Below, piece after piece: positions 1 through 64,000 of a stretch of DNA of 64,000 bases. The notes below the pieces were generated by a model that saw only the letters and a program-made list of their open reading frames with translations, made no database searches and was not told the DNA's origin. Positions within the stretch are counted from its first letter, which is position 1. Each line of letters starts with the position of its first letter. Source of the DNA: Phenylobacterium sp. (GTDB lineage: Bacteria > Pseudomonadota > Alphaproteobacteria > Caulobacterales > Caulobacteraceae); assembly GCF_013911965.1 (NCBI RefSeq), contig NZ_JACESE010000010.1, positions 103,431-167,430 on the forward strand. The letters run 5' to 3'. Position numbers and translations under genes: made by a program.

Positions 1-16
1 CGCGCCGGGCCGGACC

Positions 17-910
17 GTGATCCTCGCCCGGTCGGGGCTGTGGGCCGCTGGGGGCGGGCTCCGCGGAAGGCTTTCGGCCTGGCGGAGCATGCTGAATCAC
101 GTGCGCGGCGGCGCGGCGGCCGGGGCCCAGCCGCCCGCCCTGATCGGCCACGACTTCTATCTGCAGCATTATCCGGACGTGGCGTCCCTGGGGACAGCGC
201 CGCTTCTGCACTATCTGACGGCCGGCGCGGCGGAGGGCCGTACGCCGCACCCGCTCTTCGATCCCCACTTCTACGCCGCGGCCAACGCGGCCGATCTCGC
301 CGCCACGGGCCTGTCGCCCCTGGAGCATTTCGTGCGCCTGGGCGCCGCGCAGGGCCGCGATCCTCATCCGCTCTTCAGCGTCGACTGGTATGTCGCCCAG
401 CGTCAGGATCTCGCCGCGGCGGGCGTTAATGCGCTTGCCCACTATCTGGACGCCGGCTGGCGTGAGGGCCTGAGTCCGCACCCCCTGTTCGACCCCGCCT
501 ATTACGACGCCCAGATCGCGGCCGCCGAGCGCGGGACGCCGCCCCTGCTGCACTATCTGACGGCGGGCTGGCGCGCGGGGCTGAAGCCCCATCCCCTCTT
601 CGATCCGGCCTGGTATCTGGAGCGCAATGCGGACGTGGCGGCCAGCGGCCAGGAGCCGCTCACGCACTACGTGCTGGCCGGCGGCCTGGAAGGCCGCGAT
701 CCCAGCGGCTGGTTCGTGTCGCGCCACCATCAGGCGGCGCGCGGCCTGCGGGTGGTCAACCCGCTGGTGGACTATCTGACCGGCGGCGCCTGGCAGGTGG
801 AGGAACCGCGGCCGGGCTTCTCCTCGGCGGCCTATCTGGCCAGCCATCCCGAACTCGCCGAAGGGGGGCTGACGCCGCTCGAACACTGGGCCCGGCGATC
901 GGATCGCTAG
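17..910 (+). CDS. Repeat protein with seven ~37-residue HPLFD-type repeats (possibly 5'-partial)
   Basis: The protein is built almost wholly of seven consecutive repeats of about 35-38 residues. Each has an aromatic xYxxxxxDxxxxG start, then a PLxHYL core, a G-x-x-EGR turn and an HPLFD end. Repeats of this kind are known from alphaproteobacterial surface-polysaccharide and glycosyltransferase proteins; their exact role is not known. The last two copies are degenerate. The start is uncertain: a GTG at 17, an ATG at 89 just after GGCGGAGC, or a start beyond the window, because the frame is open to base 2. No signal peptide or catalytic domain is visible. The next genes are the type I secretion pair, so a role in surface-layer or glycan assembly is an inference from context only. 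Confidence 0.6.
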   Translation: MILARSGLWAAGGGLRGRLSAWRSMLNHVRGGAAAGAQPPALIGHDFYLQHYPDVASLGTAPLLHYLTAGAAEGRTPHPLFDPHFYAAANAADLAATGLSPLEHFVRLGAAQGRDPHPLFSVDWYVAQRQDLAAAGVNALAHYLDAGWREGLSPHPLFDPAYYDAQIAAAERGTPPLLHYLTAGWRAGLKPHPLFDPAWYLERNADVAASGQEPLTHYVLAGGLEGRDPSGWFVSRHHQAARGLRVVNPLVDYLTGGAWQVEEPRPGFSSAAYLASHPELAEGGLTPLEHWARRSDR

Positions 911-1102
911 ACCTCGTCCCAGGGACGGGAGCCGGTCGTCGGCGCCCCGGACAGGCGCTGTCTCCAGGCACGGGACTTGCTGTGGCGTGGCCGCCCGGGA
1001 GCGGGAGGCGCCATTGACTTGCAGGCCTGCGGTCGTCATGTGTCGCCGGCTCAAGCCGCCCGCAATCCGGGTCGTTTCAGGCTGCGACGGACGCTCCCAA
1101 GT

Positions 1103-2827
1103 ATGAAGATCCTCAATCCGTTCGCGTCCCTGCCGGACAATCTGCTGACGCGCGCCCTGAAGGAGGGGATCTCGCCGCTGGCCTTTGCGGGCCTGTTCAG
1201 CCTCGTCAGCAACCTGCTCTATCTGGCGCTGCCGCTCTACACCTTCCAGATCTACGGCCGCGTGCTGTCGAGCTACAGCGTGCCGACCCTGCTGGTCCTG
1301 ACCGCCGGCGCCCTGGTGGTGTTCCTGATCTCCAGCGTCATCGACGAACTCCGCACCCGGGTGCTGATCAACTACGGCATCATGCTCGATCAGCGCGTCT
1401 CCAGCCACGTCTTCGCCGCCCTGTTCGAGGAACGGCGCGGCGGCGCCCAGTCGCGCTCCCAGGCCCTGCGGGACCTGGACAGCTTTCGCCAGGTCCTGAC
1501 CGGACCGGTGTTCGCCGCCGTCTTCGACCTGCCGTGGATGCCGCTCTTCATCGGCATCCTCTTCGTCATCGATCCCCTGGTCGGGGTGCTGACCCTGGCC
1601 GGGGCGGCCGCCCTGTTCGGCCTGGCCATGCTGCAGGACAAGCTGTCGCGTCCGCCGCTCCAGCAGTCGAACGAGGCGGCGCTGAAGGGCTACGCCTTCA
1701 CCGAGGCCGGTCTGCGCAATTCCGAGGTCGTGCGCGCCATGGGCATGCTCGAGGCGCTCGGCGCGCGCTGGTCGACCTTCCGCACCCAGTCGATCGAGCG
1801 CGGGGCCTGGGCCTCGCAGCGCACCAGCGTGCTGTCCAACGCCACCAAGTTCACCCGCATGGCGATCCAGATCCTGGTGATCGGCCTGGGCGCCTATCTG
1901 GTGGTGACCGGCGAGATCCACCCCGCGCTTCTGTTCGCCAACATGATCCTGGCCAGCCGCGCCCTGCAGCCGGTGGAACGCCTGGTCGGCGCCTGGGACG
2001 GCGTCGTCAACGGGGGCCGCGCCTTCGACCGGCTGAACGCCCTGTTCAACGCCTATTCCATCGCCCCGCCGAGCACGAGCCTGCCGCGGCCGCTCGGCCA
2101 GCTGTCCATCGAGGGCGTCAGCTTCGCCCCGCCCGGCGCCGAGCGCTACGTGCTGCAGGGCCTGAACTTCAAGATCGAGCCCGGCGAGATGCTCGGCGTC
2201 ATCGGACCGTCCGGCGCCGGCAAGTCCACCCTGGCGCGCCTGATGGTCGGGGTGTGGCGGCCCAACGCCGGACACGTGCGCCTCGACGGCGGCGACGTGT
2301 TCAGCTGGAACCGCACCGAGTTCGGCCGCCACGTCGGCTACCTGCCGCAGGACACCGAGCTCTTCGCCGGCACGATCCGCGACAACATCGCCCGCTTCCG
2401 CCCCGACGTCCCCGATGAGGCGGTGGTCGAGGCCGCCACAATGGCCAATGTCCACCCGCTGATCCTGCGCCTGCCCAAGGGCTATGAGACCGAGCTGACC
2501 GACGGCGGCTACGTGCTCTCGGCCGGCCAGAGGCAGCGGATCGGCCTGGCCCGAGCCCTGCTCGGCGACCCGCGCCTGCTGGTCCTGGACGAGCCGAACG
2601 CCAGCCTCGACGCCGAGGGCGAGGAAGCGCTGATGCGGGCGATCGACACGATGAAGAGCCGCGGCGCGACCATCGTCGTGGTCTCGCACAAGCCCAACGT
2701 CTTCCGCTCCGCCGACAAGATGCTCGTCCTGCGCGAGGGCCGCATGGAGCTGTTCGGCCCGCGCGAGGCGGTGATGGCGCGCTTCGCCCAGCCCTCCGCC
2801 GTCCGTCCCGTGGAGGCCGGCCGATGA
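1103..2827 (+). CDS. Type I secretion system permease/ATPase (RsaD/PrtD-like)
   Basis: Inner-membrane ABC transporter with fused permease and ATPase, energising one-step export of RTX substrates through a HlyD/TolC-type channel. From the ATG at 1103 it is 574 residues, about the length of Caulobacter RsaD. The N-terminal half (about 20-320) holds the transmembrane helices. The nucleotide-binding half has Walker A GPSGAGKST (368-376), the signature LSAGQRQ (472-478) and Walker B LLVLDEP with D496/E497. There is no N-terminal C39 peptidase domain, consistent with substrates that carry an uncleaved C-terminal signal. The frame is open to a TTG at 977, but that extension is arginine-rich and unlike the family. 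The stop overlaps the next gene by 4 bases (ATGA), so the two are translationally coupled. Confidence 0.93.
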   Translation: MKILNPFASLPDNLLTRALKEGISPLAFAGLFSLVSNLLYLALPLYTFQIYGRVLSSYSVPTLLVLTAGALVVFLISSVIDELRTRVLINYGIMLDQRVSSHVFAALFEERRGGAQSRSQALRDLDSFRQVLTGPVFAAVFDLPWMPLFIGILFVIDPLVGVLTLAGAAALFGLAMLQDKLSRPPLQQSNEAALKGYAFTEAGLRNSEVVRAMGMLEALGARWSTFRTQSIERGAWASQRTSVLSNATKFTRMAIQILVIGLGAYLVVTGEIHPALLFANMILASRALQPVERLVGAWDGVVNGGRAFDRLNALFNAYSIAPPSTSLPRPLGQLSIEGVSFAPPGAERYVLQGLNFKIEPGEMLGVIGPSGAGKSTLARLMVGVWRPNAGHVRLDGGDVFSWNRTEFGRHVGYLPQDTELFAGTIRDNIARFRPDVPDEAVVEAATMANVHPLILRLPKGYETELTDGGYVLSAGQRQRIGLARALLGDPRLLVLDEPNASLDAEGEEALMRAIDTMKSRGATIVVVSHKPNVFRSADKMLVLREGRMELFGPREAVMARFAQPSAVRPVEAGR

Positions 2828-4209
2828 AGTTCGACCTGACGCCGTTCAGACCCGTGCTGGGCCCCATCCGTCCGCTCGATGCGCGCTTCGACGTGGGCGA
2901 CCACGAGCCGGACCGCGAGCTGAAGCAGCGCCTGTGGCGGCCGATCGTCGTCGGCTGCATCTTCGTCGGGGTCTTCGTGGTCGGCCTGCTGATCTGGGCC
3001 GCCCTGGCCAATATCAGCGCCGCCACCGTCGCGCCGGCCGAGGTGCGCGTGGAGGCCAACCGCAAGACCCTGCGCCACCGTGAAGGCGGCGTGGTCTCGC
3101 AGATCCTGGTGCGCGAGGGCGAACTGGTCGAGGCGGGCGAGCCGCTGCTGCGCTTCGACGACGTCCAGGCCCGGGCGGCCGTCGACGTGCTGCAGAATCA
3201 GACGGACGCGGTGCTGGCCCAGGTCGCGCGCTTCGCCGCCGAATCGACGGGTTCGCGCAACCTGACCTTCCCCGAGGCGCTGACCAGCCGGATGTCCGAC
3301 CCGCGGGTGGCGGGGATCGTCCGCGACCAGCAGCTCCTGTTCACCACGCGCCTGCAGTTCTTCGAGAGTCAGCAGGCGGTGCTCACCCAGCGGGTCGAGC
3401 AGCTGGCGACCCAGATGGTCGGCGTGCAGGCCCAGATCGACTCCGTCGAGCAGCAGATCGAGCTGACCGAGGAGGAGCTGGCCGGCTACCAGACGCTTTT
3501 CGAGAAGGGCTATGCGCCCAAGACGCTGATCCTGCGCTACGAGCGGAGCCTGTCGGAGCTGAAAGGCCGTCAGGGCGCCCTCCTGGCCGAGCTCAACCGT
3601 CTGCGTCAGGCCCAGGGCGAGGCGCGCCTGCAGCTCACCACCCTGCGCGACGAGCGAATCAGCCAGGCGGCCGAAGGGCTGCGCCAGATGCAGACCCAGC
3701 TTTCGGACGTGGGCCCCAGGCTGACCGCCGCCCAGCAGGTGCTCGACCGCACCACGGTGCGCTCGCCCGTGGCCGGTTACGTGCTGAACCTGACCCAGTT
3801 CACGGTCGGCGGCGTGGTGGCGCCCGGCGAACTGCTGATGGACGTGGTGCCGGCCGACGCGGCGCTCATCGTCACCGCGCGTATTCCGCCGAAGGACATC
3901 GACAGCGTCCATGTGGGCCAGGAGGCGCGGGTGACCATCTCGGCCTTCAATTCCCGCAAGGTCGCGCCCCTCGACGCCACCGTGGTGACGGTCTCGGCCG
4001 ACCGCCTGCTCGACGCCAACACCGGCGAGGCCTATTTCCAGGCCGATCTGCGCATCGCGCCGGAGGCCCTCAAGGAGCTGCCCGCCGGTCAGGAACTGTC
4101 CCCCGGCATGCCGGCCCAGGCGATGATCGTCACCGGCGAACGCTCCATCCTTTCCTACCTGGTCAATCCGCTCACGGACACGATCGGGGAGGCCATGCGC
4201 GAGGAGTAG
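2824..4209 (+). CDS. Type I secretion membrane fusion protein, HlyD family (RsaE/PrtE-like)
   Basis: Periplasmic adaptor that links the ABC transporter to a TolC-like outer-membrane channel. The 461-residue protein has a short cytosolic N-terminus, one transmembrane helix (about 41-63), a lipoyl-like half-motif with EGGVVSQILVREGELVEAG (about 84-102), a long glutamine-rich coiled-coil hairpin (about 125-300), and a C-terminal second lipoyl half plus beta-barrel starting at TVRSPVAGYV. Length and order match HlyD/PrtE/RsaE. It overlaps the ATPase gene by 4 bases. No outer-membrane TolC/RsaF gene lies in the window; in Caulobacter the outer-membrane components can be encoded apart from rsaDE. 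Confidence 0.93.
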   Translation: MKFDLTPFRPVLGPIRPLDARFDVGDHEPDRELKQRLWRPIVVGCIFVGVFVVGLLIWAALANISAATVAPAEVRVEANRKTLRHREGGVVSQILVREGELVEAGEPLLRFDDVQARAAVDVLQNQTDAVLAQVARFAAESTGSRNLTFPEALTSRMSDPRVAGIVRDQQLLFTTRLQFFESQQAVLTQRVEQLATQMVGVQAQIDSVEQQIELTEEELAGYQTLFEKGYAPKTLILRYERSLSELKGRQGALLAELNRLRQAQGEARLQLTTLRDERISQAAEGLRQMQTQLSDVGPRLTAAQQVLDRTTVRSPVAGYVLNLTQFTVGGVVAPGELLMDVVPADAALIVTARIPPKDIDSVHVGQEARVTISAFNSRKVAPLDATVVTVSADRLLDANTGEAYFQADLRIAPEALKELPAGQELSPGMPAQAMIVTGERSILSYLVNPLTDTIGEAMREE

Positions 4210-4315
4210 GAAGGCGCCTGCGGGCCTTGTGGTTCGCGGCTTCGTCCGCCTCGGGACGGGGTGCTTTTTCGTATTGCGTATCGACCGAGCATCCGATACC
4301 TCTTCCTCGGGCTCG

Positions 4316-4343
4316 TTTAACCTTCGCCACGTCCATGTGCTAT
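4316..4343 (+). promoter_or_regulatory. Candidate promoter of the RTX gene
   Basis: TTTAAC (4316-4321) and TGCTAT (4338-4343) are 16 bases apart in the 223-base gap before the RTX gene. This would give a leader of about 80 bases. The leader holds a tandem GGACCGCT repeat (4356-4363 and 4365-4372), and a GGAGAG ribosome-binding site (4423-4428) sits four bases before the ATG. The promoter is a visual match only. Confidence 0.35.
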
Positions 4344-4432
4344 GGCGTCGCGTAGGGACCGCTAGGACCGCTCCATCCGAGTGATGGTGGCCAGGCGTTC
4401 TGGGGTCCATGTGACACTGACTGGAGAGAAGC

Positions 4433-6307
4433 ATGGCTAACTATTTCTTCGAGACCATCACGGCTGCGCAGGCGCTCGGGTACACCGCGGGCACCGACCA
4501 GCTGGCGTTCCAAGACGCGAACGCCTCTGCCTCGCAGGTGACGGTCCGCTACATCCCGGCAGCGGGCGCCGATCCGGCGCGCGTCAGCCTGACCTACAAC
4601 GGCGTGACGAAGATCTTCGGCACCGGCATCTACGGTGAGAACGACTTCTTCTTCTCGAACGGCTCGGTCCTGTTCGTCGGCGACCCGGCCGCGGGTGAAA
4701 CCCAATCCGGTTCGTCCGCCATGGACGGCCTGTTCGGCGGCGACGGCGCCGACAGCCTGGCCGGCCTGGAAGGCGCGAACTTCATCCAAGGCAACGCCGG
4801 CAACGACACCACCTCGGCCGGTTCTTCGGCTGACGTCGTGTACGGCGGTCAGGGCAACGACCAGCTGGCGGCCGGCACCGGCAACAACTGGATCCAGGGC
4901 AACCTCGGCAACGACTCGATCACGGGCGGTTCCTCGACCACCTACGCCGAGACGCTGCTGGGCGGTCAGGGCAACGACACCATCAACGGTGGCGACGGCC
5001 GTGACTTCCTGAACGGCAACCTGGGCAACGACTCGCTGCTCGGCGCCGCTGGCAACCAGACCCTCATGGGTGAAGCCGGCACCGACACCGTCGATGGCGG
5101 CGCCGGTAACGACTACATCGATGGCGGCGACGACGCCGACAACCTGACGGGCGGCGACGGCAACGACACCGCCTTCGGCGGCACGGGCACCGACACGCTG
5201 GCCGGCGGCAACAATAACGACTACCTGCAGGGCAATGTCGGCGCTGACTCCGTCAACGGCGGCGCGGGCAACGACACCCTGTACGGCGGTCAAGACGCCG
5301 ACGAGATGGACGGCGACGCCGGCAACGACCGCGCCAACGGCAACCTCGGCAACGACTCGATGACGGCTGGCGCCGGCAACGACACCCTGCTGGGCGGCCA
5401 AGGCGACGACACGATCGTCGGCACCTCGGGTTCCAACATCCTGAACGGCAACCTGGGCAACGACTCGGTCCTCGGCGGCACCGACGCTGACGTCATCTAC
5501 GGTGAAGACGGCGCCGACGCCCTCGATGGCGGCGCTGGCAACGACTCCGTCGACGGCGGCGCGGGCAACGACAACGTGTCGGGCAGCGCGGGCAACGACA
5601 CGCTCGTGGGTCAAGACGGCAACGACCAAGTCGACGGCGGCGGCGACAACGACGCCATCTCGGGTCAGGCCGGCAACGACACCCTCACCACCGGCGCGGG
5701 CAACGACACCGCCTCCGGCGGCGAAGGCAACGACTCGATCGACGGTTCGGCTGGCGGCAACAACGTGATGGCGGGTGACGCCGGCAACGACACCGTCACC
5801 GGTGGCGCCGGCAACGACACCGTCACCGGCGGTGACGGCAACGACACCCTCAACACCGGCGACGGCGCCAACGCCGCGGTCGGCGGCGCGGGCAACGACA
5901 GCATCACCGGCGGTGCGAACGCCGACACCATCACGGGCGGCGCTGGCGCCGACACCGTGACGGGCGCTGCTGGCGCTGACGTCTTCGTCTTCGGCGCGGG
6001 CGACACGTCGAACAGCACGCCGATCGATCGGATCACCGACTTCACGACGGCCGATGACTCCATCAACGTGGGCATCGCCGGCACGGCTACGAACTACATC
6101 GAAGCCAACGAAGTCGCCGATTACGCGACCGCTCTGAACACCGCCTCGAGCATCATCCAGGGCGGCGCTCAGGACATCGTGGTGGTCGACGTCGGTGCGG
6201 ACGTGTACGTCTTCGCCGACATCACCGGCACGAACGCGGTCGGCACGGTCGTCCACCTGGTGGGCGTCCAGCTCGGCACGATCGACGAAACCGACTTCGT
6301 GGCCTAA
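4433..6307 (+). CDS. RTX calcium-binding protein, likely type I secreted surface protein
   Basis: The 624-residue protein has a non-repeat N-terminus (about 1-95), then some 430 residues of GGxGND-type nonapeptides that form calcium-binding parallel beta-rolls, and a C-terminal part of about 110 residues starting at DVFVFGAGD that resembles the serralysin-type C-terminal secretion region. Variant GNLGNDS units occur four times as two spaced pairs, suggesting internal duplication. There is no cysteine and only one lysine, and the protein is very acidic, as expected for an extracellular calcium-loaded protein. The ATG has a good GGAGAG site, and codon choice is strongly biased, suggesting high expression. 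It follows the secretion genes directly and ends in a strong terminator. It is shorter than RsaA (about 1,026 residues), so calling it the S-layer subunit is an inference. Confidence 0.9.
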   Translation: MANYFFETITAAQALGYTAGTDQLAFQDANASASQVTVRYIPAAGADPARVSLTYNGVTKIFGTGIYGENDFFFSNGSVLFVGDPAAGETQSGSSAMDGLFGGDGADSLAGLEGANFIQGNAGNDTTSAGSSADVVYGGQGNDQLAAGTGNNWIQGNLGNDSITGGSSTTYAETLLGGQGNDTINGGDGRDFLNGNLGNDSLLGAAGNQTLMGEAGTDTVDGGAGNDYIDGGDDADNLTGGDGNDTAFGGTGTDTLAGGNNNDYLQGNVGADSVNGGAGNDTLYGGQDADEMDGDAGNDRANGNLGNDSMTAGAGNDTLLGGQGDDTIVGTSGSNILNGNLGNDSVLGGTDADVIYGEDGADALDGGAGNDSVDGGAGNDNVSGSAGNDTLVGQDGNDQVDGGGDNDAISGQAGNDTLTTGAGNDTASGGEGNDSIDGSAGGNNVMAGDAGNDTVTGGAGNDTVTGGDGNDTLNTGDGANAAVGGAGNDSITGGANADTITGGAGADTVTGAAGADVFVFGAGDTSNSTPIDRITDFTTADDSINVGIAGTATNYIEANEVADYATALNTASSIIQGGAQDIVVVDVGADVYVFADITGTNAVGTVVHLVGVQLGTIDETDFVA

Positions 6308-6333
6308 GCCACGACCGATCGGAAACGATCTTG

Positions 6334-6362
6334 GGGGCCGCTCTTCGGAGCGGCCCCTTTTT
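6334..6362 (+). terminator. Rho-independent terminator of the RTX gene
   Basis: A perfect 10-bp stem, GGGGCCGCTC (6334-6343) with GAGCGGCCCC (6348-6357), is closed by a TTCG tetraloop and followed by TTTTT. It lies 26 bases after the RTX stop, as expected for a highly expressed single-gene unit. Confidence 0.93.
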
Positions 6363-6427
6363 CGTGCCCGTAACAGCGTCCGCTGAACCTTCCGGGACCA
6401 CGGCTTTCGAGCTAAGGCGGCAGTCGC

Positions 6428-8137
6428 ATGACCAACGCCGCCATCTTCTTCCATCCCGACGGCTACGCCACGGACCGCGAGCGGCTGATGGGCCGCCACT
6501 CCGCGGGTGAGAGCTTTCTCCGCGGATTCATCCGCCACGCGGATGCTGACCGCCTTCATCTCTGGAAGGCCAAGAACCAGCGGCACGCCGCCTTCGAGGC
6601 CTTGCTTGAAGCGATCGAGCCGCCCGGCCGTCCGGTACGCTGGATCGGCATGCAGGACCGGGTGGGCCTCCAGGACCCCGGCTGCGTCTTCATCCCCAGC
6701 CCGACGATCGGGGACGAGGCCTGGCGACGCCGGCGCTACGGCCGCAGCCGCTACAGCCTGTGCGGCCTGACCCACACCACGGCCACGCACCGGGCCATCG
6801 ACGCCCTGGCGGATCTGGTCATCAGTCCGCTGGAGCCATGGGACGGCCTGATCTGCACCTCGGCCGCGGTCCGGCAGAGTGTGGAGCTACAGCTCGAGGC
6901 GGTGCGCGAGGATCTCCGCCTGCGCCTGGGCGCGACCCGACTGCCGCAGCCGCAACTCACCACCCTGCCGCTGGGCGTCAACGGCGAGGACTTCCGCCAC
7001 GACCCCCAGGCCCGTGCGGCCTGGCGCGAACGCCTGGGCATCCCCGAGCACGCCGTGGCGGCGCTCTATGTGGGGCGGCTCAATGTCCTGGCGAAGATGA
7101 ACCCCGCCCTGATGGCCCAGGCGCTGGAGCGCGTCGCCGGCCGGACGGATCAGCCGATCCACTGGATCGTCTCAGGCTGGGCGCCGACCGAGGCGGACTG
7201 GGAGGGGTTCCACGCCGCCACCCGCGCCTTCTGCCCCAGCGTCACCTATCACGCCGTGGACGGCCGCAAGCCCGACACCCGTTTCTCCATCTGGTCGGCG
7301 GCCGACCTCTTCATCTCCTTCTCCGACAACATCCAGGAGACCTTCGGCCTGACGCCGGCCGAAGCCATGGCCGCCGGCCTGCCCTGCGTGGTCAGCGACT
7401 GGAACGGCTATCGCGACACGGTCCGCCACGGGCTCGACGGCTTCCGAATCCCCACCTGCGCCCCCAGGCCCGGCCTGACGGAGGACCTGGTCTTCCATCA
7501 CGACTATGGCTGGACCGCCTATGAGAACTATGTGGGCGCCGTCGCCCAGATGGTGTCCATCGACCTGGAGGCGGCGAGCCGGGCCATACTCGACCTCGTC
7601 GAGAACCCGGACCTGCGCCGCCGCATGGGCGCGGCCGGGCGCCGCCGTATCGACGAGGCGCTCGACTGGAAGGCCGTCATTCCCCGGTACCAGGCCTTCT
7701 GGGGCGAACTGGCCAGCCGCCGCGCCGCGGCCCAGGCCGAGCCGCCGGCCATCGCCGCCCATCTCAAGAACCCGCGCCGCCTCGACCCGCTCACCCTCTT
7801 CGCCAGCTATCCCACGCAGGCCCTGCATCCGGCCGACCGGATCGTGGTGGGATCGGTGGCCGACTGGACCGAGGCCGAGGCGCGCCTCTCGCGCAACCTC
7901 GCCGCCGCCGGCCAATGGGCCATGGCGCTTCCGGCCGAACGCAAGGCGATCTTCGACCAGGTCGCCGCAGGCGGTGGCGTCCGGGTTCATCAGATCGTCC
8001 AGGCCGCACCCGCCGATCGGCGGCCCTTCGTGGAGCGCTCGCTCACCTGGATGATGAAGTTCGACGTCCTGCGCCTGGCGCGCCATGCCGACGTGCCCCC
8101 CGAGCCGGAGGCGCAGAACGACGGCGGCGGGCGATAG
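6428..8137 (+). CDS. Glycosyltransferase, GT4 (GT-B fold)
   Basis: Probable cytosolic retaining glycosyltransferase for surface polysaccharide. The GT4 donor-binding signature E-x7-E is present as E304...E312 within ETFGLTPAEAMAAGLPCV, followed by SDWNGYRDTV and a glycine-rich GLDGFRIPT. The N-terminal Rossmann half carries YVGRLNVLAKMNP, the usual start of the C-terminal donor domain. At 569 residues it is longer than a minimal GT4 enzyme (about 380); the C-terminal 130 residues match nothing I recognise. The start is supported by AAGGCGG upstream. It lies between the RTX terminator and a large hairpin, so it is probably transcribed alone. The acceptor and sugar cannot be read from sequence. 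Confidence 0.85.
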   Translation: MTNAAIFFHPDGYATDRERLMGRHSAGESFLRGFIRHADADRLHLWKAKNQRHAAFEALLEAIEPPGRPVRWIGMQDRVGLQDPGCVFIPSPTIGDEAWRRRRYGRSRYSLCGLTHTTATHRAIDALADLVISPLEPWDGLICTSAAVRQSVELQLEAVREDLRLRLGATRLPQPQLTTLPLGVNGEDFRHDPQARAAWRERLGIPEHAVAALYVGRLNVLAKMNPALMAQALERVAGRTDQPIHWIVSGWAPTEADWEGFHAATRAFCPSVTYHAVDGRKPDTRFSIWSAADLFISFSDNIQETFGLTPAEAMAAGLPCVVSDWNGYRDTVRHGLDGFRIPTCAPRPGLTEDLVFHHDYGWTAYENYVGAVAQMVSIDLEAASRAILDLVENPDLRRRMGAAGRRRIDEALDWKAVIPRYQAFWGELASRRAAAQAEPPAIAAHLKNPRRLDPLTLFASYPTQALHPADRIVVGSVADWTEAEARLSRNLAAAGQWAMALPAERKAIFDQVAAGGGVRVHQIVQAAPADRRPFVERSLTWMMKFDVLRLARHADVPPEPEAQNDGGGR

Positions 8138-8175
8138 GGCCTGCGGAACGCATCGGATTGTCGGGAAGGGCGTGA

Positions 8176-8213
8176 GGCCGGGCCATAGCTGGCATGGGCG
8201 CTATGGCCCGGCC
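8176..8213. terminator. Large hairpin between convergent genes
   Basis: GGCCGGGCCATAG (8176-8188) and CTATGGCCCGGCC (8201-8213) form a perfect 13-bp stem, extendable by one pair, with a 10-12 base loop. There is no T-run on either side. It lies between the convergent glycosyltransferase and LytM lipoprotein genes, so it may stop or stabilise both transcripts. Nothing else is seen in 8138-8353. Confidence 0.5.
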
Positions 8214-8353
8214 GAAGCGACACAGCCTTGGAGAGCAGGGCTGACATCAAACTGTAGCTTAGTCCGCCGCAGTGCGAAAGAGCCTGTGTCGGGCAAGCGA
8301 CGGGAATCCGCTGCTTTTCCCCCTGCGGCCAGCGCGGCGACTGCGGCCGGACG

Positions 8354-9367
8354 TCAGAAGGCGAGCTGGAATTCGCGTTCCAGGACGCGCTGGCCGCCCC
8401 GCTCAACCCAGTACTGCGCCCGATAGGCGCCCGGCGGCCAGCCCTCGGCCGGGGTGCGGCGCCCGGCATAGAGCAGGTACTGGGCCTTGGCCCGGTCCAG
8501 GGGCTCCTCCGCGGTCTCGGCGAGCACGGTTCCGTCCGGAGCCAGGACCTTGAGGTGTTGCACGTCGCCCCCCTCCAGACCGATCGCACGGACATAGGCG
8601 ACCAGGGCGGGCGCATGCTGGGCGGCGTCGGCGACCCCGCCGTCCTCCAGCGCCTCCATGCTCACCGCCCCGCTGGAGAAGCCGGTGTTCAGCACCGCCC
8701 CCTCGCGATAGGCCATGGCCTTCAGGGCGGCGGGCGACCAGAGCGCGCCGCGCGCGGCGCAGCCGCCGGCGGACATGTCCGGGGCGAAGGGATCGACCAC
8801 CTGGCCGTCGCGGCGCACCGTGAAGTGCAGGTGCGGATATTCGGTGTTCCCGGACAGCCCGATGCGGGCGATGGCCTGGCCCGCCTGGACCTGTTCGCCC
8901 TGCCGGACCAGCAGGCTGTTGCGCGCCAGGTGGCAGTATTGCGTCTCCCAGCCTTCGCCGTGGTCGATCACCACGCCGTTGCCGCACTCCATGCCGTCGA
9001 CGGGAGAGGCGTCCGCCGAGCGGACGGAGACGTCGGCGACGCCGTCCCGCAGCCGGGCGACGACGCCGGGCGCGGCGGCCAGCACATAGACCCCGGCCCG
9101 CTGGGCGGCCATGCTGGGCACGCGGATGTCGACGCCCTTGTGGTCCTGGTAGGTGCGCTCCTCGCAGCGATAGTCCTTCGCGCCGGGGCCCGGATCGCGG
9201 TCCACATAGTTCTGGATCTCGCAGGTCTGGCCCAGAACGCAGTCGACCGGGAAGACGAGTTGCGGTCCCGCCGGCGCTTCCGCCGCCTGGGGCGGCTCGC
9301 CCTGACTCTGTCCGGCCGGAGAACAGGCGGCGAGCAGGACAAGGGCGGCGAGCGGCGAGGGCTTCAC
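8354..9367 (-). CDS. M23 (LytM/LasA-type) peptidase lipoprotein
   Basis: Probable periplasmic or outer-membrane lipoprotein with a peptidoglycan endopeptidase fold. The N-terminus is a short lipoprotein signal with lipobox LAAC (C15). The M23 domain (about 70-200) keeps the zinc ligands H76 and D80 in HKGVD and H181 in the HLHF box. The catalytic histidines H146 (QYCHLA) and H179 are also present, so the enzyme is likely active rather than a degenerate EnvC-type activator. The C-terminal 130 residues form an uncharacterised domain. It may cleave peptide cross-links during growth or when envelope machines are inserted. It is separated by 69 bases from the upstream lysE-type gene on the same strand. 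Confidence 0.88.
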   Translation of the reverse strand: MKPSPLAALVLLAACSPAGQSQGEPPQAAEAPAGPQLVFPVDCVLGQTCEIQNYVDRDPGPGAKDYRCEERTYQDHKGVDIRVPSMAAQRAGVYVLAAAPGVVARLRDGVADVSVRSADASPVDGMECGNGVVIDHGEGWETQYCHLARNSLLVRQGEQVQAGQAIARIGLSGNTEYPHLHFTVRRDGQVVDPFAPDMSAGGCAARGALWSPAALKAMAYREGAVLNTGFSSGAVSMEALEDGGVADAAQHAPALVAYVRAIGLEGGDVQHLKVLAPDGTVLAETAEEPLDRAKAQYLLYAGRRTPAEGWPPGAYRAQYWVERGGQRVLEREFQLAF

Positions 9368-9436
9368 GCAGGGTCTCCCGAGACGAAGGCAGGGGCGCAG
9401 CCTGGCCCAACCCGCCGACGGAATTATGGCGACGCC

Positions 9437-10066
9437 TCAGCCGGGCTTCACCCGCAGCAGCGCCAGGCCGAAGCCGATGAAGATGAGGCCGGTCACCCGG
9501 TCGAACAGACGCTTGACCGCGGGCCGGCTCAGATGGCGCGCCAGCGAACGTCCGCCGAGCGCATAGACGCCGTACCAGAAACTCTCCACCACGGCGAAGG
9601 TGAGCACCAGCATGGCGAACTGCGGCGCCCGCGGCAGGGCCGGATCGATGAACTGGGGCAGGAAGGCCGCGGCGAACAGGATCAGCTTGGGATTGCTGAT
9701 GCTGATGGCGAAACCGCCCCGGAAGAGGGCGGCCGGGGAGAGGGCGGCGGCGAGCGCAGGCGATCCGACGTCGAGCGGCCGGGCCTCGCTCCGCCAGGCT
9801 TTGACGCCGAGGAAGATCAGGTAGGCGACGCCGGCGTAGCGCAGCACCTCGAAGGCGCCGGGGAGGGCCAGGAACAGGGTGGCCAGTCCCGCCGCCGAGG
9901 CCGCCAGAACCAGGACGATGCCGCTCAGACAGCCGGCCATGGCCGCCACGCTGCGGCGCAGGCCCAGGTCCACGCTGCGCGACAGGATGTGCAGCATGTT
10001 GGGTCCGGGCGTGCCCGAGAGCAGGAAGACCGCGCCCACGAACAGCCACCAGGTCTGAAGGGTCAT
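9437..10066 (-). CDS. LysE/RhtB family amino-acid exporter
   Basis: The 209-residue membrane protein has about six hydrophobic helices and the family N-terminal signature GTPGPNMLHILSRSV, with a later SNPKLILFAAAFLPQF segment typical of RhtB/LysE permeases. These export amino acids such as homoserine, threonine or lysine by proton exchange; the substrate cannot be told from sequence. It lies between the LytM lipoprotein and sulfotransferase genes on the same strand with short gaps, so co-transcription is possible but no functional link is evident. Confidence 0.88.
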   Translation of the reverse strand: MTLQTWWLFVGAVFLLSGTPGPNMLHILSRSVDLGLRRSVAAMAGCLSGIVLVLAASAAGLATLFLALPGAFEVLRYAGVAYLIFLGVKAWRSEARPLDVGSPALAAALSPAALFRGGFAISISNPKLILFAAAFLPQFIDPALPRAPQFAMLVLTFAVVESFWYGVYALGGRSLARHLSRPAVKRLFDRVTGLIFIGFGLALLRVKPG

Positions 10067-10123
10067 GTCGTCGCATCTTCGGCCGGGAGGAAGGCCTCCG
10101 CTAGCACCGGCGGCGATGCGCCG

Positions 10124-10864
10124 CTAGCCGAAGGTGAGGCCGGTCAGGGCCTGCAGGCGCGCCATGTCGCGGGCGTAGATCGCGCGCAGAGCCGCGGCGT
10201 CCTCGGGCGTCAGGCGGGAGGGATAGGCGATGTCGCGCGCCTCGTGCACCCGGCGCGGCCGGACCTCCGGGAAGGGCCCGACGCCCAGGAAGGCGCAGAC
10301 CTCCGACAGCGTAGCCGCCGGATCGGCGTCCAGGGCGCCGGCCTGCAGGATCAGCACCTGCTCGCGCGGGAAGAGGGCGAAGAGCCGCTCGATCTGCTCG
10401 CCGTAGAAGCCGCGCTCCACATAGCTGAACTCCCGATGCCAGCCCCAGGGCTGCGCGTCGAACAGGCGCGTGCGGCCGCGGCGGACGCACCAGTCGAAGG
10501 GCGCCGTCTCCACGCCGCGGGCATATTCCATCTTCCAGTGGGAGAAGGCGCGCTCCACCGGATCGCGCAGCAGGACGATCAGCCGGATGTCGGGCCGGTA
10601 GGCGCGGATGCGCTCCAGGCTGTTCTTCCAGTAGAGATAGATGGGCGTGGCCTCGCCCCACAGCTTGGTGCGGTCGGACAGACCGAAGCGGGCGTGGTAG
10701 TCGCCGTAGTCGGGCGCCGCCCAGTCGCGGGCCTCGTCGTCGAAGAAGTGGACCTCCTTCACGTCCGACAGGCCGATCTGCGGGTGGTCCCCCAGATAGT
10801 CGAACAGCGCCGTCGTGCCGGCCTTCTGAGCGCCGGCGATGATGAAGTCGACCTTCGGCTCCAC
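10124..10864 (-). CDS. Sulfotransferase domain protein
   Basis: The 246-residue protein starts with the 5'-phosphosulfate-binding loop IIAGAQKAGTTALFDYL (GxQKxGTT at about 11-18). Further on, RLIVLLRDPVERAFSHWKMEY is the 3'-phosphate-binding RDPxxRxxSxW segment. Such enzymes move sulfate from PAPS to carbohydrate or lipid hydroxyls; bacterial relatives modify capsules, Nod factors or lipooligosaccharides. It is read divergently from the CmcI-like methyltransferase and sugar operon just to its right, with 90 bases between them. That suggests sulfation of the surface glycan made there. The acceptor is unknown. Confidence 0.85.
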   Translation of the reverse strand: MEPKVDFIIAGAQKAGTTALFDYLGDHPQIGLSDVKEVHFFDDEARDWAAPDYGDYHARFGLSDRTKLWGEATPIYLYWKNSLERIRAYRPDIRLIVLLRDPVERAFSHWKMEYARGVETAPFDWCVRRGRTRLFDAQPWGWHREFSYVERGFYGEQIERLFALFPREQVLILQAGALDADPAATLSEVCAFLGVGPFPEVRPRRVHEARDIAYPSRLTPEDAAALRAIYARDMARLQALTGLTFG

Positions 10865-10954
10865 GGGTGCTCCTCGCCTGCGGCGCGGCTCCTTGGGCCC
10901 CCGGCGCGGGTTACGGCTTCATCGGGCCGCAGATGCGCGATAAGAGGGGGACGA

Positions 10955-11773
10955 ATGAAGCGGGCCGGATTCTGTGGTCCGCCAAAGGCATACAAGGTCG
11001 GGGTCTTGATCACCATCATCGACGAAGAGCGCGGCGAAGTCGTCGTCCGCGACGGCGACAAGGAAGTGCGCCACAGCCTCTCCACCGCCGAAGGATTCGC
11101 CGCGGCCTCCAAGGCCTGGGTCCGGGCCACCTGGGATTCGAAGTACGTCTATTCCTTCGCCTGGATGGGCCGGCCGATCATTCAGCTGCCGGAGGACATG
11201 ATCCGCCTGCAGGAAGTGATCTATGCGCTGAAGCCTGACGTGCTGATCGAAACCGGCGTCGCCCACGGCGGCTCCCTGATCTTCTACGCCTCGCTGTTCG
11301 AGGCCATGGGCCACGGCCGCGTGATCGGCATCGACATCGAGATCCGGCCGCACAACCGCAGCGCCATCGAAGCCCACCCGATGAAGAAGCGGATCGAGCT
11401 GATCGAAGGCTCGTCCACCGCGCCCGAAGTGGTCGACCAGGTGAAGGCCCTGGTGAAGCCGGGCGAGAAGGCCCTGGTGGTGCTGGATTCCAACCACACC
11501 AAGGGCCACGTGCTCGACGAGCTGCGCGCCTATGCCGACCTGGTGCCGGTGGGCTCCTACATCGTGGCCACCGACGGGATCATGGAACAGGTCGCCGGCG
11601 GCCCGCGCACGGCCGAGGACTGGACCTGGAACAATCCCAAGGCCGCCGCCCACGCCTTCGTCGAGGAAGACAAGCGCTTCGTCATCGAGGAGCCGGCCTT
11701 CCCGTTCAACGAGGGCGCGGTGACCGAGCGGGTCACCTACTGGCCCGACGCCTTCGTCAAGCGGATCGCCTGA
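10955..11773 (+). CDS. CmcI/rhamnosyl O-methyltransferase family protein
   Basis: Class I SAM-dependent methyltransferase fold of the cephalosporin-hydroxylase (CmcI) family. In cell-envelope clusters these proteins are usually sugar O-methyltransferases rather than hydroxylases. Visible motifs are VLIETGVAHGGSLIFYASL (SAM loop with glycine-rich turn), GRVIGIDIEIRPHN, and ALVVLDSNHTKGHVLDELRAYADLV, the acidic metal-binding stretch. The start at 10955 follows AAGAGGGGG. A TTG at 11006, giving a protein that begins ITIIDEERGE, is an alternative. It is the first gene of the sugar operon, 23 bases before rfbF, so O-methylation of a sugar in the same polysaccharide is the likely job. Confidence 0.8.
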   Translation: MKRAGFCGPPKAYKVGVLITIIDEERGEVVVRDGDKEVRHSLSTAEGFAAASKAWVRATWDSKYVYSFAWMGRPIIQLPEDMIRLQEVIYALKPDVLIETGVAHGGSLIFYASLFEAMGHGRVIGIDIEIRPHNRSAIEAHPMKKRIELIEGSSTAPEVVDQVKALVKPGEKALVVLDSNHTKGHVLDELRAYADLVPVGSYIVATDGIMEQVAGGPRTAEDWTWNNPKAAAHAFVEEDKRFVIEEPAFPFNEGAVTERVTYWPDAFVKRIA

Positions 11774-11796
11774 CGGATCGGGGAAGGGGCGCGACC

Positions 11797-12570
11797 ATGA
11801 AAGCCGTCATCCTGGCCGGGGGGCTCGGGACCCGCATTTCCGAGGAAAGCCACCTGCGGCCCAAGCCGATGATCGAGATCGGCGGCCGGCCGATTCTGTG
11901 GCACATCATGAAGCTCTTCTCGCACCACGGCTTCAACGAGTTCATCGTCTGCCTGGGCTACAAGGGCTATGTGGTGAAGGAATACTTCGCCAACTACGTG
12001 CTCCATAACGCCGACTTCACCGTCGACCTCGCCAACCGGGCCATCGACTACCACGCCACCAACCACGAGCCGTGGAAGGTGACCCTGGTGGACACCGGCC
12101 CCGACACCATGACCGGCGGCCGGCTGAAGCGGGTGCGGCAGTTCCTCGATCCCGGCGAACCCTTCTTCTTCACCTATGGCGACGGCGTCGCCGACGTGGA
12201 CCTGAAGAAGCTGGCGCAGTTCCACAGGGCCCACGGCAAGGATGCGACCGTCACCGCCGTCGCTCCGCCCGGCCGCTACGGCGCCCTGGAAATGACCGGC
12301 GACCGGGTCGACCGCTTCGTGGAGAAGCCGCCCGGCGACAACGGCCTGATCAACGGCGGCTTCTTCGTGCTCAACCCCGCCGTGGTCGATCGGGTGGAGG
12401 ATGATTCCACCGTCTGGGAGCTGGGCCCGCTCGAAGGCCTGGCCGCCGACGGCGAGCTGATCGCCTATCGTCACGACGGCTTCTGGGCCGCCATGGACAC
12501 CCTGCGCGACAAGAACCAGCTCGAGGCGCTCTGGGCTTCGGGCAAGGCGCCCTGGCGCCTCTGGGCATGA
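11797..12570 (+). CDS. rfbF: Glucose-1-phosphate cytidylyltransferase
   Basis: Makes CDP-D-glucose from CTP and glucose-1-phosphate, the entry step to CDP-linked deoxy sugars. The 257-residue length is standard. The N-terminus holds the nucleotidyltransferase signature ILAGGLGTR (5-13) and RPKPMIEIGGRPILWHIM (21-38). FTYGDGVADVDL carries the metal-binding aspartate, and FVEKP and NGGFFVLNP are typical of RfbF. It overlaps the dehydratase gene by 4 bases, so the first two pathway enzymes are made together. Confidence 0.95.
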   Translation: MKAVILAGGLGTRISEESHLRPKPMIEIGGRPILWHIMKLFSHHGFNEFIVCLGYKGYVVKEYFANYVLHNADFTVDLANRAIDYHATNHEPWKVTLVDTGPDTMTGGRLKRVRQFLDPGEPFFFTYGDGVADVDLKKLAQFHRAHGKDATVTAVAPPGRYGALEMTGDRVDRFVEKPPGDNGLINGGFFVLNPAVVDRVEDDSTVWELGPLEGLAADGELIAYRHDGFWAAMDTLRDKNQLEALWASGKAPWRLWA

Positions 12571-13625
12571 GCCGGCCCGATCCGGCCTTCTGGGCGGGCA
12601 AGCGCGTCCTTCTCACCGGCCATACGGGGTTCAAGGGCTCGTGGGCCGGCCTCTGGCTCGCCCGCATGGGCGCAGAGGTGACGGGCCTGGCGCTGGCCCC
12701 CGATCAGACGCCGGCGCTCGCCGACCTGTTGGGCTATGAGCACCTGACGGCCTCGCACACGGTCGACCTGCGCGATCGCCGGGCGGTGACGGACGCAGTC
12801 GGCGCGCGGCCTTTCGACCTTGTCCTGCACATGGCCGCCCAGCCGATCGTCCGCGCGGCGATCGAGGATCCCGTGGGGTCGCTCGCCACCAACATCATGG
12901 GGACGGCCCACCTGCTGGAGGCGCTGCGCGACGAAGACGCGCTCAAGGCGGTTCTGGTCATCACCTCGGACAAGGTCTACGCCAACAACGACGCCGGCCG
13001 CGCCTTCCAGGAGGGCGACGCCCTGGGCGGCAAGGATCCCTATTCCGCCTCCAAGGCCTGCGCCGAGATCGTGACGGCGAGCTACGCGAAGTCCTATTTC
13101 GACAGGGCCGGCGTGCCGGTCGCCACCGCCCGCGGCGGCAACGTCATCGGCGGCGGCGACTTCTCCCGCGACCGGCTGGTGGCCGACATCGTCCGCGCCG
13201 CCCGCGCCGGAGAGGCCGTGGTCCTGCGCCACCCGGAGGCCACGCGGCCCTGGCAGCACGTGCTCGACTGCGTGGCCGGCTATCTGGTCTACGCCCAGGC
13301 GCTGGCGACGCGGAAGGATACGCCCCGCGCCCTCAACTTCGGTCCCAGGCCCGGCGCGGCCGAGATCACCGTCGGCGAGCTCGCCACCCAGGCCACGCAG
13401 GCCCTGTCGGCCAAGCCGTGGCGGCACGAGCCCGACCTCGCCTCCATCGAGGCGAAGATGCTGGCCGTGGACGCCGGTCTCGCCCGGCGCACGCTCGGCT
13501 TCGAGAGCCGCCTCGACGGTCCCGCGGCCGTGGCCTGGACCATGGAATGGTACCGCCGGCAGGGGGAGGGCGAGGCCGCCCGCGACCTCTGTCTGGCCCA
13601 GATCGACGCCTACGAAAGCCTCTGA
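12567..13625 (+). CDS. rfbG: CDP-glucose 4,6-dehydratase
   Basis: Short-chain dehydrogenase/reductase that turns CDP-glucose into CDP-4-keto-6-deoxyglucose using bound NAD. The nucleotide-binding loop GHTGFKGSW lies at 18-26 and the catalytic Y-x3-K is Y159-K163 in DPYSASKACAE. ARGGNVIGGGDF and RPWQHVLD are characteristic of RfbG. The 352-residue length is normal. It overlaps rfbF and the downstream C-methyltransferase gene at both ends. No rfbH (3-dehydrase) is present, so the product should keep its 3-oxygen. Confidence 0.95.
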   Translation: MSRPDPAFWAGKRVLLTGHTGFKGSWAGLWLARMGAEVTGLALAPDQTPALADLLGYEHLTASHTVDLRDRRAVTDAVGARPFDLVLHMAAQPIVRAAIEDPVGSLATNIMGTAHLLEALRDEDALKAVLVITSDKVYANNDAGRAFQEGDALGGKDPYSASKACAEIVTASYAKSYFDRAGVPVATARGGNVIGGGDFSRDRLVADIVRAARAGEAVVLRHPEATRPWQHVLDCVAGYLVYAQALATRKDTPRALNFGPRPGAAEITVGELATQATQALSAKPWRHEPDLASIEAKMLAVDAGLARRTLGFESRLDGPAAVAWTMEWYRRQGEGEAARDLCLAQIDAYESL

Positions 13626-14863
13626 TGACGACGCCCGTCTGCCGCTTCTGCCGCACGCCGCTGACCCACACCCTGGTGGACCTGGGCGCCCAGCCGCTCG
13701 CCAACAGCAACCTGACCGCAGCCGAGCTCGCGGCCGGGAACGAGCGGACCTATCCGCTGCACGCGCGGGTCTGTTCTGAGTGCTTCCTCGTCCAGGTGGA
13801 CGATCCCGTGGCGGCCGACGAGATCTTCGACTCCGGCTACGCCTACTTCTCCTCCTATTCGGCGAGCTGGGTGGAGCATGCCCGCCGCTACGCAGAGGCC
13901 ATGATCGCGCGCTTCGGTCTCGGGGCGGACTCGCTCGTGGTCGAGGTGGCGTCCAACGACGGCTACCTGCTGCAGCACTTCAAGGCCGCCGGCGTGCCGG
14001 TGCTGGGGATCGAGCCCACGGCCAACACCGCCCAGGCGGCCATCGACAAGGGCGTGCCCACCGAGGTCATGTTCTTCAACGGCGAGACCGGCCGCGAACT
14101 GGCCGCCCGCGGAGTGAAGGCCGACCTGATGGCCGCCAACAACGTGCTCGCCCACGTCCCGGACATCGGCGGCTTCGTCGCCGGCTTCCGCGAGGTGCTG
14201 AAGCCCGAAGGCGTGCTCACCTTCGAGTTTCCGCATTTCCTCAACATGCTCGAGCTGGTGCAGTTCGACACCATCTATCACGAGCACTTCTCCTACCTGT
14301 CCCTGCTGGCCGTGGCCCAGGTGCTGCGCGCCAACGGCCTGCGGGCCTTCGACGTGGAGCTGCTGCCCACGCACGGCGGCTCCTTGCGCCTCTTCTGCGC
14401 CCACGAGGGCTCGAGCCATCAGGAGACGGACGCCCTGAAGACCCTTCGCGCGCGGGAAGCCGCCGCGGGCCTGCACAAGCTGGAAACCTACGAAGGCTAC
14501 GCCGCCCGCGTCGATGCGGTGCGCGACTCTTTCCTGGCCTTCCTGAAGGCGGCCAAGGCGGACGGGAAGTCGGTGGCGGCCTATGGCGCGGCGGCCAAGG
14601 GCAACACCTTCCTCAACTATGCCGGCGTGACCGACAAGGACATCGTCGCGGCCTTCGACGCCAATCCGCACAAGCAGGGCCGGTTTCTGCCCGGCAGCCA
14701 TGTGCCGATCCTCTCGCCCGAAAGGGTGGCCGAGGTGAAGCCCGACTATGTGCTGATCCTGCCCTGGAACCTGAAGGACGAGATCATGGCGCAGCTCGCC
14801 TATATCCGCGCCTGGGGCGGCCGGTTCGTGATCGCCTCGCCCAAGACCGAGATCCTCGACTGA
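13625..14863 (+). CDS. Sugar C-methyltransferase (NovU/TylC3-like, zinc-binding)
   Basis: The 412-residue three-part enzyme has an N-terminal zinc-binding module with C6/C9 (CRFC) and C50/C53 (CSEC), a central SAM-binding domain (VVEVASNDGYLLQHF, about 105), and the C-terminal domain of sugar C-methyltransferases with YGAAAKGNTFLN. Relatives add a methyl group to carbon 3 (or 5) of NDP-4-keto-6-deoxy sugars. Here the expected substrate is the CDP-4-keto-6-deoxyglucose made by the two preceding genes. The start at 13625 gives a TGATG overlap with rfbG; the longer upstream open frame is rejected because it lacks the zinc-module start. Confidence 0.9.
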   Translation: MTTPVCRFCRTPLTHTLVDLGAQPLANSNLTAAELAAGNERTYPLHARVCSECFLVQVDDPVAADEIFDSGYAYFSSYSASWVEHARRYAEAMIARFGLGADSLVVEVASNDGYLLQHFKAAGVPVLGIEPTANTAQAAIDKGVPTEVMFFNGETGRELAARGVKADLMAANNVLAHVPDIGGFVAGFREVLKPEGVLTFEFPHFLNMLELVQFDTIYHEHFSYLSLLAVAQVLRANGLRAFDVELLPTHGGSLRLFCAHEGSSHQETDALKTLRAREAAAGLHKLETYEGYAARVDAVRDSFLAFLKAAKADGKSVAAYGAAAKGNTFLNYAGVTDKDIVAAFDANPHKQGRFLPGSHVPILSPERVAEVKPDYVLILPWNLKDEIMAQLAYIRAWGGRFVIASPKTEILD

Positions 14864-15396
14864 TGCGGTTTTCGCCGACGGAGGTGGCCGGCGTCATGCG
14901 GGTGGAGATCGAGCCCGTGCAGGACGCGCGCGGCGCCTTCGCCCGGCTGCACTGCCCCGAGGAGTTCGCCGCCGCCGGCATACCCTTCGCCCCGGCCCAG
15001 ACCAGCCTGTCGCGCAACACGGCCGCCTTCACCCTGCGCGGCATGCACTACCAGCCCGCGCCGCATGGCGAGACGAAGCTGGTTCGCGCCGTGCGCGGCC
15101 GCGTCTTCGACGTGGCGCTCGATCTGCGCCCGGACAGCCCGACCTATCTGAAATGGACCGGCGCAGTCCTGGACGCGGACGAGGGCCAGGCGCTGTTCAT
15201 CCCCGAAGGGGTCGCTCACGGCTTCCTGACGCTCCTGCCCGACACCGACGTGCTCTACCAGATCGCGCCCATGTTCGAGCCGGGCCACGGCGCGGGCGTG
15301 CGCTGGAACGATCCGGCCTTCGCCATCCGCTGGCCGGCGCCGCCGGAGGTGATCTCCGAGCGTGACGCGGCCTATCCCGACTTCCGTGGCGCCTGA
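14863..15396 (+). CDS. NDP-4-keto-6-deoxy sugar epimerase (RmlC/RfbC-like cupin)
   Basis: The 177-residue RmlC-type cupin has TLRGMHYQ with the catalytic base H62, followed by KLVRAVRGRVFDVALDLR and IPEGVAHGFLTL. RmlC enzymes epimerise carbon 3 and/or 5 of NDP-4-keto-6-deoxy hexoses; relatives in CDP or C-methyl pathways epimerise only one carbon. Its start overlaps the methyltransferase stop (TGATG), which argues that it acts on the C-methylated keto sugar. dTDP-rhamnose synthesis is unlikely because rmlA, rmlB and rmlD are absent here. Confidence 0.9.
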   Translation: MRFSPTEVAGVMRVEIEPVQDARGAFARLHCPEEFAAAGIPFAPAQTSLSRNTAAFTLRGMHYQPAPHGETKLVRAVRGRVFDVALDLRPDSPTYLKWTGAVLDADEGQALFIPEGVAHGFLTLLPDTDVLYQIAPMFEPGHGAGVRWNDPAFAIRWPAPPEVISERDAAYPDFRGA

Positions 15397-15408
15397 GGCA
15401 AGTCCGAC

Positions 15409-15903
15409 ATGCTGAAGATCGATCCCACCGCCACCGTCTCGCCGCTCGCCGACATCGAACGCTCGGTGCGCGGCACCCTGATCGAGATCGGCGCGCGGAC
15501 GCTTATCGACTCCTTCGTCAAGATCAAGCCGGCCGGCGGCGCGGGCGAGGTGGTGATCGGCGCCGACTGCGCGATCAATTCCGGGACGGTGATCTACACC
15601 GGCAACGGGGTGCGGATCGGCGATGCGGTCCTGATCGCGGCCAACTGCACGCTTGCGCCGACCAATCACCAGATATCCGACCGCAACACCCGGATCCGCG
15701 ACCAGGGCTTCATGGAGAGCCGCGGCGGCATCGTCATCGAGGACGATGTCTGGCTCGGCGCCGGCGTGGTCGTCCTCGACGGCGCCGTCATCGGCCAGGG
15801 CTGCGTGGTCGCCGCCGGCTCGGTGGTGCGCGGCCGACTGGAGCCCTACGGCGTCTATGCGGGCGCGCCCGTGCGCCGCATCGGTGAGCGCGGGTCGGCA
15901 TGA
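15409..15903 (+). CDS. Hexapeptide-repeat acyltransferase (left-handed beta-helix)
   Basis: The 164-residue protein has the isoleucine- and valine-rich hexapeptide pattern of left-handed parallel beta-helix acyltransferases, for example GNGVRIGDAVLIAANC and VWLGAGVVVLDGAVIGQGCVV cut by a loop with PTNHQI, whose histidine could be the catalytic base. It ends in the usual YAGAPVRRIG. Such enzymes move acetyl groups from acetyl-CoA to sugar hydroxyl or amino groups. It begins 12 bases after the epimerase gene and overlaps the reductase, so O-acetylation of the pathway sugar is likely. The exact position is unknown. Confidence 0.88.
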   Translation: MLKIDPTATVSPLADIERSVRGTLIEIGARTLIDSFVKIKPAGGAGEVVIGADCAINSGTVIYTGNGVRIGDAVLIAANCTLAPTNHQISDRNTRIRDQGFMESRGGIVIEDDVWLGAGVVVLDGAVIGQGCVVAAGSVVRGRLEPYGVYAGAPVRRIGERGSA

Positions 15904-16718
15904 GCCGCTTCACCGTCATCGGCGCCCGCGGCTTCATCGGCGGGCGTCTGTCCGCCGCCCTGCGGGCGCGCGGCGACAGCGTCTACGCCCCCGCCCGCGA
16001 CGACGCCGAGCTGTTCGATCAGGACCTGGGGACCGTCTTCTATTGCGCCGGCCTGACCGGCGACTTTCACGTCCGGCCCTTCGACACGGTCGAGGCCCAT
16101 GTCGGCTTCCTGGCCCAGGTGCTCAAGCGTGGACGGTTCGAGCGGCTGATCTATCTGTCGTCCACCCGGGTCTATGACAGCCTGGGCGAGGCCGGCGGCG
16201 ACGAGGCCGACCGGCTGGTCTTCGATCCCGCCGCGGCCCGCAACGTCTACGATCTCTCCAAGGCGCTCGGCGAGAACCTGACCCTGGCCCGGTCGGACAG
16301 CCGGGGCGTCGTGGCGCGTCTCTCCAACGTCTTCGACTGGACGCCGGACGCGGGCGGCTTTCTCTCCGACCTGCTGGCGCGGGCGAGGCGGGAAAGGTCG
16401 ATCGACCTGCCGGCCTCCGCGCCGGCCGCGGTTCGCGACTATATCCAGGCCGACGATGTCGTCGCGGGCCTGATCGCCATGGCCGACGGCCGCGCCGAGG
16501 GGATCGTGAACCTCGCCAGCGGCCGGAATCTGTCCAACCGCGAACTGGCCGCCGTCTTCGCGCAGGCGGGCTGGAGCCTCACCCTGGGCGAGGACAGGCC
16601 GGTCCCCCCGGCGCCCCGTTGTGCGACGGCCCGGATGCGCAGCCTGGGCGTGGCGCCGCGCGACCCCGCCGCCGTGATCGCCCAGGCCCTGGCCGATCCT
16701 CAGTTCTTCCAGGGCTAG
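15900..16718 (+). CDS. NAD-dependent epimerase/dehydratase, probable NDP-4-ketosugar reductase
   Basis: The 272-residue extended short-chain dehydrogenase/reductase has the dinucleotide loop GARGFIG (8-14), a STRVY segment, and the catalytic pair Y117-K121 (YDLSK). It is short for an epimerase but suits a 4-ketoreductase of the RmlD/GME class. As last gene of the operon it would finish the pathway by reducing carbon 4 after methylation and epimerisation. It overlaps the acyltransferase gene by 4 bases. Its stop overlaps, tail to tail, the stop of the GT41 gene on the other strand. Confidence 0.87.
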   Translation: MSRFTVIGARGFIGGRLSAALRARGDSVYAPARDDAELFDQDLGTVFYCAGLTGDFHVRPFDTVEAHVGFLAQVLKRGRFERLIYLSSTRVYDSLGEAGGDEADRLVFDPAAARNVYDLSKALGENLTLARSDSRGVVARLSNVFDWTPDAGGFLSDLLARARRERSIDLPASAPAAVRDYIQADDVVAGLIAMADGRAEGIVNLASGRNLSNRELAAVFAQAGWSLTLGEDRPVPPAPRCATARMRSLGVAPRDPAAVIAQALADPQFFQG

Positions 16719-19027
16719 GCGGCCGTCTCCGGCTCGACCGCTTGGGCCCGCCGCGCGGTCACGGCGGCGTCGATCATCCGGTAGAAATCCTCGGCGAAGG
16801 CCTTGGTCTGGCCCAGGCGGCTCGCCTTGAGGCGCGGCCGCAACTCCCGGCGCAGCATCCGCAGCCGGTCCACGTCGGTGGCGAGCTTCACGGCCGTCTC
16901 GAGATAGGCGTCGAGATCGCCGACGCAAAGGTCCGGCAGACCGGCATTGGACAGGATCGAGTAGCTCAGCCGCTCGAAGAGGGCCGGCCCGACCAGGCTG
17001 ACCACCGGAACCCCCATCCACAGCGACTCGCAGGTCGTCGTGCCGCCGGTCTGGGGGAAGGTGTCCAGCGAGATGTCCATCTCATTGTAGAAGGGCATGT
17101 GGGCCCCGCGGATGGCTTCAAAGCGCAGCCGCTCGCGGGCGACGCCCTCGGCCGCGAAGATCTCGGCGATGTGGTCGCGGAAGGTCGCCGTCCCGCCCTC
17201 CGGCCGCACGAACATGAACTGCGAATCCGGCACGGCCGCCGTCACCCGCGCCCAGTGACGCAGCATCTCGCGGCTGTACTTGTAGGGATTGTTGGCCGTG
17301 CCGAAGGTCACGTGGCCCTTGGCCACCTGCGGCGGCTCGAGGTTCATCGGCCGTTCTGGGAAGGCGAGCTCGCCCATGGCGATCCAGCTGGCGGGCATGA
17401 GCAGCGGATCCTCGATCAGCAGCTCGGGCCGCGACGGGGCCAGATAGGGATCGACGATCAGATAGTCGATGTTCGACAGGCCCGAGGAGTGGGGATAGCC
17501 GAGCCAGCTCGCCTGGAGCGGCGCGGGCTTCCAGGCCATGACGTTGAGCTTGTTCATGTGCGTCGAGCCGCCGAGCTCGATCAGCAGGTCGAGCTGGTCG
17601 TCGCAGATCATCTGGGCCGCGTCGAAGTCGCTGAGGTCCTGTTTCCAGCGGAAGACGTCGACGAAGTCGGTGATGCGCTTCTGCAGGACGTCCTCGGTTC
17701 CCTGGTAGTAGGAGTAGCAGTAGATCTCGAAACGCTCCCGCGGGTAGTGCTCGAAGAGCGGCAGGGCGAAATAGGCCACGGGGTGGTTGCGAAGGTCCGA
17801 GGACATGAAGCCCACCCGGATCTTGCCGTTGTCCGGCCGGGGCTCGGCCGGCCGCTTCAGGGGATAGCGGGCGGTGCGTTCCTGCACGCCATCGCCCCAG
17901 GTGCGGTGCTGGCTGACCAGTTCGTCCCGGTCCTCGGCCGTGCGCACGCGCGAGAGCTGGCTGAGCAGGGCGGTGTGGCGGCCTTGCGAAGCCCACAGGC
18001 GGCCGGTCTCGGTGAAGTCGCAGACCTCGTCGAGGCCGTCGAAATCGCAGACGCGCGACAGGACCTCGGAGGCGACCTTCAGGTGCGCGCCGTTGCTTAG
18101 AGCCGCCATCTGGCGCACGGCCTTCAGCTCGGCATAGGCGTCGTCCAGATGCTGCGCCTCGTCGCCATAGCGCGAGCGCGCCAGGCTCTCGATCAGGGCC
18201 ATGCGGTACTCGACGTCGTCGGGCTTGAGCTCGACGGCCCGGCGCAGGTGGCGGTTCGCCCGCTCGCGGTCCCAGTCGCTGACCACCGCGCCCAGCTGAT
18301 GGTGGATCCAGGCGGCCTCGGGCTGGCTTTCCAGCAGTTCGCGGAGATACTTGTCCGCCCGGCGCAGCTGGTTGCTCCGGCGGATGGCGACCGCCTTGGC
18401 CTCCATCAGGCGGGGCGAGCCGGTGAGGGCGATCGCCTCGTCGAGCGTCTCGAGGGCGTTCTCGGGGCCGCGCGCATCGGCGATCACCGCCGACAGGTCG
18501 AGCCAGGCGTCGATCATGTCGGGCTTCAGCTTGCTGGCGAGGCGGAAACGCATCTCCGCCTTCTCCAGATCGCCGGCGCGCCAGTGGCCGCGTCCCAGGC
18601 TGCGCTGGAACTCGGCGTTGGTGGGATGGGCCTTGACCAGCCGTGTGAAGATCGCGACCGCGCCGGGGCCGTCGCGCAGATCGTTGAGCACGTTGCCCTT
18701 GTTCTGCAGGAGGGCCTCGTTCTTCGGCTGGACGGCCAGCCCCGCATCCAGCGCCTCGCGCGCCTCCTCCAGACGGCCGAGCCGACGGAGGGCGACGCCG
18801 CGGAGGTTCCAGAGCTCGACATCGCGGGGATAGGCCTTCGTTCCCTGCAGGGCCCAGTGCGCGGCCTTCTCGTAGAACTGGCGGCGGAACAGCAGGGAGG
18901 AGAAGTTGCGATAGAGCGCCTGCGGCGCGTTCGGCTCGTCGTTCAGCAGGGCTTCGGAAATGCGAATGCCGTCTTCGATGCGGCCGGCCTTGAAGGCGGC
19001 GTCAGCCTCGGCGATCCGTTCTTGCAT
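16715..19027 (-). CDS. TPR / GT41 (SPINDLY, O-GlcNAc transferase-like) glycosyltransferase
   Basis: The 770-residue protein has an N-terminal superhelix of TPR repeats (about 5-300, for example AEMRFRLASKLKPDMIDAWL) and a C-terminal GT41 catalytic region. The latter shows VGFMSSDLRNHPVAYFALPLFEHY, LGYPHSSGLSNIDYLIVD, FGTANNPYKYS and DTFPQTGGTTTCESLWMGVPVV, the last being the UDP-sugar-binding signature. Bacterial members glycosylate proteins; in Caulobacter the relative FlmG glycosylates flagellins. The start at 19027 (MQERIAEADAAFKAG) is preferred over a longer arginine- and proline-rich extension. Position beside the deoxysugar operon also allows an S-layer or adhesin target. Confidence 0.87.
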   Translation of the reverse strand: MQERIAEADAAFKAGRIEDGIRISEALLNDEPNAPQALYRNFSSLLFRRQFYEKAAHWALQGTKAYPRDVELWNLRGVALRRLGRLEEAREALDAGLAVQPKNEALLQNKGNVLNDLRDGPGAVAIFTRLVKAHPTNAEFQRSLGRGHWRAGDLEKAEMRFRLASKLKPDMIDAWLDLSAVIADARGPENALETLDEAIALTGSPRLMEAKAVAIRRSNQLRRADKYLRELLESQPEAAWIHHQLGAVVSDWDRERANRHLRRAVELKPDDVEYRMALIESLARSRYGDEAQHLDDAYAELKAVRQMAALSNGAHLKVASEVLSRVCDFDGLDEVCDFTETGRLWASQGRHTALLSQLSRVRTAEDRDELVSQHRTWGDGVQERTARYPLKRPAEPRPDNGKIRVGFMSSDLRNHPVAYFALPLFEHYPRERFEIYCYSYYQGTEDVLQKRITDFVDVFRWKQDLSDFDAAQMICDDQLDLLIELGGSTHMNKLNVMAWKPAPLQASWLGYPHSSGLSNIDYLIVDPYLAPSRPELLIEDPLLMPASWIAMGELAFPERPMNLEPPQVAKGHVTFGTANNPYKYSREMLRHWARVTAAVPDSQFMFVRPEGGTATFRDHIAEIFAAEGVARERLRFEAIRGAHMPFYNEMDISLDTFPQTGGTTTCESLWMGVPVVSLVGPALFERLSYSILSNAGLPDLCVGDLDAYLETAVKLATDVDRLRMLRRELRPRLKASRLGQTKAFAEDFYRMIDAAVTARRAQAVEPETAA

Positions 19028-19162
19028 GCGGGGGCAGGTCCTGGAGGCGCAGGGCCGGCGGACGGCCGCGGTGCGCGCAGACTTCGGGGTACAAGGGCGC
19101 AAGGCCGCGCCCGGTTCGGCGCGATCCTACTGAGGCCGTCCGGCGGCGCCAACAGGCGTCCG

Positions 19163-19465
19163 TCAGCCGCTCGGCTCGAGGCCCTCATCGGCCGGCCCGC
19201 GTCGGGAGAAGCGCCACTTCATGGCGAGGATCAGGCCCGAGAGGGTCAGGCAGACCACATTGGTGAAGATCACCGGCAGGCTCTCGATCATCAGACCGTA
19301 GGCCACCCAGAGCGAGAAGCCGGTGACGGTGACCACATACATGCGCAGCGAGATCGAACGGGCGTCCCGCTCCCGCCACGTCTTGACGATTTGGGGCGTG
19401 AAGCTGGCCATGGAGCAGAGGCCTGCGCTCATGCCGATGACCTCGGGCAGGGGGAGGGCGGCCAT
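19163..19465 (-). CDS. SemiSWEET family sugar transporter
   Basis: The 100-residue protein has three transmembrane helices and the PQ motif FTPQ (P24-Q25) followed by KTWRERDARSIS, the hallmark of bacterial SemiSWEETs. These act as homodimers and let sugars move across the inner membrane by facilitated diffusion. The end VFTNVVCLTLSGLILAMKW fits the third helix. It lies between the GT41 gene and lovR on the same strand, 5 bases after lovR, so it may be read together with the lov genes. Confidence 0.85.
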   Translation of the reverse strand: MAALPLPEVIGMSAGLCSMASFTPQIVKTWRERDARSISLRMYVVTVTGFSLWVAYGLMIESLPVIFTNVVCLTLSGLILAMKWRFSRRGPADEGLEPSG

Positions 19466-19470
19466 GGGAC

Positions 19471-19941
19471 TCAGCCAGCCTGGGCGAACTGGTCGACGCC
19501 CCAGCGGGCGCTGAAGTCGCGGGACAGCTCCAGCCCGATCGGCGGCGGTCCGCCGGCGCAGCCTTCGCGCAGGCAGCCGGCCAGATAGGTGAGGGCCCGC
19601 CGCACCGACTTGTCGGAATAGGGCTTGCCGATCACGCCGCAGGCGCCGGCGAGGTCCGTGGGCAGGCGCTTGACGTTGGCGGTCATGAACAGGACGACGC
19701 CGTCGTTCCGCTGCGCGATCTCGCGTGCGGCGTCGACGCCGGTCGGCCCGTCGCTGAGGTGGACGTCCACCAGGGTGATGTCCGGATGCAGGGCGCTGGC
19801 CAGCTTCACGGCGCCGGCCGAGTCCATGGCGTGTCCCACGTCCTCGCAGCCGGCCTCGCGCACGAGGAAGCCGAGTTCGACGGCGAGGAGCACCTCGTCC
19901 TCGACGATCAGGACCTTCAGAGGTTCGGGCATCAGGCTCAC
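19471..19941 (-). CDS. lovR: Single-domain response regulator LovR
   Basis: Receiver domain without an output domain. The acidic pocket is ED (14-15), the phospho-acceptor D59 lies in [11 protein letters not shown], and the conserved lysine is in VIGKPYS. It is directly downstream of lovK, and the lovK stop and lovR GTG start overlap (GTGA). In Caulobacter crescentus LovK and LovR form a blue-light pathway that affects cell adhesion and dampens the general stress response; the same pairing and order are seen here. An ATG at 19932 (MPEPLKVL) is an alternative start. The C-terminal tail of about 30 residues is extra to the receiver fold. Confidence 0.88.
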
Positions 19942-21050
19942 GCGGTTCCGTTCACAGGCAACTTAACGACGGCGCGCGTTCCAGGTTGCCCGTCCTGCAG
20001 GGTCAGATCGGCGCGCAGCTGTTGGGTCAGAAGGTCGACGATGGTCAGGCCGAAGCCGCGCTCGAAGCGCCCGTCCGCCGGAAGGCCGACCCCGTCGTCG
20101 CAGATCTCGATCACATAGTGGCCGTTCAGGCGCCGGACGAGCACCTTCAGGTGGCCGCCCTCACCCTCTCGAAAGGCGTGCTTGAAGGCGTTGTCGACCA
20201 GTTCGTTGACCACCAGGGCCAGCGGCGCGGCCTGCGAGGCGGCGATGTCGACGCGCTGCAGGTCGAGGCTCACCCGAACCTCCTCGTGGTTGGTCGACAC
20301 GTCCCCCAGCAGATCGCGGACGAAGGCCGCCACGTCGAAGCGCTCGATGTCCTTGCTCTGGAAGAGGCGGCGATGGACGGTGGCGATGGCGCTGACCCGC
20401 GACAGCATGCTTTGCAGGGCCTGGCGCGTATCGGGATCGCGCGTGCGCCGGGTCTGCAGGACCAGCAGCGAGCTGATGAGCTGGAGGTTGTTCTTGACGC
20501 GATGGTCGACCTCGTGAAGCAGCGCCGTGCGCTCGGCCAGCGCCTTCTCGGCGGCCCGGGCCTTTTCGCTGACGGCGCTCTCCAGCCCGTCGCGATCGCG
20601 CGCCAGGCTGTCCTCGGCCTGCCGGCGCGCCGTCACGTCGATCTGAGAGCCGATGAAGAAGACCAGCTCGTTCTCGGCGTTGTGCACCGGGCTGATCTGC
20701 AGGGCGTTCCAGAACGGCGTCCCGTCCTTGCGGTAGTTCAGGAGGTCGACCGTGGCGGGACGGCCGGCGGCGATGCTCTCGGCCAGCGTCCTGACGGCCG
20801 CGGCGTCCGTTTCGGGCCCCTGAAGGAACCGGCAGTTGCGGCCCAGCACCTCGTCGCGCCGATAGCCGGTCAGGGCCAGGAAGGCGTCGTTGGCGAAGAC
20901 GATCGGCATGTCCGGCGCCTGGGCGTCGGTGATGATCATCGGCATGCGGGTCGCGTGCACGGCCGCGGCGAAAGGGTCGTCGACGCCCGCGCGCGGCGTC
21001 AGGAGGCTGTCGGCCAAGTAGGTTGTCTGCTTTTCGGTCATGCCGGTCAT
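19938..21050 (-). CDS. lovK: Blue-light LOV histidine kinase LovK
   Basis: The 370-residue soluble sensor kinase has an N-terminal LOV (flavin-binding PAS) domain with the photoactive cysteine C73 in GRNCRFLQG, the flavin-contacting NYRKDG and FWN segments, and [11 protein letters not shown] helical linker leads to a HisKA_2/HWE-type kinase domain with H183 in [15 protein letters not shown] and ICDDGVGLP. The cysteine has the same number as in Caulobacter LovK, and the length is nearly the same (368). Blue light should form an FMN-cysteinyl adduct and raise kinase activity. An EcfG-type promoter lies 24 bases upstream of the start, suggesting feedback from the general stress sigma factor. Confidence 0.93.
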
Positions 21051-21073
21051 CCCCCCACGCCCCGGGAGACACG

Positions 21074-21098
21074 AACGCCGGGTGCGGAGCTGAGTTCC
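21074..21098 (-). promoter_or_regulatory. EcfG/SigT-type promoter of lovK-lovR
   Basis: Read on the minus strand, GGAAC (21098-21094) and CGTT (21077-21074) are 16 bases apart, which matches the alphaproteobacterial general-stress consensus GGAAC-N16-17-CGTT exactly. It lies 24 bases before the lovK start, a suitable distance. In Caulobacter the LovK/LovR pathway is tied to SigT, so the match is also biologically expected. Confidence 0.82.
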
Positions 21099-21143
21099 GG
21101 ACGCCGCGCGGCCTGCGGGTCACGTTTCGGACGAATTCGGGCG

Positions 21144-21161
21144 GTGTCACGTCGATGACAC
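21144..21161. promoter_or_regulatory. 18-bp inverted repeat in the lovK-phoR divergent region
   Basis: A perfect GTGTCA-N6-TGACAC dyad lies midway between the lovK promoter and the GTG start of phoR. The half site TGTCA equals the core of the PhoB half site but is inverted rather than direct, so a different dimeric regulator is as likely. No binding protein can be named. Confidence 0.5.
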
Positions 21162-21204
21162 AGGGGTGCGGCTTGGTGGATGATCCCGCCAACGGAGATT
21201 CGAT

Positions 21205-22644
21205 GTGTCGCTGCTTACGCCGCCGTCGCCCCTGAATTCGCGCCGCGTCAGCTCGGCGGGGCCGGTGCTCGTCATGGGCGGGGCCGCCGTCGCGGCGGTG
21301 GCGCTGCTGGTCCTGGTGGGCGGGGCGCACCCGGTGGCCGGCGCCTTGCTGGCCGCCGCCCTCGCGGGACTGGCGGGCGTGCAGGCGGCGCGCGCTCGGG
21401 AAAAGGCCGCCCTGCTGCGCGAGGAAGTCGCCCAGACACACGCCCAGGTGAGCGCCGGCGAGCCGTCCTTGCCCTACACCGCCGTGATCAACGCCCTGCC
21501 CGATCCCGTCATGGTGATCTCGGCCTACGAGCCGGACGACCTTACCGGCCGGCGCTTCGTCCTCGTCAACCTCGCCGCGCGCGACGTCCTGAAGATCCAG
21601 CGGGACGCCGGCCTGCTGGTGACGGCCATCCGTGATCCCGACGTCCTGGAGGCGGTGGACGAAGCCCTCTTCGGCGCCCTGGCCGGCGAGGCGATCTACG
21701 AGCCTGGCGGCACGCAGGAGCGGATCTTCCGCGCCTATGCGAGCCCTCTGGGCATGGGGACGGACGGCGGTCGGCTCGCCCTGCTTGTTCTGCACGACGA
21801 GACCGAGATCCGGCGCGTGGAACGGATGCGGGCCGACTTCCTCGCCAACGCCAGCCATGAGCTGCGCACGCCGCTCGCCTCGCTGTCGGGCTTCATCGAG
21901 ACGCTGCGGGGGCACGCCCGCGCCGACGAGGGCGCGCGGGAGAAGTTCCTGGGCATCATGCAGGTCCAGGCCGAGCGCATGTCGCGGCTGATCGACGACC
22001 TGATGTCGCTGTCGCGCATCGAACTGAACGAGCATGTGGCGCCCGACCAGGAGGTCGATCTGGCCGCCGCCGTAAGCGACGTGGTCGACGCGGTCGCCCC
22101 GATAGCCCAGGAGCGGAAGATCCGCATGGCCGTGGAGCTCCCGCCGAGGGGAACAGTCAAGGTCGTCGGCGATCGCGATCAGATCGTGCAGGTGGCTCAG
22201 AACCTGGTGGACAACGCCATGAAGTACTCGTCGCCGGACGGGGAGGTGCGGGTTCGCCTGGAGTGGGGCCTCAGCGCCGACGCGGCCGCAGCCGGCCGTA
22301 TGGAGAACGCCGCCCGCCTGCCGCTGCTCACCCCCGACCATGGCCCGGAGCGCTATGCGGCCCTCTCCGTCAGCGACGACGGGCCGGGCATGGCCCGGGA
22401 GCACCTGCCGCGACTCACCGAGCGCTTCTACCGCGTCGAAGGCCAGAAGAGCGGCGAGAAGTCCGGAACCGGCCTGGGCCTGGCCATCGTCAAGCACATC
22501 ATGAACCGCCACAGGGGCGGGCTCGTGGTGGAGAGCGCCCTGGGCCGAGGGGCGACCTTCACCGCCTACTTCCCTGTCGACGCGCGCAAAGCCCGCGGCG
22601 AAGCGCCGCTCAACAAGCCGAGCGATGTCGCAAAAGTGTCATGA
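21205..22644 (+). CDS. phoR: Phosphate regulon sensor histidine kinase PhoR
   Basis: Inner-membrane kinase of the phosphate-starvation system. It has two hydrophobic helices near the N-terminus (about 17-60), a PAS-like domain (about 90-205), the phospho-acceptor H218 in FLANASHELRTPLASLSGF, and an ATPase domain with NLVDNAMKYS, DDGPGMAREHLPRLTERFYRV and GTGLGLAIVKHI. The GTG start at 21205 is supported by GGAG seven bases upstream; an overlapping ATG at 21203 is out of frame. It is followed by pstCAB-phoU-phoB. The Pho box lies across its stop codon, so phoR is made outside the PhoB-activated unit. Confidence 0.95.
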   Translation: MSLLTPPSPLNSRRVSSAGPVLVMGGAAVAAVALLVLVGGAHPVAGALLAAALAGLAGVQAARAREKAALLREEVAQTHAQVSAGEPSLPYTAVINALPDPVMVISAYEPDDLTGRRFVLVNLAARDVLKIQRDAGLLVTAIRDPDVLEAVDEALFGALAGEAIYEPGGTQERIFRAYASPLGMGTDGGRLALLVLHDETEIRRVERMRADFLANASHELRTPLASLSGFIETLRGHARADEGAREKFLGIMQVQAERMSRLIDDLMSLSRIELNEHVAPDQEVDLAAAVSDVVDAVAPIAQERKIRMAVELPPRGTVKVVGDRDQIVQVAQNLVDNAMKYSSPDGEVRVRLEWGLSADAAAAGRMENAARLPLLTPDHGPERYAALSVSDDGPGMAREHLPRLTERFYRVEGQKSGEKSGTGLGLAIVKHIMNRHRGGLVVESALGRGATFTAYFPVDARKARGEAPLNKPSDVAKVS

Positions 22645-22653
22645 GACTGTCAC
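22636..22653 (+). promoter_or_regulatory. Pho box (PhoB binding site) before pstC
   Basis: GTGTCAT (22636-22642) and CTGTCAC (22647-22653) are direct repeats separated by four bases, matching the CTGTCAY-N4-CTGTCAY Pho box. It overlaps the phoR stop and lies about 110 bases before pstC, implying PhoB activation of pstCAB-phoU-phoB under phosphate limitation, with autoregulation of phoB. Confidence 0.85.
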
Positions 22654-22760
22654 GTACGATCAGCAAAGGGAGGGCAGTTTCCGCGCCGCATGGTCAGAGG
22701 CCAGGGTGAAAGCGCCTTGGCCGCTTGTCGCGCGCCCGCCGTCCTTGATCGAAGGCCCGA

Positions 22761-24203
22761 ATGCTCACCTGGATCGCCCTCGCGGCGCTCGTCCTCTTCT
22801 CCGCCGCCGCCTACGCCGCCGGACGCCGCAAGGCGCTGGGCGCCGCGGGCGGCACGGCGCTGACGCTCCATTCGTTGCCGGGATACTACGGCGCCTACTT
22901 CGCCCTGTGGGTGGCGGCGCCGGCGGCCCTGCTTCTGATCCTGGTCACCGTGCTGGGCGGACGGATCGAACAGGCGGCCCTGCGGGCTGAGGTTCCCGCC
23001 GCGGTGGCCGAACTGGCGCCGAGCGCCCAGGAAGTCTTCTTCAACGACGTGCAGGCCACCGTCCGCAGCACGCGGGCCAGCGATCGCGTCTATGAGGGCC
23101 AACTCGGCGACGCCTTTGCGGCCAAGGTGGCGCAGGCCGAGCGGCTCGACGGCGCCATCACCTTCGGCGCCCTGGCCGCGGCCGTCGCCCTTATGCTGGC
23201 CGGCGCCGCCTACGCCTGGCCGCGGCTGAGGCCGGCCTACGCCGCCCGGCCCCAGGTGGAGCGCTGGATTTCGGCCATCTTCATCGCCTGTTCGGTGGTG
23301 GCCATCCTGACGACCGTCGGGATCGTCGCCTCCCTGGTCTGGGAAAGCTGGCGCTTCTTCCAGTCCGTCCCGGTGACGGAGTTCCTGTTCGGCCTCACCT
23401 GGGATCCGCAGATCGCCATCCGCGCCGACCAGGTGGCCTCCTCGGGCGCCTTCGGGGCCGTGCCGCTCTTCGCCGGCACCTTCCTGATCATGATCATCGC
23501 CATGGCGGTGGCCGCGCCCGTCGGCCTGTTCGCCGCCATCTATCTTTCGGAATACGCCGGCCGGACGACGCGGGCGGTGGTCAAGCCGCTGCTCGAAGTC
23601 CTCGCCGGCATTCCGACGGTGGTCTACGGCTTCTTCGCCGCCCTGACGGTGGGGCCGCTCTTCCGCGGCTTCTTCAACAGCATCGGCGCCCAATTGGTCG
23701 GCGGCCCCCTGGACGGGGTCGGCATGTACCTGATGCAGGTGCAGAACCAGATGGCCCTGGTGGCCGGCGCCGTCATGGGGATCATGCTGATCCCCTTCGT
23801 CTCCTCGCTGTCGGACGACATCATCAACGCCGTCCCCCAGTCCCTGCGCGACGGCTCCCTGGCCATGGGCGCGACCCAGTCGGAGACCATCGGCCGGGTC
23901 ATCATGCCCGCCGCCCTGCCGGGCATCATGGGCGCCCTGCTCCTGGCGGTCTCCCGCGCGGTGGGCGAGACGATGATCGTCACCATGGCCGCCGGCTTGC
24001 AGGCCAAGACCACGCTCAATCCGCTCGACACGGTGACGACGGTGACCGTTCAGATCGTCACCCTGCTCACCGGCGACCAGGAGTTCGACAGCCCCAAGAC
24101 CCTGTCGGCCTTCGGCCTGGGCCTGACGCTCTTCCTCGTCACCCTGCTGCTGAACATCATCGCCCTGCGCATCGTCCAGACCTACCGGGAACAGTATGAC
24201 TGA
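22761..24203 (+). CDS. pstC: Phosphate ABC transporter permease PstC
   Basis: Membrane permease of the high-affinity phosphate importer. The 480 residues are longer than E. coli PstC (about 319) because of an N-terminal extension with two additional hydrophobic helices, common in alphaproteobacteria. The permease core carries PVGLFAAIYLSEYA, LEVLAGIPTVVYGFFAAL and the EAA-like loop SLRDGSLAMGATQSETI. It overlaps pstA by 8 bases. The periplasmic binding protein gene pstS is not in this window. Confidence 0.95.
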   Translation: MLTWIALAALVLFSAAAYAAGRRKALGAAGGTALTLHSLPGYYGAYFALWVAAPAALLLILVTVLGGRIEQAALRAEVPAAVAELAPSAQEVFFNDVQATVRSTRASDRVYEGQLGDAFAAKVAQAERLDGAITFGALAAAVALMLAGAAYAWPRLRPAYAARPQVERWISAIFIACSVVAILTTVGIVASLVWESWRFFQSVPVTEFLFGLTWDPQIAIRADQVASSGAFGAVPLFAGTFLIMIIAMAVAAPVGLFAAIYLSEYAGRTTRAVVKPLLEVLAGIPTVVYGFFAALTVGPLFRGFFNSIGAQLVGGPLDGVGMYLMQVQNQMALVAGAVMGIMLIPFVSSLSDDIINAVPQSLRDGSLAMGATQSETIGRVIMPAALPGIMGALLLAVSRAVGETMIVTMAAGLQAKTTLNPLDTVTTVTVQIVTLLTGDQEFDSPKTLSAFGLGLTLFLVTLLLNIIALRIVQTYREQYD

Positions 24204-25497
24204 CGTCGCCCTGAACCCCGCCCAGGCCGCCAAGGCGCGCAACCGCGAGCAGGCGCAGGCGCGTCTGAAGAAGCGCTATCGGGCCGAGGCCCGCTTCCGC
24301 TTCTATGGCCGCGCGGCCATCGTGCTGGCGCTCGCCTTCCTGGTCGTCCTCCTCGGCCGCATCGGCCTGCAGGGCTATTCGACCTTCGTCGACTACCGGA
24401 TCGAAGTCCCCGTCCAGGTGGACGCCGACCGCGTCGATATGGCCGATCTCGCCGGATCGAACTTCAACCTGATGGCGGCCGACTCCGTGCTCGCCATGCT
24501 GGGCGAGACCGACGACGCCTATGGCGAGGCCTCCTCCGAGATGATGGAGATTCTCTCCAGCGAGGTCGGCTACCTGGTTCTGGACCGCCTGCGTGAGGAT
24601 CCCTCGCTCGTGGGCCAGACGATCACCGTCGAAGCTCCGATGAAGGCCAATGCGAGCCTCTACTACAAGGGGCAGATCGAGCGGGCGACCGAGGCCGGCG
24701 CGCGTCCCCTGAGCGACCGCCAGCTGGACTGGCTCGACGAGCTGAAGGCCAGGGGCCTGGTCAAGGGCGGCTTCAACTGGACCTTCCTGTCCTCCTCGGA
24801 TTCCACCGAGCCGGAGCAGGCGGGGGTCCTCGGCGCCGTGGTCGGCTCGGCCATGATGCTTCTGGTGACCGCCCTGCTGGCGGCGCCGATCGGCGTGCTG
24901 GCGGCCACCTATCTGGAGGAGTTCGCGCCGAAGAACCGGTGGACGGACCTGATCGAGGTGAACATCAACAACCTCGCCGCCGTGCCCTCCATCATCTACG
25001 GCCTGCTGGGGCTGGCGGTGTTCATCAACTGGCTGGCGGTGCCGCGCTCCTCGCCCCTGCTGGGCGGGCTGGTGCTGGCGCTCATGTCGCTGCCGACCAT
25101 CATCATCGCCACCCGCTCGGCCCTGAAGGCGGTCCCGCCCTCGATCCGCGAGGCCGCGCTCGCCGTGGGCGCCTCGCGCACCCAGACGGTGTTCCACCAC
25201 GTCCTGCCCCTGGCCATGCCGGGCATGCTGACCGGAACCATCCTGTCGCTGGCCCACGCCCTGGGCGAGACCGCGCCGCTGCTGATGATCGGCATGGTCT
25301 CCTTCGTCCCCGGCGTGCCGGAGACCTTCACCAGCGCGGCCACCGTCCTGCCGGTGCAGATCTTCATCTGGGAGAACGCCTCGGAGCGCGCCTTCCATGA
25401 GCGCACGGCCGCCGCCATCATCGTTCTCCTGGTCTTCATGGTGATCATGAACCTCGCCGCCGTGCTCCTGCGGCGCCGTTTCGAGCGCCGCTGGTGA
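24196..25497 (+). CDS. pstA: Phosphate ABC transporter permease PstA
   Basis: Second permease subunit of the phosphate importer. The N-terminal 200 residues form the extra region (DUF3333-type) common in alphaproteobacterial PstA. The core has [39 protein letters not shown] and the EAA loop [21 protein letters not shown]. At 433 residues it is much longer than E. coli PstA (about 296) because of that N-terminal part. The start overlaps pstC and the stop overlaps pstB (GTGA), so the transporter subunits are translationally coupled. Confidence 0.95.
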
Positions 25498-26351
25498 GCC
25501 CTATGATCCCGACCCTCCGTTCCCCTTCGAGACCCGCCATGCCCAACCAACGCGACGACGCGCTCGCCCATGCCCCGGCCGGCGTCCGCACCGCCGCCGC
25601 CAAGGTCGCGGCGACCGACGTGCGGGTGTTCTACGGCGACAAGCAGGCCCTGTTCGACGTGTCGCTGGACATGCCCGACCGCGCCGTGACCGCGCTCATC
25701 GGCCCCTCGGGCTGCGGCAAGTCCACCTTCCTGCGCTGCATCAACCGGATGAACGACACCATTCCGGGGGCGCGGGTCGAGGGGAAGATCGTCCTCGACG
25801 GCGACGACATCAACGACCGCAGCGTCGATCCGGTGCTGCTTCGCGCGCGCGTCGGCATGGTCTTCCAGAAGCCGAACCCCTTCCCGAAGAGCATCTTCGA
25901 GAACGTCGCCTACGGTCCGCGCATCCATGGCCTGGCCTCGACCAAGGCCGAGATGGAGGAGATCGTCGAATCCTCCCTGCGCCGCGCCGGCCTGTGGGAC
26001 GAGGTCGCCGACCGCCTGCATCAGCCGGGCACGGGCCTGTCCGGCGGCCAGCAGCAGCGTCTGGTGATCGCGCGGGCCATCGCCGTCAGCCCTGAAGTCA
26101 TCCTGATGGACGAGCCGTGCTCGGCGCTCGACCCCATCGCGACGGCCAAGATCGAGGAACTGATCGACGAACTGCGCAGCCAGTACTGCATCGTCATCGT
26201 CACCCACTCCATGGCCCAGGCCGCGCGGGTGTCGCAGCGCACCGCCTTCTTCCACATGGGCCGGCTCGTGGAAGCCGGGCCGACCGACGAGCTGTTCACC
26301 AATCCGCGCGACAGTCGCACGCAGGACTACATCACCGGCCGCTTCGGCTGA
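25494..26351 (+). CDS. pstB: Phosphate ABC transporter ATPase PstB
   Basis: ATPase that powers phosphate import. Walker A is GPSGCGKST (70-78), followed by the PstB-typical [10 protein letters not shown] and [11 protein letters not shown]. The signature is LSGGQQQR and Walker B is [13 protein letters not shown]. The GTG at 25494 overlaps the pstA stop; ATGs at 25503 and 25539 are alternatives, since the first 40 residues are poorly conserved. With PhoU and PhoR it should also signal phosphate status to PhoB. Confidence 0.95.
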
Positions 26352-26371
26352 GCCGGGAAGAGGACGCCGCC

Positions 26372-27067
26372 ATGAACGAACACATCGTCAAGGCCTACGA
26401 AGACGAGCTCAACATGCTCACCGCCGAGTGCGCTCGGATGGGCGGGCTGACCGAGGCGGCGGTGGCCGACTCGCTGGAGGCGGTCGTCCGTCGCGACCAG
26501 CAGACCGCCGACGCCGTGATCGCCCGCGACGAGCGGCTGGACGTCCTGCAGGCCGACATCGAGCGCAAGGCGATCCGCATGATCGCCCTGCGCCAGCCCC
26601 TGGCCAACGATCTGCGCCGCACGGTGGCGGCCATGAAGATCGCCAACAACCTCGAGCGCGTCGGCGACCTGGCCAAGAACATCGCCAAGCGGACCATCGT
26701 CATCATCGAGTCCGACCCGATGGTGCCGCTCACCCGCTCGATCGAGCGCATGGGCCGGCTGGTCGTCTCGCGCCTGAAGGAGGTGCTGGACGCCTACACC
26801 TCCAACGACCTCGACCGCGCCATGGCCGTCTGGTCGCGCGATGACGAGGTGGACGAGCACTATAACAGCCTCTTCCGCGAACTGCTGACCTACATGATGG
26901 GCGATCCGCGCACGATCACGGCCTGCGCCCACCTGCTGTTCGTGGCCAAGAACCTGGAGCGCATCGGCGACCACGCCACGAACATCGCCGAGATCATCCA
27001 TTACGAGATCACCGGGGACGACCTGATCGCCGGTGAGCGGCCGAAGACCGATCCGTTGCAGCGCTAG
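26372..27067 (+). CDS. phoU: Phosphate transport regulator PhoU
   Basis: The 231-residue all-helical protein has two PhoU repeats, each with the metal-binding pattern: NNLERVGDLAKNIAK in the first and KNLERIGDHATNIAE in the second. It keeps PhoR in phosphatase mode when phosphate is plentiful. The ATG at 26372 has GGGAAGAGG upstream; the longer open frame to the left runs inside pstB and is rejected. It lies 20 bases after pstB. Confidence 0.95.
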   Translation: MNEHIVKAYEDELNMLTAECARMGGLTEAAVADSLEAVVRRDQQTADAVIARDERLDVLQADIERKAIRMIALRQPLANDLRRTVAAMKIANNLERVGDLAKNIAKRTIVIIESDPMVPLTRSIERMGRLVVSRLKEVLDAYTSNDLDRAMAVWSRDDEVDEHYNSLFRELLTYMMGDPRTITACAHLLFVAKNLERIGDHATNIAEIIHYEITGDDLIAGERPKTDPLQR

Positions 27068-27084
27068 TGGCGGGAGCGAGCCTC

Positions 27085-27774
27085 ATGACCCCCAATATCC
27101 TGGTCGCCGAAGACGAAGATTCCCTGGCGACCCTGCTGAACTACAACCTCGAGAAAGAGGGCTACGCCGTGGCGGTGGCCGCCGACGGCGAAGAAGCCCT
27201 GGTGATGGTCGACGAGAAGCTGCCCGACCTCATCCTGCTCGACTGGATGCTGCCCAAGGTCTCGGGCATCGAGGTCTGCCGCCGCCTGCGCGCGCGGACC
27301 GAAACGCGCAACATCCCGATCATCATGCTGACCGCCCGGGGCGAGGAGACCGACCGGATCCGCGGTCTGGACACCGGCGCCGACGACTACATCGTCAAGC
27401 CCTTCTCCATGTCCGAGCTCTCGGCCCGCATCCGCGCCGTCCTGCGCCGCCTGCGGCCCGGCCTGGCGGAGGACCGGGTCCGCATCGGCGATCTCGTCAT
27501 CGACCGGGTCGCCCACCGGGTGAAGCGCGGCGGCAAGGAGATCCACCTCGGCCCCACCGAGTTCCGCCTGTTGGACTATCTGATGCAGCATCCCGGCCGG
27601 GTCTTCTCGCGCGAGCAGCTTCTGGACGCCGTCTGGGGCTCGGACGTCTATGTGGAGGCCCGCACGGTCGACGTGCATGTGGGTCGCCTGCGCAAGGCGC
27701 TGAACCGCGACACCGAGGTCGATCCGATCCGTACGGTGCGCTCGGCCGGCTATTCGCTGGACGTCGACGCCTAA
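27085..27774 (+). CDS. phoB: Phosphate regulon response regulator PhoB
   Basis: OmpR/PhoB-family regulator of 229 residues. The receiver holds the acidic pair in AEDED, the phospho-acceptor D53 in LLDWMLP and K105 in IVKPFS. The winged-helix DNA-binding domain (about 135-229) includes GPTEFRLLDYLMQHPGRVFSREQLLD and TVDVHVGRLRKAL. The ATG at 27085, with GGGAG eight bases before it, is preferred to a GTG at 27067 that overlaps the phoU stop. It should bind the Pho box at 22636. Confidence 0.95.
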   Translation: MTPNILVAEDEDSLATLLNYNLEKEGYAVAVAADGEEALVMVDEKLPDLILLDWMLPKVSGIEVCRRLRARTETRNIPIIMLTARGEETDRIRGLDTGADDYIVKPFSMSELSARIRAVLRRLRPGLAEDRVRIGDLVIDRVAHRVKRGGKEIHLGPTEFRLLDYLMQHPGRVFSREQLLDAVWGSDVYVEARTVDVHVGRLRKALNRDTEVDPIRTVRSAGYSLDVDA

Positions 27775-27787
27775 GGCCGTAGCCGGC

Positions 27788-27822
27788 TTGACCCCCGGGG
27801 GCGGGCGCGGCAAAGCCGCGCC
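27788..27822 (+). promoter_or_regulatory. Candidate purD promoter with start-abutting hairpin
   Basis: TTGACC (27788-27793) and GCAAAGCC (27810-27817, a partial fit to the Caulobacter GCTANAWC -10 element) could start transcription at or just before the purD ATG (27823), giving a leaderless mRNA. The same bases form a perfect 8-bp hairpin, GGCGCGGC-AAA-GCCGCGCC (27804-27822), touching the ATG. There is no Shine-Dalgarno sequence. Confidence 0.35.
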
Positions 27823-29094
27823 ATGAACATCCTGCTCGTCGGATCGGGCGGCCGCGAACACGCGCTCGCCTGGAAGATCGCCCAGTCCCCGCTGCTCTCG
27901 CGGCTCGTGATCGCGCCGGGCAATCCCGGCATGGCCGCTCACGGCGAAGTCCGGCCCGTCAAGGCGACGGATGTCGAGGGCCTCGTGGCCCTGGCCCGGG
28001 AGACCGCCGCCGACCTCGTGGTGATCGGGCCGGAGGCCGCGGTGGAGGCGGGCCTGGCCGATGCGCTCGGGGAGGCGCAGATCCCCTGCTTCGGCCCCAC
28101 CCGCCAGGCGGGCCAGCTGGAATCGTCCAAGGCCTTCACCAAGGCCTTCTGCGAGCGCCACGGCCTGCCCACCGGCGCCTATGTGGTCTGCGAGGACGCC
28201 GCCGAGGCCAAGGCCGCGCTCGACCGCTTCCAGCCGCCCTATGTGGTCAAGGCCGACGGCCTCGCCGCCGGCAAGGGCGTGACGGTGGCGAAGACGCGCG
28301 CCGAGGCGGAAGCCGCCATCGACGACACCCTGGGCGGCCGTTTCGGCTCGGCGGGCGCGCGGGTGGTGATCGAGGAGTTCCTGGACGGGGAGATCGGCTC
28401 CCTCTTCGCCCTCTGCGACGGCGAGCACGCCATCGTCTTCGGTCACGCCCAGGATCACAAGCGCGCCTACGACGGCGAGCAGGGGCCCAATACCGGCGGC
28501 ATGGGGACCTATTCGCCCGCGCCTCTCTTCACCGCCGAACTCGTGGAGCGGGTGCGCAGCGAGCTCGCCGAGCCCGCCTTCGCCGCTATCGCCGCGGAGG
28601 GCGCGCCCTATCGTGGGGCGCTCTTCGTGGAGTTCATGGCTACCCGGGACGGGCCGAAGCTCGTCGAGTTCAACGTCCGTTTCGGCGATCCGGAATGCCA
28701 GGTGCTGATGCTGCGCCTGGAGAGCGATCTCGTCCCCTATCTGATGGCCTGCGCCGAGGGCGAGCTCGACCGCCTGCCGCCGCCGGTCTGGCGGGAGGAG
28801 TCGGCCGTCTGCGTGGTCATGGCCGCCGAAGGCTATCCGGAGAAGCCCGTGACGGGGGCGGCGATCGCCGGGGCCGAGGCCGATTTCGGCGACAAGGTCG
28901 TGGTCTTCCATGCCGGCACGAGCCGTGACGCGGACGGAACGCTGCGGGCTTCGGGCGGGCGCGTGCTGAACGTCTGCGCCCTGGGGGGCGACCTCGTCGA
29001 GGCGCGCAAGGCGGCCTACGACGCGGTGTCCCGCATCGATCTGCCCGGGGGCTTCCACAGGACCGACATCGGCTGGCGCGCGCTCGCCCGCTGA
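27823..29094 (+). CDS. purD: Phosphoribosylamine-glycine ligase
   Basis: Second step of de novo purine synthesis: ligates glycine to phosphoribosylamine with ATP. The 423-residue protein starts with the usual MNILLVGSGGREHALAWKI and has the ATP-grasp segments KADGLAAGKGVTVA, HAQDHKRAYDGEQGPNTGGMG and EFNVRFGDPECQ. Length and motifs are complete. It follows phoB in the same direction, but the intervening promoter-like element suggests separate transcription. No ribosome-binding site is visible before the ATG. Confidence 0.97.
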   Translation: MNILLVGSGGREHALAWKIAQSPLLSRLVIAPGNPGMAAHGEVRPVKATDVEGLVALARETAADLVVIGPEAAVEAGLADALGEAQIPCFGPTRQAGQLESSKAFTKAFCERHGLPTGAYVVCEDAAEAKAALDRFQPPYVVKADGLAAGKGVTVAKTRAEAEAAIDDTLGGRFGSAGARVVIEEFLDGEIGSLFALCDGEHAIVFGHAQDHKRAYDGEQGPNTGGMGTYSPAPLFTAELVERVRSELAEPAFAAIAAEGAPYRGALFVEFMATRDGPKLVEFNVRFGDPECQVLMLRLESDLVPYLMACAEGELDRLPPPVWREESAVCVVMAAEGYPEKPVTGAAIAGAEADFGDKVVVFHAGTSRDADGTLRASGGRVLNVCALGGDLVEARKAAYDAVSRIDLPGGFHRTDIGWRALAR

Positions 29095-29133
29095 GGCCGG
29101 CGCGGTGGCGGAATTCTAGTTTCCGGTACGCTT

Positions 29134-29158
29134 GGGCGCCGAACGCCTTGCGGCGCCC
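29134..29158 (+). terminator. Hairpin downstream of purD
   Basis: GGGCGCCG (29134-29141) pairs perfectly with CGGCGCCC (29151-29158) around a 9-base loop, 40 bases after the purD stop. There is no T-run, so it is at best a weak or factor-assisted terminator. Confidence 0.35.
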
Positions 29159-29236
29159 TGTCGCGGCTCGGTATGGTGGTTCAAACAAGCGTACGAACCC
29201 GACGCCCAAAAGGCTCGACAGTAAAGGGGAGCGCCC

Positions 29237-30304
29237 ATGGCCGACGCCGCCGAACAGGAGCGGGAAAAGCTCAACACCGGCACCAAGCCGGTGGCGGAAT
29301 CGCACAGGTTCGACGAGGCCCGCCTCGAGGCCTGGATGAAGGCCAATGTCGAAGGGTTCGAAGGGCCGCTGGAGGTGCGCCAGTTCAAGGGCGGCCAGTC
29401 CAACCCGACCTATCAGCTCGTCACGCCGAGCAAGAAGTACGTCATGCGGCGCAAGCCGCCGGGCAAGCTGCTGCCTTCGGCGCATGCGGTGGACCGCGAA
29501 TACAAGGTGATCACCGCCCTCTACCCGACCGGCTTCCCGGTGGCGCGCACCTACGGCCTGTGCACCGACGAGGACGTCATCGGCACCATGTTCTACGTCA
29601 TGGACATGGTCGAGGGCCGCATCCTCTGGGACCAGCAGCTGCCCCAGTACACGCCCGAAGAGCGCCGGCCGATCTACATGGCCAAGCTCAAGACCCTGGC
29701 CGACCTGCACAACACCGACCACGAGGCCATCGGCCTCGGCGACTACGGCAAGCCCGGCAACTATATGGGCCGGCAGGTCGACCGCTGGACCAAGCAGTAC
29801 CGCGCTTCGGAGACCGTCAAGATCGAGGAGATGGAGCGGCTGATCGAATGGTTGCCCCAGACGGTGCCGGCCCAGGACCGCACCTCCATCGTCCACGGCG
29901 ACTATCGTCTCGACAACATGGTGCTGCACCCCACCGAGCCCCGCGTGATCGCCGTGCTGGACTGGGAGCTGTCGACGCTGGGCGAGCCCCTGGCCGACTT
30001 CACCTACCTGCTGATGAACTGGGTCAACGGGACCATCGCCAACATCCCGGACCTGAAGGCCCACGGCGTGCCGTCCATCGACGAGTATGTCGCCGAATAC
30101 TGCCGCCTGACGGGCCGGGACGGCGTGCCGGATCTCAACTGGTACTTCGCCTACAACATCTTCCGTCTGGCCGGGATCATCCAGGGCATCGTCGGCCGCG
30201 TTCGCGACGGCACCGCCAACAGCCCGCAGGCTGCGGCCATGGCCGAGCGGGTGCCGGCTCTCGCCAAGGCCGGCTGGTCCTTCGCCCAGAAGGCCGGCGC
30301 CTAA
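29237..30304 (+). CDS. Phosphotransferase family protein (APH/ACAD10-like)
   Basis: The 355-residue protein kinase-like fold has the catalytic loop HGDYRLDNMVLHP and metal-binding VLDWELSTLGEPLADF, plus an N-terminal RQFKGGQSNPTYQL nucleotide loop. This is the subgroup related to the ACAD10/ACAD11 kinase domain, often found with acyl-CoA dehydrogenases and thought to phosphorylate hydroxy-acyl-CoA. The small-molecule substrate here is not known. The ATG has AAAGGGGAG upstream. An imperfect 20-bp dyad, GTTC-N12-GAAC (29179-29198), lies in the upstream region and could be an operator. Confidence 0.85.
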   Translation: MADAAEQEREKLNTGTKPVAESHRFDEARLEAWMKANVEGFEGPLEVRQFKGGQSNPTYQLVTPSKKYVMRRKPPGKLLPSAHAVDREYKVITALYPTGFPVARTYGLCTDEDVIGTMFYVMDMVEGRILWDQQLPQYTPEERRPIYMAKLKTLADLHNTDHEAIGLGDYGKPGNYMGRQVDRWTKQYRASETVKIEEMERLIEWLPQTVPAQDRTSIVHGDYRLDNMVLHPTEPRVIAVLDWELSTLGEPLADFTYLLMNWVNGTIANIPDLKAHGVPSIDEYVAEYCRLTGRDGVPDLNWYFAYNIFRLAGIIQGIVGRVRDGTANSPQAAAMAERVPALAKAGWSFAQKAGA

Positions 30305-30313
30305 GCGACCGCG

Positions 30314-31330
30314 CTAAGCCGACTTCGGAAGGGCCCTGGCGAGCAGATCGTCCAGGGCCTTTTCGTTTTCGAAGGCCGCCCGAACGGGCCAGGCCGCGAT
30401 CCTGTCCCGCCAGGCCGGCGGCAGCCGCACCCAGTCCTTTTCGGTGGTGACGAGACCCGCATTGAAGTCCCTCGCTCGGGCCTCCAGGCGCCCGAGCGTC
30501 GCCTCGTCGTAGGCGAAGTGGTCGGGGAAGGGCGCGAAGTCGACGAGCTCGCAGCCGGCCGCCTTCAGGGACCGCTCCACCTTCCAGGGCTTGCCCACGC
30601 CGGCGAAGCCGAGCTGTGGCCCGACCGGCGGCGGTTCGGCCGGGACGAGCCGCGCCACGAGCACCGGGGTCGCGCCGAACAGGCGGACCAGAGCCGGATC
30701 GGGGGCGTCCATGTCGGCCGGCAGCATCAGGACGACCGCGTCGGCCCGCGCCAGCCCGGCCTTCAGCGGCTCGCGCATGGGGCCTGCGGGAAAGACCGCG
30801 CCGTCGCCGAACGGCCACTCGCCATTGCGCGTCTCGCCGTCCACGACCACGAGCGACAGGGCCTTGGTCAGGCTCGGATTCTGGTGGCCGTCGTCCATGA
30901 CGATCGCCTCCGCCCCCGCCGCCGCCGCGGCCTGGGCGCCGGCCGCCCGGTCCCGGGCGATCCAGGCGGGCGCGGTCTTGGCCAGCATCAGCGGCTCGTC
31001 GCCGACCTCCGCGGCCGTGTGGCGCAAGGGGTCGACCTGGACCGGCCCGGCGAGCGACCCGCCATAGCCGCGTGACAAGGCGTGGGCGGCGAGGCCCTTT
31101 TCCGACAGCCGGCGCAGGATCTCGCGCGCCACCGGCGTCTTGCCGGTCCCGCCCATGGTGAGATTGCCGACGCAGACGACGGCCGCGCCCGGATCGACCG
31201 GTCGCGCCCGGGCGATCTTGCGCGCCGTCACCGCGGCCCAGACCCAGGAGAGCGGGGTCAGCAGGGCGCGGGTCACCGGCATGGGCGGCCGCTCGCGCAC
31301 ATACCACCAGCGCGGCGTGGAGAGCTTCAC
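30314..31330 (-). CDS. lpxK: Tetraacyldisaccharide 4'-kinase
   Basis: Phosphorylates the 4' position of the lipid A precursor at the inner membrane. The 338-residue protein has a hydrophobic N-terminal segment (about 20-36) and the P-loop GGTGKTP (60-66) in the family motif VGNLTMGGTGKTPVA, then DDGHQNPSL. It is the last gene of the minus-strand envelope operon and overlaps waaA by 4 bases. It implies that this organism makes a 4'-phosphorylated lipid A intermediate. Confidence 0.95.
   Translation of the reverse strand: MKLSTPRWWYVRERPPMPVTRALLTPLSWVWAAVTARKIARARPVDPGAAVVCVGNLTMGGTGKTPVAREILRRLSEKGLAAHALSRGYGGSLAGPVQVDPLRHTAAEVGDEPLMLAKTAPAWIARDRAAGAQAAAAAGAEAIVMDDGHQNPSLTKALSLVVVDGETRNGEWPFGDGAVFPAGPMREPLKAGLARADAVVLMLPADMDAPDPALVRLFGATPVLVARLVPAEPPPVGPQLGFAGVGKPWKVERSLKAAGCELVDFAPFPDHFAYDEATLGRLEARARDFNAGLVTTEKDWVRLPPAWRDRIAAWPVRAAFENEKALDDLLARALPKSA
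30329..30363 (+). terminator. Terminator for the phosphotransferase gene, inside the lpxK 3' end
   Basis: An 11-bp stem (30329-30339 with 30352-30362, core GGGCCCTGG/CCAGGGCCT, one G-T pair) with a 12-base loop runs into TTTT. It lies 25 bases after the plus-strand stop and within the coding 3' end of the convergent lpxK. Confidence 0.5.
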
Positions 31331-32616
31331 AGGCCCGGCTCCGGCAGCAGCGGATCGAGCAGGTCGAGCGCGACGCCGAGCGCCGCGCCGTGGCGCTCGG
31401 CATGGGCCAGGGCCGCCTCGCCCATGCGCCGGGCGATCATGGGGCTGTCGATCAGGCCGGCCACGTGCCGCGCCAGGGTCTCGGCGTCGGGCGCGCAGAG
31501 GGCGGCGACCTCGTCGAACATGGCCTCATAGGTCTCATGGGCGTTGAAGACGTGCGGCCCGGTGAGGATGGCGCAGCCGAGCCTCGCCGGCTCGAGGGGA
31601 TTGTGGCCCCCGACGCCCTCGGCCCAGCCCCCGCCCATGACGACCACATCGGCCAGGCGGAAGAGCAGGCCGAGCTCGCCGAGCGTGTCGGCGAGGTAGG
31701 CCTCGGCCAGGGGCGCCTCGCCTTGGCTGCGGCGGGCGACGGTGAGGCCTGCGGCCGTCAGGGCGTCCTGCGCCGCGCCGGCGCGCTCCGGATGGCGCGG
31801 TGCGACCACCAGAAGGGCGTCCGCGTGTTGTCGGCGGACCTGCGCAAAGGCTTCTGCGACCAGCGCCTCCTCGCCCACATGGGTGCTGGCCGCCAGGACC
31901 ACCGGCCGCTCGCCGATCTGGCCCTTCAGCCGTGCGAGCTCGTCCTCGTCGCAGGGCAGGGGCGCGCCCACCTGCTTCAGGTTCAGCCGCGGCCCCGTGG
32001 CCGCGCCCAGGGCCTGCAGCCGCCGCTCGGTCTCGCCGTCCTGCGGCAGGACGAGGTCGAAGGCGTTCAGCAGGGCGCGCGCGGCGCCCGGCGCCCGGCG
32101 CCTCCAGCCCTCGGCGCTCTTCTGGGTCATCCGGGCCGAGACGAGGGCCAGGCGCACATCGCGCTTCGCTGCGGCGCAGATCAGGTTCGGCCAGAGTTCG
32201 CTCTCCACCAGGACGGCGAGGCCTGGGCGCCAGTGGTCGAGGAAACGCGCCATGACGCGCGGCCCGTCCACCGGCGCGTACTGGTGGATCACCCCGTCCG
32301 GCAGGCGCCGCGCCAGCAGCTCGGCCGAGGTCCGCGTGCCGGAGGTGACCAGCAGGGTCAGGTCCGGCCGCCGCGCGCGCAGGGCCTCGACCAGGGGCAG
32401 GAGCGATACGCTCTCGCCCACGCTGACGCCATGCAGCCAGACCAGCCCGCGCTCGGGCCGCGCCCGGCTGGCGCGCCCCAGCCGCTCGGCCAGGCGGGCG
32501 GGATCCTCCTTGCCGCGGCGTGCGCGGGCGCGCAGCAGGGCGGGCGCGAGGGGTTCGAGCGCGCCCAGCGCCAGCCGGTAGGCCGCGAGGCCCGGCGAAC
32601 GCGGCTGTGCGCTCAC
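31327..32616 (-). CDS. waaA: 3-deoxy-D-manno-octulosonic acid (Kdo) transferase
   Basis: Inner-membrane-associated GT30 enzyme that adds Kdo to lipid A precursors. It has 429 residues from the GTG at 32616, whose codon overlaps the stop of the upstream transporter gene (GTGA). The base-bearing motif is LHGVSVGESVSLLPL with E68. Later segments include ESELWPNLI, STHVGEEALVAEAF and VMGGGWAEGVGGHNPLEPA, all typical. It overlaps lpxK. An upstream ATG at 32643 would reach into the previous gene and is less likely. Confidence 0.93.
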   Translation of the reverse strand: MSAQPRSPGLAAYRLALGALEPLAPALLRARARRGKEDPARLAERLGRASRARPERGLVWLHGVSVGESVSLLPLVEALRARRPDLTLLVTSGTRTSAELLARRLPDGVIHQYAPVDGPRVMARFLDHWRPGLAVLVESELWPNLICAAAKRDVRLALVSARMTQKSAEGWRRRAPGAARALLNAFDLVLPQDGETERRLQALGAATGPRLNLKQVGAPLPCDEDELARLKGQIGERPVVLAASTHVGEEALVAEAFAQVRRQHADALLVVAPRHPERAGAAQDALTAAGLTVARRSQGEAPLAEAYLADTLGELGLLFRLADVVVMGGGWAEGVGGHNPLEPARLGCAILTGPHVFNAHETYEAMFDEVAALCAPDAETLARHVAGLIDSPMIARRMGEAALAHAERHGAALGVALDLLDPLLPEPGL

Positions 32617-33599
32617 ACCACCTCGGCCGGCGAGAGGCGGCAATGGGCGGCGTCGCCCGTCTCCACCTGAAGGGTGGCGTGGCCGATGTCGAACCGGTGG
32701 TGCAGCCCCTCGCAGACATCGTGCAGGAAGGCGTCCGGATCGGTGTTGACGGGCCGCGTCAGGTGGGCGGTGAGCGCCGTCTCGGTGGTGCTCATGGCCC
32801 AGATGTGCAGGTCGTGCACGTCGGTGACTCCCGGCCGCTCGGCCAGCCAGGCGCGGACGGCCTCGACATCCACGCCGCGCGGCGCGGCGTCCAGCGCCAG
32901 GTCCACCGAGTCGCGCAGCAGGCCCCAGGTGCCCAGCAGGATCACCGCCACGATCAGCAGGCTGAGCGCGGGATCGAGCCAGAGCAGGCCGGTGAGCGCG
33001 ATCACGCCGGCCCCGATGACCACGGCCAGGGAGACGGCGGCGTCGGCGGCCATGTGCAGGAAGGCGCCGCGGACGTTCAGGTCCGACTTGCTGCCGCCCA
33101 TGAACATCAGCGCCGTGGCGGTGTTGATGACGACGCCGATGGCGGCGACCGCCATGACCGGCGCGGCCGCCACTTCGGCCGGATCCATGATCCGCCGCAC
33201 CGCTTCGGAGACGATGGCGCCGACGGCCACCAGCAGCAGGATGGCGTTGGCGAGCGAGGCGAGGATGGTGGCCTTGCGCAGGCCGTAGGTCCGCCGGCCG
33301 GCCGGCTTGCGCTTGGCCAGCGCGGCCGCGCCCCAGGCGAGCAGCAGGCTCATCACGTCCGACAGGTTGTGGCCGGCGTCGGCCAGCAGGGCCAGCGACC
33401 CGAACCAGAGACCGGCGGCCACCTCGGCGGCGACAAAGCCCGTGTTCAGCGCCACCCCGACGGCGAAGGCGCGGCCGAAATCCTTGGGCGCGTGGTGATG
33501 GTGGCCGCCCAGTCCGTGGGCGTGGCCATGATCGTGCCCATGCCCATGCCCATCATCGTGAGCGTGCCCGTGGTGATGGCCGGAGTGATCGTGCGCCAT
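32613..33599 (-). CDS. CDF family zinc/cation efflux transporter
   Basis: The 328-residue cation diffusion facilitator has a histidine-rich cytosolic N-terminus (about 1-36, more than a dozen histidines), six transmembrane helices and a C-terminal cytosolic domain. The metal site is seen as LLADAGHNLSD in helix II and FLHMAADAAVSL in helix V. ZitB/CzcD-like members export zinc, cobalt or cadmium by proton exchange. The ATG at 33599 is six bases before the acyltransferase stop. Its place inside a lipid A operon is odd but fits co-transcription. Confidence 0.92.
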   Translation of the reverse strand: MAHDHSGHHHGHAHDDGHGHGHDHGHAHGLGGHHHHAPKDFGRAFAVGVALNTGFVAAEVAAGLWFGSLALLADAGHNLSDVMSLLLAWGAAALAKRKPAGRRTYGLRKATILASLANAILLLVAVGAIVSEAVRRIMDPAEVAAAPVMAVAAIGVVINTATALMFMGGSKSDLNVRGAFLHMAADAAVSLAVVIGAGVIALTGLLWLDPALSLLIVAVILLGTWGLLRDSVDLALDAAPRGVDVEAVRAWLAERPGVTDVHDLHIWAMSTTETALTAHLTRPVNTDPDAFLHDVCEGLHHRFDIGHATLQVETGDAAHCRLSPAEVV

Positions 33600-33604
33600 G
33601 GCGA

Positions 33605-34333
33605 CTATGTCCCACTCCGCGGCGCGTCGGGCAACGGCGTGCGGCCCACCTCCCGTTCCGCCTGGCGGGTGATGGCCGAAAGGCGGGCGGACCAGTCGGC
33701 GCAGAGCTCGGCGATCTCCGCCTCGCCGGCCTCGGCGGGGACGGTCAGCGGGCCTTCCCAGACCACCGCCCCGCGGCCGAACGGCGCAGCCAGCATCACC
33801 TTGTCCCAGGTGTCGAGCTGGATGGCGGGGGCGGCAGCGATGCCCATCAGATAGACCGGAACCCTGGCCCGCCTGGCGATCTGCAGGGCGCCCGCGGCGA
33901 TCACCTCGTTCGGTCCGCGCGGCCCGTCCGGGGTGATGACCAGGGCGCCGCCCTGGCCGACCCAGGTCATGGCCTCGCGGAAGCCGGCGACGGCGGCGCG
34001 CGCCTTGGCGGAATCCCCCTTCTTGGCCGAGGACATGCGGATGGCGGGGAAGCCGGCGCGCGCCAGAGCCTGGGCGATGAACTCCCCGTCGGCCGAGGGC
34101 GAGATCAGCGCCCGCGTCCCCTTGCGCCACCACTGCGGGGCCACCGACAGGCAGAGCGGGATGCGGCCGTGCCAGAAGAGGGCGAGCGCGCCGGACTCAC
34201 CGGCCAGGACCGGCTCGACGCAGTCCACATTGATGTGCCGCCAGCGCACCGTGCGCAGGACGAGCTTCAGATAGGTCGCCAGCACCCAGCCCAGGACCGC
34301 CTGGACGCCCGGCCGGCGCAGGAGCCCCTTCAA
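33605..34333 (-). CDS. DUF374 lysophospholipid acyltransferase-like protein
   Basis: The 242-residue protein of the DUF374/LPLAT group has a hydrophobic N-terminus, LALFWHGRIPLCL, SADGEFIAQALARAGFPAIR and the strongly conserved ITPDGPRGPNEVI. Members sit in lipid A and LPS operons and are thought to acylate lipid A or related lipids, though few have been tested. It overlaps the MsbA-like gene by 4 bases and precedes the CDF transporter gene. Confidence 0.85.
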   Translation of the reverse strand: MKGLLRRPGVQAVLGWVLATYLKLVLRTVRWRHINVDCVEPVLAGESGALALFWHGRIPLCLSVAPQWWRKGTRALISPSADGEFIAQALARAGFPAIRMSSAKKGDSAKARAAVAGFREAMTWVGQGGALVITPDGPRGPNEVIAAGALQIARRARVPVYLMGIAAAPAIQLDTWDKVMLAAPFGRGAVVWEGPLTVPAEAGEAEIAELCADWSARLSAITRQAEREVGRTPLPDAPRSGT

Positions 34334-36111
34334 GCCGCGCTCTCCGTCTCCAGGTCCTGGCTCTTGGCCAGGCGCGCATAGAGGCCGCCGGCCTTGACCA
34401 GGGCGGCATGGTCGCCGGACTCCACCACCTGGCCCTTGTCGATCACATAGATGCGGTCGGCGCCGCGCACGGTCGACAGGCGGTGGGCGATCAGCATGGT
34501 CGTCCGCCCGGCCATCAGGCGGTTCAGGGCCGCCTGCACCTGGGCCTCGCTCTCGGTGTCGAGCGCGCTGGTGGCCTCGTCCAGCAGCAGGATGGGGGCG
34601 TCCTTCAGGAAGGCGCGGGCGATGGCGATGCGCTGGCGCTGTCCGCCCGACAGCCGCGCGCCGGCCTCGCCGACGACGGTGCGATAGCCCTCCGGCAGAG
34701 CCATGATGAAGTCGTGGGCGGCGGCGGCCTTGGCGGCGGCCTCGATCTCGTCGTCCGTGGCGTCGGGCCGGGCATAGGCGATGTTGGCCCGGATGGTGTC
34801 GTCGAACAGGAAGGGCTCTTGCGTCACCAGCGCGATCTGGTCGCGCAGGGAGGTCAGGGTGAGGTCGCGGACATCGGCGCCGTCCAGCGTCACCCGCCCG
34901 CCGGTCACGTCGTAGAAGCGCGGGATCAGGTTCAGGATGGTGCTCTTGCCCCCGCCCGAGGGGCCGACAAGCGCGATGCTCTCGCCCCGGCTGGCCTGCA
35001 GGCTGACCCCGTTCAGGGCCGGTGCGCCCTCGCCGTAGGTGAAGGCGACGTTCTCGAAGGCGATGGCGCCCTGGCTCTCGGCCATGCTGCGGGCGCCCGG
35101 CGCGTCCCGCACCTCCGGCTCCACGTCCAGGGCGGCGAACAGGCGGCGCGCCCCGGCGAGGCCCTCGGCGAAGACGGTCTGCAGATTGGCGAGCTGGCGC
35201 AGGGACTGGGAGGCGACGCCCAGGGCCCCGATGAAGGCCACGAAGGCGCCGACATTCATGTCGCCTGTCCCCGCACGCCAGCCGGCATAGGCCATGACCG
35301 CGGCGACGATCAGGGTCATGAGGGTCTCGGTGGCCGGGGCGGCGGCGGCGCGCGCATTGGCGCCCTTCACCAGATGGCTCTGGCGGCGGGCCACGACCTG
35401 GCCGACGCGGGCCTCCTCGTGGGCCTCGCGGTTCTCGATCTTGACGACCCGGACCCCGTCCAGGCTCTCCATGATGGCGGTGGAAAGCGCCGAGGTCTCG
35501 GCCATGGCGCCCTTGGCCGCCTTGGTCGTCTTCTTGGAGAAGCGCCGCATGATGCCGCCGGCGGCCGGCGCCGCCAGAAGGATGGCCAGCGTCAGGACGA
35601 GGTCGTTGGAGATCATCACCAGGACGGCCCCGATCACCGTCAGCAAGTGCTGAGTGTAGTTGACCAGGCCCGAGGTCGCCGCCTCGCGGATCAGGTTGGC
35701 GTCATAGAGCACCGAGGCGACGTGCGTCCCCGAATGCTGGCTGCGCAGGCGGGCGAGGTCGGCGCGCACCAGCCGGCCGAAGAGCTGCACCTGCACATCG
35801 CCCACCACGCCATTGCCGATGCGGTTGACCAGGGAGGCCTGGGTGATCTGGGCGACCCCGCGCAGCAGCGCATAGCCGGCGATGGCGAGCGGGATGGACC
35901 ACAGCGCGCCGGGCTTCTGCACCACCAGCAGGTCGTTGATCGCCGGCTCCAGGATCTGCACCAGCTTGGCGCTGCAGAAGGCGACCACCACGGCGGCGAC
36001 GAGGGCGACCGCAAAGCCCTTCCAGCGCGGCTTCAGATAGACCTGGGCGATCCGGCCGATCAGGACGCGCACAGGCGTGTCCGGGGCGTCGATGGGGGCC
36101 GCAGTGCTCAT
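34330..36111 (-). CDS. MsbA-like lipid A/lipid ABC exporter
   Basis: Fused permease-ATPase half transporter of 593 residues: six-helix membrane domain (about 30-320), then a nucleotide-binding domain with Walker A VGPSGGGKST (K389), signature LSGGQRQRIAIARAF and Walker B ILLLDEATSALD. As first gene of an operon with waaA and lpxK it is best read as the inner-membrane flippase for lipid A-core. The ATG at 36111 (MSTAAPIDAPD) is chosen; the frame extends 21 codons further with no family similarity. Confidence 0.9.
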   Translation of the reverse strand: MSTAAPIDAPDTPVRVLIGRIAQVYLKPRWKGFAVALVAAVVVAFCSAKLVQILEPAINDLLVVQKPGALWSIPLAIAGYALLRGVAQITQASLVNRIGNGVVGDVQVQLFGRLVRADLARLRSQHSGTHVASVLYDANLIREAATSGLVNYTQHLLTVIGAVLVMISNDLVLTLAILLAAPAAGGIMRRFSKKTTKAAKGAMAETSALSTAIMESLDGVRVVKIENREAHEEARVGQVVARRQSHLVKGANARAAAAPATETLMTLIVAAVMAYAGWRAGTGDMNVGAFVAFIGALGVASQSLRQLANLQTVFAEGLAGARRLFAALDVEPEVRDAPGARSMAESQGAIAFENVAFTYGEGAPALNGVSLQASRGESIALVGPSGGGKSTILNLIPRFYDVTGGRVTLDGADVRDLTLTSLRDQIALVTQEPFLFDDTIRANIAYARPDATDDEIEAAAKAAAAHDFIMALPEGYRTVVGEAGARLSGGQRQRIAIARAFLKDAPILLLDEATSALDTESEAQVQAALNRLMAGRTTMLIAHRLSTVRGADRIYVIDKGQVVESGDHAALVKAGGLYARLAKSQDLETESAA

Positions 36112-36240
36112 GGCCCTGGGGTCGTCCGTCAGGGGGCGCAAGTCAAGGCCGCGCCCGCTCGCGCGCGAGGCCAACCGCCTGGAAGGCTTCCGTTTTCGAT
36201 GTTCACCCCCTAGTTAGGCGCAAAGTTTCGGGAGCCCGTC

Positions 36241-36906
36241 TTGGCCGGATTCGACCTGAGCACCCCGGAGGGCCGCAAGCGCGCCCTGCGGGACTACATG
36301 TGGAATGACCACGCCTTCCTGCGCCTGCGCTTCCAGAACGCCCACTGGATCAGCGACGAGCTGGTGCGCACCAACCAGCCCTCGCCCGAGCAGCTCGCGG
36401 GCTGGAAGGCGAAGGGCATCAAGACGATCATCAACCTGCGCGGCGGGTTCGACGGCAGCTTCCACGTGCTGGAGAAGGAGGCCTGCGAGCGGCTGGGCCT
36501 GACGCTCGTGGACTTCACCATCACCTCGCGCGAGGTGCCGAGCCGCGCCCGCGTCCTGGGCGCCCGCGATCTCTTCCAGACCATCGAATACCCGGCCCTG
36601 ATGCACTGCAAGTCCGGCGCGGACCGGGCGGGCATCATGAGCGTCTTCTACATGCACTTCCGCAAAGGGAAGACGATCCGCGAGGCTATGGACCAGCTCC
36701 ACCTGCGCTACCTGCACGTGAAGGCGGGCAAGACCGGCGTGCTCGACTACACCTTCGAACGCTACCTGGCCGAGGGCGAGCCTGCGGGCCAGTCCTTCAT
36801 CGAATGGGTCGAAAGCCCCGCCTACGACCCCGACGCCATCAAGGCCGACTTCCGCGCCCAGTGGTGGGGGAACATGCTGACCGAGCGGTGGCTGAAGCGG
36901 GAATAG
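36241..36906 (+). CDS. Dual-specificity/tyrosine phosphatase family protein
   Basis: The 221-residue cytosolic protein has the cysteine-phosphatase loop HCKSGADRAG with nucleophile C123 and R129, and an N-terminal IKTIINLRGG typical of atypical dual-specificity and PTP-like phosphatases. A C-terminal helical part is rich in aromatic residues. The start is a TTG at 36241 with GGGAG upstream. It is read divergently from the MsbA-like gene with 129 bases between. Substrate unknown: phosphotyrosine, phosphoinositide or a sugar phosphate are all possible. Confidence 0.8.
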   Translation: MAGFDLSTPEGRKRALRDYMWNDHAFLRLRFQNAHWISDELVRTNQPSPEQLAGWKAKGIKTIINLRGGFDGSFHVLEKEACERLGLTLVDFTITSREVPSRARVLGARDLFQTIEYPALMHCKSGADRAGIMSVFYMHFRKGKTIREAMDQLHLRYLHVKAGKTGVLDYTFERYLAEGEPAGQSFIEWVESPAYDPDAIKADFRAQWWGNMLTERWLKRE

Positions 36907-36935
36907 GGCGGTCTGCTGCCGACCCATTTCGGACA

Positions 36936-37346
36936 CTAGGCGGGTCGGCTGCCCGCGCGGTCACCTTTGTCGCGGCCGTATAGCATCATGTGCAATGCGG
37001 CCCAGGCGACACCCGTCGCCAGCCCGTAAGCAAGACCGAGCAGGATCGCTGTGGAAGTTCCAGCTGGCACCATGATCGCCGCGCCCGCGACTGCGCCAAG
37101 CAGGACGGTGAGCGCAAGACGTCCTTCCAACGAGAAGCCCCGCCCACGCGTCCATGCGAAGCATAGCGCGAGCAGAGCTGACCCGGGCACCGTCCAGAGC
37201 AGTGTCAGGACTGCGATCGCCGACATGGGACGGAGGTCATGCGGGTTCCACGTCCCCCCCGTTAGTATGTGCAACATCACGGTTGCTCCGGCGGTGCCGA
37301 GCAATGCGGCGCCAATCCAGAGCATCAAACCCCGCGCTATTTCCAT
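36936..37346 (-). CDS. Hypothetical four-helix membrane protein
   Basis: From the ATG at 37346 (MEIARGLMLWIGAALLG) this is a 136-residue protein with four hydrophobic helices and a short charged tail. I do not recognise the family. An upstream start at 37415 would add 23 charged residues. Base composition is visibly lower in G+C than in the neighbouring genes and codon choice is less biased, so it may be recently acquired or fast-evolving. It lies alone between the phosphatase and a glutathione transferase gene. Confidence 0.6.
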   Translation of the reverse strand: MEIARGLMLWIGAALLGTAGATVMLHILTGGTWNPHDLRPMSAIAVLTLLWTVPGSALLALCFAWTRGRGFSLEGRLALTVLLGAVAGAAIMVPAGTSTAILLGLAYGLATGVAWAALHMMLYGRDKGDRAGSRPA

Positions 37347-37424
37347 AGCTCTAGCATAGTGCGTCCATGTCCGCTTTCCACCCTTAGCCCACTCTCGCGG
37401 AGTCCGCTCCTGCACGACTTTCCG

Positions 37425-38051
37425 TTAGCCGCCCACCCCCTCATGCGAACGCTCCATCGCCCGCTCGTAGGCCTCGCGGCCGGTGGTGCGGGCGAGGTAG
37501 GCCTGCTGGGCGTCGGTGAGGGTGAGGCCGCAGTTCCGGTGGCCGAGGTTGAGCGCGTAGGTCACCGAGATGTCGGCGGCGGTGAAGGCCTCGCCGGCGA
37601 GGTAGGGCGAGCGGCTTAGCTGCGCATCGACCAGCCTCAGCCGCTTCTGAAACGACTGCAGGCACCACTGGGCGCCCCAGTTCTCCCGCTCGGCCTCCGG
37701 CGCGATGAAGCGGCTGACGACCACGGGCATCATCAGGGTCGCCAGGCCCGCCTCGCCGAGATGCAGGAACTGCTGATAGGCAGGGAAGGCCGCATCGGTC
37801 GCCGGCGGCGCCAGCGGCGTCGGACCATAGCGGGCCATCAGGTACTCCATGATGGCGATGGACTCGACCATCACCACCTCGCCGTCCTGCAGCGCGGGGA
37901 TGTAGTTGGCCGGGTTGATCGCCAGGAAGGCCGGGTCCTGCTCGGGCGCCAGCATATCGACCTGGGCCACGCGATAGGGCAGGCCCATCTCCTCCAGCAG
38001 CCAGACGACCCGGATCGATCGCGAGGTCTGCCCGCCCCAGACGGTGATCAT
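37425..38051 (-). CDS. Glutathione S-transferase family protein
   Basis: The 208-residue protein has the thioredoxin-like N-terminal domain (MITVWGGQTSRSIRVVWLLEEMGLPY), the conserved cis-proline segment NPANYIPALQDGEVVMVESIAIMEYL, and an all-helical C-terminal domain with LAGEAFTAADISVTYAL. Bacterial members detoxify electrophiles with glutathione or have a specific metabolic role. The ATG at 38051 is chosen; the longer open frame upstream is arginine- and proline-rich shadow sequence. Confidence 0.88.
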   Translation of the reverse strand: MITVWGGQTSRSIRVVWLLEEMGLPYRVAQVDMLAPEQDPAFLAINPANYIPALQDGEVVMVESIAIMEYLMARYGPTPLAPPATDAAFPAYQQFLHLGEAGLATLMMPVVVSRFIAPEAERENWGAQWCLQSFQKRLRLVDAQLSRSPYLAGEAFTAADISVTYALNLGHRNCGLTLTDAQQAYLARTTGREAYERAMERSHEGVGG

Positions 38052-38091
38052 GCGCCGGTCTTGGGTTGGATTGAGAGGGCGGCGGGCCGCC

Positions 38092-38367
38092 TCACCGCAC
38101 CCGTTCCTTCTCCTTCGGCGCGGAGACCTTCTGCGGCCGGGCCTGGGCCTTGGGTTTGGGGAGCAGTCTGAACCGCGACTGGCACCAGGCGAAGTCGATG
38201 CCGACGTCGATGAGAGCGTCGGAGCGGCCGCAGGGGCAGGCGAAGTCCATGACCGCCCAGACGCGATAGGTCTCGCCCGCCTGCAGGGGCACGGGCCGTC
38301 CGGTGGCGTGATTGGGGGCGGCGTTGACGCAGAGAACAAGGTCGCCCGGGCCGATCGCCTCGCTCAT
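38092..38367 (-). CDS. Small conserved hypothetical protein (91 aa)
   Basis: The N-terminus GPGDLVLCVNAAP, followed by LQAGETYRVWAV, is a pattern seen in small uncharacterised alphaproteobacterial proteins. ACPCGRS with two cysteines, plus two more cysteines elsewhere, could bind a metal. The C-terminal 25 residues are basic and proline-rich. It lies 40 bases upstream of the glutathione transferase gene and may be co-transcribed. No function can be assigned. Confidence 0.6.
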   Translation of the reverse strand: MSEAIGPGDLVLCVNAAPNHATGRPVPLQAGETYRVWAVMDFACPCGRSDALIDVGIDFAWCQSRFRLLPKPKAQARPQKVSAPKEKERVR

Positions 38368-38452
38368 CGCATTCCTCCCGTTCTTCGCGCGCTAGATAGG
38401 GCCTCGCCTCGGCGGCGCAACGGGCGGTTACACCGCCGGCCGTCCGGTCCGC

Positions 38453-39691
38453 CTAGCGGCTGGCCGCCGAACTGATCGGGTCGGGCAGGCCCAGGATGCG
38501 CTTGGCGATGATGTTGTTCTGCACCTCCTGCGAGCCGCCGGCGATGGTGCCGGCCTTGGAACTGCCCAGGAGGCGCGTGGCCGCCAGCTCGTCCTCGGTG
38601 AAGGGCTCGCCCTCCCAGCCCAGGCCGCGCCAGCCCATGATCTCCACGGCCAGCTCGGCACCGTCGCGGCGCAGGAAGGAGCCGGCGTTCTTCATGATCG
38701 AGGTCGCCGCCGAGGGGCCGCTGTTGGACTTCGATTCCAGGGCCACGCGCTCGGCCGTCTGCTGGAAGGCCTTCAGGTCCATTTCGTAGTTGATGATGCG
38801 ATGGCGCAGATCGGGATCGGCGATGCGGCCCTTCTCGTCCTCGCCCACATAGTCCTTGGCCATCTGGGGCAGGGGCCGTTTGACCGCCGCACGCTGGGCG
38901 CCGGCGGCGCCGGCGAGGCCGCTGCGCTCGTGTTGAAGGAGCCGCTTGGCGATGGTCCAGCCGCCGTTCAGCGGCCCGACCAGATTGTCCTTGGGAACCT
39001 TCACGTCGGTGAAGAAGGTCTCGCAGAAGGGGGAGTTGCCGGCGATCAGCTTGATGGGCCGCGTCTCCACGCCGGGCGATCTCATGTCGATCAGCAGGAA
39101 GCTGATCCCCTCGTGCTTCTTGGTCGTGTCGGTGCGGACCAGACAGAAGCACCAGTCGGCCAGGTGCGCGCCCGAGGTCCAGATCTTCTGCCCGTTGACC
39201 AGCCAGTGGTCGCCCTTGTCCTCGGCCCGTGTCGAAAGGGAGGCGAGATCCGAGCCCGCGCCGGGTTCGGAAAAGCCCTGGCACCAGCGCAGTTCGCCGC
39301 GGACGATGGGCGGGATGTGCCGCTGCTTCTGCGCCTCGGTGCCGTATTCCAGCAGGGTTGGACCGAACATCATCACCCCCATCCCGCCGATCGGGTTATA
39401 GGCGCCGATCGCTTTCATCTCCTCGGCCAGGACGCGGGCCTCGGCGGGCGACAGGCCGCCGCCGCCGTACTGGGCGGGCCAGGTGGGGACGCCCCAGCCC
39501 TTCCCGCCCATGCGCTGCTTCCACGCCTTGGCGTCGCTGTCATCGGGGCCCTCGTCGCCGGGGCCGGTCGGGCCGCGGCCGGCGAGAGACTTGGGGAAGT
39601 TCTGCGCCAGCCAGTCGCGGGCCGTGGCGCGGAAGGGGGCCTCGTCGGAAGCACGGCGCGAGAGATCGCGCTCCGCCACGGGTGCGTCCAT
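38453..39691 (-). CDS. Acyl-CoA dehydrogenase family protein
   Basis: The 412-residue FAD enzyme has the acyl-CoA dehydrogenase signature GFSEPGAGSDLASLSTRA followed by WLVNGQKIWTSGAHLADWCF, and a C-terminal helical bundle ending in AGGSQEVQNNIIAKRILGLP. It oxidises an acyl-CoA to the enoyl-CoA; chain type is unknown. The ATG at 39691 is preceded by GGAGG at a good distance, so the ORF start 30 bases further up is rejected. The divergent neighbour may share the acyl-CoA theme. Confidence 0.93.
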   Translation of the reverse strand: MDAPVAERDLSRRASDEAPFRATARDWLAQNFPKSLAGRGPTGPGDEGPDDSDAKAWKQRMGGKGWGVPTWPAQYGGGGLSPAEARVLAEEMKAIGAYNPIGGMGVMMFGPTLLEYGTEAQKQRHIPPIVRGELRWCQGFSEPGAGSDLASLSTRAEDKGDHWLVNGQKIWTSGAHLADWCFCLVRTDTTKKHEGISFLLIDMRSPGVETRPIKLIAGNSPFCETFFTDVKVPKDNLVGPLNGGWTIAKRLLQHERSGLAGAAGAQRAAVKRPLPQMAKDYVGEDEKGRIADPDLRHRIINYEMDLKAFQQTAERVALESKSNSGPSAATSIMKNAGSFLRRDGAELAVEIMGWRGLGWEGEPFTEDELAATRLLGSSKAGTIAGGSQEVQNNIIAKRILGLPDPISSAASR

Positions 39692-39892
39692 CGTTTCCTC
39701 CACCTCATATATCAGCGTCATTTCGCGCCGTGACCCTCTGACGGGGCCGTGTCAGGATAGCGCTGTCGGAGCCGTGCGGCCAAGACGCCGCGCAAGCTTC
39801 CGGCCGGGGATTTCGGCGGAAGGCCCGCCGCTTTCCCTGCAAGAAACCCAACAAGAGCCCGGCGCATGACCGGGCCAGGGAAGGAAACGAGA

Positions 39893-40747
39893 ATGCGCGT
39901 CGCAGAACGGGCGGGCGCGCGGGACGGGCTTCAGGGGCCGTTCCGCTCACCCCGCAACATGGCCGGCGAGGCCAAGGGCTCCATCCACGAGGACGCCACC
40001 GCCACAAGGCTCGGCTTCCGGGGCGGCACGGTCGCCGGCTCCATCCACATGGACCAGTTCGTCCCGCTGATCCTCCAGACCTATGGCGAACGGTGGTTCG
40101 AGGGCGGCAACCTCTCGCTGCAGTTCAAGAAGGCCACCGTGGATGGCGAGGCCGTCCGCGCCGAGCTGCATCCGGGCCGCGAGCGGGCCAGCCTCTGCAT
40201 GTTCAACGAGGAGATGGATCTGATCTGCGAGGGCACGGCCGCCGATCACGCCGATGCCGGCTCCGAACTGGGGCGACGGCTGCAGGCGCAGGAGCCGGCC
40301 GCGCGCAGCGCCATCCGCATCCTCTCGCACCTCCATGTGGGGGACGAGGCGCAGGACATTCCGCTGACCGCCCCGCGCGAGACGCTGACGTCGCGGCTCG
40401 AGACGATCACGGAAGCCCTCGACCTCTACGCCGACGATCGCGCCGTCCTGCCGCCGTCCATGGTCGTCCACCTGGCCCACGGCGCGCGATCGGCGGTGGT
40501 CGGCGACGCCAAGGCGGTCGGCCTCTTCGGGGCGCTCGAAATCCAGTTCCTGCACGGCCCCCTTCGGGCCGGCGCCCGCTATGTGGGCCGCACGCGGGTC
40601 CACGCCCTGACCGAGAGCCCCAAGACGGAGAACGTCTGGTACGACGTGCTGATCGCGGACCCGAAGAGCGGGCGCGACCAGGCGCGCGTGACCTTCTGCC
40701 TGCGCTTCATGAAGGCCTCCTCGCCGCTCTGGGCCAGCGCGGCCTAG
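39893..40747 (+). CDS. Conserved hypothetical protein, possibly hotdog-fold (MaoC-like)
   Basis: The 284-residue soluble protein has an N-terminal TRLGFRGGTVAGSIHMDQFVPLI, which recalls the substrate-binding helix region of MaoC-like hydratases and double-hotdog proteins, but the catalytic aspartate-histidine pair cannot be placed with confidence. The C-terminal half (VVHLAHGARSAV... LEIQFLHGPLRAG) could be a second hotdog. ATG 39893 is chosen because AAGGAAACGAG precedes it. It is divergent from the acyl-CoA dehydrogenase gene, with 200 bases between, which suits a role in acyl-CoA metabolism. Confidence 0.5.
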   Translation: MRVAERAGARDGLQGPFRSPRNMAGEAKGSIHEDATATRLGFRGGTVAGSIHMDQFVPLILQTYGERWFEGGNLSLQFKKATVDGEAVRAELHPGRERASLCMFNEEMDLICEGTAADHADAGSELGRRLQAQEPAARSAIRILSHLHVGDEAQDIPLTAPRETLTSRLETITEALDLYADDRAVLPPSMVVHLAHGARSAVVGDAKAVGLFGALEIQFLHGPLRAGARYVGRTRVHALTESPKTENVWYDVLIADPKSGRDQARVTFCLRFMKASSPLWASAA

Positions 40748-41601
40748 CGCCGCCTGTGGCTGACGAAATACTCCCGGTCGAACAGGCGGTAGTAGAGCCA
40801 GGCCGGGACCTTGTCGTAGCCGGGCTGGACGTCGGCGATGATCGCCCGCTGCGACGCGTGGACGTCCAGCAGGGCGCGCTTGACGGCGGCCTGGCTGGCG
40901 ATGTTCACCGCCAGCTCCGGCGGCGGCAGGCCGCGGGCGGGGTCGCGCGGATAGTGCTCACGGAAGGCGCTGACCAGCTTCAGGGCCAGGCGGACCAGGG
41001 CGCGGGGCAGGGTCACCTGATAGAGCAGGCGCGGCCAGGCGCCTTCTGCGGGCGCATCCTCGAACACCTCGCGCACCCAGACGCCGGTCTTCACGTGGTC
41101 GGGATGACCGTAGAAGCCCACCTTCTCGTCGAAGGAGATCAGCACCTGGGGACGGTGCCGGCCGATGGCGTCGCGGATGGCGGCCTTGGCCTCCTCAGGC
41201 TTCAGCGTCCAGAGGCCGCCGTCGGGGAAGTCCAGCACTTCGGTATGGACCGCGCCCAGCAGCCGTCCGGCGGCCCTGGCCTCCTCGATCCGGATGCGCG
41301 CCAGTTCATCCCGGTCGTAGCCCGTGTCCTGCGCCGCTTCGCCGCGCGTCAGGTAGAGCAGCACGATCCGTGCGCCGGACTTCGCCAGCCGCGCCAGCGT
41401 GCCGGCGCAGGTGATCTCATCGTCGGGATGGGCCCAGATGGCGAGCACGGTCACGCCCGGGCCGACGCCGGGCAGGAAGACGCTCTGGGGCACCTGTTCG
41501 TCGTTCAGCCGCGAGCGCGCATAGAGGAAGCCGGCGGCGCCGGCCAGGGGCGCGGCGAGCGCCAGCGTCGTCCACCAGGGGAACCTGCGCCTATCCGCCA
41601 T
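40744..41601 (-). CDS. PIG-L family deacetylase with N-terminal membrane anchor
   Basis: The 285-residue protein has a single N-terminal hydrophobic helix (about 10-27) and a PIG-L/LmbE domain with the zinc motif AHPDDE (57-62) and later GHPDHVKTG. Members remove N-acetyl groups from GlcNAc-containing lipids and metabolites. GGAGG six bases before the ATG at 41601 sets the start, which overlaps the upstream lyase gene by 11 bases, so the two are coupled. The substrate may be an amino-sugar lipid; this is inference. Confidence 0.85.
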   Translation of the reverse strand: MADRRRFPWWTTLALAAPLAGAAGFLYARSRLNDEQVPQSVFLPGVGPGVTVLAIWAHPDDEITCAGTLARLAKSGARIVLLYLTRGEAAQDTGYDRDELARIRIEEARAAGRLLGAVHTEVLDFPDGGLWTLKPEEAKAAIRDAIGRHRPQVLISFDEKVGFYGHPDHVKTGVWVREVFEDAPAEGAWPRLLYQVTLPRALVRLALKLVSAFREHYPRDPARGLPPPELAVNIASQAAVKRALLDVHASQRAIIADVQPGYDKVPAWLYYRLFDREYFVSHRRR

Positions 41602-42823
41602 ATCTCGCCTCCGCCGGTTTGCCCCCATCGGCCCGCGCGGCGTCGCTCGCCCAGGCCAGATCCTCCAGATAGCGATCCGCAACGGCGAGGTGAACCGGCG
41701 AGAGCATCAGGTGGAGCCCGCGCGGCTCGGTCACCGCACTCGTCACCCAGCCGCGTTCGAAGAGCTTCTTGAGCACGGCGAAGGGGTTCAGGTCCTCGCG
41801 CGTGAAGGCGGTGATCCCCAGCAGGGGCTCGCCCAGCACCCGCCAGCCTTGGCTGCGGACCCCGGCCTCGATGGCCTCGCGCGCGGCGGTCACCTCGCCG
41901 TGCTTGGCGCGGTAGCCTTCTTCGCCCAGCACGTTCATCACCGCCCAGGCCGCGGCGATGGCGCCGCCGGGCCGCGTGCCAGCGAGCGTCGGCGTCACCA
42001 TCTTGCTCGCCGGCCAGTCTCCGACCTCGAAGATCATCCGCCGGCGCAGCGCCTCGCTGCGGAAGAAGACGGTCGAGGCGCCCTTGGCGCAGTAGCCGTA
42101 CTTGTGCAGGTCCGCCGACATGGACGAGACGCCCGGGACCTCGAAGTCGAAGGCCGGCACGGGCGCCCCGTTCATCCGCACGAAGGGGGCGATATAGCCG
42201 CCGACGCAGGCGTCGACGTGCAGCCACAGGGCCTTGCGCTGCGCCAGCTCGCCGAGCGCGGCGATGGGATCGATGAGGCCATAGGGGAAGCAGGGGGCCG
42301 AGCCGACGATCATGATCGTGCGGTCGTCGCAGGCCGCTTCGATGGCGTCCGGATCGGCCAGCAGGCCGGCGAGCGGCGTGCGCCGCACTTCGATCTCCAT
42401 CACCGCGCAGGCCTTGTCGAAGGCCGGATGGGCCGACCTGGGCAGGACGAGGTTGAGCGGGCCGGTCAGGCCGCGGTCCTGGCGCGCGAAGTCGCGGGCC
42501 GCCTTGACCGCCATCAGGATGGAGTCGGTCCCGCCGCTCGTCATGTTCCCGACCGCGCCCTCGGGTCCGTGGAGCAGCGAGAGGCCGAAACCGACGACCT
42601 CGGCCTCCATCTGCCTCAGGCTCGGGAAGGCGGCCGGGCCGAGGCCGTTCTCCGAGGCGAAGAGGGCGTAGGCCTCCTTCTGCACCTGCTCGATCTCCGG
42701 GCCGGCGTTGAAGACGTAGACGGCGGCCTTGCCGTCGCGCCACTTCACGTCGCCGCCGGCCATCTGGCGCATCCGTTCGGCGACCTCGGCCCAGGCGGCG
42801 CCGGTCTTGGGCAGTGCTGTCAT
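41591..42823 (-). CDS. PLP-dependent decarboxylase/lyase, sphingosine-1-phosphate lyase-like
   Basis: The 410-residue fold-type I PLP enzyme has GNMTSGGTDSILMAVKAARD (phosphate-binding), LHVDACVGGY with the cofactor-binding aspartate, and the lysine K241 in SADLHKYGYCAKGAST. The last segment and the following FFRSEALRRRMIF pattern are close to sphingosine-1-phosphate lyases, which split phosphorylated long-chain bases into phosphoethanolamine and an aldehyde. Caulobacteraceae can make sphingolipids, so a real lyase role is plausible. A group II amino-acid decarboxylase is the alternative. It overlaps the PIG-L gene downstream. Confidence 0.8.
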   Translation of the reverse strand: MTALPKTGAAWAEVAERMRQMAGGDVKWRDGKAAVYVFNAGPEIEQVQKEAYALFASENGLGPAAFPSLRQMEAEVVGFGLSLLHGPEGAVGNMTSGGTDSILMAVKAARDFARQDRGLTGPLNLVLPRSAHPAFDKACAVMEIEVRRTPLAGLLADPDAIEAACDDRTIMIVGSAPCFPYGLIDPIAALGELAQRKALWLHVDACVGGYIAPFVRMNGAPVPAFDFEVPGVSSMSADLHKYGYCAKGASTVFFRSEALRRRMIFEVGDWPASKMVTPTLAGTRPGGAIAAAWAVMNVLGEEGYRAKHGEVTAAREAIEAGVRSQGWRVLGEPLLGITAFTREDLNPFAVLKKLFERGWVTSAVTEPRGLHLMLSPVHLAVADRYLEDLAWASDAARADGGKPAEARYGG

Positions 42824-42977
42824 GTCCGCTCGCCCCTCCCCAGGGCGGTGGCCGCTGTCGCGCGGCTCTTCCTGACCGTCACGTTGGCGCCTCGCGCGGG
42901 CGGGTGCAAACCCCGCGGGACTTGACCTCGGGGCGAGCGAAGGCCAAGCCCGTGCCCCACGACGGGAGGGGGAAACC

Positions 42978-44258
42978 ATGTCGCAAGGATCCGAGGCGCT
43001 GCAGGCGCCGTCGACCCGCCGGGTGCTGGGCGCGAGCCTGGTGGGCACGGCGGTGGAGTTCTACGACTTCTACATCTACGCGACGGCGGCCTCGCTGGTG
43101 TTCGGGCCGCTGTTCTTCCCGGCGGCCTCGCCCTCGGCGCAGCTGCTTTCCTCCTATGCGACCTTCGCCATCGCCTTCTTCGCGCGGCCGCTGGGCGCCA
43201 GCATCTTCGGCCATTTCGGCGACCGGATCGGGCGCAAGTCGACGCTCGTGGCCTCGCTCCTGCTGATGGGCGGTTCGACCTTCCTGATCGCCTTCCTGCC
43301 CGGCTACGCCACCGCCGGCTGGATCGCGCCGGCCCTGCTCTGCCTGCTGCGCTTCGGCCAGGGGCTGGGCCTGGGCGGCGAGTGGGGCGGGGCGGCCCTG
43401 CTGGCGGTGGAGAACGCGCCGCCCGGCTGGAAGGCGCGCTTCGGCATGTTCCCCCAGCTCGGCGCGCCGGTGGGCTTCATCGCCGCCAACGGCCTCTTCC
43501 TGATCCTCGGCCTCGTCCTCACCCCCGAACAGTTCCAGTCCTGGGGGTGGCGCCTGCCCTTCCTGCTGTCGGCCGTCCTGGTCGCCGTCGGCCTGTGGGT
43601 GCGGCTGAGGCTCACCGAGACGCCGGCCTTCGCCAAGGCGATGGAGGAGGGGCCGCCGCCGCAGGTGCCCCTCTTCGAGCTGATCGCCCGTTATCCGCTG
43701 CAGACGCTGGGCGGCACCTTCGCGGTGGTGGCCTGCTTCGCCACCTACTACCTCTCCACGGCCTTCGCCCTGGGCTATGGCGTCACCACGCTGGGCTACG
43801 AGCGCGAGACCTTCTTAGGGATCCAACTGGGCGCCATCCTGTTCATGGCCCTGGGCATCGTGCTCGCCGGCTACTGGTCGGACGCGACGACGCCGCGGGT
43901 GGTGCTGATGTGGGGCTGCGCCATGGTCATCGGGGCGGGGCTGCTTCTGGCGCCGATGTTCGGCTCGGGCTCGCTGCTGCTGGTCTTCGCCTTCCTGTCG
44001 CTCTGCCTGCTCTTCATGGGCTTCGTCTACGGACCGCTGGGCGCCTTCCTGCCCAGCCTCTTCCCGGCGCGGGTCCGCTACACCGGCGCCTCCATGGCCT
44101 TCAATGTCGGCGGCATCATCGGCGGCGGCCTGGCGCCCATGCTGGCCCAGATCCTCGCCGACCGCGGCGGCCTGGTTCCGGTGGGGCTCTATCTCGGCGG
44201 CGCGGCCCTGGTCAGCCTGGTGGCGCTCGCACCGCTTCGCCGGACGATCGACGACTGA
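42978..44258 (+). CDS. MFS transporter, metabolite:H+ symporter (MHS) type
   Basis: The 426-residue protein has twelve predicted helices, starting with the MHS-family VGTAVEFYDFYIYATAASLVFGPLFFP. The loop after helix II, GHFGDRIGRKSTL, and the helix V region GGEWGGAALLAVENAP are typical of the KgtP/ShiA/ProP branch. Substrates in this branch are organic acids or zwitterions; the one here is unknown. It is divergent from the lyase gene and precedes an acyl-CoA synthetase gene, so it might import the acid that enzyme activates. Confidence 0.88.
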   Translation: MSQGSEALQAPSTRRVLGASLVGTAVEFYDFYIYATAASLVFGPLFFPAASPSAQLLSSYATFAIAFFARPLGASIFGHFGDRIGRKSTLVASLLLMGGSTFLIAFLPGYATAGWIAPALLCLLRFGQGLGLGGEWGGAALLAVENAPPGWKARFGMFPQLGAPVGFIAANGLFLILGLVLTPEQFQSWGWRLPFLLSAVLVAVGLWVRLRLTETPAFAKAMEEGPPPQVPLFELIARYPLQTLGGTFAVVACFATYYLSTAFALGYGVTTLGYERETFLGIQLGAILFMALGIVLAGYWSDATTPRVVLMWGCAMVIGAGLLLAPMFGSGSLLLVFAFLSLCLLFMGFVYGPLGAFLPSLFPARVRYTGASMAFNVGGIIGGGLAPMLAQILADRGGLVPVGLYLGGAALVSLVALAPLRRTIDD

Positions 44259-44349
44259 CGCGGCGAGCCCCCGGCGCGCTCGCCGTTGACGGACCCTGCG
44301 GCGCCCCGGTCTTCTGTTCGCAGAACAAGAAGATCCCAGGGAGGTGCTC

Positions 44350-45966
44350 ATGCGTACCGAGGAAGCCCATCCGTCCGGCGCGCCGGTGGTCGATTTCGAC
44401 GCCATGCCGACGCTGGGCGACATTCCCCGCTATCACGGACGGGAGCGGCCTGAGGCGGTCGCGCTCACCTTCGAGGGGCGCAAGACCACCTATGGCGAAT
44501 TCGATCGCCATGCGAACCAGGTGGCCCACGCCCTGCTGGCCTCGGGCGTCGGGAAGGGCGACCGCATCGCCTATCTCGGCAAGAACAGCGACCACTATTT
44601 CGAGCTGCTCTTCGGCGCCGCCAAGACGGGCGCGGTGATGACCCCGGTGGGCTGGCGCCTCGCCCCGCCGGAGGTGGCCGGCATCGTCGCCGACGCGGAG
44701 GCCAAGATCCTCTTCTTCGGGCCCGAGTGCGCCGATTGCGCCGCGGAGGTCGCCGCCGGCCTCTCGCCCTCGCCCCGGCTCATCGCCATGGAGCCCAAGG
44801 GCGCCGACCATCAGGCCTACGAGGCCTGGCGGGACGCCGCCGAGGCCGCAGACCCGAAGCGGCCGATCTCGACCTCCGACGTGGTCGTCCAGCTCTACAC
44901 CTCGGGCACCACGGGCAAGCCCAAGGGCGTGATGCTGACCCACGACAACATCCTGGGCGGCCGGCGGCGGGCGGCCGACGCCCAGATGGCCTGGAACAGC
45001 TGGGGCCCGGACGATGTCAGCCTGGTGGCCATGCCGGTGGCCCATATCGGCGGCACCGGCTGGGGGATCGTCGGCCTCTACAACGGCGCCAAGGGCGTGG
45101 TGGCGCGCGAGTTCGATCCCTTCAAGGTCCTGGACTTCATCGAGGGCGACGGCGTCTCGAAGATGTTCATGGTGCCGGCCGCCCTGCAGATCGTCGTGCG
45201 TCAGCCCCGGGCGCGCGAGGTGGACTACAGCCGGCTGCGGTACATCCTCTACGGCGCCTCGCCGATCCCGCTCGACCTGTTGCGCGAGTGCATGGAGGTG
45301 TTCGGCTGCGGCTTCGTCCAGCAGTACGGCATGACCGAGACCTGCGGCACCATCGTCTACCTGCCGCCGGAGGACCACGACCCGGCTGGCAATCCGCGCA
45401 TGCGCTCGGCCGGCCTGCCCATGCCCGGCGTGGAGATCAAGATCATCGACGAGGCCGGGAACAGCCTGCCGCCCAACACGGTGGGCGAGGTGGCGACCCG
45501 GTCGGGCGCCAACATGGCCGGCTACTGGAACATGGCCGAGGCCACCGCCGCGACCGTCGGCGAGGACGGCTGGCTGCGTACGGGCGACGCCGGCTATCTC
45601 GATGAGGACGGCTACCTCTTTATCCACGACCGGGTGAAGGACATGATCATCTCCGGCGCGGAGAACATCTATCCGGCCGAGGTGGAGAACGCGATCTACG
45701 GCCATCCGGACGTGGCCGAGGTGGCGGTGATCGGCGTGCCCGACGAGAGGTGGGGCGAGGCGGTGAAGGCCATCGTGGCGCCGAAGCCTGGGACCCGGCC
45801 CGACCCGGCCGACATCATCGCCTTTGCGCGCACCCGCATCGCCCACTTCAAGGCCCCGCGCAGCGTCGACTTCATCGACGCCCTGCCGCGCAACGCCTCG
45901 GGCAAGATCCTGCGCCGGCAGCTTCGCGAGCCCTATTGGGAAGGCCGCGAGCGCCGCGTGAACTGA
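44350..45966 (+). CDS. Acyl-CoA synthetase (AMP-dependent ligase)
   Basis: ANL-superfamily enzyme of 538 residues with the AMP-binding motif LYTSGTTGKPKGVML, the acyl-pocket motif QQYGMTETCGTIVYLP, and the hinge and C-terminal lysine region YLFIHDRVKDMIISGAENIYPAEVE and LPRNASGKILRRQLRE. It activates a carboxylic acid to the CoA thioester through an acyl-adenylate; the sequence suggests a fatty or aromatic acid but not which. ATG 44350 follows AGGGAGG by five bases; GTG 44344 would add two residues. Confidence 0.92.
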   Translation: MRTEEAHPSGAPVVDFDAMPTLGDIPRYHGRERPEAVALTFEGRKTTYGEFDRHANQVAHALLASGVGKGDRIAYLGKNSDHYFELLFGAAKTGAVMTPVGWRLAPPEVAGIVADAEAKILFFGPECADCAAEVAAGLSPSPRLIAMEPKGADHQAYEAWRDAAEAADPKRPISTSDVVVQLYTSGTTGKPKGVMLTHDNILGGRRRAADAQMAWNSWGPDDVSLVAMPVAHIGGTGWGIVGLYNGAKGVVAREFDPFKVLDFIEGDGVSKMFMVPAALQIVVRQPRAREVDYSRLRYILYGASPIPLDLLRECMEVFGCGFVQQYGMTETCGTIVYLPPEDHDPAGNPRMRSAGLPMPGVEIKIIDEAGNSLPPNTVGEVATRSGANMAGYWNMAEATAATVGEDGWLRTGDAGYLDEDGYLFIHDRVKDMIISGAENIYPAEVENAIYGHPDVAEVAVIGVPDERWGEAVKAIVAPKPGTRPDPADIIAFARTRIAHFKAPRSVDFIDALPRNASGKILRRQLREPYWEGRERRVN

Positions 45967-45990
45967 GGGGCCGGGCGTCCGCCCGCCGTC

Positions 45991-47028
45991 TCAGCGGAAG
46001 CTGTCGGCCACGTCGGCGATCCAGGCCTTTACCGCGTCCTTCTTCGCAAGCGGCGTCTTGCCGTGGCGGACGAGGACGAGGTCGAGGTCCGGAACGGCCA
46101 CCGTGTACTGGCCCTCATAGCCGTTGGCGCTGAAGGAGCCGGGACCGGCGAGGTTCAGCCACCAGTGGGCGCCGTAGTCGCCTTCGCGCTCCGCCGGCTG
46201 CGGCGTCTGGGTGCGGGCGTAGTCGACCCAGTCGCGCGGCAGGATCTGGCGTTCGTCCCAGCGTCCGCCGCGCAGGTAGAGAAGGCCGAAGCGGGCGAAG
46301 TCGCGGGCCGTGGCGAAGCAGAAGGACGAGCCGATGAAGGTCCCGGCGGCGTCGAACTTCGGGATGGCGCTGCGCATCCCGCTGGGTTCGAACAGCCGCT
46401 CGCGCATGAAGGCCTCGAAGCCGGCCGCATCCACGCCCAGCGCGCGCGCCGCGCAGCGGGCGACGATGTTGGTAGTCCCGCTGGCGTAGGACCAGAAGGT
46501 CCCCGGCGGATGGGCGAGCGGCCGGCTCGCCGCATAGTGGGCCACGTCGGCCTTGCCGGCGCCGAACAGCATCTCGATCACGTCGGAGACGTGACCGGGC
46601 ACGTAGTCCTCGACGAAGGCGAGGCCGCTCGACATGCGCAGGAGCTGGTCGAGCGTGATGGCCGCGCGGGGATCGCCGGGCTCCGTCCGCCACTCCGGCA
46701 CGTCGGCCGGGGCGTGGATGTCCAGCCGCCCGTCGTCGACCAGCAGGCCCGTCAGGGCGTGGGTGATGCTCTTGGCCTTGGACCAGGACGGATAGGTCTG
46801 GTCCGGTCCGTAGCCGTCGTTGTAGCGCTCGAGCACGAGGCGGCCGCCCTGCACGATGACCAGCGCATGGGTTTCGCCCAGCCGCTCGGTGTCGGGCGCG
46901 GCGAAAGCCTCTTCGATCAGGGCCGAAAGGCCGGCGGCGTCGCGGACGCGGAGCGGGCCGGTGGTCCACTCGCCGGTCGGCCAGGGGACGCCTGCGGGCT
47001 GGGCGGGAAGCTCGGACAGTTGGCTCAT
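45991..47028 (-). CDS. Serine hydrolase of the beta-lactamase/class C esterase family
   Basis: The 345-residue protein has the S-x-x-K nucleophile as S83-K86 in SWSKAKSITHAL, the tyrosine motif FWSYASG, and a C-terminal SANGYEGQYTVAVPDLDLVLVRHG in place of KTG. No clear signal peptide is seen, so it is likely cytosolic. Family members are esterases, D-aminopeptidases or transesterases; true beta-lactamase activity is unlikely. ATG 47028 is used because the longer frame overlaps the divergent YjbQ gene. Confidence 0.87.
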   Translation of the reverse strand: MSQLSELPAQPAGVPWPTGEWTTGPLRVRDAAGLSALIEEAFAAPDTERLGETHALVIVQGGRLVLERYNDGYGPDQTYPSWSKAKSITHALTGLLVDDGRLDIHAPADVPEWRTEPGDPRAAITLDQLLRMSSGLAFVEDYVPGHVSDVIEMLFGAGKADVAHYAASRPLAHPPGTFWSYASGTTNIVARCAARALGVDAAGFEAFMRERLFEPSGMRSAIPKFDAAGTFIGSSFCFATARDFARFGLLYLRGGRWDERQILPRDWVDYARTQTPQPAEREGDYGAHWWLNLAGPGSFSANGYEGQYTVAVPDLDLVLVRHGKTPLAKKDAVKAWIADVADSFR

Positions 47029-47107
47029 GGGCGAAGGTTGGGCCGGTGACCCTGGCCCTGTCAAAGGCGCCCTTGCGTCACCCCGCCGCCGCAGGAGAGG
47101 GTGGGCC

Positions 47108-47527
47108 ATGCGTCAGGCCCACCATCGCCTCACCCTCTCGACCGCCGGTCAAGGTCTCTACGAGATCACGCCGCAGATCCGCGACTTCGCCGAGGGACAG
47201 GGCCTTCGCCAGGGGCTGCTGACGGTCTTCTGCCGCCACACCTCCGCTTCGCTCCTGATCCAGGAGAACGCCGACCCCGACGTCCAGGCCGATCTGATGG
47301 CCTTCTTCGCCCGCATCGCGCCGGAGGGGCGGGGGCTGTATGTCCACGACGCCGAGGGGCCGGACGACATGCCGGCCCACATCCGCGCCGCCCTGACCCA
47401 GAGCCAGCTGTCGGTTCCGTTCACCGGCGGGCGGCTGGCGCTCGGAACCTGGCAGGGCGTCTATCTCTTCGAACACCGGCGGGCGCCGCACCGTCGCGAG
47501 GTCCTTCTGCACCTGCTGGGCGACTAA
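47108..47527 (+). CDS. YjbQ family protein (secondary thiamine-phosphate synthase-like)
   Basis: The 139-residue single-domain protein has the UPF0047/YjbQ signature CRHTSASLLIQENADPDVQADL and ends in WQGVYLFEHRRAPHRREVLLHL. Members show weak thiamine-phosphate synthase activity; the true role is unclear. AGGAGAGG lies seven bases before the ATG. It is divergent from the serine hydrolase gene. Confidence 0.9.
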   Translation: MRQAHHRLTLSTAGQGLYEITPQIRDFAEGQGLRQGLLTVFCRHTSASLLIQENADPDVQADLMAFFARIAPEGRGLYVHDAEGPDDMPAHIRAALTQSQLSVPFTGGRLALGTWQGVYLFEHRRAPHRREVLLHLLGD

Positions 47528-47600
47528 GGCCCGGGCGCCGGGGGAAATGGCCGGCCGGCGATCCCCGCCGCCCTGTCGCTGCGGCCGCGAACGAGTCAGG

Positions 47601-50321
47601 ATGAAGCCCATGGAAGCCTCCCGCGACCTCTCCCGCCTCGATCCGCTGAACCTCGCCGAAGATGCGGCCGATGCGGCGCGCGAAGTGCGCCGTCAGGCGC
47701 AGCTCCTGTCGGAGCTGCTGAACGAGGCCATCGCCTATCTCGACGGGGAGGAGGCCGCGGCCCAGGTCAGGGCCGGCCGCGCCGCCGAGGGACTGCGCCC
47801 CTATGCCGGCCTCGACGCGGGCGAGGCGGAGTTCCTGGCCCGCGCCTTCGCCTGCGACGCCCTGCTGGAGAACCTCGCCGAGGAGGTCGCCGGCCGCCGC
47901 AAGCTGGCCGAGACCCAGGCCACCGGCGGCGCCCGCGCCGTCACCCTGCGGGGAGCCGTGGAGAGCCTCGCGCGCGCCGGACGCAGCGAACGGGATATCG
48001 CCGAGGCGCTGTCCCGCCTGAGGGTCGCGCCGGTCTTCACCGCCCACCCCACCGAGGTGCGCCGCCGCGCCGTGGTCGACCGCGAGGCCGAGATCACCCG
48101 CCTGATGGCCCTGCGCCGTCATCGCCTGCCGCCGGCGCTGGAGGCCGAGGCGCGCGAGGCGCTGTTCCGGGAGGTGGCGCTGCTCTGGCGCACGCGGCTG
48201 AACCGGCCGGAGAAGATCTCCGTCGCCGACGAAATCCGCAACGTGCTCTCGGTGGTGCGCCAGTCGGTCCTGCCGGCCGTGGCCTCCCTCTATGCCGACT
48301 GGCAGGGCCTGGCGGGACAGGCCGAGACGCCGCCGGTGCTGAGCCTCGGCTCGTGGCTGGGGGGTGATCGCGACGGCCATCCGGGCGTCGACGCCGCGGC
48401 GCTCAACCGGGCGCTGGAATCCCAGGCCCGCGTGATCTGCGACTTCTATGCGGGCGAACTGCGGGCGCTCTGGCGGGATCTGGCCATCTCGTCCTCCTTC
48501 TCGCAGGTCTCGCCGGGGCTCGCCGAACTGGGCGAGGCCATGCCCGATCCCTCGCCGCACCGGCGCGACGAGCCCTATCGGCTGGCGCTGGAGGAGATCT
48601 ACGACCGGCTGAACGCCGTCTCCCAGAAGCTGACCGGCCAGCCCGTCGCCTTCGCCCTCGGCCCTTCGGAGGCCGAGCCCTACGCCGAACCGGAGGCCTT
48701 CGCCGAGGACCTGCGCCAGGTGGTGGAGTCGCTGGTGCGCCATGGCGGCGAGCGGCTGGTGGGCCGCCGCCTGCGCCGGCTGATCCTGGCCGTCGAGGCC
48801 TTCGGCTTTCACCTGCTGACCATCGACCTGCGCCAGAACGCCGACGTGCACGCCCGTGTCGTGGCCGAGCTGCTGGCCCGCGCAGGCGTGGAGGCGGACT
48901 ACGAAGCCCTCGGCGAGGACGCGCGCGTGGCGGTGTTGAGCCGCGAGCTGGAGCACGAACGGCCGCTGCGCTCGCCCTATATCGACTACACCGCAGAGAC
49001 CGACCGCGAGCTCGCCATCCTCGACGCCGCGGCCCGCGCGCTGGATCTCTTCGGGCCTAAGGCGCTGGGCGCCTATGTGATCTCCAAGGCCGCCGACCTC
49101 TCCGACATCCTGGCCCTGCTGGTGCTGATGAAGCAGGCGGGGCTCGCACGCGGCGGCGCGCACATCCAGACCCGCATCCGCATCGCCCCTCTCTTCGAGA
49201 CCATCTCGGACCTGGAGCATGCCCCCGGCGTGATCCGCCGCTGGCTCGCCACGCCGGCGGCGCGGGCCACCGTCGGCGAGGCCGGCTTCCAGGAGGTGAT
49301 GCTCGGCTATTCGGACTCCAACAAGGACGGCGGCTATATCGCCTCGCGCCTGCACGTCGCCCGCGCGGCCAGCGAACTGTCCACCGCCTGCCTGGAGAAC
49401 GGCGCCGCCCTGCAGATTTTCCACGGCCGCGGCGGCTCCATCGGCCGCGGCGGCGGGCCGGCGGCGGCCTCGGTCATGGCTCAGCCGTTCGAGGTAATCC
49501 CCAGCCGCATGCGCTGGACCGAGCAGGGGGAGATGATCTCCCGCCGCTATGGGGACGAGGAATCGGCCCGTCGCCGGATGGACGAGCTGGTCGGCGCGGT
49601 CCTGGCCGCGGGCGCGCGCCAGCAGATCTCGCCGGGCGACGAACATGCCGGCCGCCTGGCGCGGCTGCGCGACGGGGCCTTCGCCGCCTATCGGGCGCTG
49701 GTCTACGACAATCGGGCCTTCGAGGGCTTCTTCTGGTCGGCCACGCCGATCGCCGAGATCGCCGAGCTGAACATCGGCAGCCGCCCGGCCTCGCGGACCA
49801 AGAGCCGGAGGATCGAGGATCTGCGCGCCATCCCGTGGGTGTTCAGCTGGACCCAGTCCCGCTTCATGCTGCCGGGCTGGTTCGGCTTCGCCGGCGGCGT
49901 CGAGCGGGCCGGGCTCTCGCGCAGCGAACTGGCGGAAATGGCTCATGTGGGGCGCATCTTTCCGGCCTTGCTCTCCGACATGGAGCTGGCGCTCGCCCAG
50001 GCCGACATGGAGCTTGCGTCGGAGTATGCGGCCCTCTTCCCTGACCGCGAGGCCGGCCGGGCGATCATGGACACCATACGCGCCGAGTACGAGAAGGCCT
50101 GCGAACTGGCCATCGGCGCCCGGCGGGGCAGCCGGCTGCTCGACGATCGGCCGGCGCTCGCCGAATGGGTGGCGGTGGCTTCGGAATCCATCGCACCGCT
50201 CAACCGCCTGCAGCTCGAACTCCTCGCCCGCCGTCGCCGCGGGGAGGACGATCCGCGCCTGAAACGGGCGGTGGAGTTCACTGTCGCAGGCATTTCCGCC
50301 GGACTTCGCGGCACAGGCTAG
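47601..50321 (+). CDS. ppc: Phosphoenolpyruvate carboxylase
   Basis: Anaplerotic enzyme that makes oxaloacetate from PEP and bicarbonate. At 906 residues it is full length. The catalytic histidine lies in FTAHPTEVRRRAV, the PEP- and metal-binding region in GSWLGGDRDGHPGV, the glycine-rich catalytic loop in FHGRGGSIGRGGGP, and SDSNKDGGY and the C-terminal NTG-like end (RGTG) are present. ATG 47601 or 47610 could be the start; AGGA at 47598-47601 favours the second slightly. It lies upstream of sdaA in the same direction, about 70 bases apart. Confidence 0.96.
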   Translation: MKPMEASRDLSRLDPLNLAEDAADAAREVRRQAQLLSELLNEAIAYLDGEEAAAQVRAGRAAEGLRPYAGLDAGEAEFLARAFACDALLENLAEEVAGRRKLAETQATGGARAVTLRGAVESLARAGRSERDIAEALSRLRVAPVFTAHPTEVRRRAVVDREAEITRLMALRRHRLPPALEAEAREALFREVALLWRTRLNRPEKISVADEIRNVLSVVRQSVLPAVASLYADWQGLAGQAETPPVLSLGSWLGGDRDGHPGVDAAALNRALESQARVICDFYAGELRALWRDLAISSSFSQVSPGLAELGEAMPDPSPHRRDEPYRLALEEIYDRLNAVSQKLTGQPVAFALGPSEAEPYAEPEAFAEDLRQVVESLVRHGGERLVGRRLRRLILAVEAFGFHLLTIDLRQNADVHARVVAELLARAGVEADYEALGEDARVAVLSRELEHERPLRSPYIDYTAETDRELAILDAAARALDLFGPKALGAYVISKAADLSDILALLVLMKQAGLARGGAHIQTRIRIAPLFETISDLEHAPGVIRRWLATPAARATVGEAGFQEVMLGYSDSNKDGGYIASRLHVARAASELSTACLENGAALQIFHGRGGSIGRGGGPAAASVMAQPFEVIPSRMRWTEQGEMISRRYGDEESARRRMDELVGAVLAAGARQQISPGDEHAGRLARLRDGAFAAYRALVYDNRAFEGFFWSATPIAEIAELNIGSRPASRTKSRRIEDLRAIPWVFSWTQSRFMLPGWFGFAGGVERAGLSRSELAEMAHVGRIFPALLSDMELALAQADMELASEYAALFPDREAGRAIMDTIRAEYEKACELAIGARRGSRLLDDRPALAEWVAVASESIAPLNRLQLELLARRRRGEDDPRLKRAVEFTVAGISAGLRGTG

Positions 50322-50394
50322 GCCGGTCCTGGCCAGAGGCTTGCGCGCCGCTAAGGTCCAGCCGCCCTTTTCACCAGACGAAAGATCAAGCTCC

Positions 50395-51768
50395 ATGTCC
50401 GCCGGCGTGTTCGACCTCTTCAAGCTCGGGGTCGGCCCTTCCAGTTCCCACACCATGGGCCCGATGACGGCGGCGGCCCGCTTCGTCGCACGGCTGACGG
50501 AGGAGGGCCGGCTCGACCGGGCGAGGCGGGTGGAGACGACGCTCTACGGCTCGCTGGCCATGACCGGGAAAGGGCACGCCACCGACCGCGCGGTGATCCT
50601 CGGCCTGGCGGGCTTCGCACCGGCGACCCTGGACCCCGACGAGGGGGAGGCGCGACTGGCGGAGATCGCGGCCACCGGGCGCATGGCCCTGGGCGGCGCG
50701 GGGCCGGAGATCTCCTACGACGCCGAGCGCGACATCCTGTGGCGCGGCCGCGAACGCCTGCCCCAGCACCCCAACGCCCTGCGCTTCCGCGCGCTGGACG
50801 AGGCCGGCGAGGCGCTGGCCGAACAGGTCTTCTTCTCCGTCGGCGGAGGCTTCGTGGTCGACGAGACGGAGTTCGGCTCAGCCCCGCCCGCCGCCGCCCC
50901 GCTGCCCTACGACTTCGGTTCGGGCGAGGAACTGCTGGCCATGGCCGAGCGCGAGCAGATCACCATCGCCGAACTCATGTGGCGCAACGAGACGGCCCTG
51001 AGGCCGCCGGCCGAGGTGAACGCCGGCCTGGACGCCATCTTCGAGGCCATGGAGGCCTGCATCGAGCGCGGCCTGCGCCAGGACGGCTGCCTGCCCGGCG
51101 GACTGAAGGTGCGCCGCCGCGCCCGGCAGGTGTTCAATGGCCTGACCGCCAGGATGGAGCGCAACATCGGCGACCCCCTGGCGGCCCTGGACTGGGTCAA
51201 TCTCTGGGCCCTGGCGGTGAACGAGGAGAACGCCTCCGGCGGCCGTGTGGTGACGGCGCCGACGAACGGGGCGGCGGGCCTGCTGCCGGCGGTGCTGCGC
51301 TTCTACGACCGCTTCCACCGTGGCGGGCCGGAGGGGCGGCGGACCTTCCTGCTCACGGCGGCGGCCATCGGCGCCCTCTACAAGAGGAACGCCTCCATCT
51401 CCGGCGCGGAAGTCGGCTGTCAGGGGGAGGTGGGCGTGGCCTGTTCCATGGCCGCGGCGGGGCTGACGGCGGCGATGGGCGGGAACAACGCCCAGATCGA
51501 AAACGCCGCCGAGATCGCCATGGAGCACAATCTCGGCCTGACCTGCGATCCGATCGGCGGGCTCGTGCAGATTCCCTGCATCGAGCGCAACGCCATGGGG
51601 GCGGTGAAGGCCATCGACGCCTCGCGCCTGGCCCTGCTGGGCGACGGCCAGCACTCCGTCAGCCTCGACAAGGTCATCGCCACCATGAAGCGGACGGGCG
51701 AGGACATGAACGAGATCTACAAGGAGACCTCGCTCGGCGGCCTGGCGGTCAATGTGGTGGAGTGCTGA
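50395..51768 (+). CDS. sdaA: L-serine ammonia-lyase, iron-sulfur type
   Basis: Deaminates L-serine to pyruvate using an oxygen-sensitive [4Fe-4S] cluster. The 457-residue single-chain form starts with VFDLFKLGVGPSSSHTMGPM. It has SISGAEVGCQGEVGVACSMAAAG, TCDPIGGLVQIPCIERNAMGA with the cluster cysteines, and a C-terminus ETSLGGLAVNVVEC whose terminal cysteine is the known tail-in-mouth cluster ligand of this family. The ATG at 50395 is chosen by similarity; the ribosome-binding site is weak. Confidence 0.95.
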   Translation: MSAGVFDLFKLGVGPSSSHTMGPMTAAARFVARLTEEGRLDRARRVETTLYGSLAMTGKGHATDRAVILGLAGFAPATLDPDEGEARLAEIAATGRMALGGAGPEISYDAERDILWRGRERLPQHPNALRFRALDEAGEALAEQVFFSVGGGFVVDETEFGSAPPAAAPLPYDFGSGEELLAMAEREQITIAELMWRNETALRPPAEVNAGLDAIFEAMEACIERGLRQDGCLPGGLKVRRRARQVFNGLTARMERNIGDPLAALDWVNLWALAVNEENASGGRVVTAPTNGAAGLLPAVLRFYDRFHRGGPEGRRTFLLTAAAIGALYKRNASISGAEVGCQGEVGVACSMAAAGLTAAMGGNNAQIENAAEIAMEHNLGLTCDPIGGLVQIPCIERNAMGAVKAIDASRLALLGDGQHSVSLDKVIATMKRTGEDMNEIYKETSLGGLAVNVVEC

Positions 51769-51774
51769 GGCGGC

Positions 51775-52239
51775 TCAGGCCGCCGCCAGCTCCGATTCCG
51801 GCGGCAGGACTCCGGACAGGTCGATGAGGGTGGTGATGCCCTCTTCGGTGGTGATCATGCCGTAGGCCAGCGTCTGGGCCGCGCCGCCGCCGATGGACGG
51901 CGCCGGCTGCACCTGGCCTTCGGTGACGGCGAGGATGTCGCACACCGCGTCCACGAGCAGGCCCACCGTGCGGCCGCCGAGGTCGACGACGATGACCACG
52001 GAGGAGGCCTTGGCCTCGCTGGCCGGCAGGCCCAGGCGGGTGGCCAGGTTCAGCACCGGCAGGACCGCGCCGCGCAGGTTGATCATGCCCAGCACATAGT
52101 CCGGCGCCTTGGGCAGAGGCGTGGACGTGGTCCAGCCGCGGATCTCGCGGACCTTCTGGATGTCCATGGCGAACTGCTGGCCGCCGACCACCACGGTGAT
52201 CAGCTCGGCGCCGGCGGCGATATTGGGTTGGCCGTTCAT
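51775..52239 (-). CDS. cheW: Chemotaxis coupling protein CheW
   Basis: The 154-residue single-domain CheW has ELITVVVGGQQFAMDIQKVREI, LGMINLRGAVLPVLNLATRLGL, and VVDLGGRTVGLLVDAVCDI. It couples chemoreceptors to the CheA kinase. It lies 2 bases downstream of the soluble chemoreceptor gene on the same strand, so both parts of one signalling array are made together. Its stop is 6 bases from the sdaA stop on the other strand. No cheA or cheY is in the window. Confidence 0.93.
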   Translation of the reverse strand: MNGQPNIAAGAELITVVVGGQQFAMDIQKVREIRGWTTSTPLPKAPDYVLGMINLRGAVLPVLNLATRLGLPASEAKASSVVIVVDLGGRTVGLLVDAVCDILAVTEGQVQPAPSIGGGAAQTLAYGMITTEEGITTLIDLSGVLPPESELAAA

Positions 52240-52241
52240 CT

Positions 52242-53741
52242 TCAGAATTCCTCCCAGCCGGCCTCTTGGGCCACGGGCGCCAGTTTCAGCGCCGCCGAGC
52301 CGCGTGACGTGGAACGCAGCGCACGGACCGGGGCGACAGGGCGGGGAGCCTTGGCCGGAGCGGCGGCGCGCGGGCGGATGTCGGTGGCGAACTTGAACCG
52401 GCCCATCAGGCGGTTCAGCTCGGCCGTCTCCTGCGCGAGCGCGTGGCTGGCGGCGGTCGACTCCTCGACCATGGCGGCATTCTGCTGCGTAATCTGATCC
52501 ATCTGGTTAACGGCGGTGTTGACTTCGCCGAGACCCAGGGACTGCTCTTCGGCCGATGCGGCGATCTCCACCACCAGGCCGTTGATCTCGGCCACCTGGG
52601 CGACGATGCGCTCCAGGGCCTCGCCGGTCTCGGCCACCAGCTTCACGCCGCCCGCCACGTGGCTGGTGGAGGCGCCGATCAAGGTCTTGATTTCCTTGGC
52701 TGCGTCGGCCGAGCGCTGGGCGAGCGCCCGCACCTCGGAGGCGACCACGGCGAAGCCGCGGCCGGCCTCGCCGGCGCGGGCGGCCTCGACCCCGGCGTTC
52801 AGGGCCAGCAGGTTGGTTTGGAAGGCGATCTCGTCGATCACGCCGATGATCTGGCCGATCTGGGCCGAGGACTGTTCGATCTGGCTCATGGCTGCGACAG
52901 CGTCACGCACCACCTTGCCCGAGGCTTCGGCGTCCGCGCGCGTGGAGGACACCGTCTCGCGCGCCTGGCGGGCGCCGTCGGCCGACTTCTTCACCGTGGC
53001 GGTGATCTGGTCGAGCGCCGCGGCGGTTTCCTCCAGGCTCGCCGCCTGCTGCTCGGTGCGGCGGGAGAGGTCGTCGGAGGCGTTGCTGATCTCGCCGGTG
53101 GAGACGCCGATCTGGTCGGCCACGCCGACGATGGCGCCCATGGCCTCGGCCAGGCGGTCGATGGCGGCGTTGAAGTCGCGCTGCAGGTCGGCGTACTCGG
53201 TCGGGAAGTCGCCCTCGATGCGGGCGCGCAGGTCGCCGTCGGCCAGGGCCGAAAGGCCTTCGCCGATGGTGGCCATCGCCTTCTGCTGGGTCGCCAGGCG
53301 TTCGCGGCGCTCAGCTTCGTTGCGGGCGCGCTCCTCCTCGATGGCGGTGACGTCGGTGGCGAACTTGATGACCTTGTAGGGGCGGCCCTCGGCGTCGAAC
53401 ATCGGGTTGTAGGTGGCCTGGATCCAGACCTCGCGCCCGCCCTTGCCGTAGCGCAGGAACTTGTCGGAGAAGAATTCTCCGCGGTTCAGGGTGGCCCAGA
53501 AATCCTTGTACTCGGCGCTTTGCGCATAGTCGGGCGAGACGAACATGCTGTGCTTACGGCCCACCACCTCCTCGGCCGAATAGCCCATGGTGGCGAGGAA
53601 GTTGGCGTTGGCGTGGATGATGGCGCCGTCCAGCTCGAACTCGATCACGGCCTGAGAACGCTCGAAGGCGGCCGACTTGGCCTGGAGTTCGAAGAGTTCG
53701 AGGTCCTTGGCCTTCTGGCGCTTGGAACCGAGACGCAGCAT
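52242..53741 (-). CDS. Soluble PAS-containing methyl-accepting chemotaxis protein
   Basis: The 499-residue chemoreceptor has no transmembrane helix. Order: a PAS domain (about 28-135, with [24 protein letters not shown]), a HAMP-like segment (about 155-205, [14 protein letters not shown]) and the signalling hairpin with [35 protein letters not shown]. The very C-terminus is GWEEF, a pentapeptide of the xWxxF type that docks CheR/CheB in other receptors. The PAS domain suggests an internal signal such as redox state or a bound cofactor. It is a close paralogue of the receptor at 54482-55960. Confidence 0.93.
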
Positions 53742-53802
53742 TGGGGTTTCCTGTCACTTCTGGAGGAAGATGAGCCCCTTTTCACGCACAATCCCTAACA
53801 AG

Positions 53803-53828
53803 TGATTGTATCAAATGCGATAGGATCA
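53803..53828. promoter_or_regulatory. 26-bp imperfect palindrome between chemoreceptor and OhrR-type gene
   Basis: TGATTGTATC-N6-GATAGGATCA pairs in 8 of 10 positions per arm and lies in an unusually A+T-rich 170-base divergent region. It may be an operator, possibly for the adjacent MarR/OhrR-type protein. A CtrA-like half site TTAACCA is also seen at 53852-53858. Confidence 0.4.
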
Positions 53829-53911
53829 GAAATAATTCTATTGAGATTTGATTAACCACTTGGGCTCAGGGTGGCTCATGCAGCGCGTGGCTGCGTCCTG
53901 GCCTCTTCCCC

Positions 53912-54418
53912 ATGTCCGACGTCTCGATCGATACCACCGCCCCTCCGGCCGCAGACGCGCTTGATCCCCGTTTCCGGGAACTCTTCGTCGACCGGCAGCT
54001 GTGCCTGGCGCTGCAGGTGGCCTCCAGTCACGTCACCCGCATCTATCGCGGCCTGCTCGAGCCCCTGGGCCTGACCTATCCGCAGTATCTGGTGCTGATC
54101 GCGCTCTGGGAGGCCGAGGGGCCGCTGACCATGCGCGACCTGCGCCGCACGCTGTCCATGGACACGGGCACGCTGACCCCGCTGGTCAAGCGGATGGAGG
54201 CCGCCGGTCTGGCGGTCCGCGCCCGCGACACCGCCGACGAGCGGCTGGTTTGGGTGAAGCTGACACAGGCCGGCTGGGACCTGCGCGACAAGGTGGCCGA
54301 CGTGCGCTGCGAGGTCGTGCGCCGCCTGCCCATGTCCGATGAGGACATCGCCGACCTGCGGGCCAAGCTGCAGGTGATGAACGCCGCCCTCCAGGCTCAG
54401 GCGCCGGAGGAGACCTGA
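53912..54418 (+). CDS. MarR family regulator, OhrR-type
   Basis: The 168-residue winged-helix regulator has the OhrR pattern RQLCLALQVASSHVTRIYRGLLEPLGLTYPQYLVLIALW. The reactive cysteine is C31. The recognition region is LSMDTGTLTPLVKRMEAAGLAVR with the wing RDTADERLVWVKL. OhrR proteins repress an organic-hydroperoxide reductase gene (ohr) and release DNA when the cysteine is oxidised. No ohr is present here, so its target lies elsewhere or includes the flanking chemoreceptor. An extra 20 residues precede the conserved start. Confidence 0.85.
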   Translation: MSDVSIDTTAPPAADALDPRFRELFVDRQLCLALQVASSHVTRIYRGLLEPLGLTYPQYLVLIALWEAEGPLTMRDLRRTLSMDTGTLTPLVKRMEAAGLAVRARDTADERLVWVKLTQAGWDLRDKVADVRCEVVRRLPMSDEDIADLRAKLQVMNAALQAQAPEET

Positions 54419-54424
54419 CGGCCT

Positions 54425-54457
54425 GAAAAAAGGGCGGAGCCGAACGGCGCCGCCCTC
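54425..54457 (-). terminator. Rho-independent terminator of the second chemoreceptor gene
   Basis: On the minus strand GGGCGG (54455-54450) and CCGCCC (54437-54432) form a stem, with an inner GCCG/CGGC helix, followed by TTTTTT (54431-54426). It lies 25 bases after the chemoreceptor stop. It may also act on the convergent marR-type transcript. Confidence 0.8.
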
Positions 54458-54481
54458 TTCGTGTCGGCCTGAGGTTCGACC

Positions 54482-55960
54482 TCAGAACTCGGCCCAACCC
54501 TCCGCATCCGTGGCCGGGGCGAGCTTGAGCGCTGCAGAGCCGTGCGACATCGGCCGCGCCTTGCGCGGCGGCGGGGCGGCGGCGCGCGCCCGCACGGCGC
54601 CGTTGAACTGGAAGCGGCCGGCCAGGCGGACCAGCTCGGCGGTCTCCTGGGCCAGGGCGTGGCTGGCGGCGGTGGATTCCTCGACCATGGCCGCGTTGCG
54701 CTGGGTGATCTGGTCCATCTGATTGACGGCTGTGTTCACCTGGGCGAGGCCGCTGGCCTGCTCCTCGGCCGAGACGGTGATCTCGGCGATCAGGCCGCTG
54801 ATTTCGCCGACCTGGCCGACGATCCGCTCCAGCGCCTCGCCGGTCTCGCCGACCAGTTTGACGCCGCCGGCGACGTGGGCCGCCGAGGCGTTGATCAGGG
54901 TCTTGATCTCCTTGGCCGCGTCGGCCGAGCGTTGGGCCAGCGCCCGCACCTCGGAGGCCACGACGGCGAAGCCTCTGCCGGCCTCGCCCGCGCGGGCGGC
55001 TTCGACGCCGGCGTTCAGGGCCAGAAGGTTGGTCTGGAAGGCGATCTCGTCGATCACCCCGATGATCTGGCCGATCTGGACCGAGGACTGTTCGATCTGG
55101 CCCATGGCGGCGACGGCTTCGCGCACGACCTTGCCCGAGGCCTCGGCGCCGGCGCGGGTGGCGGAGACCGCGTCGCGGGCGCGCCGGGCCCCCTCGGCCG
55201 TCGCCTTCACCGTGGCGGTGATCTCGTCGAGCGCCGCGGCCGTCTCCTCCAGGCTGGCGGCCTGCTGCTCGGTGCGGCGCGACAGGTCGTCGGAGGCGCT
55301 GCTGATCTCGCCGGTGGAGACGCCCAGCTGGTCGGCCACGCCGACGATGGCGGCCATGGCCTCGCTTAACCGGTCCAGGGCGGCGTTGAAGTCGCGCTTC
55401 AGCTCGGCATAGGCCTCGGGGAAGTCGCGGTCGATGCGGGCGCGCAGGTCGCCCTCGGCCAGGGCGGAGAGGCCGGCGGCCAGGGCGCTGCAGACGGTCT
55501 GCTGGGCGCCGAGCTGGGCCTCGTGCTGGGCGGCCTGCAGGCGCTCGCGCTCCTCCTCCACCGCGGTGACGTCGGTGGCGAACTTGACCACCTTGTAGGG
55601 CCGGCCCTCGGCGTCGAACATCGGGTTATAGCTGGCCTGGATCCAGACCCGGCGGCCGTCCTTGCCGTAGCGCAGGAACTTGTCCGACAGGAACTCGCCG
55701 CGGCGCAGGGCGGCCCAGAAGTCGCGATAGGCCGCGCTCTGGGCGTAGTCGGGCGCCACGAACAGGTTGTGCTTTCGCCCGACGACCTCGCTTTCGGCAT
55801 AGCCCATGGTCGCCAGGAAGTTCGGATTAGCCGAAAGTATGACTCCGTCGAGATCGAACTCGATCACCGCCGAGGAGCGGTGGATCGCCGCCGCCAGAGC
55901 GCGAAGTTCCGTAAGTTCAATAGATTGCCGGCTGCGCGCCGATGCGCTGAGCGAAAACAT
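54482..55960 (-). CDS. Soluble PAS-containing methyl-accepting chemotaxis protein (paralogue)
   Basis: The 492-residue receptor has the same order as the neighbour at 52242-53741: PAS ([24 protein letters not shown]), HAMP-like segment and signalling hairpin, with no membrane helix. It ends in GWAEF, again a CheR/CheB docking-type pentapeptide. The signalling regions of the two are nearly identical, whereas the N-terminal 25 residues and the linker after the HAMP-like segment differ. This marks a local duplication, with the OhrR-type gene in between. It has its own terminator. Confidence 0.93.
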   Translation of the reverse strand: MFSLSASARSRQSIELTELRALAAAIHRSSAVIEFDLDGVILSANPNFLATMGYAESEVVGRKHNLFVAPDYAQSAAYRDFWAALRRGEFLSDKFLRYGKDGRRVWIQASYNPMFDAEGRPYKVVKFATDVTAVEEERERLQAAQHEAQLGAQQTVCSALAAGLSALAEGDLRARIDRDFPEAYAELKRDFNAALDRLSEAMAAIVGVADQLGVSTGEISSASDDLSRRTEQQAASLEETAAALDEITATVKATAEGARRARDAVSATRAGAEASGKVVREAVAAMGQIEQSSVQIGQIIGVIDEIAFQTNLLALNAGVEAARAGEAGRGFAVVASEVRALAQRSADAAKEIKTLINASAAHVAGGVKLVGETGEALERIVGQVGEISGLIAEITVSAEEQASGLAQVNTAVNQMDQITQRNAAMVEESTAASHALAQETAELVRLAGRFQFNGAVRARAAAPPPRKARPMSHGSAALKLAPATDAEGWAEF

Positions 55961-56148
55961 CGCCTTGTGCCCCCCCGGACAGGCTGGGCCCCCCGGCCGC
56001 GTCCTCGTCCGAGGATACTGGTCACATGGCCAGGGTTAATCGGGTCTTGAGGCTGCAACCCTTACGGGTTCCTGCGACAGAGCGCCGCAGCAAAAAGACG
56101 GCCCGCCAGGAGCCGCCCTCACGCCCCGCAGGCGCCGTCTAAAATCCA

Positions 56149-56213
56149 CCACCAAGGACACGAAGGACACGAAGGGGCCGAAGCGTCCTTCGTGCTCTTC
56201 GTGAGCTTTGTGG
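56149..56213. repeat. Intergenic palindromic repeat (CACGAAGG type)
   Basis: Two 27-base arms (56149-56175 and 56187-56213) pair at 22 positions around an 11-base loop. The left arm itself contains GGACACGAA twice in tandem. Similar CCACxAAGxxCACGAAG palindromes are scattered in intergenic regions of many proteobacteria. It lies just after the ahpF stop; the rest of the 280-base gap (55961-56240) shows no gene. Confidence 0.7.
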
Positions 56214-56240
56214 TTCTTTTCCTTCTCGCGCTCGCGCGCG

Positions 56241-57830
56241 TCAGGCCGCCTGCGCCTCCACCTCGGCCGGGGCCAGGCGGATCAGGTAGTCGAAGGCCGA
56301 GAGCGCGGCCTTGGAGCCTTCGCCCATGGCGATGACGATCTGCTTGTAGGGCGTCGTCGTCGCATCGCCGGCGGCGAACACGCCGGCGACCGAGGTCTGG
56401 CCCTTGGCGTCCACCTCGATCTCGCCGCGGGGCGAGAGCGCCACGCCGCCCTCGGCCAGCCATTCGGTGTTCGGCACCAGGCCGATCTGGACGAAGATGC
56501 CCTCCAGCTCGACCGTGTGCGACGTGCCCGTGCCGCGGTCGTTGTAGGTCAGGCCCGTCACCTTGCCGCCGTCGCCGAGGACTTCGGTGGTGAGCGCCGA
56601 GGTGATGATGTCGACGTTCTTCAGGCTCTTCAGCTTCCGTTGCAGGACCTCGTCGGCGCGCAGCTTGCCGTCGTATTCGATGAGCGTCACGTGGGCGACG
56701 ATGCCGGCCAGGTCGATGGCGGCCTCCACGCCGGAATTGCCGCCGCCGATCACCGCCACGCGCTTGCCCTTGAAGAGCGGCCCGTCGCAGTGGGGGCAGT
56801 AGGCCACGCCCTTGTTGCGGTACTCCGCCTCGCCCGGCACGTTCATCTGCCGCCAGCGGGCGCCGGTGGCCAGGATGACGGTCTTGGACTTCAGCGTCGC
56901 GCCGTTCTCCAGCTCCACGCCGATCAGGTCGCCGGGCTGCTTGCCCGGGATCAGCCTGGCCGCCTTCTGCAGGTTCATGATGTCGACCTCATAGTCGCGC
57001 ACGTGGCGCTCCAGGTCGGCGGCGAGCTTGGGGCCCTCGGTGTGCGGCGTGCCGGTCAGGTTCTCGATGGCCAGCGTGTCCAGCACCTGGCCGCCGAAGC
57101 GTTCGGCCGCGACGCCGGTGCGGATGCCCTTGCGCGCGGCGTAGATGGCCGCCGCCGCGCCGGCCGGGCCGCCGCCGACGATCAGCACGTCGAAGGGCTC
57201 CTTGGCGGCGATCTTCTCCGCCTCGCGGGCCGCGGCGCCGGTGTCGATCTTGGCCAGGATCTCTTCGAAGCCCATGCGGCCCTGGCCCCAGCTTTCGCCG
57301 TTCAGGAAGACGGTGGGCACGGCCATGATCTTGCGGTCCTCGACCTCGCCCTGAAAGAGCGCGCCGTCGATGGCCACGTGGCGGATGCGCGGGTTCAGCA
57401 CGCTCATCGCGTTCAGCGCCTGCACCACGTCGGGGCAGTTCTGGCACGAGAGCGAGAAGTAGGTTTCGAAGAGGAAGTCGCCGTCCAGCGCCTTCACCTG
57501 TTCGGCGAGGTCCGCCTCGATGCGCGGCGGGTGGCCGCCCACCTGCAGGATGGCCAGCACCAGCGAGGTGAACTCGTGGCCCAGCGGCAGGCCGGCGAAG
57601 GTGACGAAGATGTCGGTCCCCGTCCGGCGGATCTCGAAGGACGGCTTGCGCGCGTCGTCGCCGTCCAGGCGCACGCTCACCTTGCCGCCCGAGACCGAGG
57701 CGATGTCTTCCAGGAGGCCCTTCATCTCGGCCGCCTTGGCCGAGTCGTCGAGCGAGGCCACCAGCTCCACCGGCTGGGTCACGTTCTGCAGATACCCTTG
57801 AAGCTGGGTTTTCAGTCCGGCGTCCAACAT
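56241..57830 (-). CDS. ahpF: Alkyl hydroperoxide reductase subunit F
   Basis: The 529-residue flavoprotein regenerates AhpC with NADH. The N-terminal double-thioredoxin region has C129/C132 (SLSCQNCPD), and the thioredoxin-reductase-like part has [15 protein letters not shown] and C345/C348 (CPHCDGP), the same numbering as the E. coli enzyme. The end is [31 protein letters not shown]. The ATG at 57830 is chosen by family length; the open frame extends 39 codons upstream without similarity. It lies downstream of ahpC on the same strand, with 166 bases between. Confidence 0.97.
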
Positions 57831-57914
57831 TGGTTGCGAGCTCCATGGCGTCGCCGCGCCCTGCGGGTCCGTTGGCCGCAGGCGGGCGGGGGTTCGGGGA
57901 GGAAACGTCTCGTC

Positions 57915-57955
57915 CGGCGGAGGAACCGCCGCCGCAGGTATCCCCACCTGCGGCG
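57915..57955 (-). promoter_or_regulatory. Competing hairpins between ahpC and ahpF
   Basis: A perfect 10-bp stem, CGCCGCAGGT (57930-57939) with ACCTGCGGCG (57946-57955), lies between the two genes. Next to it CGGCGG (57915-57920) can pair with CCGCCG (57926-57931), which overlaps the first stem, so the two are mutually exclusive. This could act as a partial terminator or RNA-processing site setting the AhpC to AhpF ratio. There is no T-run. Confidence 0.45.
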
Positions 57956-57996
57956 ACGGTCGCCCGTCGTCTATGCGCTAACGCAAAAGCACGCGC

Positions 57997-58563
57997 TTAG
58001 ATCTTGCCGACCAGCTCCAGCGACGGGGCCAGGGTCTTTTCACCCTCTTCCCACTTGGCCGGGCAGACTTCGCCCGGGTGGGCGGCGACGTACTGGGCGG
58101 CCTTGACCTTGCGCAGCAGCTCGGCGGCGTTACGGCCGATGCCCTCGGCGGTCACTTCCATGAACTGGATCACGCCGTCCGGGTCGACCAGGAAGGTGCC
58201 GCGGTCGGCCAGGCCCTGGCCTTCGCGCATAACGCCGAAGTTGTTGGTGATCAGGCCCGAGGGGTCGCCCAGCATGGTGTACTTGATCTTGCCGATGGCC
58301 GGCGAGGAGTCGTGCCAGGCCTTGTGCGAGAAGTGGGTGTCGGTCGAGACCGAATAGATCTCCACGCCCAGCTTCTGGAAGGCGTCGTAGTTGTCGGCCA
58401 GGTCCTCCAGCTCCGTCGGGCAGACGAAGGTGAAGTCGGCCGGATAGAAGAAGAAGACCGACCACTTGCCCTTCAGGTCGGCGTCGCTGACCGTGACGAA
58501 CTTGCCGTCCTTATAGGCCTGGGTGGTGAAGGGAAGGATGGTCGAATTGACGGCGGCAGGCAT
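57997..58563 (-). CDS. ahpC: Alkyl hydroperoxide reductase subunit C (peroxiredoxin)
   Basis: The 188-residue typical two-cysteine peroxiredoxin has the peroxidatic C48 in [15 protein letters not shown] and the resolving C167 in [11 protein letters not shown]. It reduces hydrogen peroxide and organic hydroperoxides and is recycled by AhpF, encoded next downstream. GGAGAG precedes the ATG. The full GGxGxG/YF-type C-terminal features expected of a sensitive AhpC are not obvious. Expression is probably peroxide-induced; see the upstream dyad. Confidence 0.97.
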
Positions 58564-58629
58564 GCGCTCTCTCCAGGCGTTGGGTGGGTGAAAGGGAGGA
58601 AACGCCCCCTTCCTACCACCCCATGCTGC

Positions 58630-58666
58630 ATCGCGGTAATCGATATTATCTGGCGCGGCGATAGAG
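58630..58666. promoter_or_regulatory. A+T-rich dyad upstream of ahpC, possible OxyR-type site
   Basis: ATCG-N7-CGAT (58630-58644) is a perfect dyad with the 7-base spacing of OxyR half sites, followed after another 7 bases by a poor second pair. It lies in an A+T-rich patch about 70 bases before ahpC, where a peroxide-response promoter would be expected. Confidence 0.3.
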
Positions 58667-58679
58667 GGGGTCGATGGCG

Positions 58680-61600
58680 ACTTGCGTCTCTAGACAGCGG
58701 GATTGATCGCGTGAGCGATCGGACCCCGTTCGTTAAACGTCAGCTGAAATCGAACCTTTAGCCCCAGGCTATCCGCTGAAGCATCGAACTCGGGTGTAAT
58801 TCGAAAAAAGACGGATATATCGGGGGAGTTCGCTTGGATGAAACCATACCCACTCTCCACCTTGGTGATGCTTCCGTTAAACCAACGAGGCGCACCGTTC
58901 TCGTCCCTCACAAACGCCTGCTCTTCACGAACGCGGAGAGAACTCTTCGTTCGGCGAATTTGCTCAAATGCTTCCTTTGCGGCGCTCTCCATTCCGCACA
59001 GAGATAGCTGCCGAGCATGCCAAAACTGTGAGTCCAGATTAGAAGCTCCCTGATTCACACCACGCTTTAGATATTTCAGTATCGTGTGACCGTCATCGAG
59101 CTCTGCGGCGGGGTGCGCCTGGGCATAAAGGCGCGCAAAGCGGAAATTAAGAAGCTTGCTCCCGGGATTTAGATCAAGAGAAGTCTTAAGGGTCTGTAAG
59201 GCTGCAGAAAGGTCACCTTTTGCCGTATGAAGCAGAGCAAGTCGATTTGCGACCAATTCGGCCTTTGGATTGCTCTGGAACGCCCGCGCCAATGACACTA
59301 GTGCTCTGTCTGCATTCCTGAGTTTGCCGGCAAGTTCGGCCTCTGCCATCAAGAGGTACGGCTCGGTAGGATAGCGGCTTAACCCTGCACGTATCACGCT
59401 CTCTGCATCTTGAACGGCAGAGTTGACTGCTTGAGTGCTGAGTGCAGATGGGTTGTCCCCTTCATTCCGAAGGGCTTGGTCCAAATTTGCGAGCGCCACT
59501 TTCGCGAGCGTATGGTGAGCGTGCGAAGAACGACCTTCTGCCACCAGTTGCTTAGCAACCCTTGCCGCATCATTGCGGAAGACAGACGCCTCTAAATCGC
59601 TACGCGCCAACTCCGCGCGACGCAGGGATATCTCCGCAAGTGTGTGTCTCAGAGATGAGGACTTGGGTGCCTCTTCTAACGCCTCTTTCACCAGACGCTC
59701 CGCTCGATCAAGCCCATCACGGGTTCCTGCCTTGCGTAGCTCATATAACGCCCACTGATGCAGGACGCCGACAGTCCGGCCTACGCTCCGGGCGGCAGAC
59801 TCGTAGACGGTAATCCCCATGACCCGGTCGGGGAGCATGTCGGCGACTTGTCTTGCCTTTATCAGCTCATAGAGAACGAGCTCATCATAGGAATACTCTG
59901 TGTTCAGGTGGTCAATCAGACGGAGTATTATCTCCTGCTTGTGAGCCGGTGTCCTAGCTGCGCGTTCAAATACAACCTCTGCGATATAATTATGGCGCGC
60001 TTGATAAACAAAGTCTCCCTGGAATCTCCGGTTGGATACGACCACCACATGTTCGAGCGGTTTAAAAAAGCGCCGTTGAAACTCATCGAAGCCGATACCG
60101 TGTACACGCGAAATGAGACCTGCTCGGACTGGCGGCCCTAATCTGTGAAGTGCACATATGTCGAGGTACAGGCTCTTTGCTTCGGCGGAAGGGATGCCAT
60201 CATACTCGCTCTCAAGTATGTCTTCGAAAGAGGCGCCATTTGTCGCTTCGTGGAGTGCTACGAGCAACTGGCGCCCCGCCATGTCACTGAAGCGCGACAC
60301 GCGGTCGTCATGACTCAGAGACTTCAACTCGCCAAGGGAGCCGTGCTGCTCTAGAAGGCGGATCAGTTCATCGATCTCAGGCGCCGATAGCAATTCGAGT
60401 GTTATGCTATCGTCCGCGAATAGGTCTGACTCAGACTCAACTGAGTTCCACTCATTCACCCTCTCGGCGCCCACGATGACCAGGGGCCATTTTTTTACGG
60501 TCCCCTTTTCGATTAGGTGGCGGATGTCATCGACATGTTCACCCACTTCATCGATGAACAGGTACAGGGGCTGGTTTGTGAGGCCGACAATCTCCTCAAC
60601 AGCCTCTATGTCTATACGGGAGCCTGGGCGCAGCATTAACACCATACGCTCGTATGTCCCGGCGGCCTCCCAGGCGATCCTGCGGAGGGCCACAGACTTT
60701 CCTGAGCCGGCATGGCCTTTTATGAGGTCGAACTTGGGAATCGATTCCCTCGGGGTTGGGATTATCCACCGACGCAGCGCTTGGTTGATAGGTGTTCGGC
60801 GAACATCGAGATTCGCCTCTATCGGAAACCAACCTTGGTTCACACCAGAGTAGAAAGCCTTCGCGTCTCCGGTAGAAGTGCCTTCGGCGACCACATGCTC
60901 AAAGACGGTTTCTAGCGACTGAATAAGGTGTGAACTCTCCCGCGCGGATTTGTGGCTAATAAAGCGAGTGAGTGTTGTTGAGCGAGTTTCGCGCGCCAGC
61001 GTAGCAAGCTGGAGGGATGCTGCTGGGAGTCCGCTTTTTAGACCAGATAGGAACTGCTCTAATGTCATGTCGACAGGCTCAAAACGCCTATCCCGCCAGT
61101 AGCCCTCGTAAAGCTCGTCCCACCCCGGGCGGATGATATAATGCCTGGGTCGCCCATCGCGCTCGTCGATCAGGCGCTGAAATACTCTACGCATATTCTC
61201 GTCGGACATCCCATATCCGACAATCGCCATTGGATTGTTTTGGCCCCACTCAAGGAAAGTTTTGAACAGATTTGATCGTCCTGTTGAGTGACCGATAATT
61301 TGCTCAGTGCTAGTGATTAGTGGGGCGTCAATGTCCTCGTGCTCCGTCAGGCAACCATGTAGCTTTAGATACACAGTTTTAGATCGTGATATCTCATCAA
61401 GAGCAACATCACCGTCACGTGAAGAGACGACTAAACGGTCGCCTTGGCCTGCCTGCTCGTAAGCACGCTCGACCAGAAGGTCGTAGTTTGTTGTAGCTAT
61501 TCCCGCCCAAGGAAGCGTGGGAATAATATAGTGCGCGGTGGTTGGCGCGAAGTCGACTAAGTTGTCGTGTATGAACTTCTGAAGTTCTCTAGTGCTTCGG

Positions 61601-61890
61601 GTTGAGCAGGCTAGATCATAGGCGTCTTTGAGACCGAGAGTCTGATGGGCGGGCTTGAGGAAGCGTTCTACAATGAGATCCCTGAGCCCGTTGCCGTCGG
61701 GCATTTTCAGACCTGAAGTGGTCTCGGCACCCTTCGAGGCACCCGCTCCGAGGAAGAGGACGAGCCGACCTTCTCTAGCCGCGGCTAGTAGCCCTTCTGG
61801 AATATGTCCGGGAGTTCTCATAACACTGTCATCAACGAGTCGTTCGGCAAGCGCAACCATTGCGGGTTGTCGCGCTATGTTCTCTATTAG
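58680..61890. other. Low-G+C inserted segment (putative defence islet)
   Basis: Between ahpC and the flavin monooxygenase gene, base composition falls from about 70% to near 50% G+C and codon use becomes A+T-tolerant. The change is abrupt near 61890, inside the last codons of the monooxygenase gene, and near 58680 on the other side. The segment holds one gene and no integrase, transposase or tRNA. It is best read as a horizontally acquired single-gene cargo. Confidence 0.8.
58690..61821 (-). CDS. SIR2-STAND NTPase-TPR-cold-shock-like domain protein (putative anti-phage defence)
   Basis: From the ATG at 61821 this is a 1,043-residue multidomain protein. Residues 15-240 form a SIR2-like NAD-binding domain with FLGAGAS (23-29), TTNYD (110-114), the histidine H155 in LKLHG and IVGYGMSDENM (200-210). 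A STAND-type P-loop NTPase follows, with GHAGSGKS (369-376) and Walker B LYLFIDEV (419-426). A long helical region with TPR-like repeats (about 650-950) comes next. The last 65 residues, with SGYGFI and ISVFFRITPEF, look like a cold-shock/S1-type OB fold. SIR2-STAND proteins such as Avs5-type systems sense phage proteins and deplete NAD. The low G+C content supports transfer. An alternative start at 61860 overlaps the upstream gene. No partner gene is seen. Confidence 0.85.
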   Translation of the reverse strand: MRTPGHIPEGLLAAAREGRLVLFLGAGASKGAETTSGLKMPDGNGLRDLIVERFLKPAHQTLGLKDAYDLACSTRSTRELQKFIHDNLVDFAPTTAHYIIPTLPWAGIATTNYDLLVERAYEQAGQGDRLVVSSRDGDVALDEISRSKTVYLKLHGCLTEHEDIDAPLITSTEQIIGHSTGRSNLFKTFLEWGQNNPMAIVGYGMSDENMRRVFQRLIDERDGRPRHYIIRPGWDELYEGYWRDRRFEPVDMTLEQFLSGLKSGLPAASLQLATLARETRSTTLTRFISHKSARESSHLIQSLETVFEHVVAEGTSTGDAKAFYSGVNQGWFPIEANLDVRRTPINQALRRWIIPTPRESIPKFDLIKGHAGSGKSVALRRIAWEAAGTYERMVLMLRPGSRIDIEAVEEIVGLTNQPLYLFIDEVGEHVDDIRHLIEKGTVKKWPLVIVGAERVNEWNSVESESDLFADDSITLELLSAPEIDELIRLLEQHGSLGELKSLSHDDRVSRFSDMAGRQLLVALHEATNGASFEDILESEYDGIPSAEAKSLYLDICALHRLGPPVRAGLISRVHGIGFDEFQRRFFKPLEHVVVVSNRRFQGDFVYQARHNYIAEVVFERAARTPAHKQEIILRLIDHLNTEYSYDELVLYELIKARQVADMLPDRVMGITVYESAARSVGRTVGVLHQWALYELRKAGTRDGLDRAERLVKEALEEAPKSSSLRHTLAEISLRRAELARSDLEASVFRNDAARVAKQLVAEGRSSHAHHTLAKVALANLDQALRNEGDNPSALSTQAVNSAVQDAESVIRAGLSRYPTEPYLLMAEAELAGKLRNADRALVSLARAFQSNPKAELVANRLALLHTAKGDLSAALQTLKTSLDLNPGSKLLNFRFARLYAQAHPAAELDDGHTILKYLKRGVNQGASNLDSQFWHARQLSLCGMESAAKEAFEQIRRTKSSLRVREEQAFVRDENGAPRWFNGSITKVESGYGFIQANSPDISVFFRITPEFDASADSLGLKVRFQLTFNERGPIAHAINPAV

Positions 61891-63196
61891 CCCGCCGCTC
61901 CCCCCGCCCGATCTCCTTCATCAGGTCATGCACATAGATCCCGAAATCCACCTGGATCGTGTGGCGGGCGGATTCGTAGAAGTGGCCCATGTGCAGGGCT
62001 TCGTCCTTGGCGATGATGGCCTTCATCTCCGCCTCTGAGGGCGGGGCGTAGCGGCCGGTGAGGCAGGCGGCGACCAGCTTGGCCTGCTGCTCGGCGAAGT
62101 TGACCAGCGTCGGCAGGGGCTGGGCCAGGCCCATGAAGAAGAGGTCGGGCACGCCCGGCTTCATCATCCGCTTGAAGAGGGGGAAGCGGTGGGCCGCGTC
62201 GGGCTTCAGCGCCTCGTCCTCGAAGAAGGGGAAGCTGATCTTGTAGCCGGTGGCGTAGATGATGGCGTCCACGGCCTCGACGCTGCCGTCCTCGAAACGG
62301 ACCTTATCGCCCATCAGCTCGGCGATGTTCGGCTTGACCTTCACGTCGCCGCAGCCGACCCGCGTCAGGAACTCGCCCGAGACGGACGGGTGGGCGGTCA
62401 GCGGCTCGTGGTCCGGCTTGGGCAGGCCGTAGTCCTCCATGTTGCCGACGATCTTGCGGATGCGCTTGGCCGCCAGGCGCAGGCCGAGCCTGCGCGGCAT
62501 CCAGTGGGGCATGGAGGCTTTGTCGGCCACCTTGCCGTTCATGTATTTCGGCAGCACCCAGACGCCCCGGCGGGCGGCGACCCACAGGTTCCTGGCGATC
62601 GGCCGCTGGGAGAGCTCCGAGGCGATATCCATCGCCGAATTGCCCATGCCGACGACGACCACGTTCTTGCCGCGCAGATCGACCGGCGCGAACGGGCTGC
62701 GATAGTCATGCGCGTGGAAGGCCGCGCCGTTGAAGGTCCCGGGATAGTCCGGATAGCGCGGGTCCCAGTGGTGGCCGTTGGCGACGATCAGCACGTCGTA
62801 GGCCCTGGTCTCTCCGGTCGAGAGCGTCACCTCCCAGCCGCCGCCGTCCTTTCGCACCGCCTTCGTCACCGCGGTGTTGAAGGTGATGTGCGGGCGCAGG
62901 CCGAAGCGGTCCACGTAGCTTCGGAAGTAATCCAGGATCTGGCTGTGATGGGGGAAGTCGGGCCAGTCGTCGGGGACGGGCAGGTCCTCGAAGGCCAGGC
63001 GCCACTTGGACGTGTCGATATGCAGGCTCTCGTAACAGGCCGACAGGCCGTTGGGATTGCCGAAGTACCAGTTGCCGCCGATGTCGTCGGACATGTCGTA
63101 GACGTCGAAGGGAACGCCCGCGTCCTTCAGCCTCTTGGCCGTGGTGAAGCCCGAGGCCCCGGCCCCGATGATGCAGCACGTCGGATAGCGCGCCAT
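61832..63196 (-). CDS. Flavin-containing monooxygenase family protein
   Basis: The 454-residue protein has the FAD loop GAGASG (11-16), the NADPH loop VVGMGNSAMDIASEL, and an FMO/BVMO-type fingerprint FNGAAFHAHDY. It would oxygenate a soft nucleophile or ketone using FAD, NADPH and oxygen. GGGAGGAG lies upstream of the ATG at 63196. The last 18-20 codons (after GERRA) have A+T-rich codons unlike the rest. They appear to come from the inserted segment, so the native C-terminus has probably been replaced. The core fold is complete and the enzyme may still work. Confidence 0.9.
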   Translation of the reverse strand: MARYPTCCIIGAGASGFTTAKRLKDAGVPFDVYDMSDDIGGNWYFGNPNGLSACYESLHIDTSKWRLAFEDLPVPDDWPDFPHHSQILDYFRSYVDRFGLRPHITFNTAVTKAVRKDGGGWEVTLSTGETRAYDVLIVANGHHWDPRYPDYPGTFNGAAFHAHDYRSPFAPVDLRGKNVVVVGMGNSAMDIASELSQRPIARNLWVAARRGVWVLPKYMNGKVADKASMPHWMPRRLGLRLAAKRIRKIVGNMEDYGLPKPDHEPLTAHPSVSGEFLTRVGCGDVKVKPNIAELMGDKVRFEDGSVEAVDAIIYATGYKISFPFFEDEALKPDAAHRFPLFKRMMKPGVPDLFFMGLAQPLPTLVNFAEQQAKLVAACLTGRYAPPSEAEMKAIIAKDEALHMGHFYESARHTIQVDFGIYVHDLMKEIGRGERRANREHSATTRNGCACRTTR

Positions 63197-63310
63197 CCTG
63201 TGGTCTCCTCCCGCCCGCCCGTTTGGGGTCTTGAGGGGGAGCATGGCGGGGTTTCCGTTGGGGCGGGCAACGAGGGCGCAGCCGCAGACCCCCTCAGGCG
63301 CTCCGCGCCA

Positions 63311-63332
63311 GCTCCCCCTGAAAAGGGGGAGC
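63311..63332. repeat. Intergenic hairpin repeat, copy 1 (GCTCCCCC type)
   Basis: GCTCCCCC (63311-63318) pairs with GGGGGAGC (63325-63332) around TGAAAA. It is preceded by CCCCTCAGGCGCTCCGCGCC, the usual flank of this alphaproteobacterial intergenic repeat family. Confidence 0.65.
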
Positions 63333-63370
63333 ATCTTTCGCACCGAGCGCGCCAGACGCACTGCGCAGAT

Positions 63371-63393
63371 CCTCCCCCTCCGCGAGGGGGAGG
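63371..63393. repeat. Intergenic hairpin repeat, copy 2 (CCTCCCCCTC type)
   Basis: CCTCCCCCTC (63371-63380) pairs perfectly with GAGGGGGAGG (63384-63393) around CGC, followed by the typical GGCCCGGAGGGCC flank. With copy 1 it fills the gap between the partial gene and the monooxygenase gene and may act as a terminator. Confidence 0.65.
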
Positions 63394-63415
63394 TGGCCCG
63401 GAGGGCCGGAGGGGC

Positions 63416-64000
63416 TTACGGCCGCAGCAGGTCCGCCCAGCGCCAGGTCCCGGCCCCCAGCGCCACCCGCGGCGCGGCGGGCCCGTCGGCCAGGGACAGG
63501 AGCACCAGCCCCCGCACCGGATCGCGGCGGCAGGCTTCGGGGGCGAAGGCGACCTCCATGGCGATGGCCTGGCGGACGCCGGCCAGGCCCTTGCCGGATT
63601 CGCCGGGCGTCATCACCCAGTCGCCGTCCCAGACGTGCAGGGCCCGGCCGCGGGCGTCCGCCGCGTTCGACGCCGCCCGCACGGCGGCGGTGACGTCACG
63701 ATCGCGGCGCAGGGCGGCCTCCAGCCTTCGGACCATGCTGCACTCGTCCCCGCCGCCGCCCGCGCCCAGGCCCTGGCCTGAGGCGGCGCCCGAACCCGAA
63801 AGCCCGCCGCCCGGCCCGTCGCCGGCGGTGATCGCCCCGGCCATCTGAGATTGCGAGACCAGCACATAGGCCGCCTGGGGCGCCGGCGGGGCGGGGATGG
63901 GCTTGACCACCTTGGGCGGAACCGGCGCGGGACGGGCCAGGCTGCGGGCTGGCGGCTCCGGCTGCGGTTCGGGCGCCGGCGCCCCAGGCGGCCTATGTGC
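63416..64000 (-). CDS. C-terminal part of a proline-rich hypothetical protein (5' end outside window)
   Basis: The frame is open from the stop at 63416 to base 64000. The visible N-terminal portion is rich in proline, alanine, glutamate and lysine (PKVVKPIPAPPAPQAAY), which recalls TonB-like or periplasm-spanning linkers. A glycine- and serine-rich stretch follows, then a globular C-terminal domain of about 110 residues with RRLEAALRRDRDVTAAV and HVWDGDWV. I do not recognise the domain. A GTG at 63910 could be a start but would fall within the proline-rich run. Confidence 0.6.
   Translation of the reverse strand, partial: AHRPPGAPAPEPQPEPPARSLARPAPVPPKVVKPIPAPPAPQAAYVLVSQSQMAGAITAGDGPGGGLSGSGAASGQGLGAGGGGDECSMVRRLEAALRRDRDVTAAVRAASNAADARGRALHVWDGDWVMTPGESGKGLAGVRQAIAMEVAFAPEACRRDPVRGLVLLSLADGPAAPRVALGAGTWRWADLLRP

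Follow-up and report, generated by a model that had tools for sequence, protein, structure and literature searches.

A single open frame in the 64-kb window (the whole stretch of Phenylobacterium sp. DNA that was analyzed, 64,000 nucleotides) probably encodes a mobile, one-gene, NLR-like abortive-infection protein with the mechanism described below. The protein is related to Avs5 and would comprise a SIR2 NADase, a STAND switch, and a sensor built from TPRs and a cold-shock domain, a functional assignment drawn from family and location. The proposal builds on the domain order, the intact catalytic and Walker residues, the cold-shock fold call, the foreign composition, the lack of a widely conserved partner gene, and two locations, namely one published defense hotspot for the Escherichia coli member and one swap site for the window copy. 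SIR2-STAND defense proteins are already known, as is the SAMD9 domain order, published in 2017 with bacterial members noted (PMC5445408). A search of the main texts of open-licence papers found none that treats bacterial SIR2-nSTAND5-TPR proteins with a terminal cold-shock domain as a defense family.

Gene Composition and Domain Architecture

The original prediction placed a one-gene SIR2-STAND-TPR system at 58690..61821 without naming a strand, and the frame, which lies on the minus strand, held up, with 61821 a likelier start than 61860 because residues 1–16 of the structure model have pLDDT <50 and four of the five relatives in A1 start further in than residue 14 (Table 1). Residue numbers follow the 1056-aa frame, in which H155 and K375, as counted from 61821, are H168 and K388. 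The composition is unlike that of the flanks, as had also been claimed: the gene has a G+C of 0.5405, compared with a mean of 0.7018 (SD 0.0154, minimum 0.676) over 278 overlapping gene-sized segments from the rest of the 64-kb window, and a GC3 of 0.56, compared with 0.92 in ahpC, 0.90 in the FMO-like gene, and 0.94 in ahpF. The composition is foreign, and the gene was probably acquired from another microbe.

The predicted SIR2 motifs (GAGAS, 38–42; TTNYD, 123–127; LHG, 167–169) are present in the translation, as are the P-loop (GHAGSGKS) and a Walker-B-type motif (LFIDE, 434–438), and the Pfam search suggested as a check on the SIR2_2, nSTAND, and TPR assignments matched all three, with SIR2_2 at 1.5e-19 and the other two as given in Table 1; the helical repeat region also appears as helical hairpins in the AF2 model. 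The protein shows sequence hallmarks of two groups: for SIR2-domain defense NADases, a SIR2 fold with GAGxS, TTNxD, and HG motifs, and for STAND NTPases, a STAND-type P-loop NTPase that has both Walker motifs and leads into repeats. Across the aligned members, SIR2_2 and nSTAND5 were each matched in 36/36 and TPR_19 in 34/36. Invariant positions in alignment A2 (36 rows, the window's included) are G38, G40, T124, N125, D127, G169, D220, G385, G387, and K388, with H168 (35/36) and D437 (34/36) nearly so. Left out of A2 were a split frame (L024), a frame short of the N-terminus (L029), near-copies (L037, L046, L088), partial sequences (L044, L050, L055, L057, L062), and the remaining more distant loci.

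Table 1. Coordinates of the gene, its domains, and the surrounding site in the window.
Feature	Position	Strand	Basis or remark
Whole open frame, SIR2-nSTAND5-TPR-cold-shock protein	58690..61860	minus	1056 codons/aa; open-frame listing
Candidate start, residue 14 of the 1056-aa frame	61821	minus	product of 1043 aa
SIR2 effector domain, residues ∼20–280	61021..61803	minus	SIR2_2 at 121–262, conservation, ThsA/KomC/DSR2 chain matches; catalytic N125, D127, H168
nSTAND_NTPase5 domain, residues 335–476	60433..60858	minus	2.1e-24; 36/36 members
Walker A GHAGSGKS, residues 382–389	60694..60717	minus	K388 in 36/36 rows
Rest of STAND module, mostly helical, residues ∼480–700	59761..60423	minus	AF2 secondary structure; partly aligned with EfAvs5
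TPR-type helical repeats, residues ∼700–985	58906..59763	minus	TPR_19 at 849–900, 7.6e-6; helical hairpins in model; 34/36 members
Predicted cold-shock-type OB domain, five strands, residues ∼993–1054	58699..58884	minus	family profile, AF2 model, Foldseek
Swap site, differing between same-genus genomes	58677..61890		3214 bp here; FMO-like gene 3′ end to boundary upstream of ahpC
Left neighbor, FMO-like flavoprotein gene	61832..63361	minus	flank conserved in five relatives; name from sequence reading
Right neighbor, ahpC-like peroxiredoxin gene	57997..58563	minus	conserved flank
ahpF, after ahpC	56241–57947		name from annotation of plasmid match

The last ∼62 residues are predicted to be a cold-shock-type OB domain, on which the family profile, the AF2 model, and Foldseek agree. 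The original prediction was right that the C-terminal architecture differs from that of the best-known members but missed that the differing part is this domain. The tail was modeled at a pLDDT of 93.5 as a five-stranded OB fold (14/14 Foldseek matches at E ≤ 0.001), and the tail profile found the domain in all five full-length members outside A2 (L171, L212, L014, L015, and L016, held back or fetched later) and in 0/12 more distant relatives. Aromatic residues are kept in A2 at positions 1005 (33/36), 1007 (31/36), and 1018 (34/36, F/Y), and tail identity to the window row is 13–32%. In 9/36 rows, an H occupies the position that we equate, by our own reading of the RNP1/RNP2 ligand motif, with the histidine of RNP2.

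Several properties of the tail count against the main proposal. The Pfam CSD match of the window protein alone (0.0022, 18.3 bits; 23.8 bits in a genome search) is below the 27-bit cut-off, and a narrow profile from 20 ordinary cold-shock domains matched 8/36 members and 1/5 outside members and did not find the window protein. Of the aromatic positions that contact the ligand in cold-shock domains, only the three above are widely kept, nor is the tail basic (5 K+R, 6 D+E).

Distribution and Genomic Context

Full-length relatives share 19–34% identity and are sparse, yet occur in several phyla, on plasmids (17 records), and on viral contigs, where an alignment query recovered 16 loci and a single-protein scan gave seven stretches that fit the pattern, none of them relatives. 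Of 60 genomes of host relatives, 11 matched at E ≤ 0.001; the match spans the full length in the window's own genome alone, and the other 10 matched over SIR2 or TPR stretches. The NTPase profile matched nine of 398 genomes of the phylum at E ≤ 1e-12, own genome included. The cold-shock tail was not found by the A3 profile in the three best other NTPase matches (L204–L206, 819–840 aa), and thus no swapped effector with a cold-shock tail was found among the best NTPase matches in these 398 genomes. The N-terminus of L211 reads as a calcineurin-type domain.

Recombinases excepted, no neighbor family recurred widely across members, in line with the predicted one-gene unit; in a scan that used 96 of 167 neighbor frames, the family neighbors also included housekeeping genes, which counts against the main proposal. 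The E. coli member occupies the psu-int interval of a P4-like satellite, reported as an anti-phage hotspot in which defense by a TIR-STAND-TPR protein has been demonstrated (PMC9122126).

The window copy lies outside such an interval and occupies a different, sharply bounded site between the FMO-like gene, whose last codons vary between relatives, and ahpC. Five relatives keep both flanking genes with other content between them, and the cargo in one same-genus genome is a TIR-like gene. Six swap-site genes were compared with Pfam (E ≤ 0.01), and the sole match came from the 841-aa cargo of G001 (AAA_16, 7.5e-7). By sequence reading, the N-terminus of this cargo appears restriction-type. The cargos of G071, G068, and G062, for which both flanks are defined, had no Pfam match and a G+C of 0.60–0.64, and the site is therefore not established as a defense site throughout. 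The E. coli P4-satellite copy and the bounded chromosomal site beside ahpC are convenient places to begin testing the family and looking for further cargo.

Proposed Mechanism and Alternatives

In the resting state, the TPR/cold-shock half would keep the STAND NTPase closed. A signal, presumably phage-derived, would bind this half, upon which the STAND domain would swap its nucleotide and the protein would oligomerize. A filament of the Avs5 kind is the probable form of the oligomer, and the N-terminal SIR2 domains clustered in it would then act as an NADase, draining the NAD+ of the infected cell before phage progeny form. Repeats and cold-shock domain may act together in reading the signal, with the cold-shock domain contacting single-stranded nucleic acid, for which RNA is the likeliest candidate; we make this suggestion tentatively and put it somewhat short of an even chance. 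Such a nucleic-acid trigger would depart from Avs5, which is reported to be triggered by a phage protein (PMC12931631). Should the tail sense nucleic acid, this STAND receptor would have, alongside its repeats, a module that can be identified as binding the ligand.

Alternatively, the defense mechanism could be the same but with a phage protein as the trigger, recognized by the TPRs as in Avs5 and DSR2, and with the cold-shock domain a structural cap or autoinhibitory element that has no nucleic-acid ligand. This is a plausible reading, if not quite a probable one: the family has other residues at several of the ligand positions of cold-shock domains, PaAvs5 is reported to be activated by the phage protein JADA, with its repeat domain essential (PMC12931631), and DSR2 reportedly by a tail tube protein; against it, the three aromatic positions are held despite the low tail identity. 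Carriage by plasmids and satellites would suit a protein aimed mainly at plasmids or rival mobile elements, but Avs5, the nearest studied relative, is reported to act against phages (PMC12931631), and we regard this target as improbable.

SIR2 folds are chemically versatile, and the domain might make a signal or modify a protein and deplete no NAD+; this is quite improbable given that the solved SIR2 chains closest to it (ThsA, KomC, DSR2, EfAvs5) hydrolyze NAD in defense systems and that no partner gene able to receive a signal recurs. Least probable by far is a host stress or redox regulator tied to the adjoining ahpC-ahpF and FMO-like genes, an idea suggested by that adjacency and by cold-shock domains being best known from stress proteins. 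It was rejected on the other content between the kept flanks in the five relatives, the foreign composition, and the lack of recurrence of these redox neighbors in other members; the single full-length match among the 60 host relatives also speaks against it.

Comparison With Known Systems

The predicted kinship with Avs5 was supported: among PDB chains, the family NTPase profile matched EfAvs5 (9jap) best (8.5e-12), as did the whole AF2 model by Foldseek (5.4e-25), which also matched SAMD9, the AVAST5 filament, and DSR2. Avs5 (AVAST type 5; EfAvs5, the AVAST5 filament 9nc9, and PaAvs5) shares the N-terminal SIR2, central STAND NTPase, and C-terminal helical repeats; however, it ends in repeats (TPR, Sel1, PPR), whereas the TPRs of the window protein run on into the cold-shock-type domain, and the window protein is longer (1043–1056 aa, against 869 aa for the EfAvs5 chain). 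PaAvs5 is also reported to have nSTAND3 (PF20720) (PMC12931631) in place of nSTAND5. The window protein matches 14 Pfam families at E ≤ 1, nSTAND3 not among them, but in the family nSTAND3 was matched at E ≤ 0.1 in 17/36 members (best 2.2e-6), compared with 36/36 for nSTAND5; the two are therefore related.

DSR2, ThsA, and KomC share the SIR2 domain, their chains being matched by the family profile at 9e-19 to 6.4e-24, but their family models match the SIR2 part only; the full-length Dsr1/Dsr2 equivalog models NF041819 and NF041818, with cut-offs of 1400 bits, scored 29.9 and 11, again over the SIR2 part only. The Retron Se72 and CSD_V cold-shock effector models, by library name a precedent for a cold-shock domain in a defense system, matched the tail weakly (0.014 and 0.0035) and describe a separate small protein (62–64 model positions), whereas here the domain is the last of a STAND protein. 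The P4-satellite hotspot also carries TIR-NLR proteins and others of the STAND-repeat type, in the same psu-int interval as the E. coli member. The report on it mentions proteins that combine STAND and C-terminal repeats with SIR2 where others have TIR, and these may or may not include the family with the cold-shock tail; the term "cold shock" is absent from the report's main text (PMC9122126).

SAMD9/SAMD9L, the former a human antiviral protein, are reported to have the same order of SIR2-like, STAND-like, TPR, and cold-shock-like OB domains (PMC5445408), an order that the window protein reproduces with its SIR2 catalytic residues and Walker lysine intact, and SAMD9 is the second-best Foldseek match of the whole model (9.3e-20; TM-score 0.38 by query length). 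This fold match is not special to the window family, since a similarity in fold to SAMD9 is reported for PaAvs5 as well (PMC12931631); moreover, the NTPase profile matched SAMD9 weakly (0.003) and the tail profile found no SAMD9 chain at E ≤ 1. In SAMD9, the Walker lysine is reportedly replaced by glycine and an AlbA-type (tRNase) domain, lost in some members, precedes SIR2 (PMC5445408), whereas K388 is kept in 36/36 rows of A2 and SIR2 of the window protein starts at about residue 20, with no Pfam match to an AlbA/tRNase domain at E ≤ 1. It is conceivable, though rather unlikely, that the family represents a catalytically intact bacterial SAMD9 core, an NAD-consuming STAND receptor whose TPRs and cold-shock OB domain detect viral RNA or disturbed host RNA; in that case, E. 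coli and the one-gene system from the P4-like satellite could serve to determine what the SAMD9 OB domain senses.

Domain architecture and composition of the window gene

The SIR2, P-loop/Walker B, and helical-repeat motifs claimed in the original prediction are present in the window protein (1,056 aa, or 1,043 aa from the likelier start; residues are numbered on the longer frame), and the profile search proposed as a check returned SIR2, nSTAND, and TPR matches far beyond chance (Table). The gene's composition is also unlike that of its flanks, as had been claimed, with a G+C of 0.5405 versus a mean of 0.7018 elsewhere in the window (278 overlapping same-size windows, none <0.676) and a GC3 of 0.56 versus 0.90–0.94 in ahpC, ahpF, and the FMO-like flavoprotein gene. 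The original observation was confirmed, and its interpretation was partly supported and extended.

Table. Coordinates and contents of the window gene, the swap site in Phenylobacterium genomes (G numbers), and other loci (L numbers).
Feature	Position	Strand	Size	G+C	Content or basis
Window gene	61860 or (likelier) 61821 to 58690	−			open frame
SIR2_2	residues 121–262				Pfam profile, E 1.5e-19
nSTAND_NTPase5	residues 335–476				Pfam profile, E 2.1e-24
TPR_19	residues 849–900				Pfam profile, E 7.6e-6
Swap site, window			3,214 bp	0.54	SIR2 gene
Swap site, G001	L147 1612–4137	+	2,710 bp	0.50	841-aa AAA_16 protein
Swap site, G005	L146 964–2061	−	1,152 bp	0.46	365-aa protein
Swap site, G071			1,636 bp	0.60	genes
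Swap site, G068 and G062			1,369 and 1,371 bp	0.64 and 0.63	mutually similar small genes
Swap site, G476			about 0.6 kb
Swap site, G492			about 1.2 kb
FMO-like gene, last codons	61832–61890 (window); L145–L148	− (window)			variable among relatives
Klebsiella pINF281.9 copy	L017 6995–10015	+			annotated as two pieces
Mucilaginibacter copy	L024 7992–11093	+	385 + 644 aa		two frames
nSTAND5-type relative	L211 700–3558	−	953 aa		profile match 8.2e-14
Serine recombinase gene	L043 7139–7783
Serine recombinase gene	L046 327–920
Serine recombinase gene	L051 7209–7769
Serine recombinase gene	L036 7124–8092

A C-terminus differing from the best-known members had been foreseen correctly, but its nature, a cold-shock-type domain in the last ∼62 residues, had been missed. 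In the window protein alone, this tail matched the Pfam cold-shock domain below threshold (E 0.0022, 18.3 bits, cut-off 27). A profile of the C-termini of 36 full-length family members gave 60 PDB matches at E ≤ 1. Each of the 24 best was a cold-shock protein or Unr, with E values of 1e-11 for Unr and 1.9e-10 for CspA, and a small number of the lowest-ranked matches were unrelated by name. The AlphaFold2 model from the same alignment was a five-stranded fold (mean pLDDT 93.5), and every one of its 14 Foldseek hits at E ≤ 0.001 was a cold-shock domain. Besides its own 36 rows, matched by construction, the profile found the domain in five of five full-length members outside the alignment, in none of 36 reversed sequences, and in none of 12 more distant relatives (11 in the range of 611–840 aa by frames and one of 1,053 aa, with L063 and L091 near-copies). 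Against this, a narrow profile from 20 ordinary cold-shock domains matched eight of the 36 members and one of the five outside members, and did not match the window protein. Aromatics are conserved at 1005 (33/36), 1007 (31/36), and 1018 (34/36 as F/Y), which we take to be ligand-contact positions of cold-shock domains; other such positions are not conserved, and the domain is not basic. Weighing these results together, we regard the cold-shock fold of the tail as firm.

Distribution and conservation of the family

Homologs were recovered from plasmids by tBLASTn (17 records, 14 covering ≥80% of the query, all <60% identity) and by alignment-led scans from genomes (64 loci) and viral contigs (16 loci), many partial or distant. 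The alignment of 36 full-length members combines 30 genome loci and five viral loci with the window protein, to which they are 19–34% identical. At E ≤ 0.1, all 36 matched SIR2_2 and nSTAND5, 34 matched TPR_19, and 17 each matched the cold-shock domain (best 1.2e-9) and nSTAND3 (best 2.2e-6). N125, D127, D220, and Walker K388 are invariant, and the SIR2 catalytic H168 is retained in 35 rows and replaced by M in one. The family is sparse, as only one of 384 other genomes of the class matched at E ≤ 1e-40. The tree placed 12 rows with names that we take as alphaproteobacterial in one group with good support (100/99) and left the window protein outside it, within an unresolved fork. The AhpF encoded in the window has its best plasmid matches in Azospirillum, at up to 77.5% identity, as would be expected of an alphaproteobacterial host. 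Given this placement and the gene's composition, the most economical interpretation is that the gene was acquired laterally.

The Klebsiella plasmid pINF281.9 copy may be broken, since it is annotated in two pieces; a two-product annotation is common to eight of the nine Klebsiella plasmid records. The two frames in Mucilaginibacter reflect a frameshift or sequencing error. The N-terminus of the L211 protein reads as a calcineurin-type phosphoesterase, and thus other effectors may be attached to STAND cores of this kind.

Genomic context of family members

Among 43 loci, some of them near-copies, the sole neighbor group present in more than four was serine recombinases (12 loci, 45 bp to 5 kb away), with an integrase group in four; because nothing else recurred so often, the family gene is a one-gene unit, in agreement with the single-gene system originally proposed. 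At L043, L046, L051, and L036, a serine recombinase gene is found about 210 bp or less from the family gene, and such neighbors may be a means of movement of the unit. Among 96 near neighbors, PADLOC (E ≤ 1e-15; best 25 of 36 families) identified type IIG restriction enzymes, DrmMI, and mad2 (two members each) and AbiD and ThsA (one each), and Pfam (best 25 of 100 families) identified resolvases (four), phage genes, and housekeeping genes; these counts have no control set and therefore carry little weight as evidence.

Stronger evidence than these tallies comes from Escherichia coli N18-04097, where a P4-like satellite carries a 1,034-aa member in the interval between its psu and integrase genes; this member covers 98% of the window protein at 29.5% identity. 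This strain was the sole BLASTn match to a Klebsiella member among 5,426 E. coli genomes, a count that is a lower bound. Viral contig L086 carries psu- and integrase-like genes with a 99% identical copy; in L087 and L088, copies of 91% identity accompany P4-like genes for primase, capsid, ogr, and integrase. According to PMC9122126, the same psu–integrase interval is a hotspot for anti-phage systems, where a TIR-STAND-TPR protein defends experimentally; the paper also mentions proteins there that join STAND and C-terminal repeats to a SIR2 domain substituted for TIR.

In the window, DNA similarity to five same-genus relatives breaks off on one side at the 3′ terminus of the FMO-like gene (61889–61898) and on the other upstream of ahpC (58676–58677). 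Within 101 genomes of the genus, 27 matched the ahpC region and nine of these (the window's own genome included) reached the right boundary, whose sequence was present in all nine; the left pattern was found in six of eight complete intervals, the search pattern missing G476 and G492. The contents differ between genomes (Table), and we call this interval a swap site. The G005 protein matched a PADLOC TIR effector at 2.8e-8 and had no Pfam match at E ≤ 0.01; of the contents of the site, only this TIR-like gene and the window's SIR2 gene look like NADases. By eye, the N-terminus of the G001 protein resembles a restriction-type nuclease. Where the cargo starts, relatives differ in the final codons of their FMO-like genes, as if cargo exchange also swaps the FMO tail.

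Comparison with Avs5 and SAMD9

The AlphaFold2 model of the whole window protein (pLDDT 83.4) matched EfAvs5 (9jap) at 5.4e-25 and human SAMD9 at 9.3e-20 (TM-score 0.38 by query length), and further matched an AVAST5 filament, DSR2, and a STAND-TPR protein. In sequence comparison, EfAvs5 was the top match of the NTPase profile (8.5e-12), with a SAMD9 chain at 0.003; the tail profile matched no SAMD9 chain in the PDB at E ≤ 1. As reported in PMC12931631, PaAvs5 comprises SIR2, nSTAND3, and repeats and itself matches SAMD9 by fold, and Avs5, triggered by a phage protein and requiring its Walker residues and repeat domain, hydrolyzes NAD+ upon activation. From these findings we infer that the window protein probably shares this cycle of trigger, activation, and NAD+ hydrolysis; filament formation would follow by analogy with the titles of PDB entries and of one cited paper.

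As far as anatomy can say, the window protein works like Avs5; however, it is not classed as Avs5 because nSTAND3, the criterion that PaAvs5 supplies, is not found in it and the cold-shock domain is additional. The family matches the domain order from SIR2 to OB published for SAMD9 in PMC5445408, and that 2017 analysis may have had relatives of the family in its bacterial set. In SAMD9 the Walker lysine is replaced, whereas the lysine and SIR2 residues of the window family are intact, and since the window protein lacks both this change and an AlbA domain, it is not classed as SAMD9 either. It is a probable SIR2-STAND anti-phage protein, which is a known kind, in a variant form that combines nSTAND5 with a cold-shock tail.
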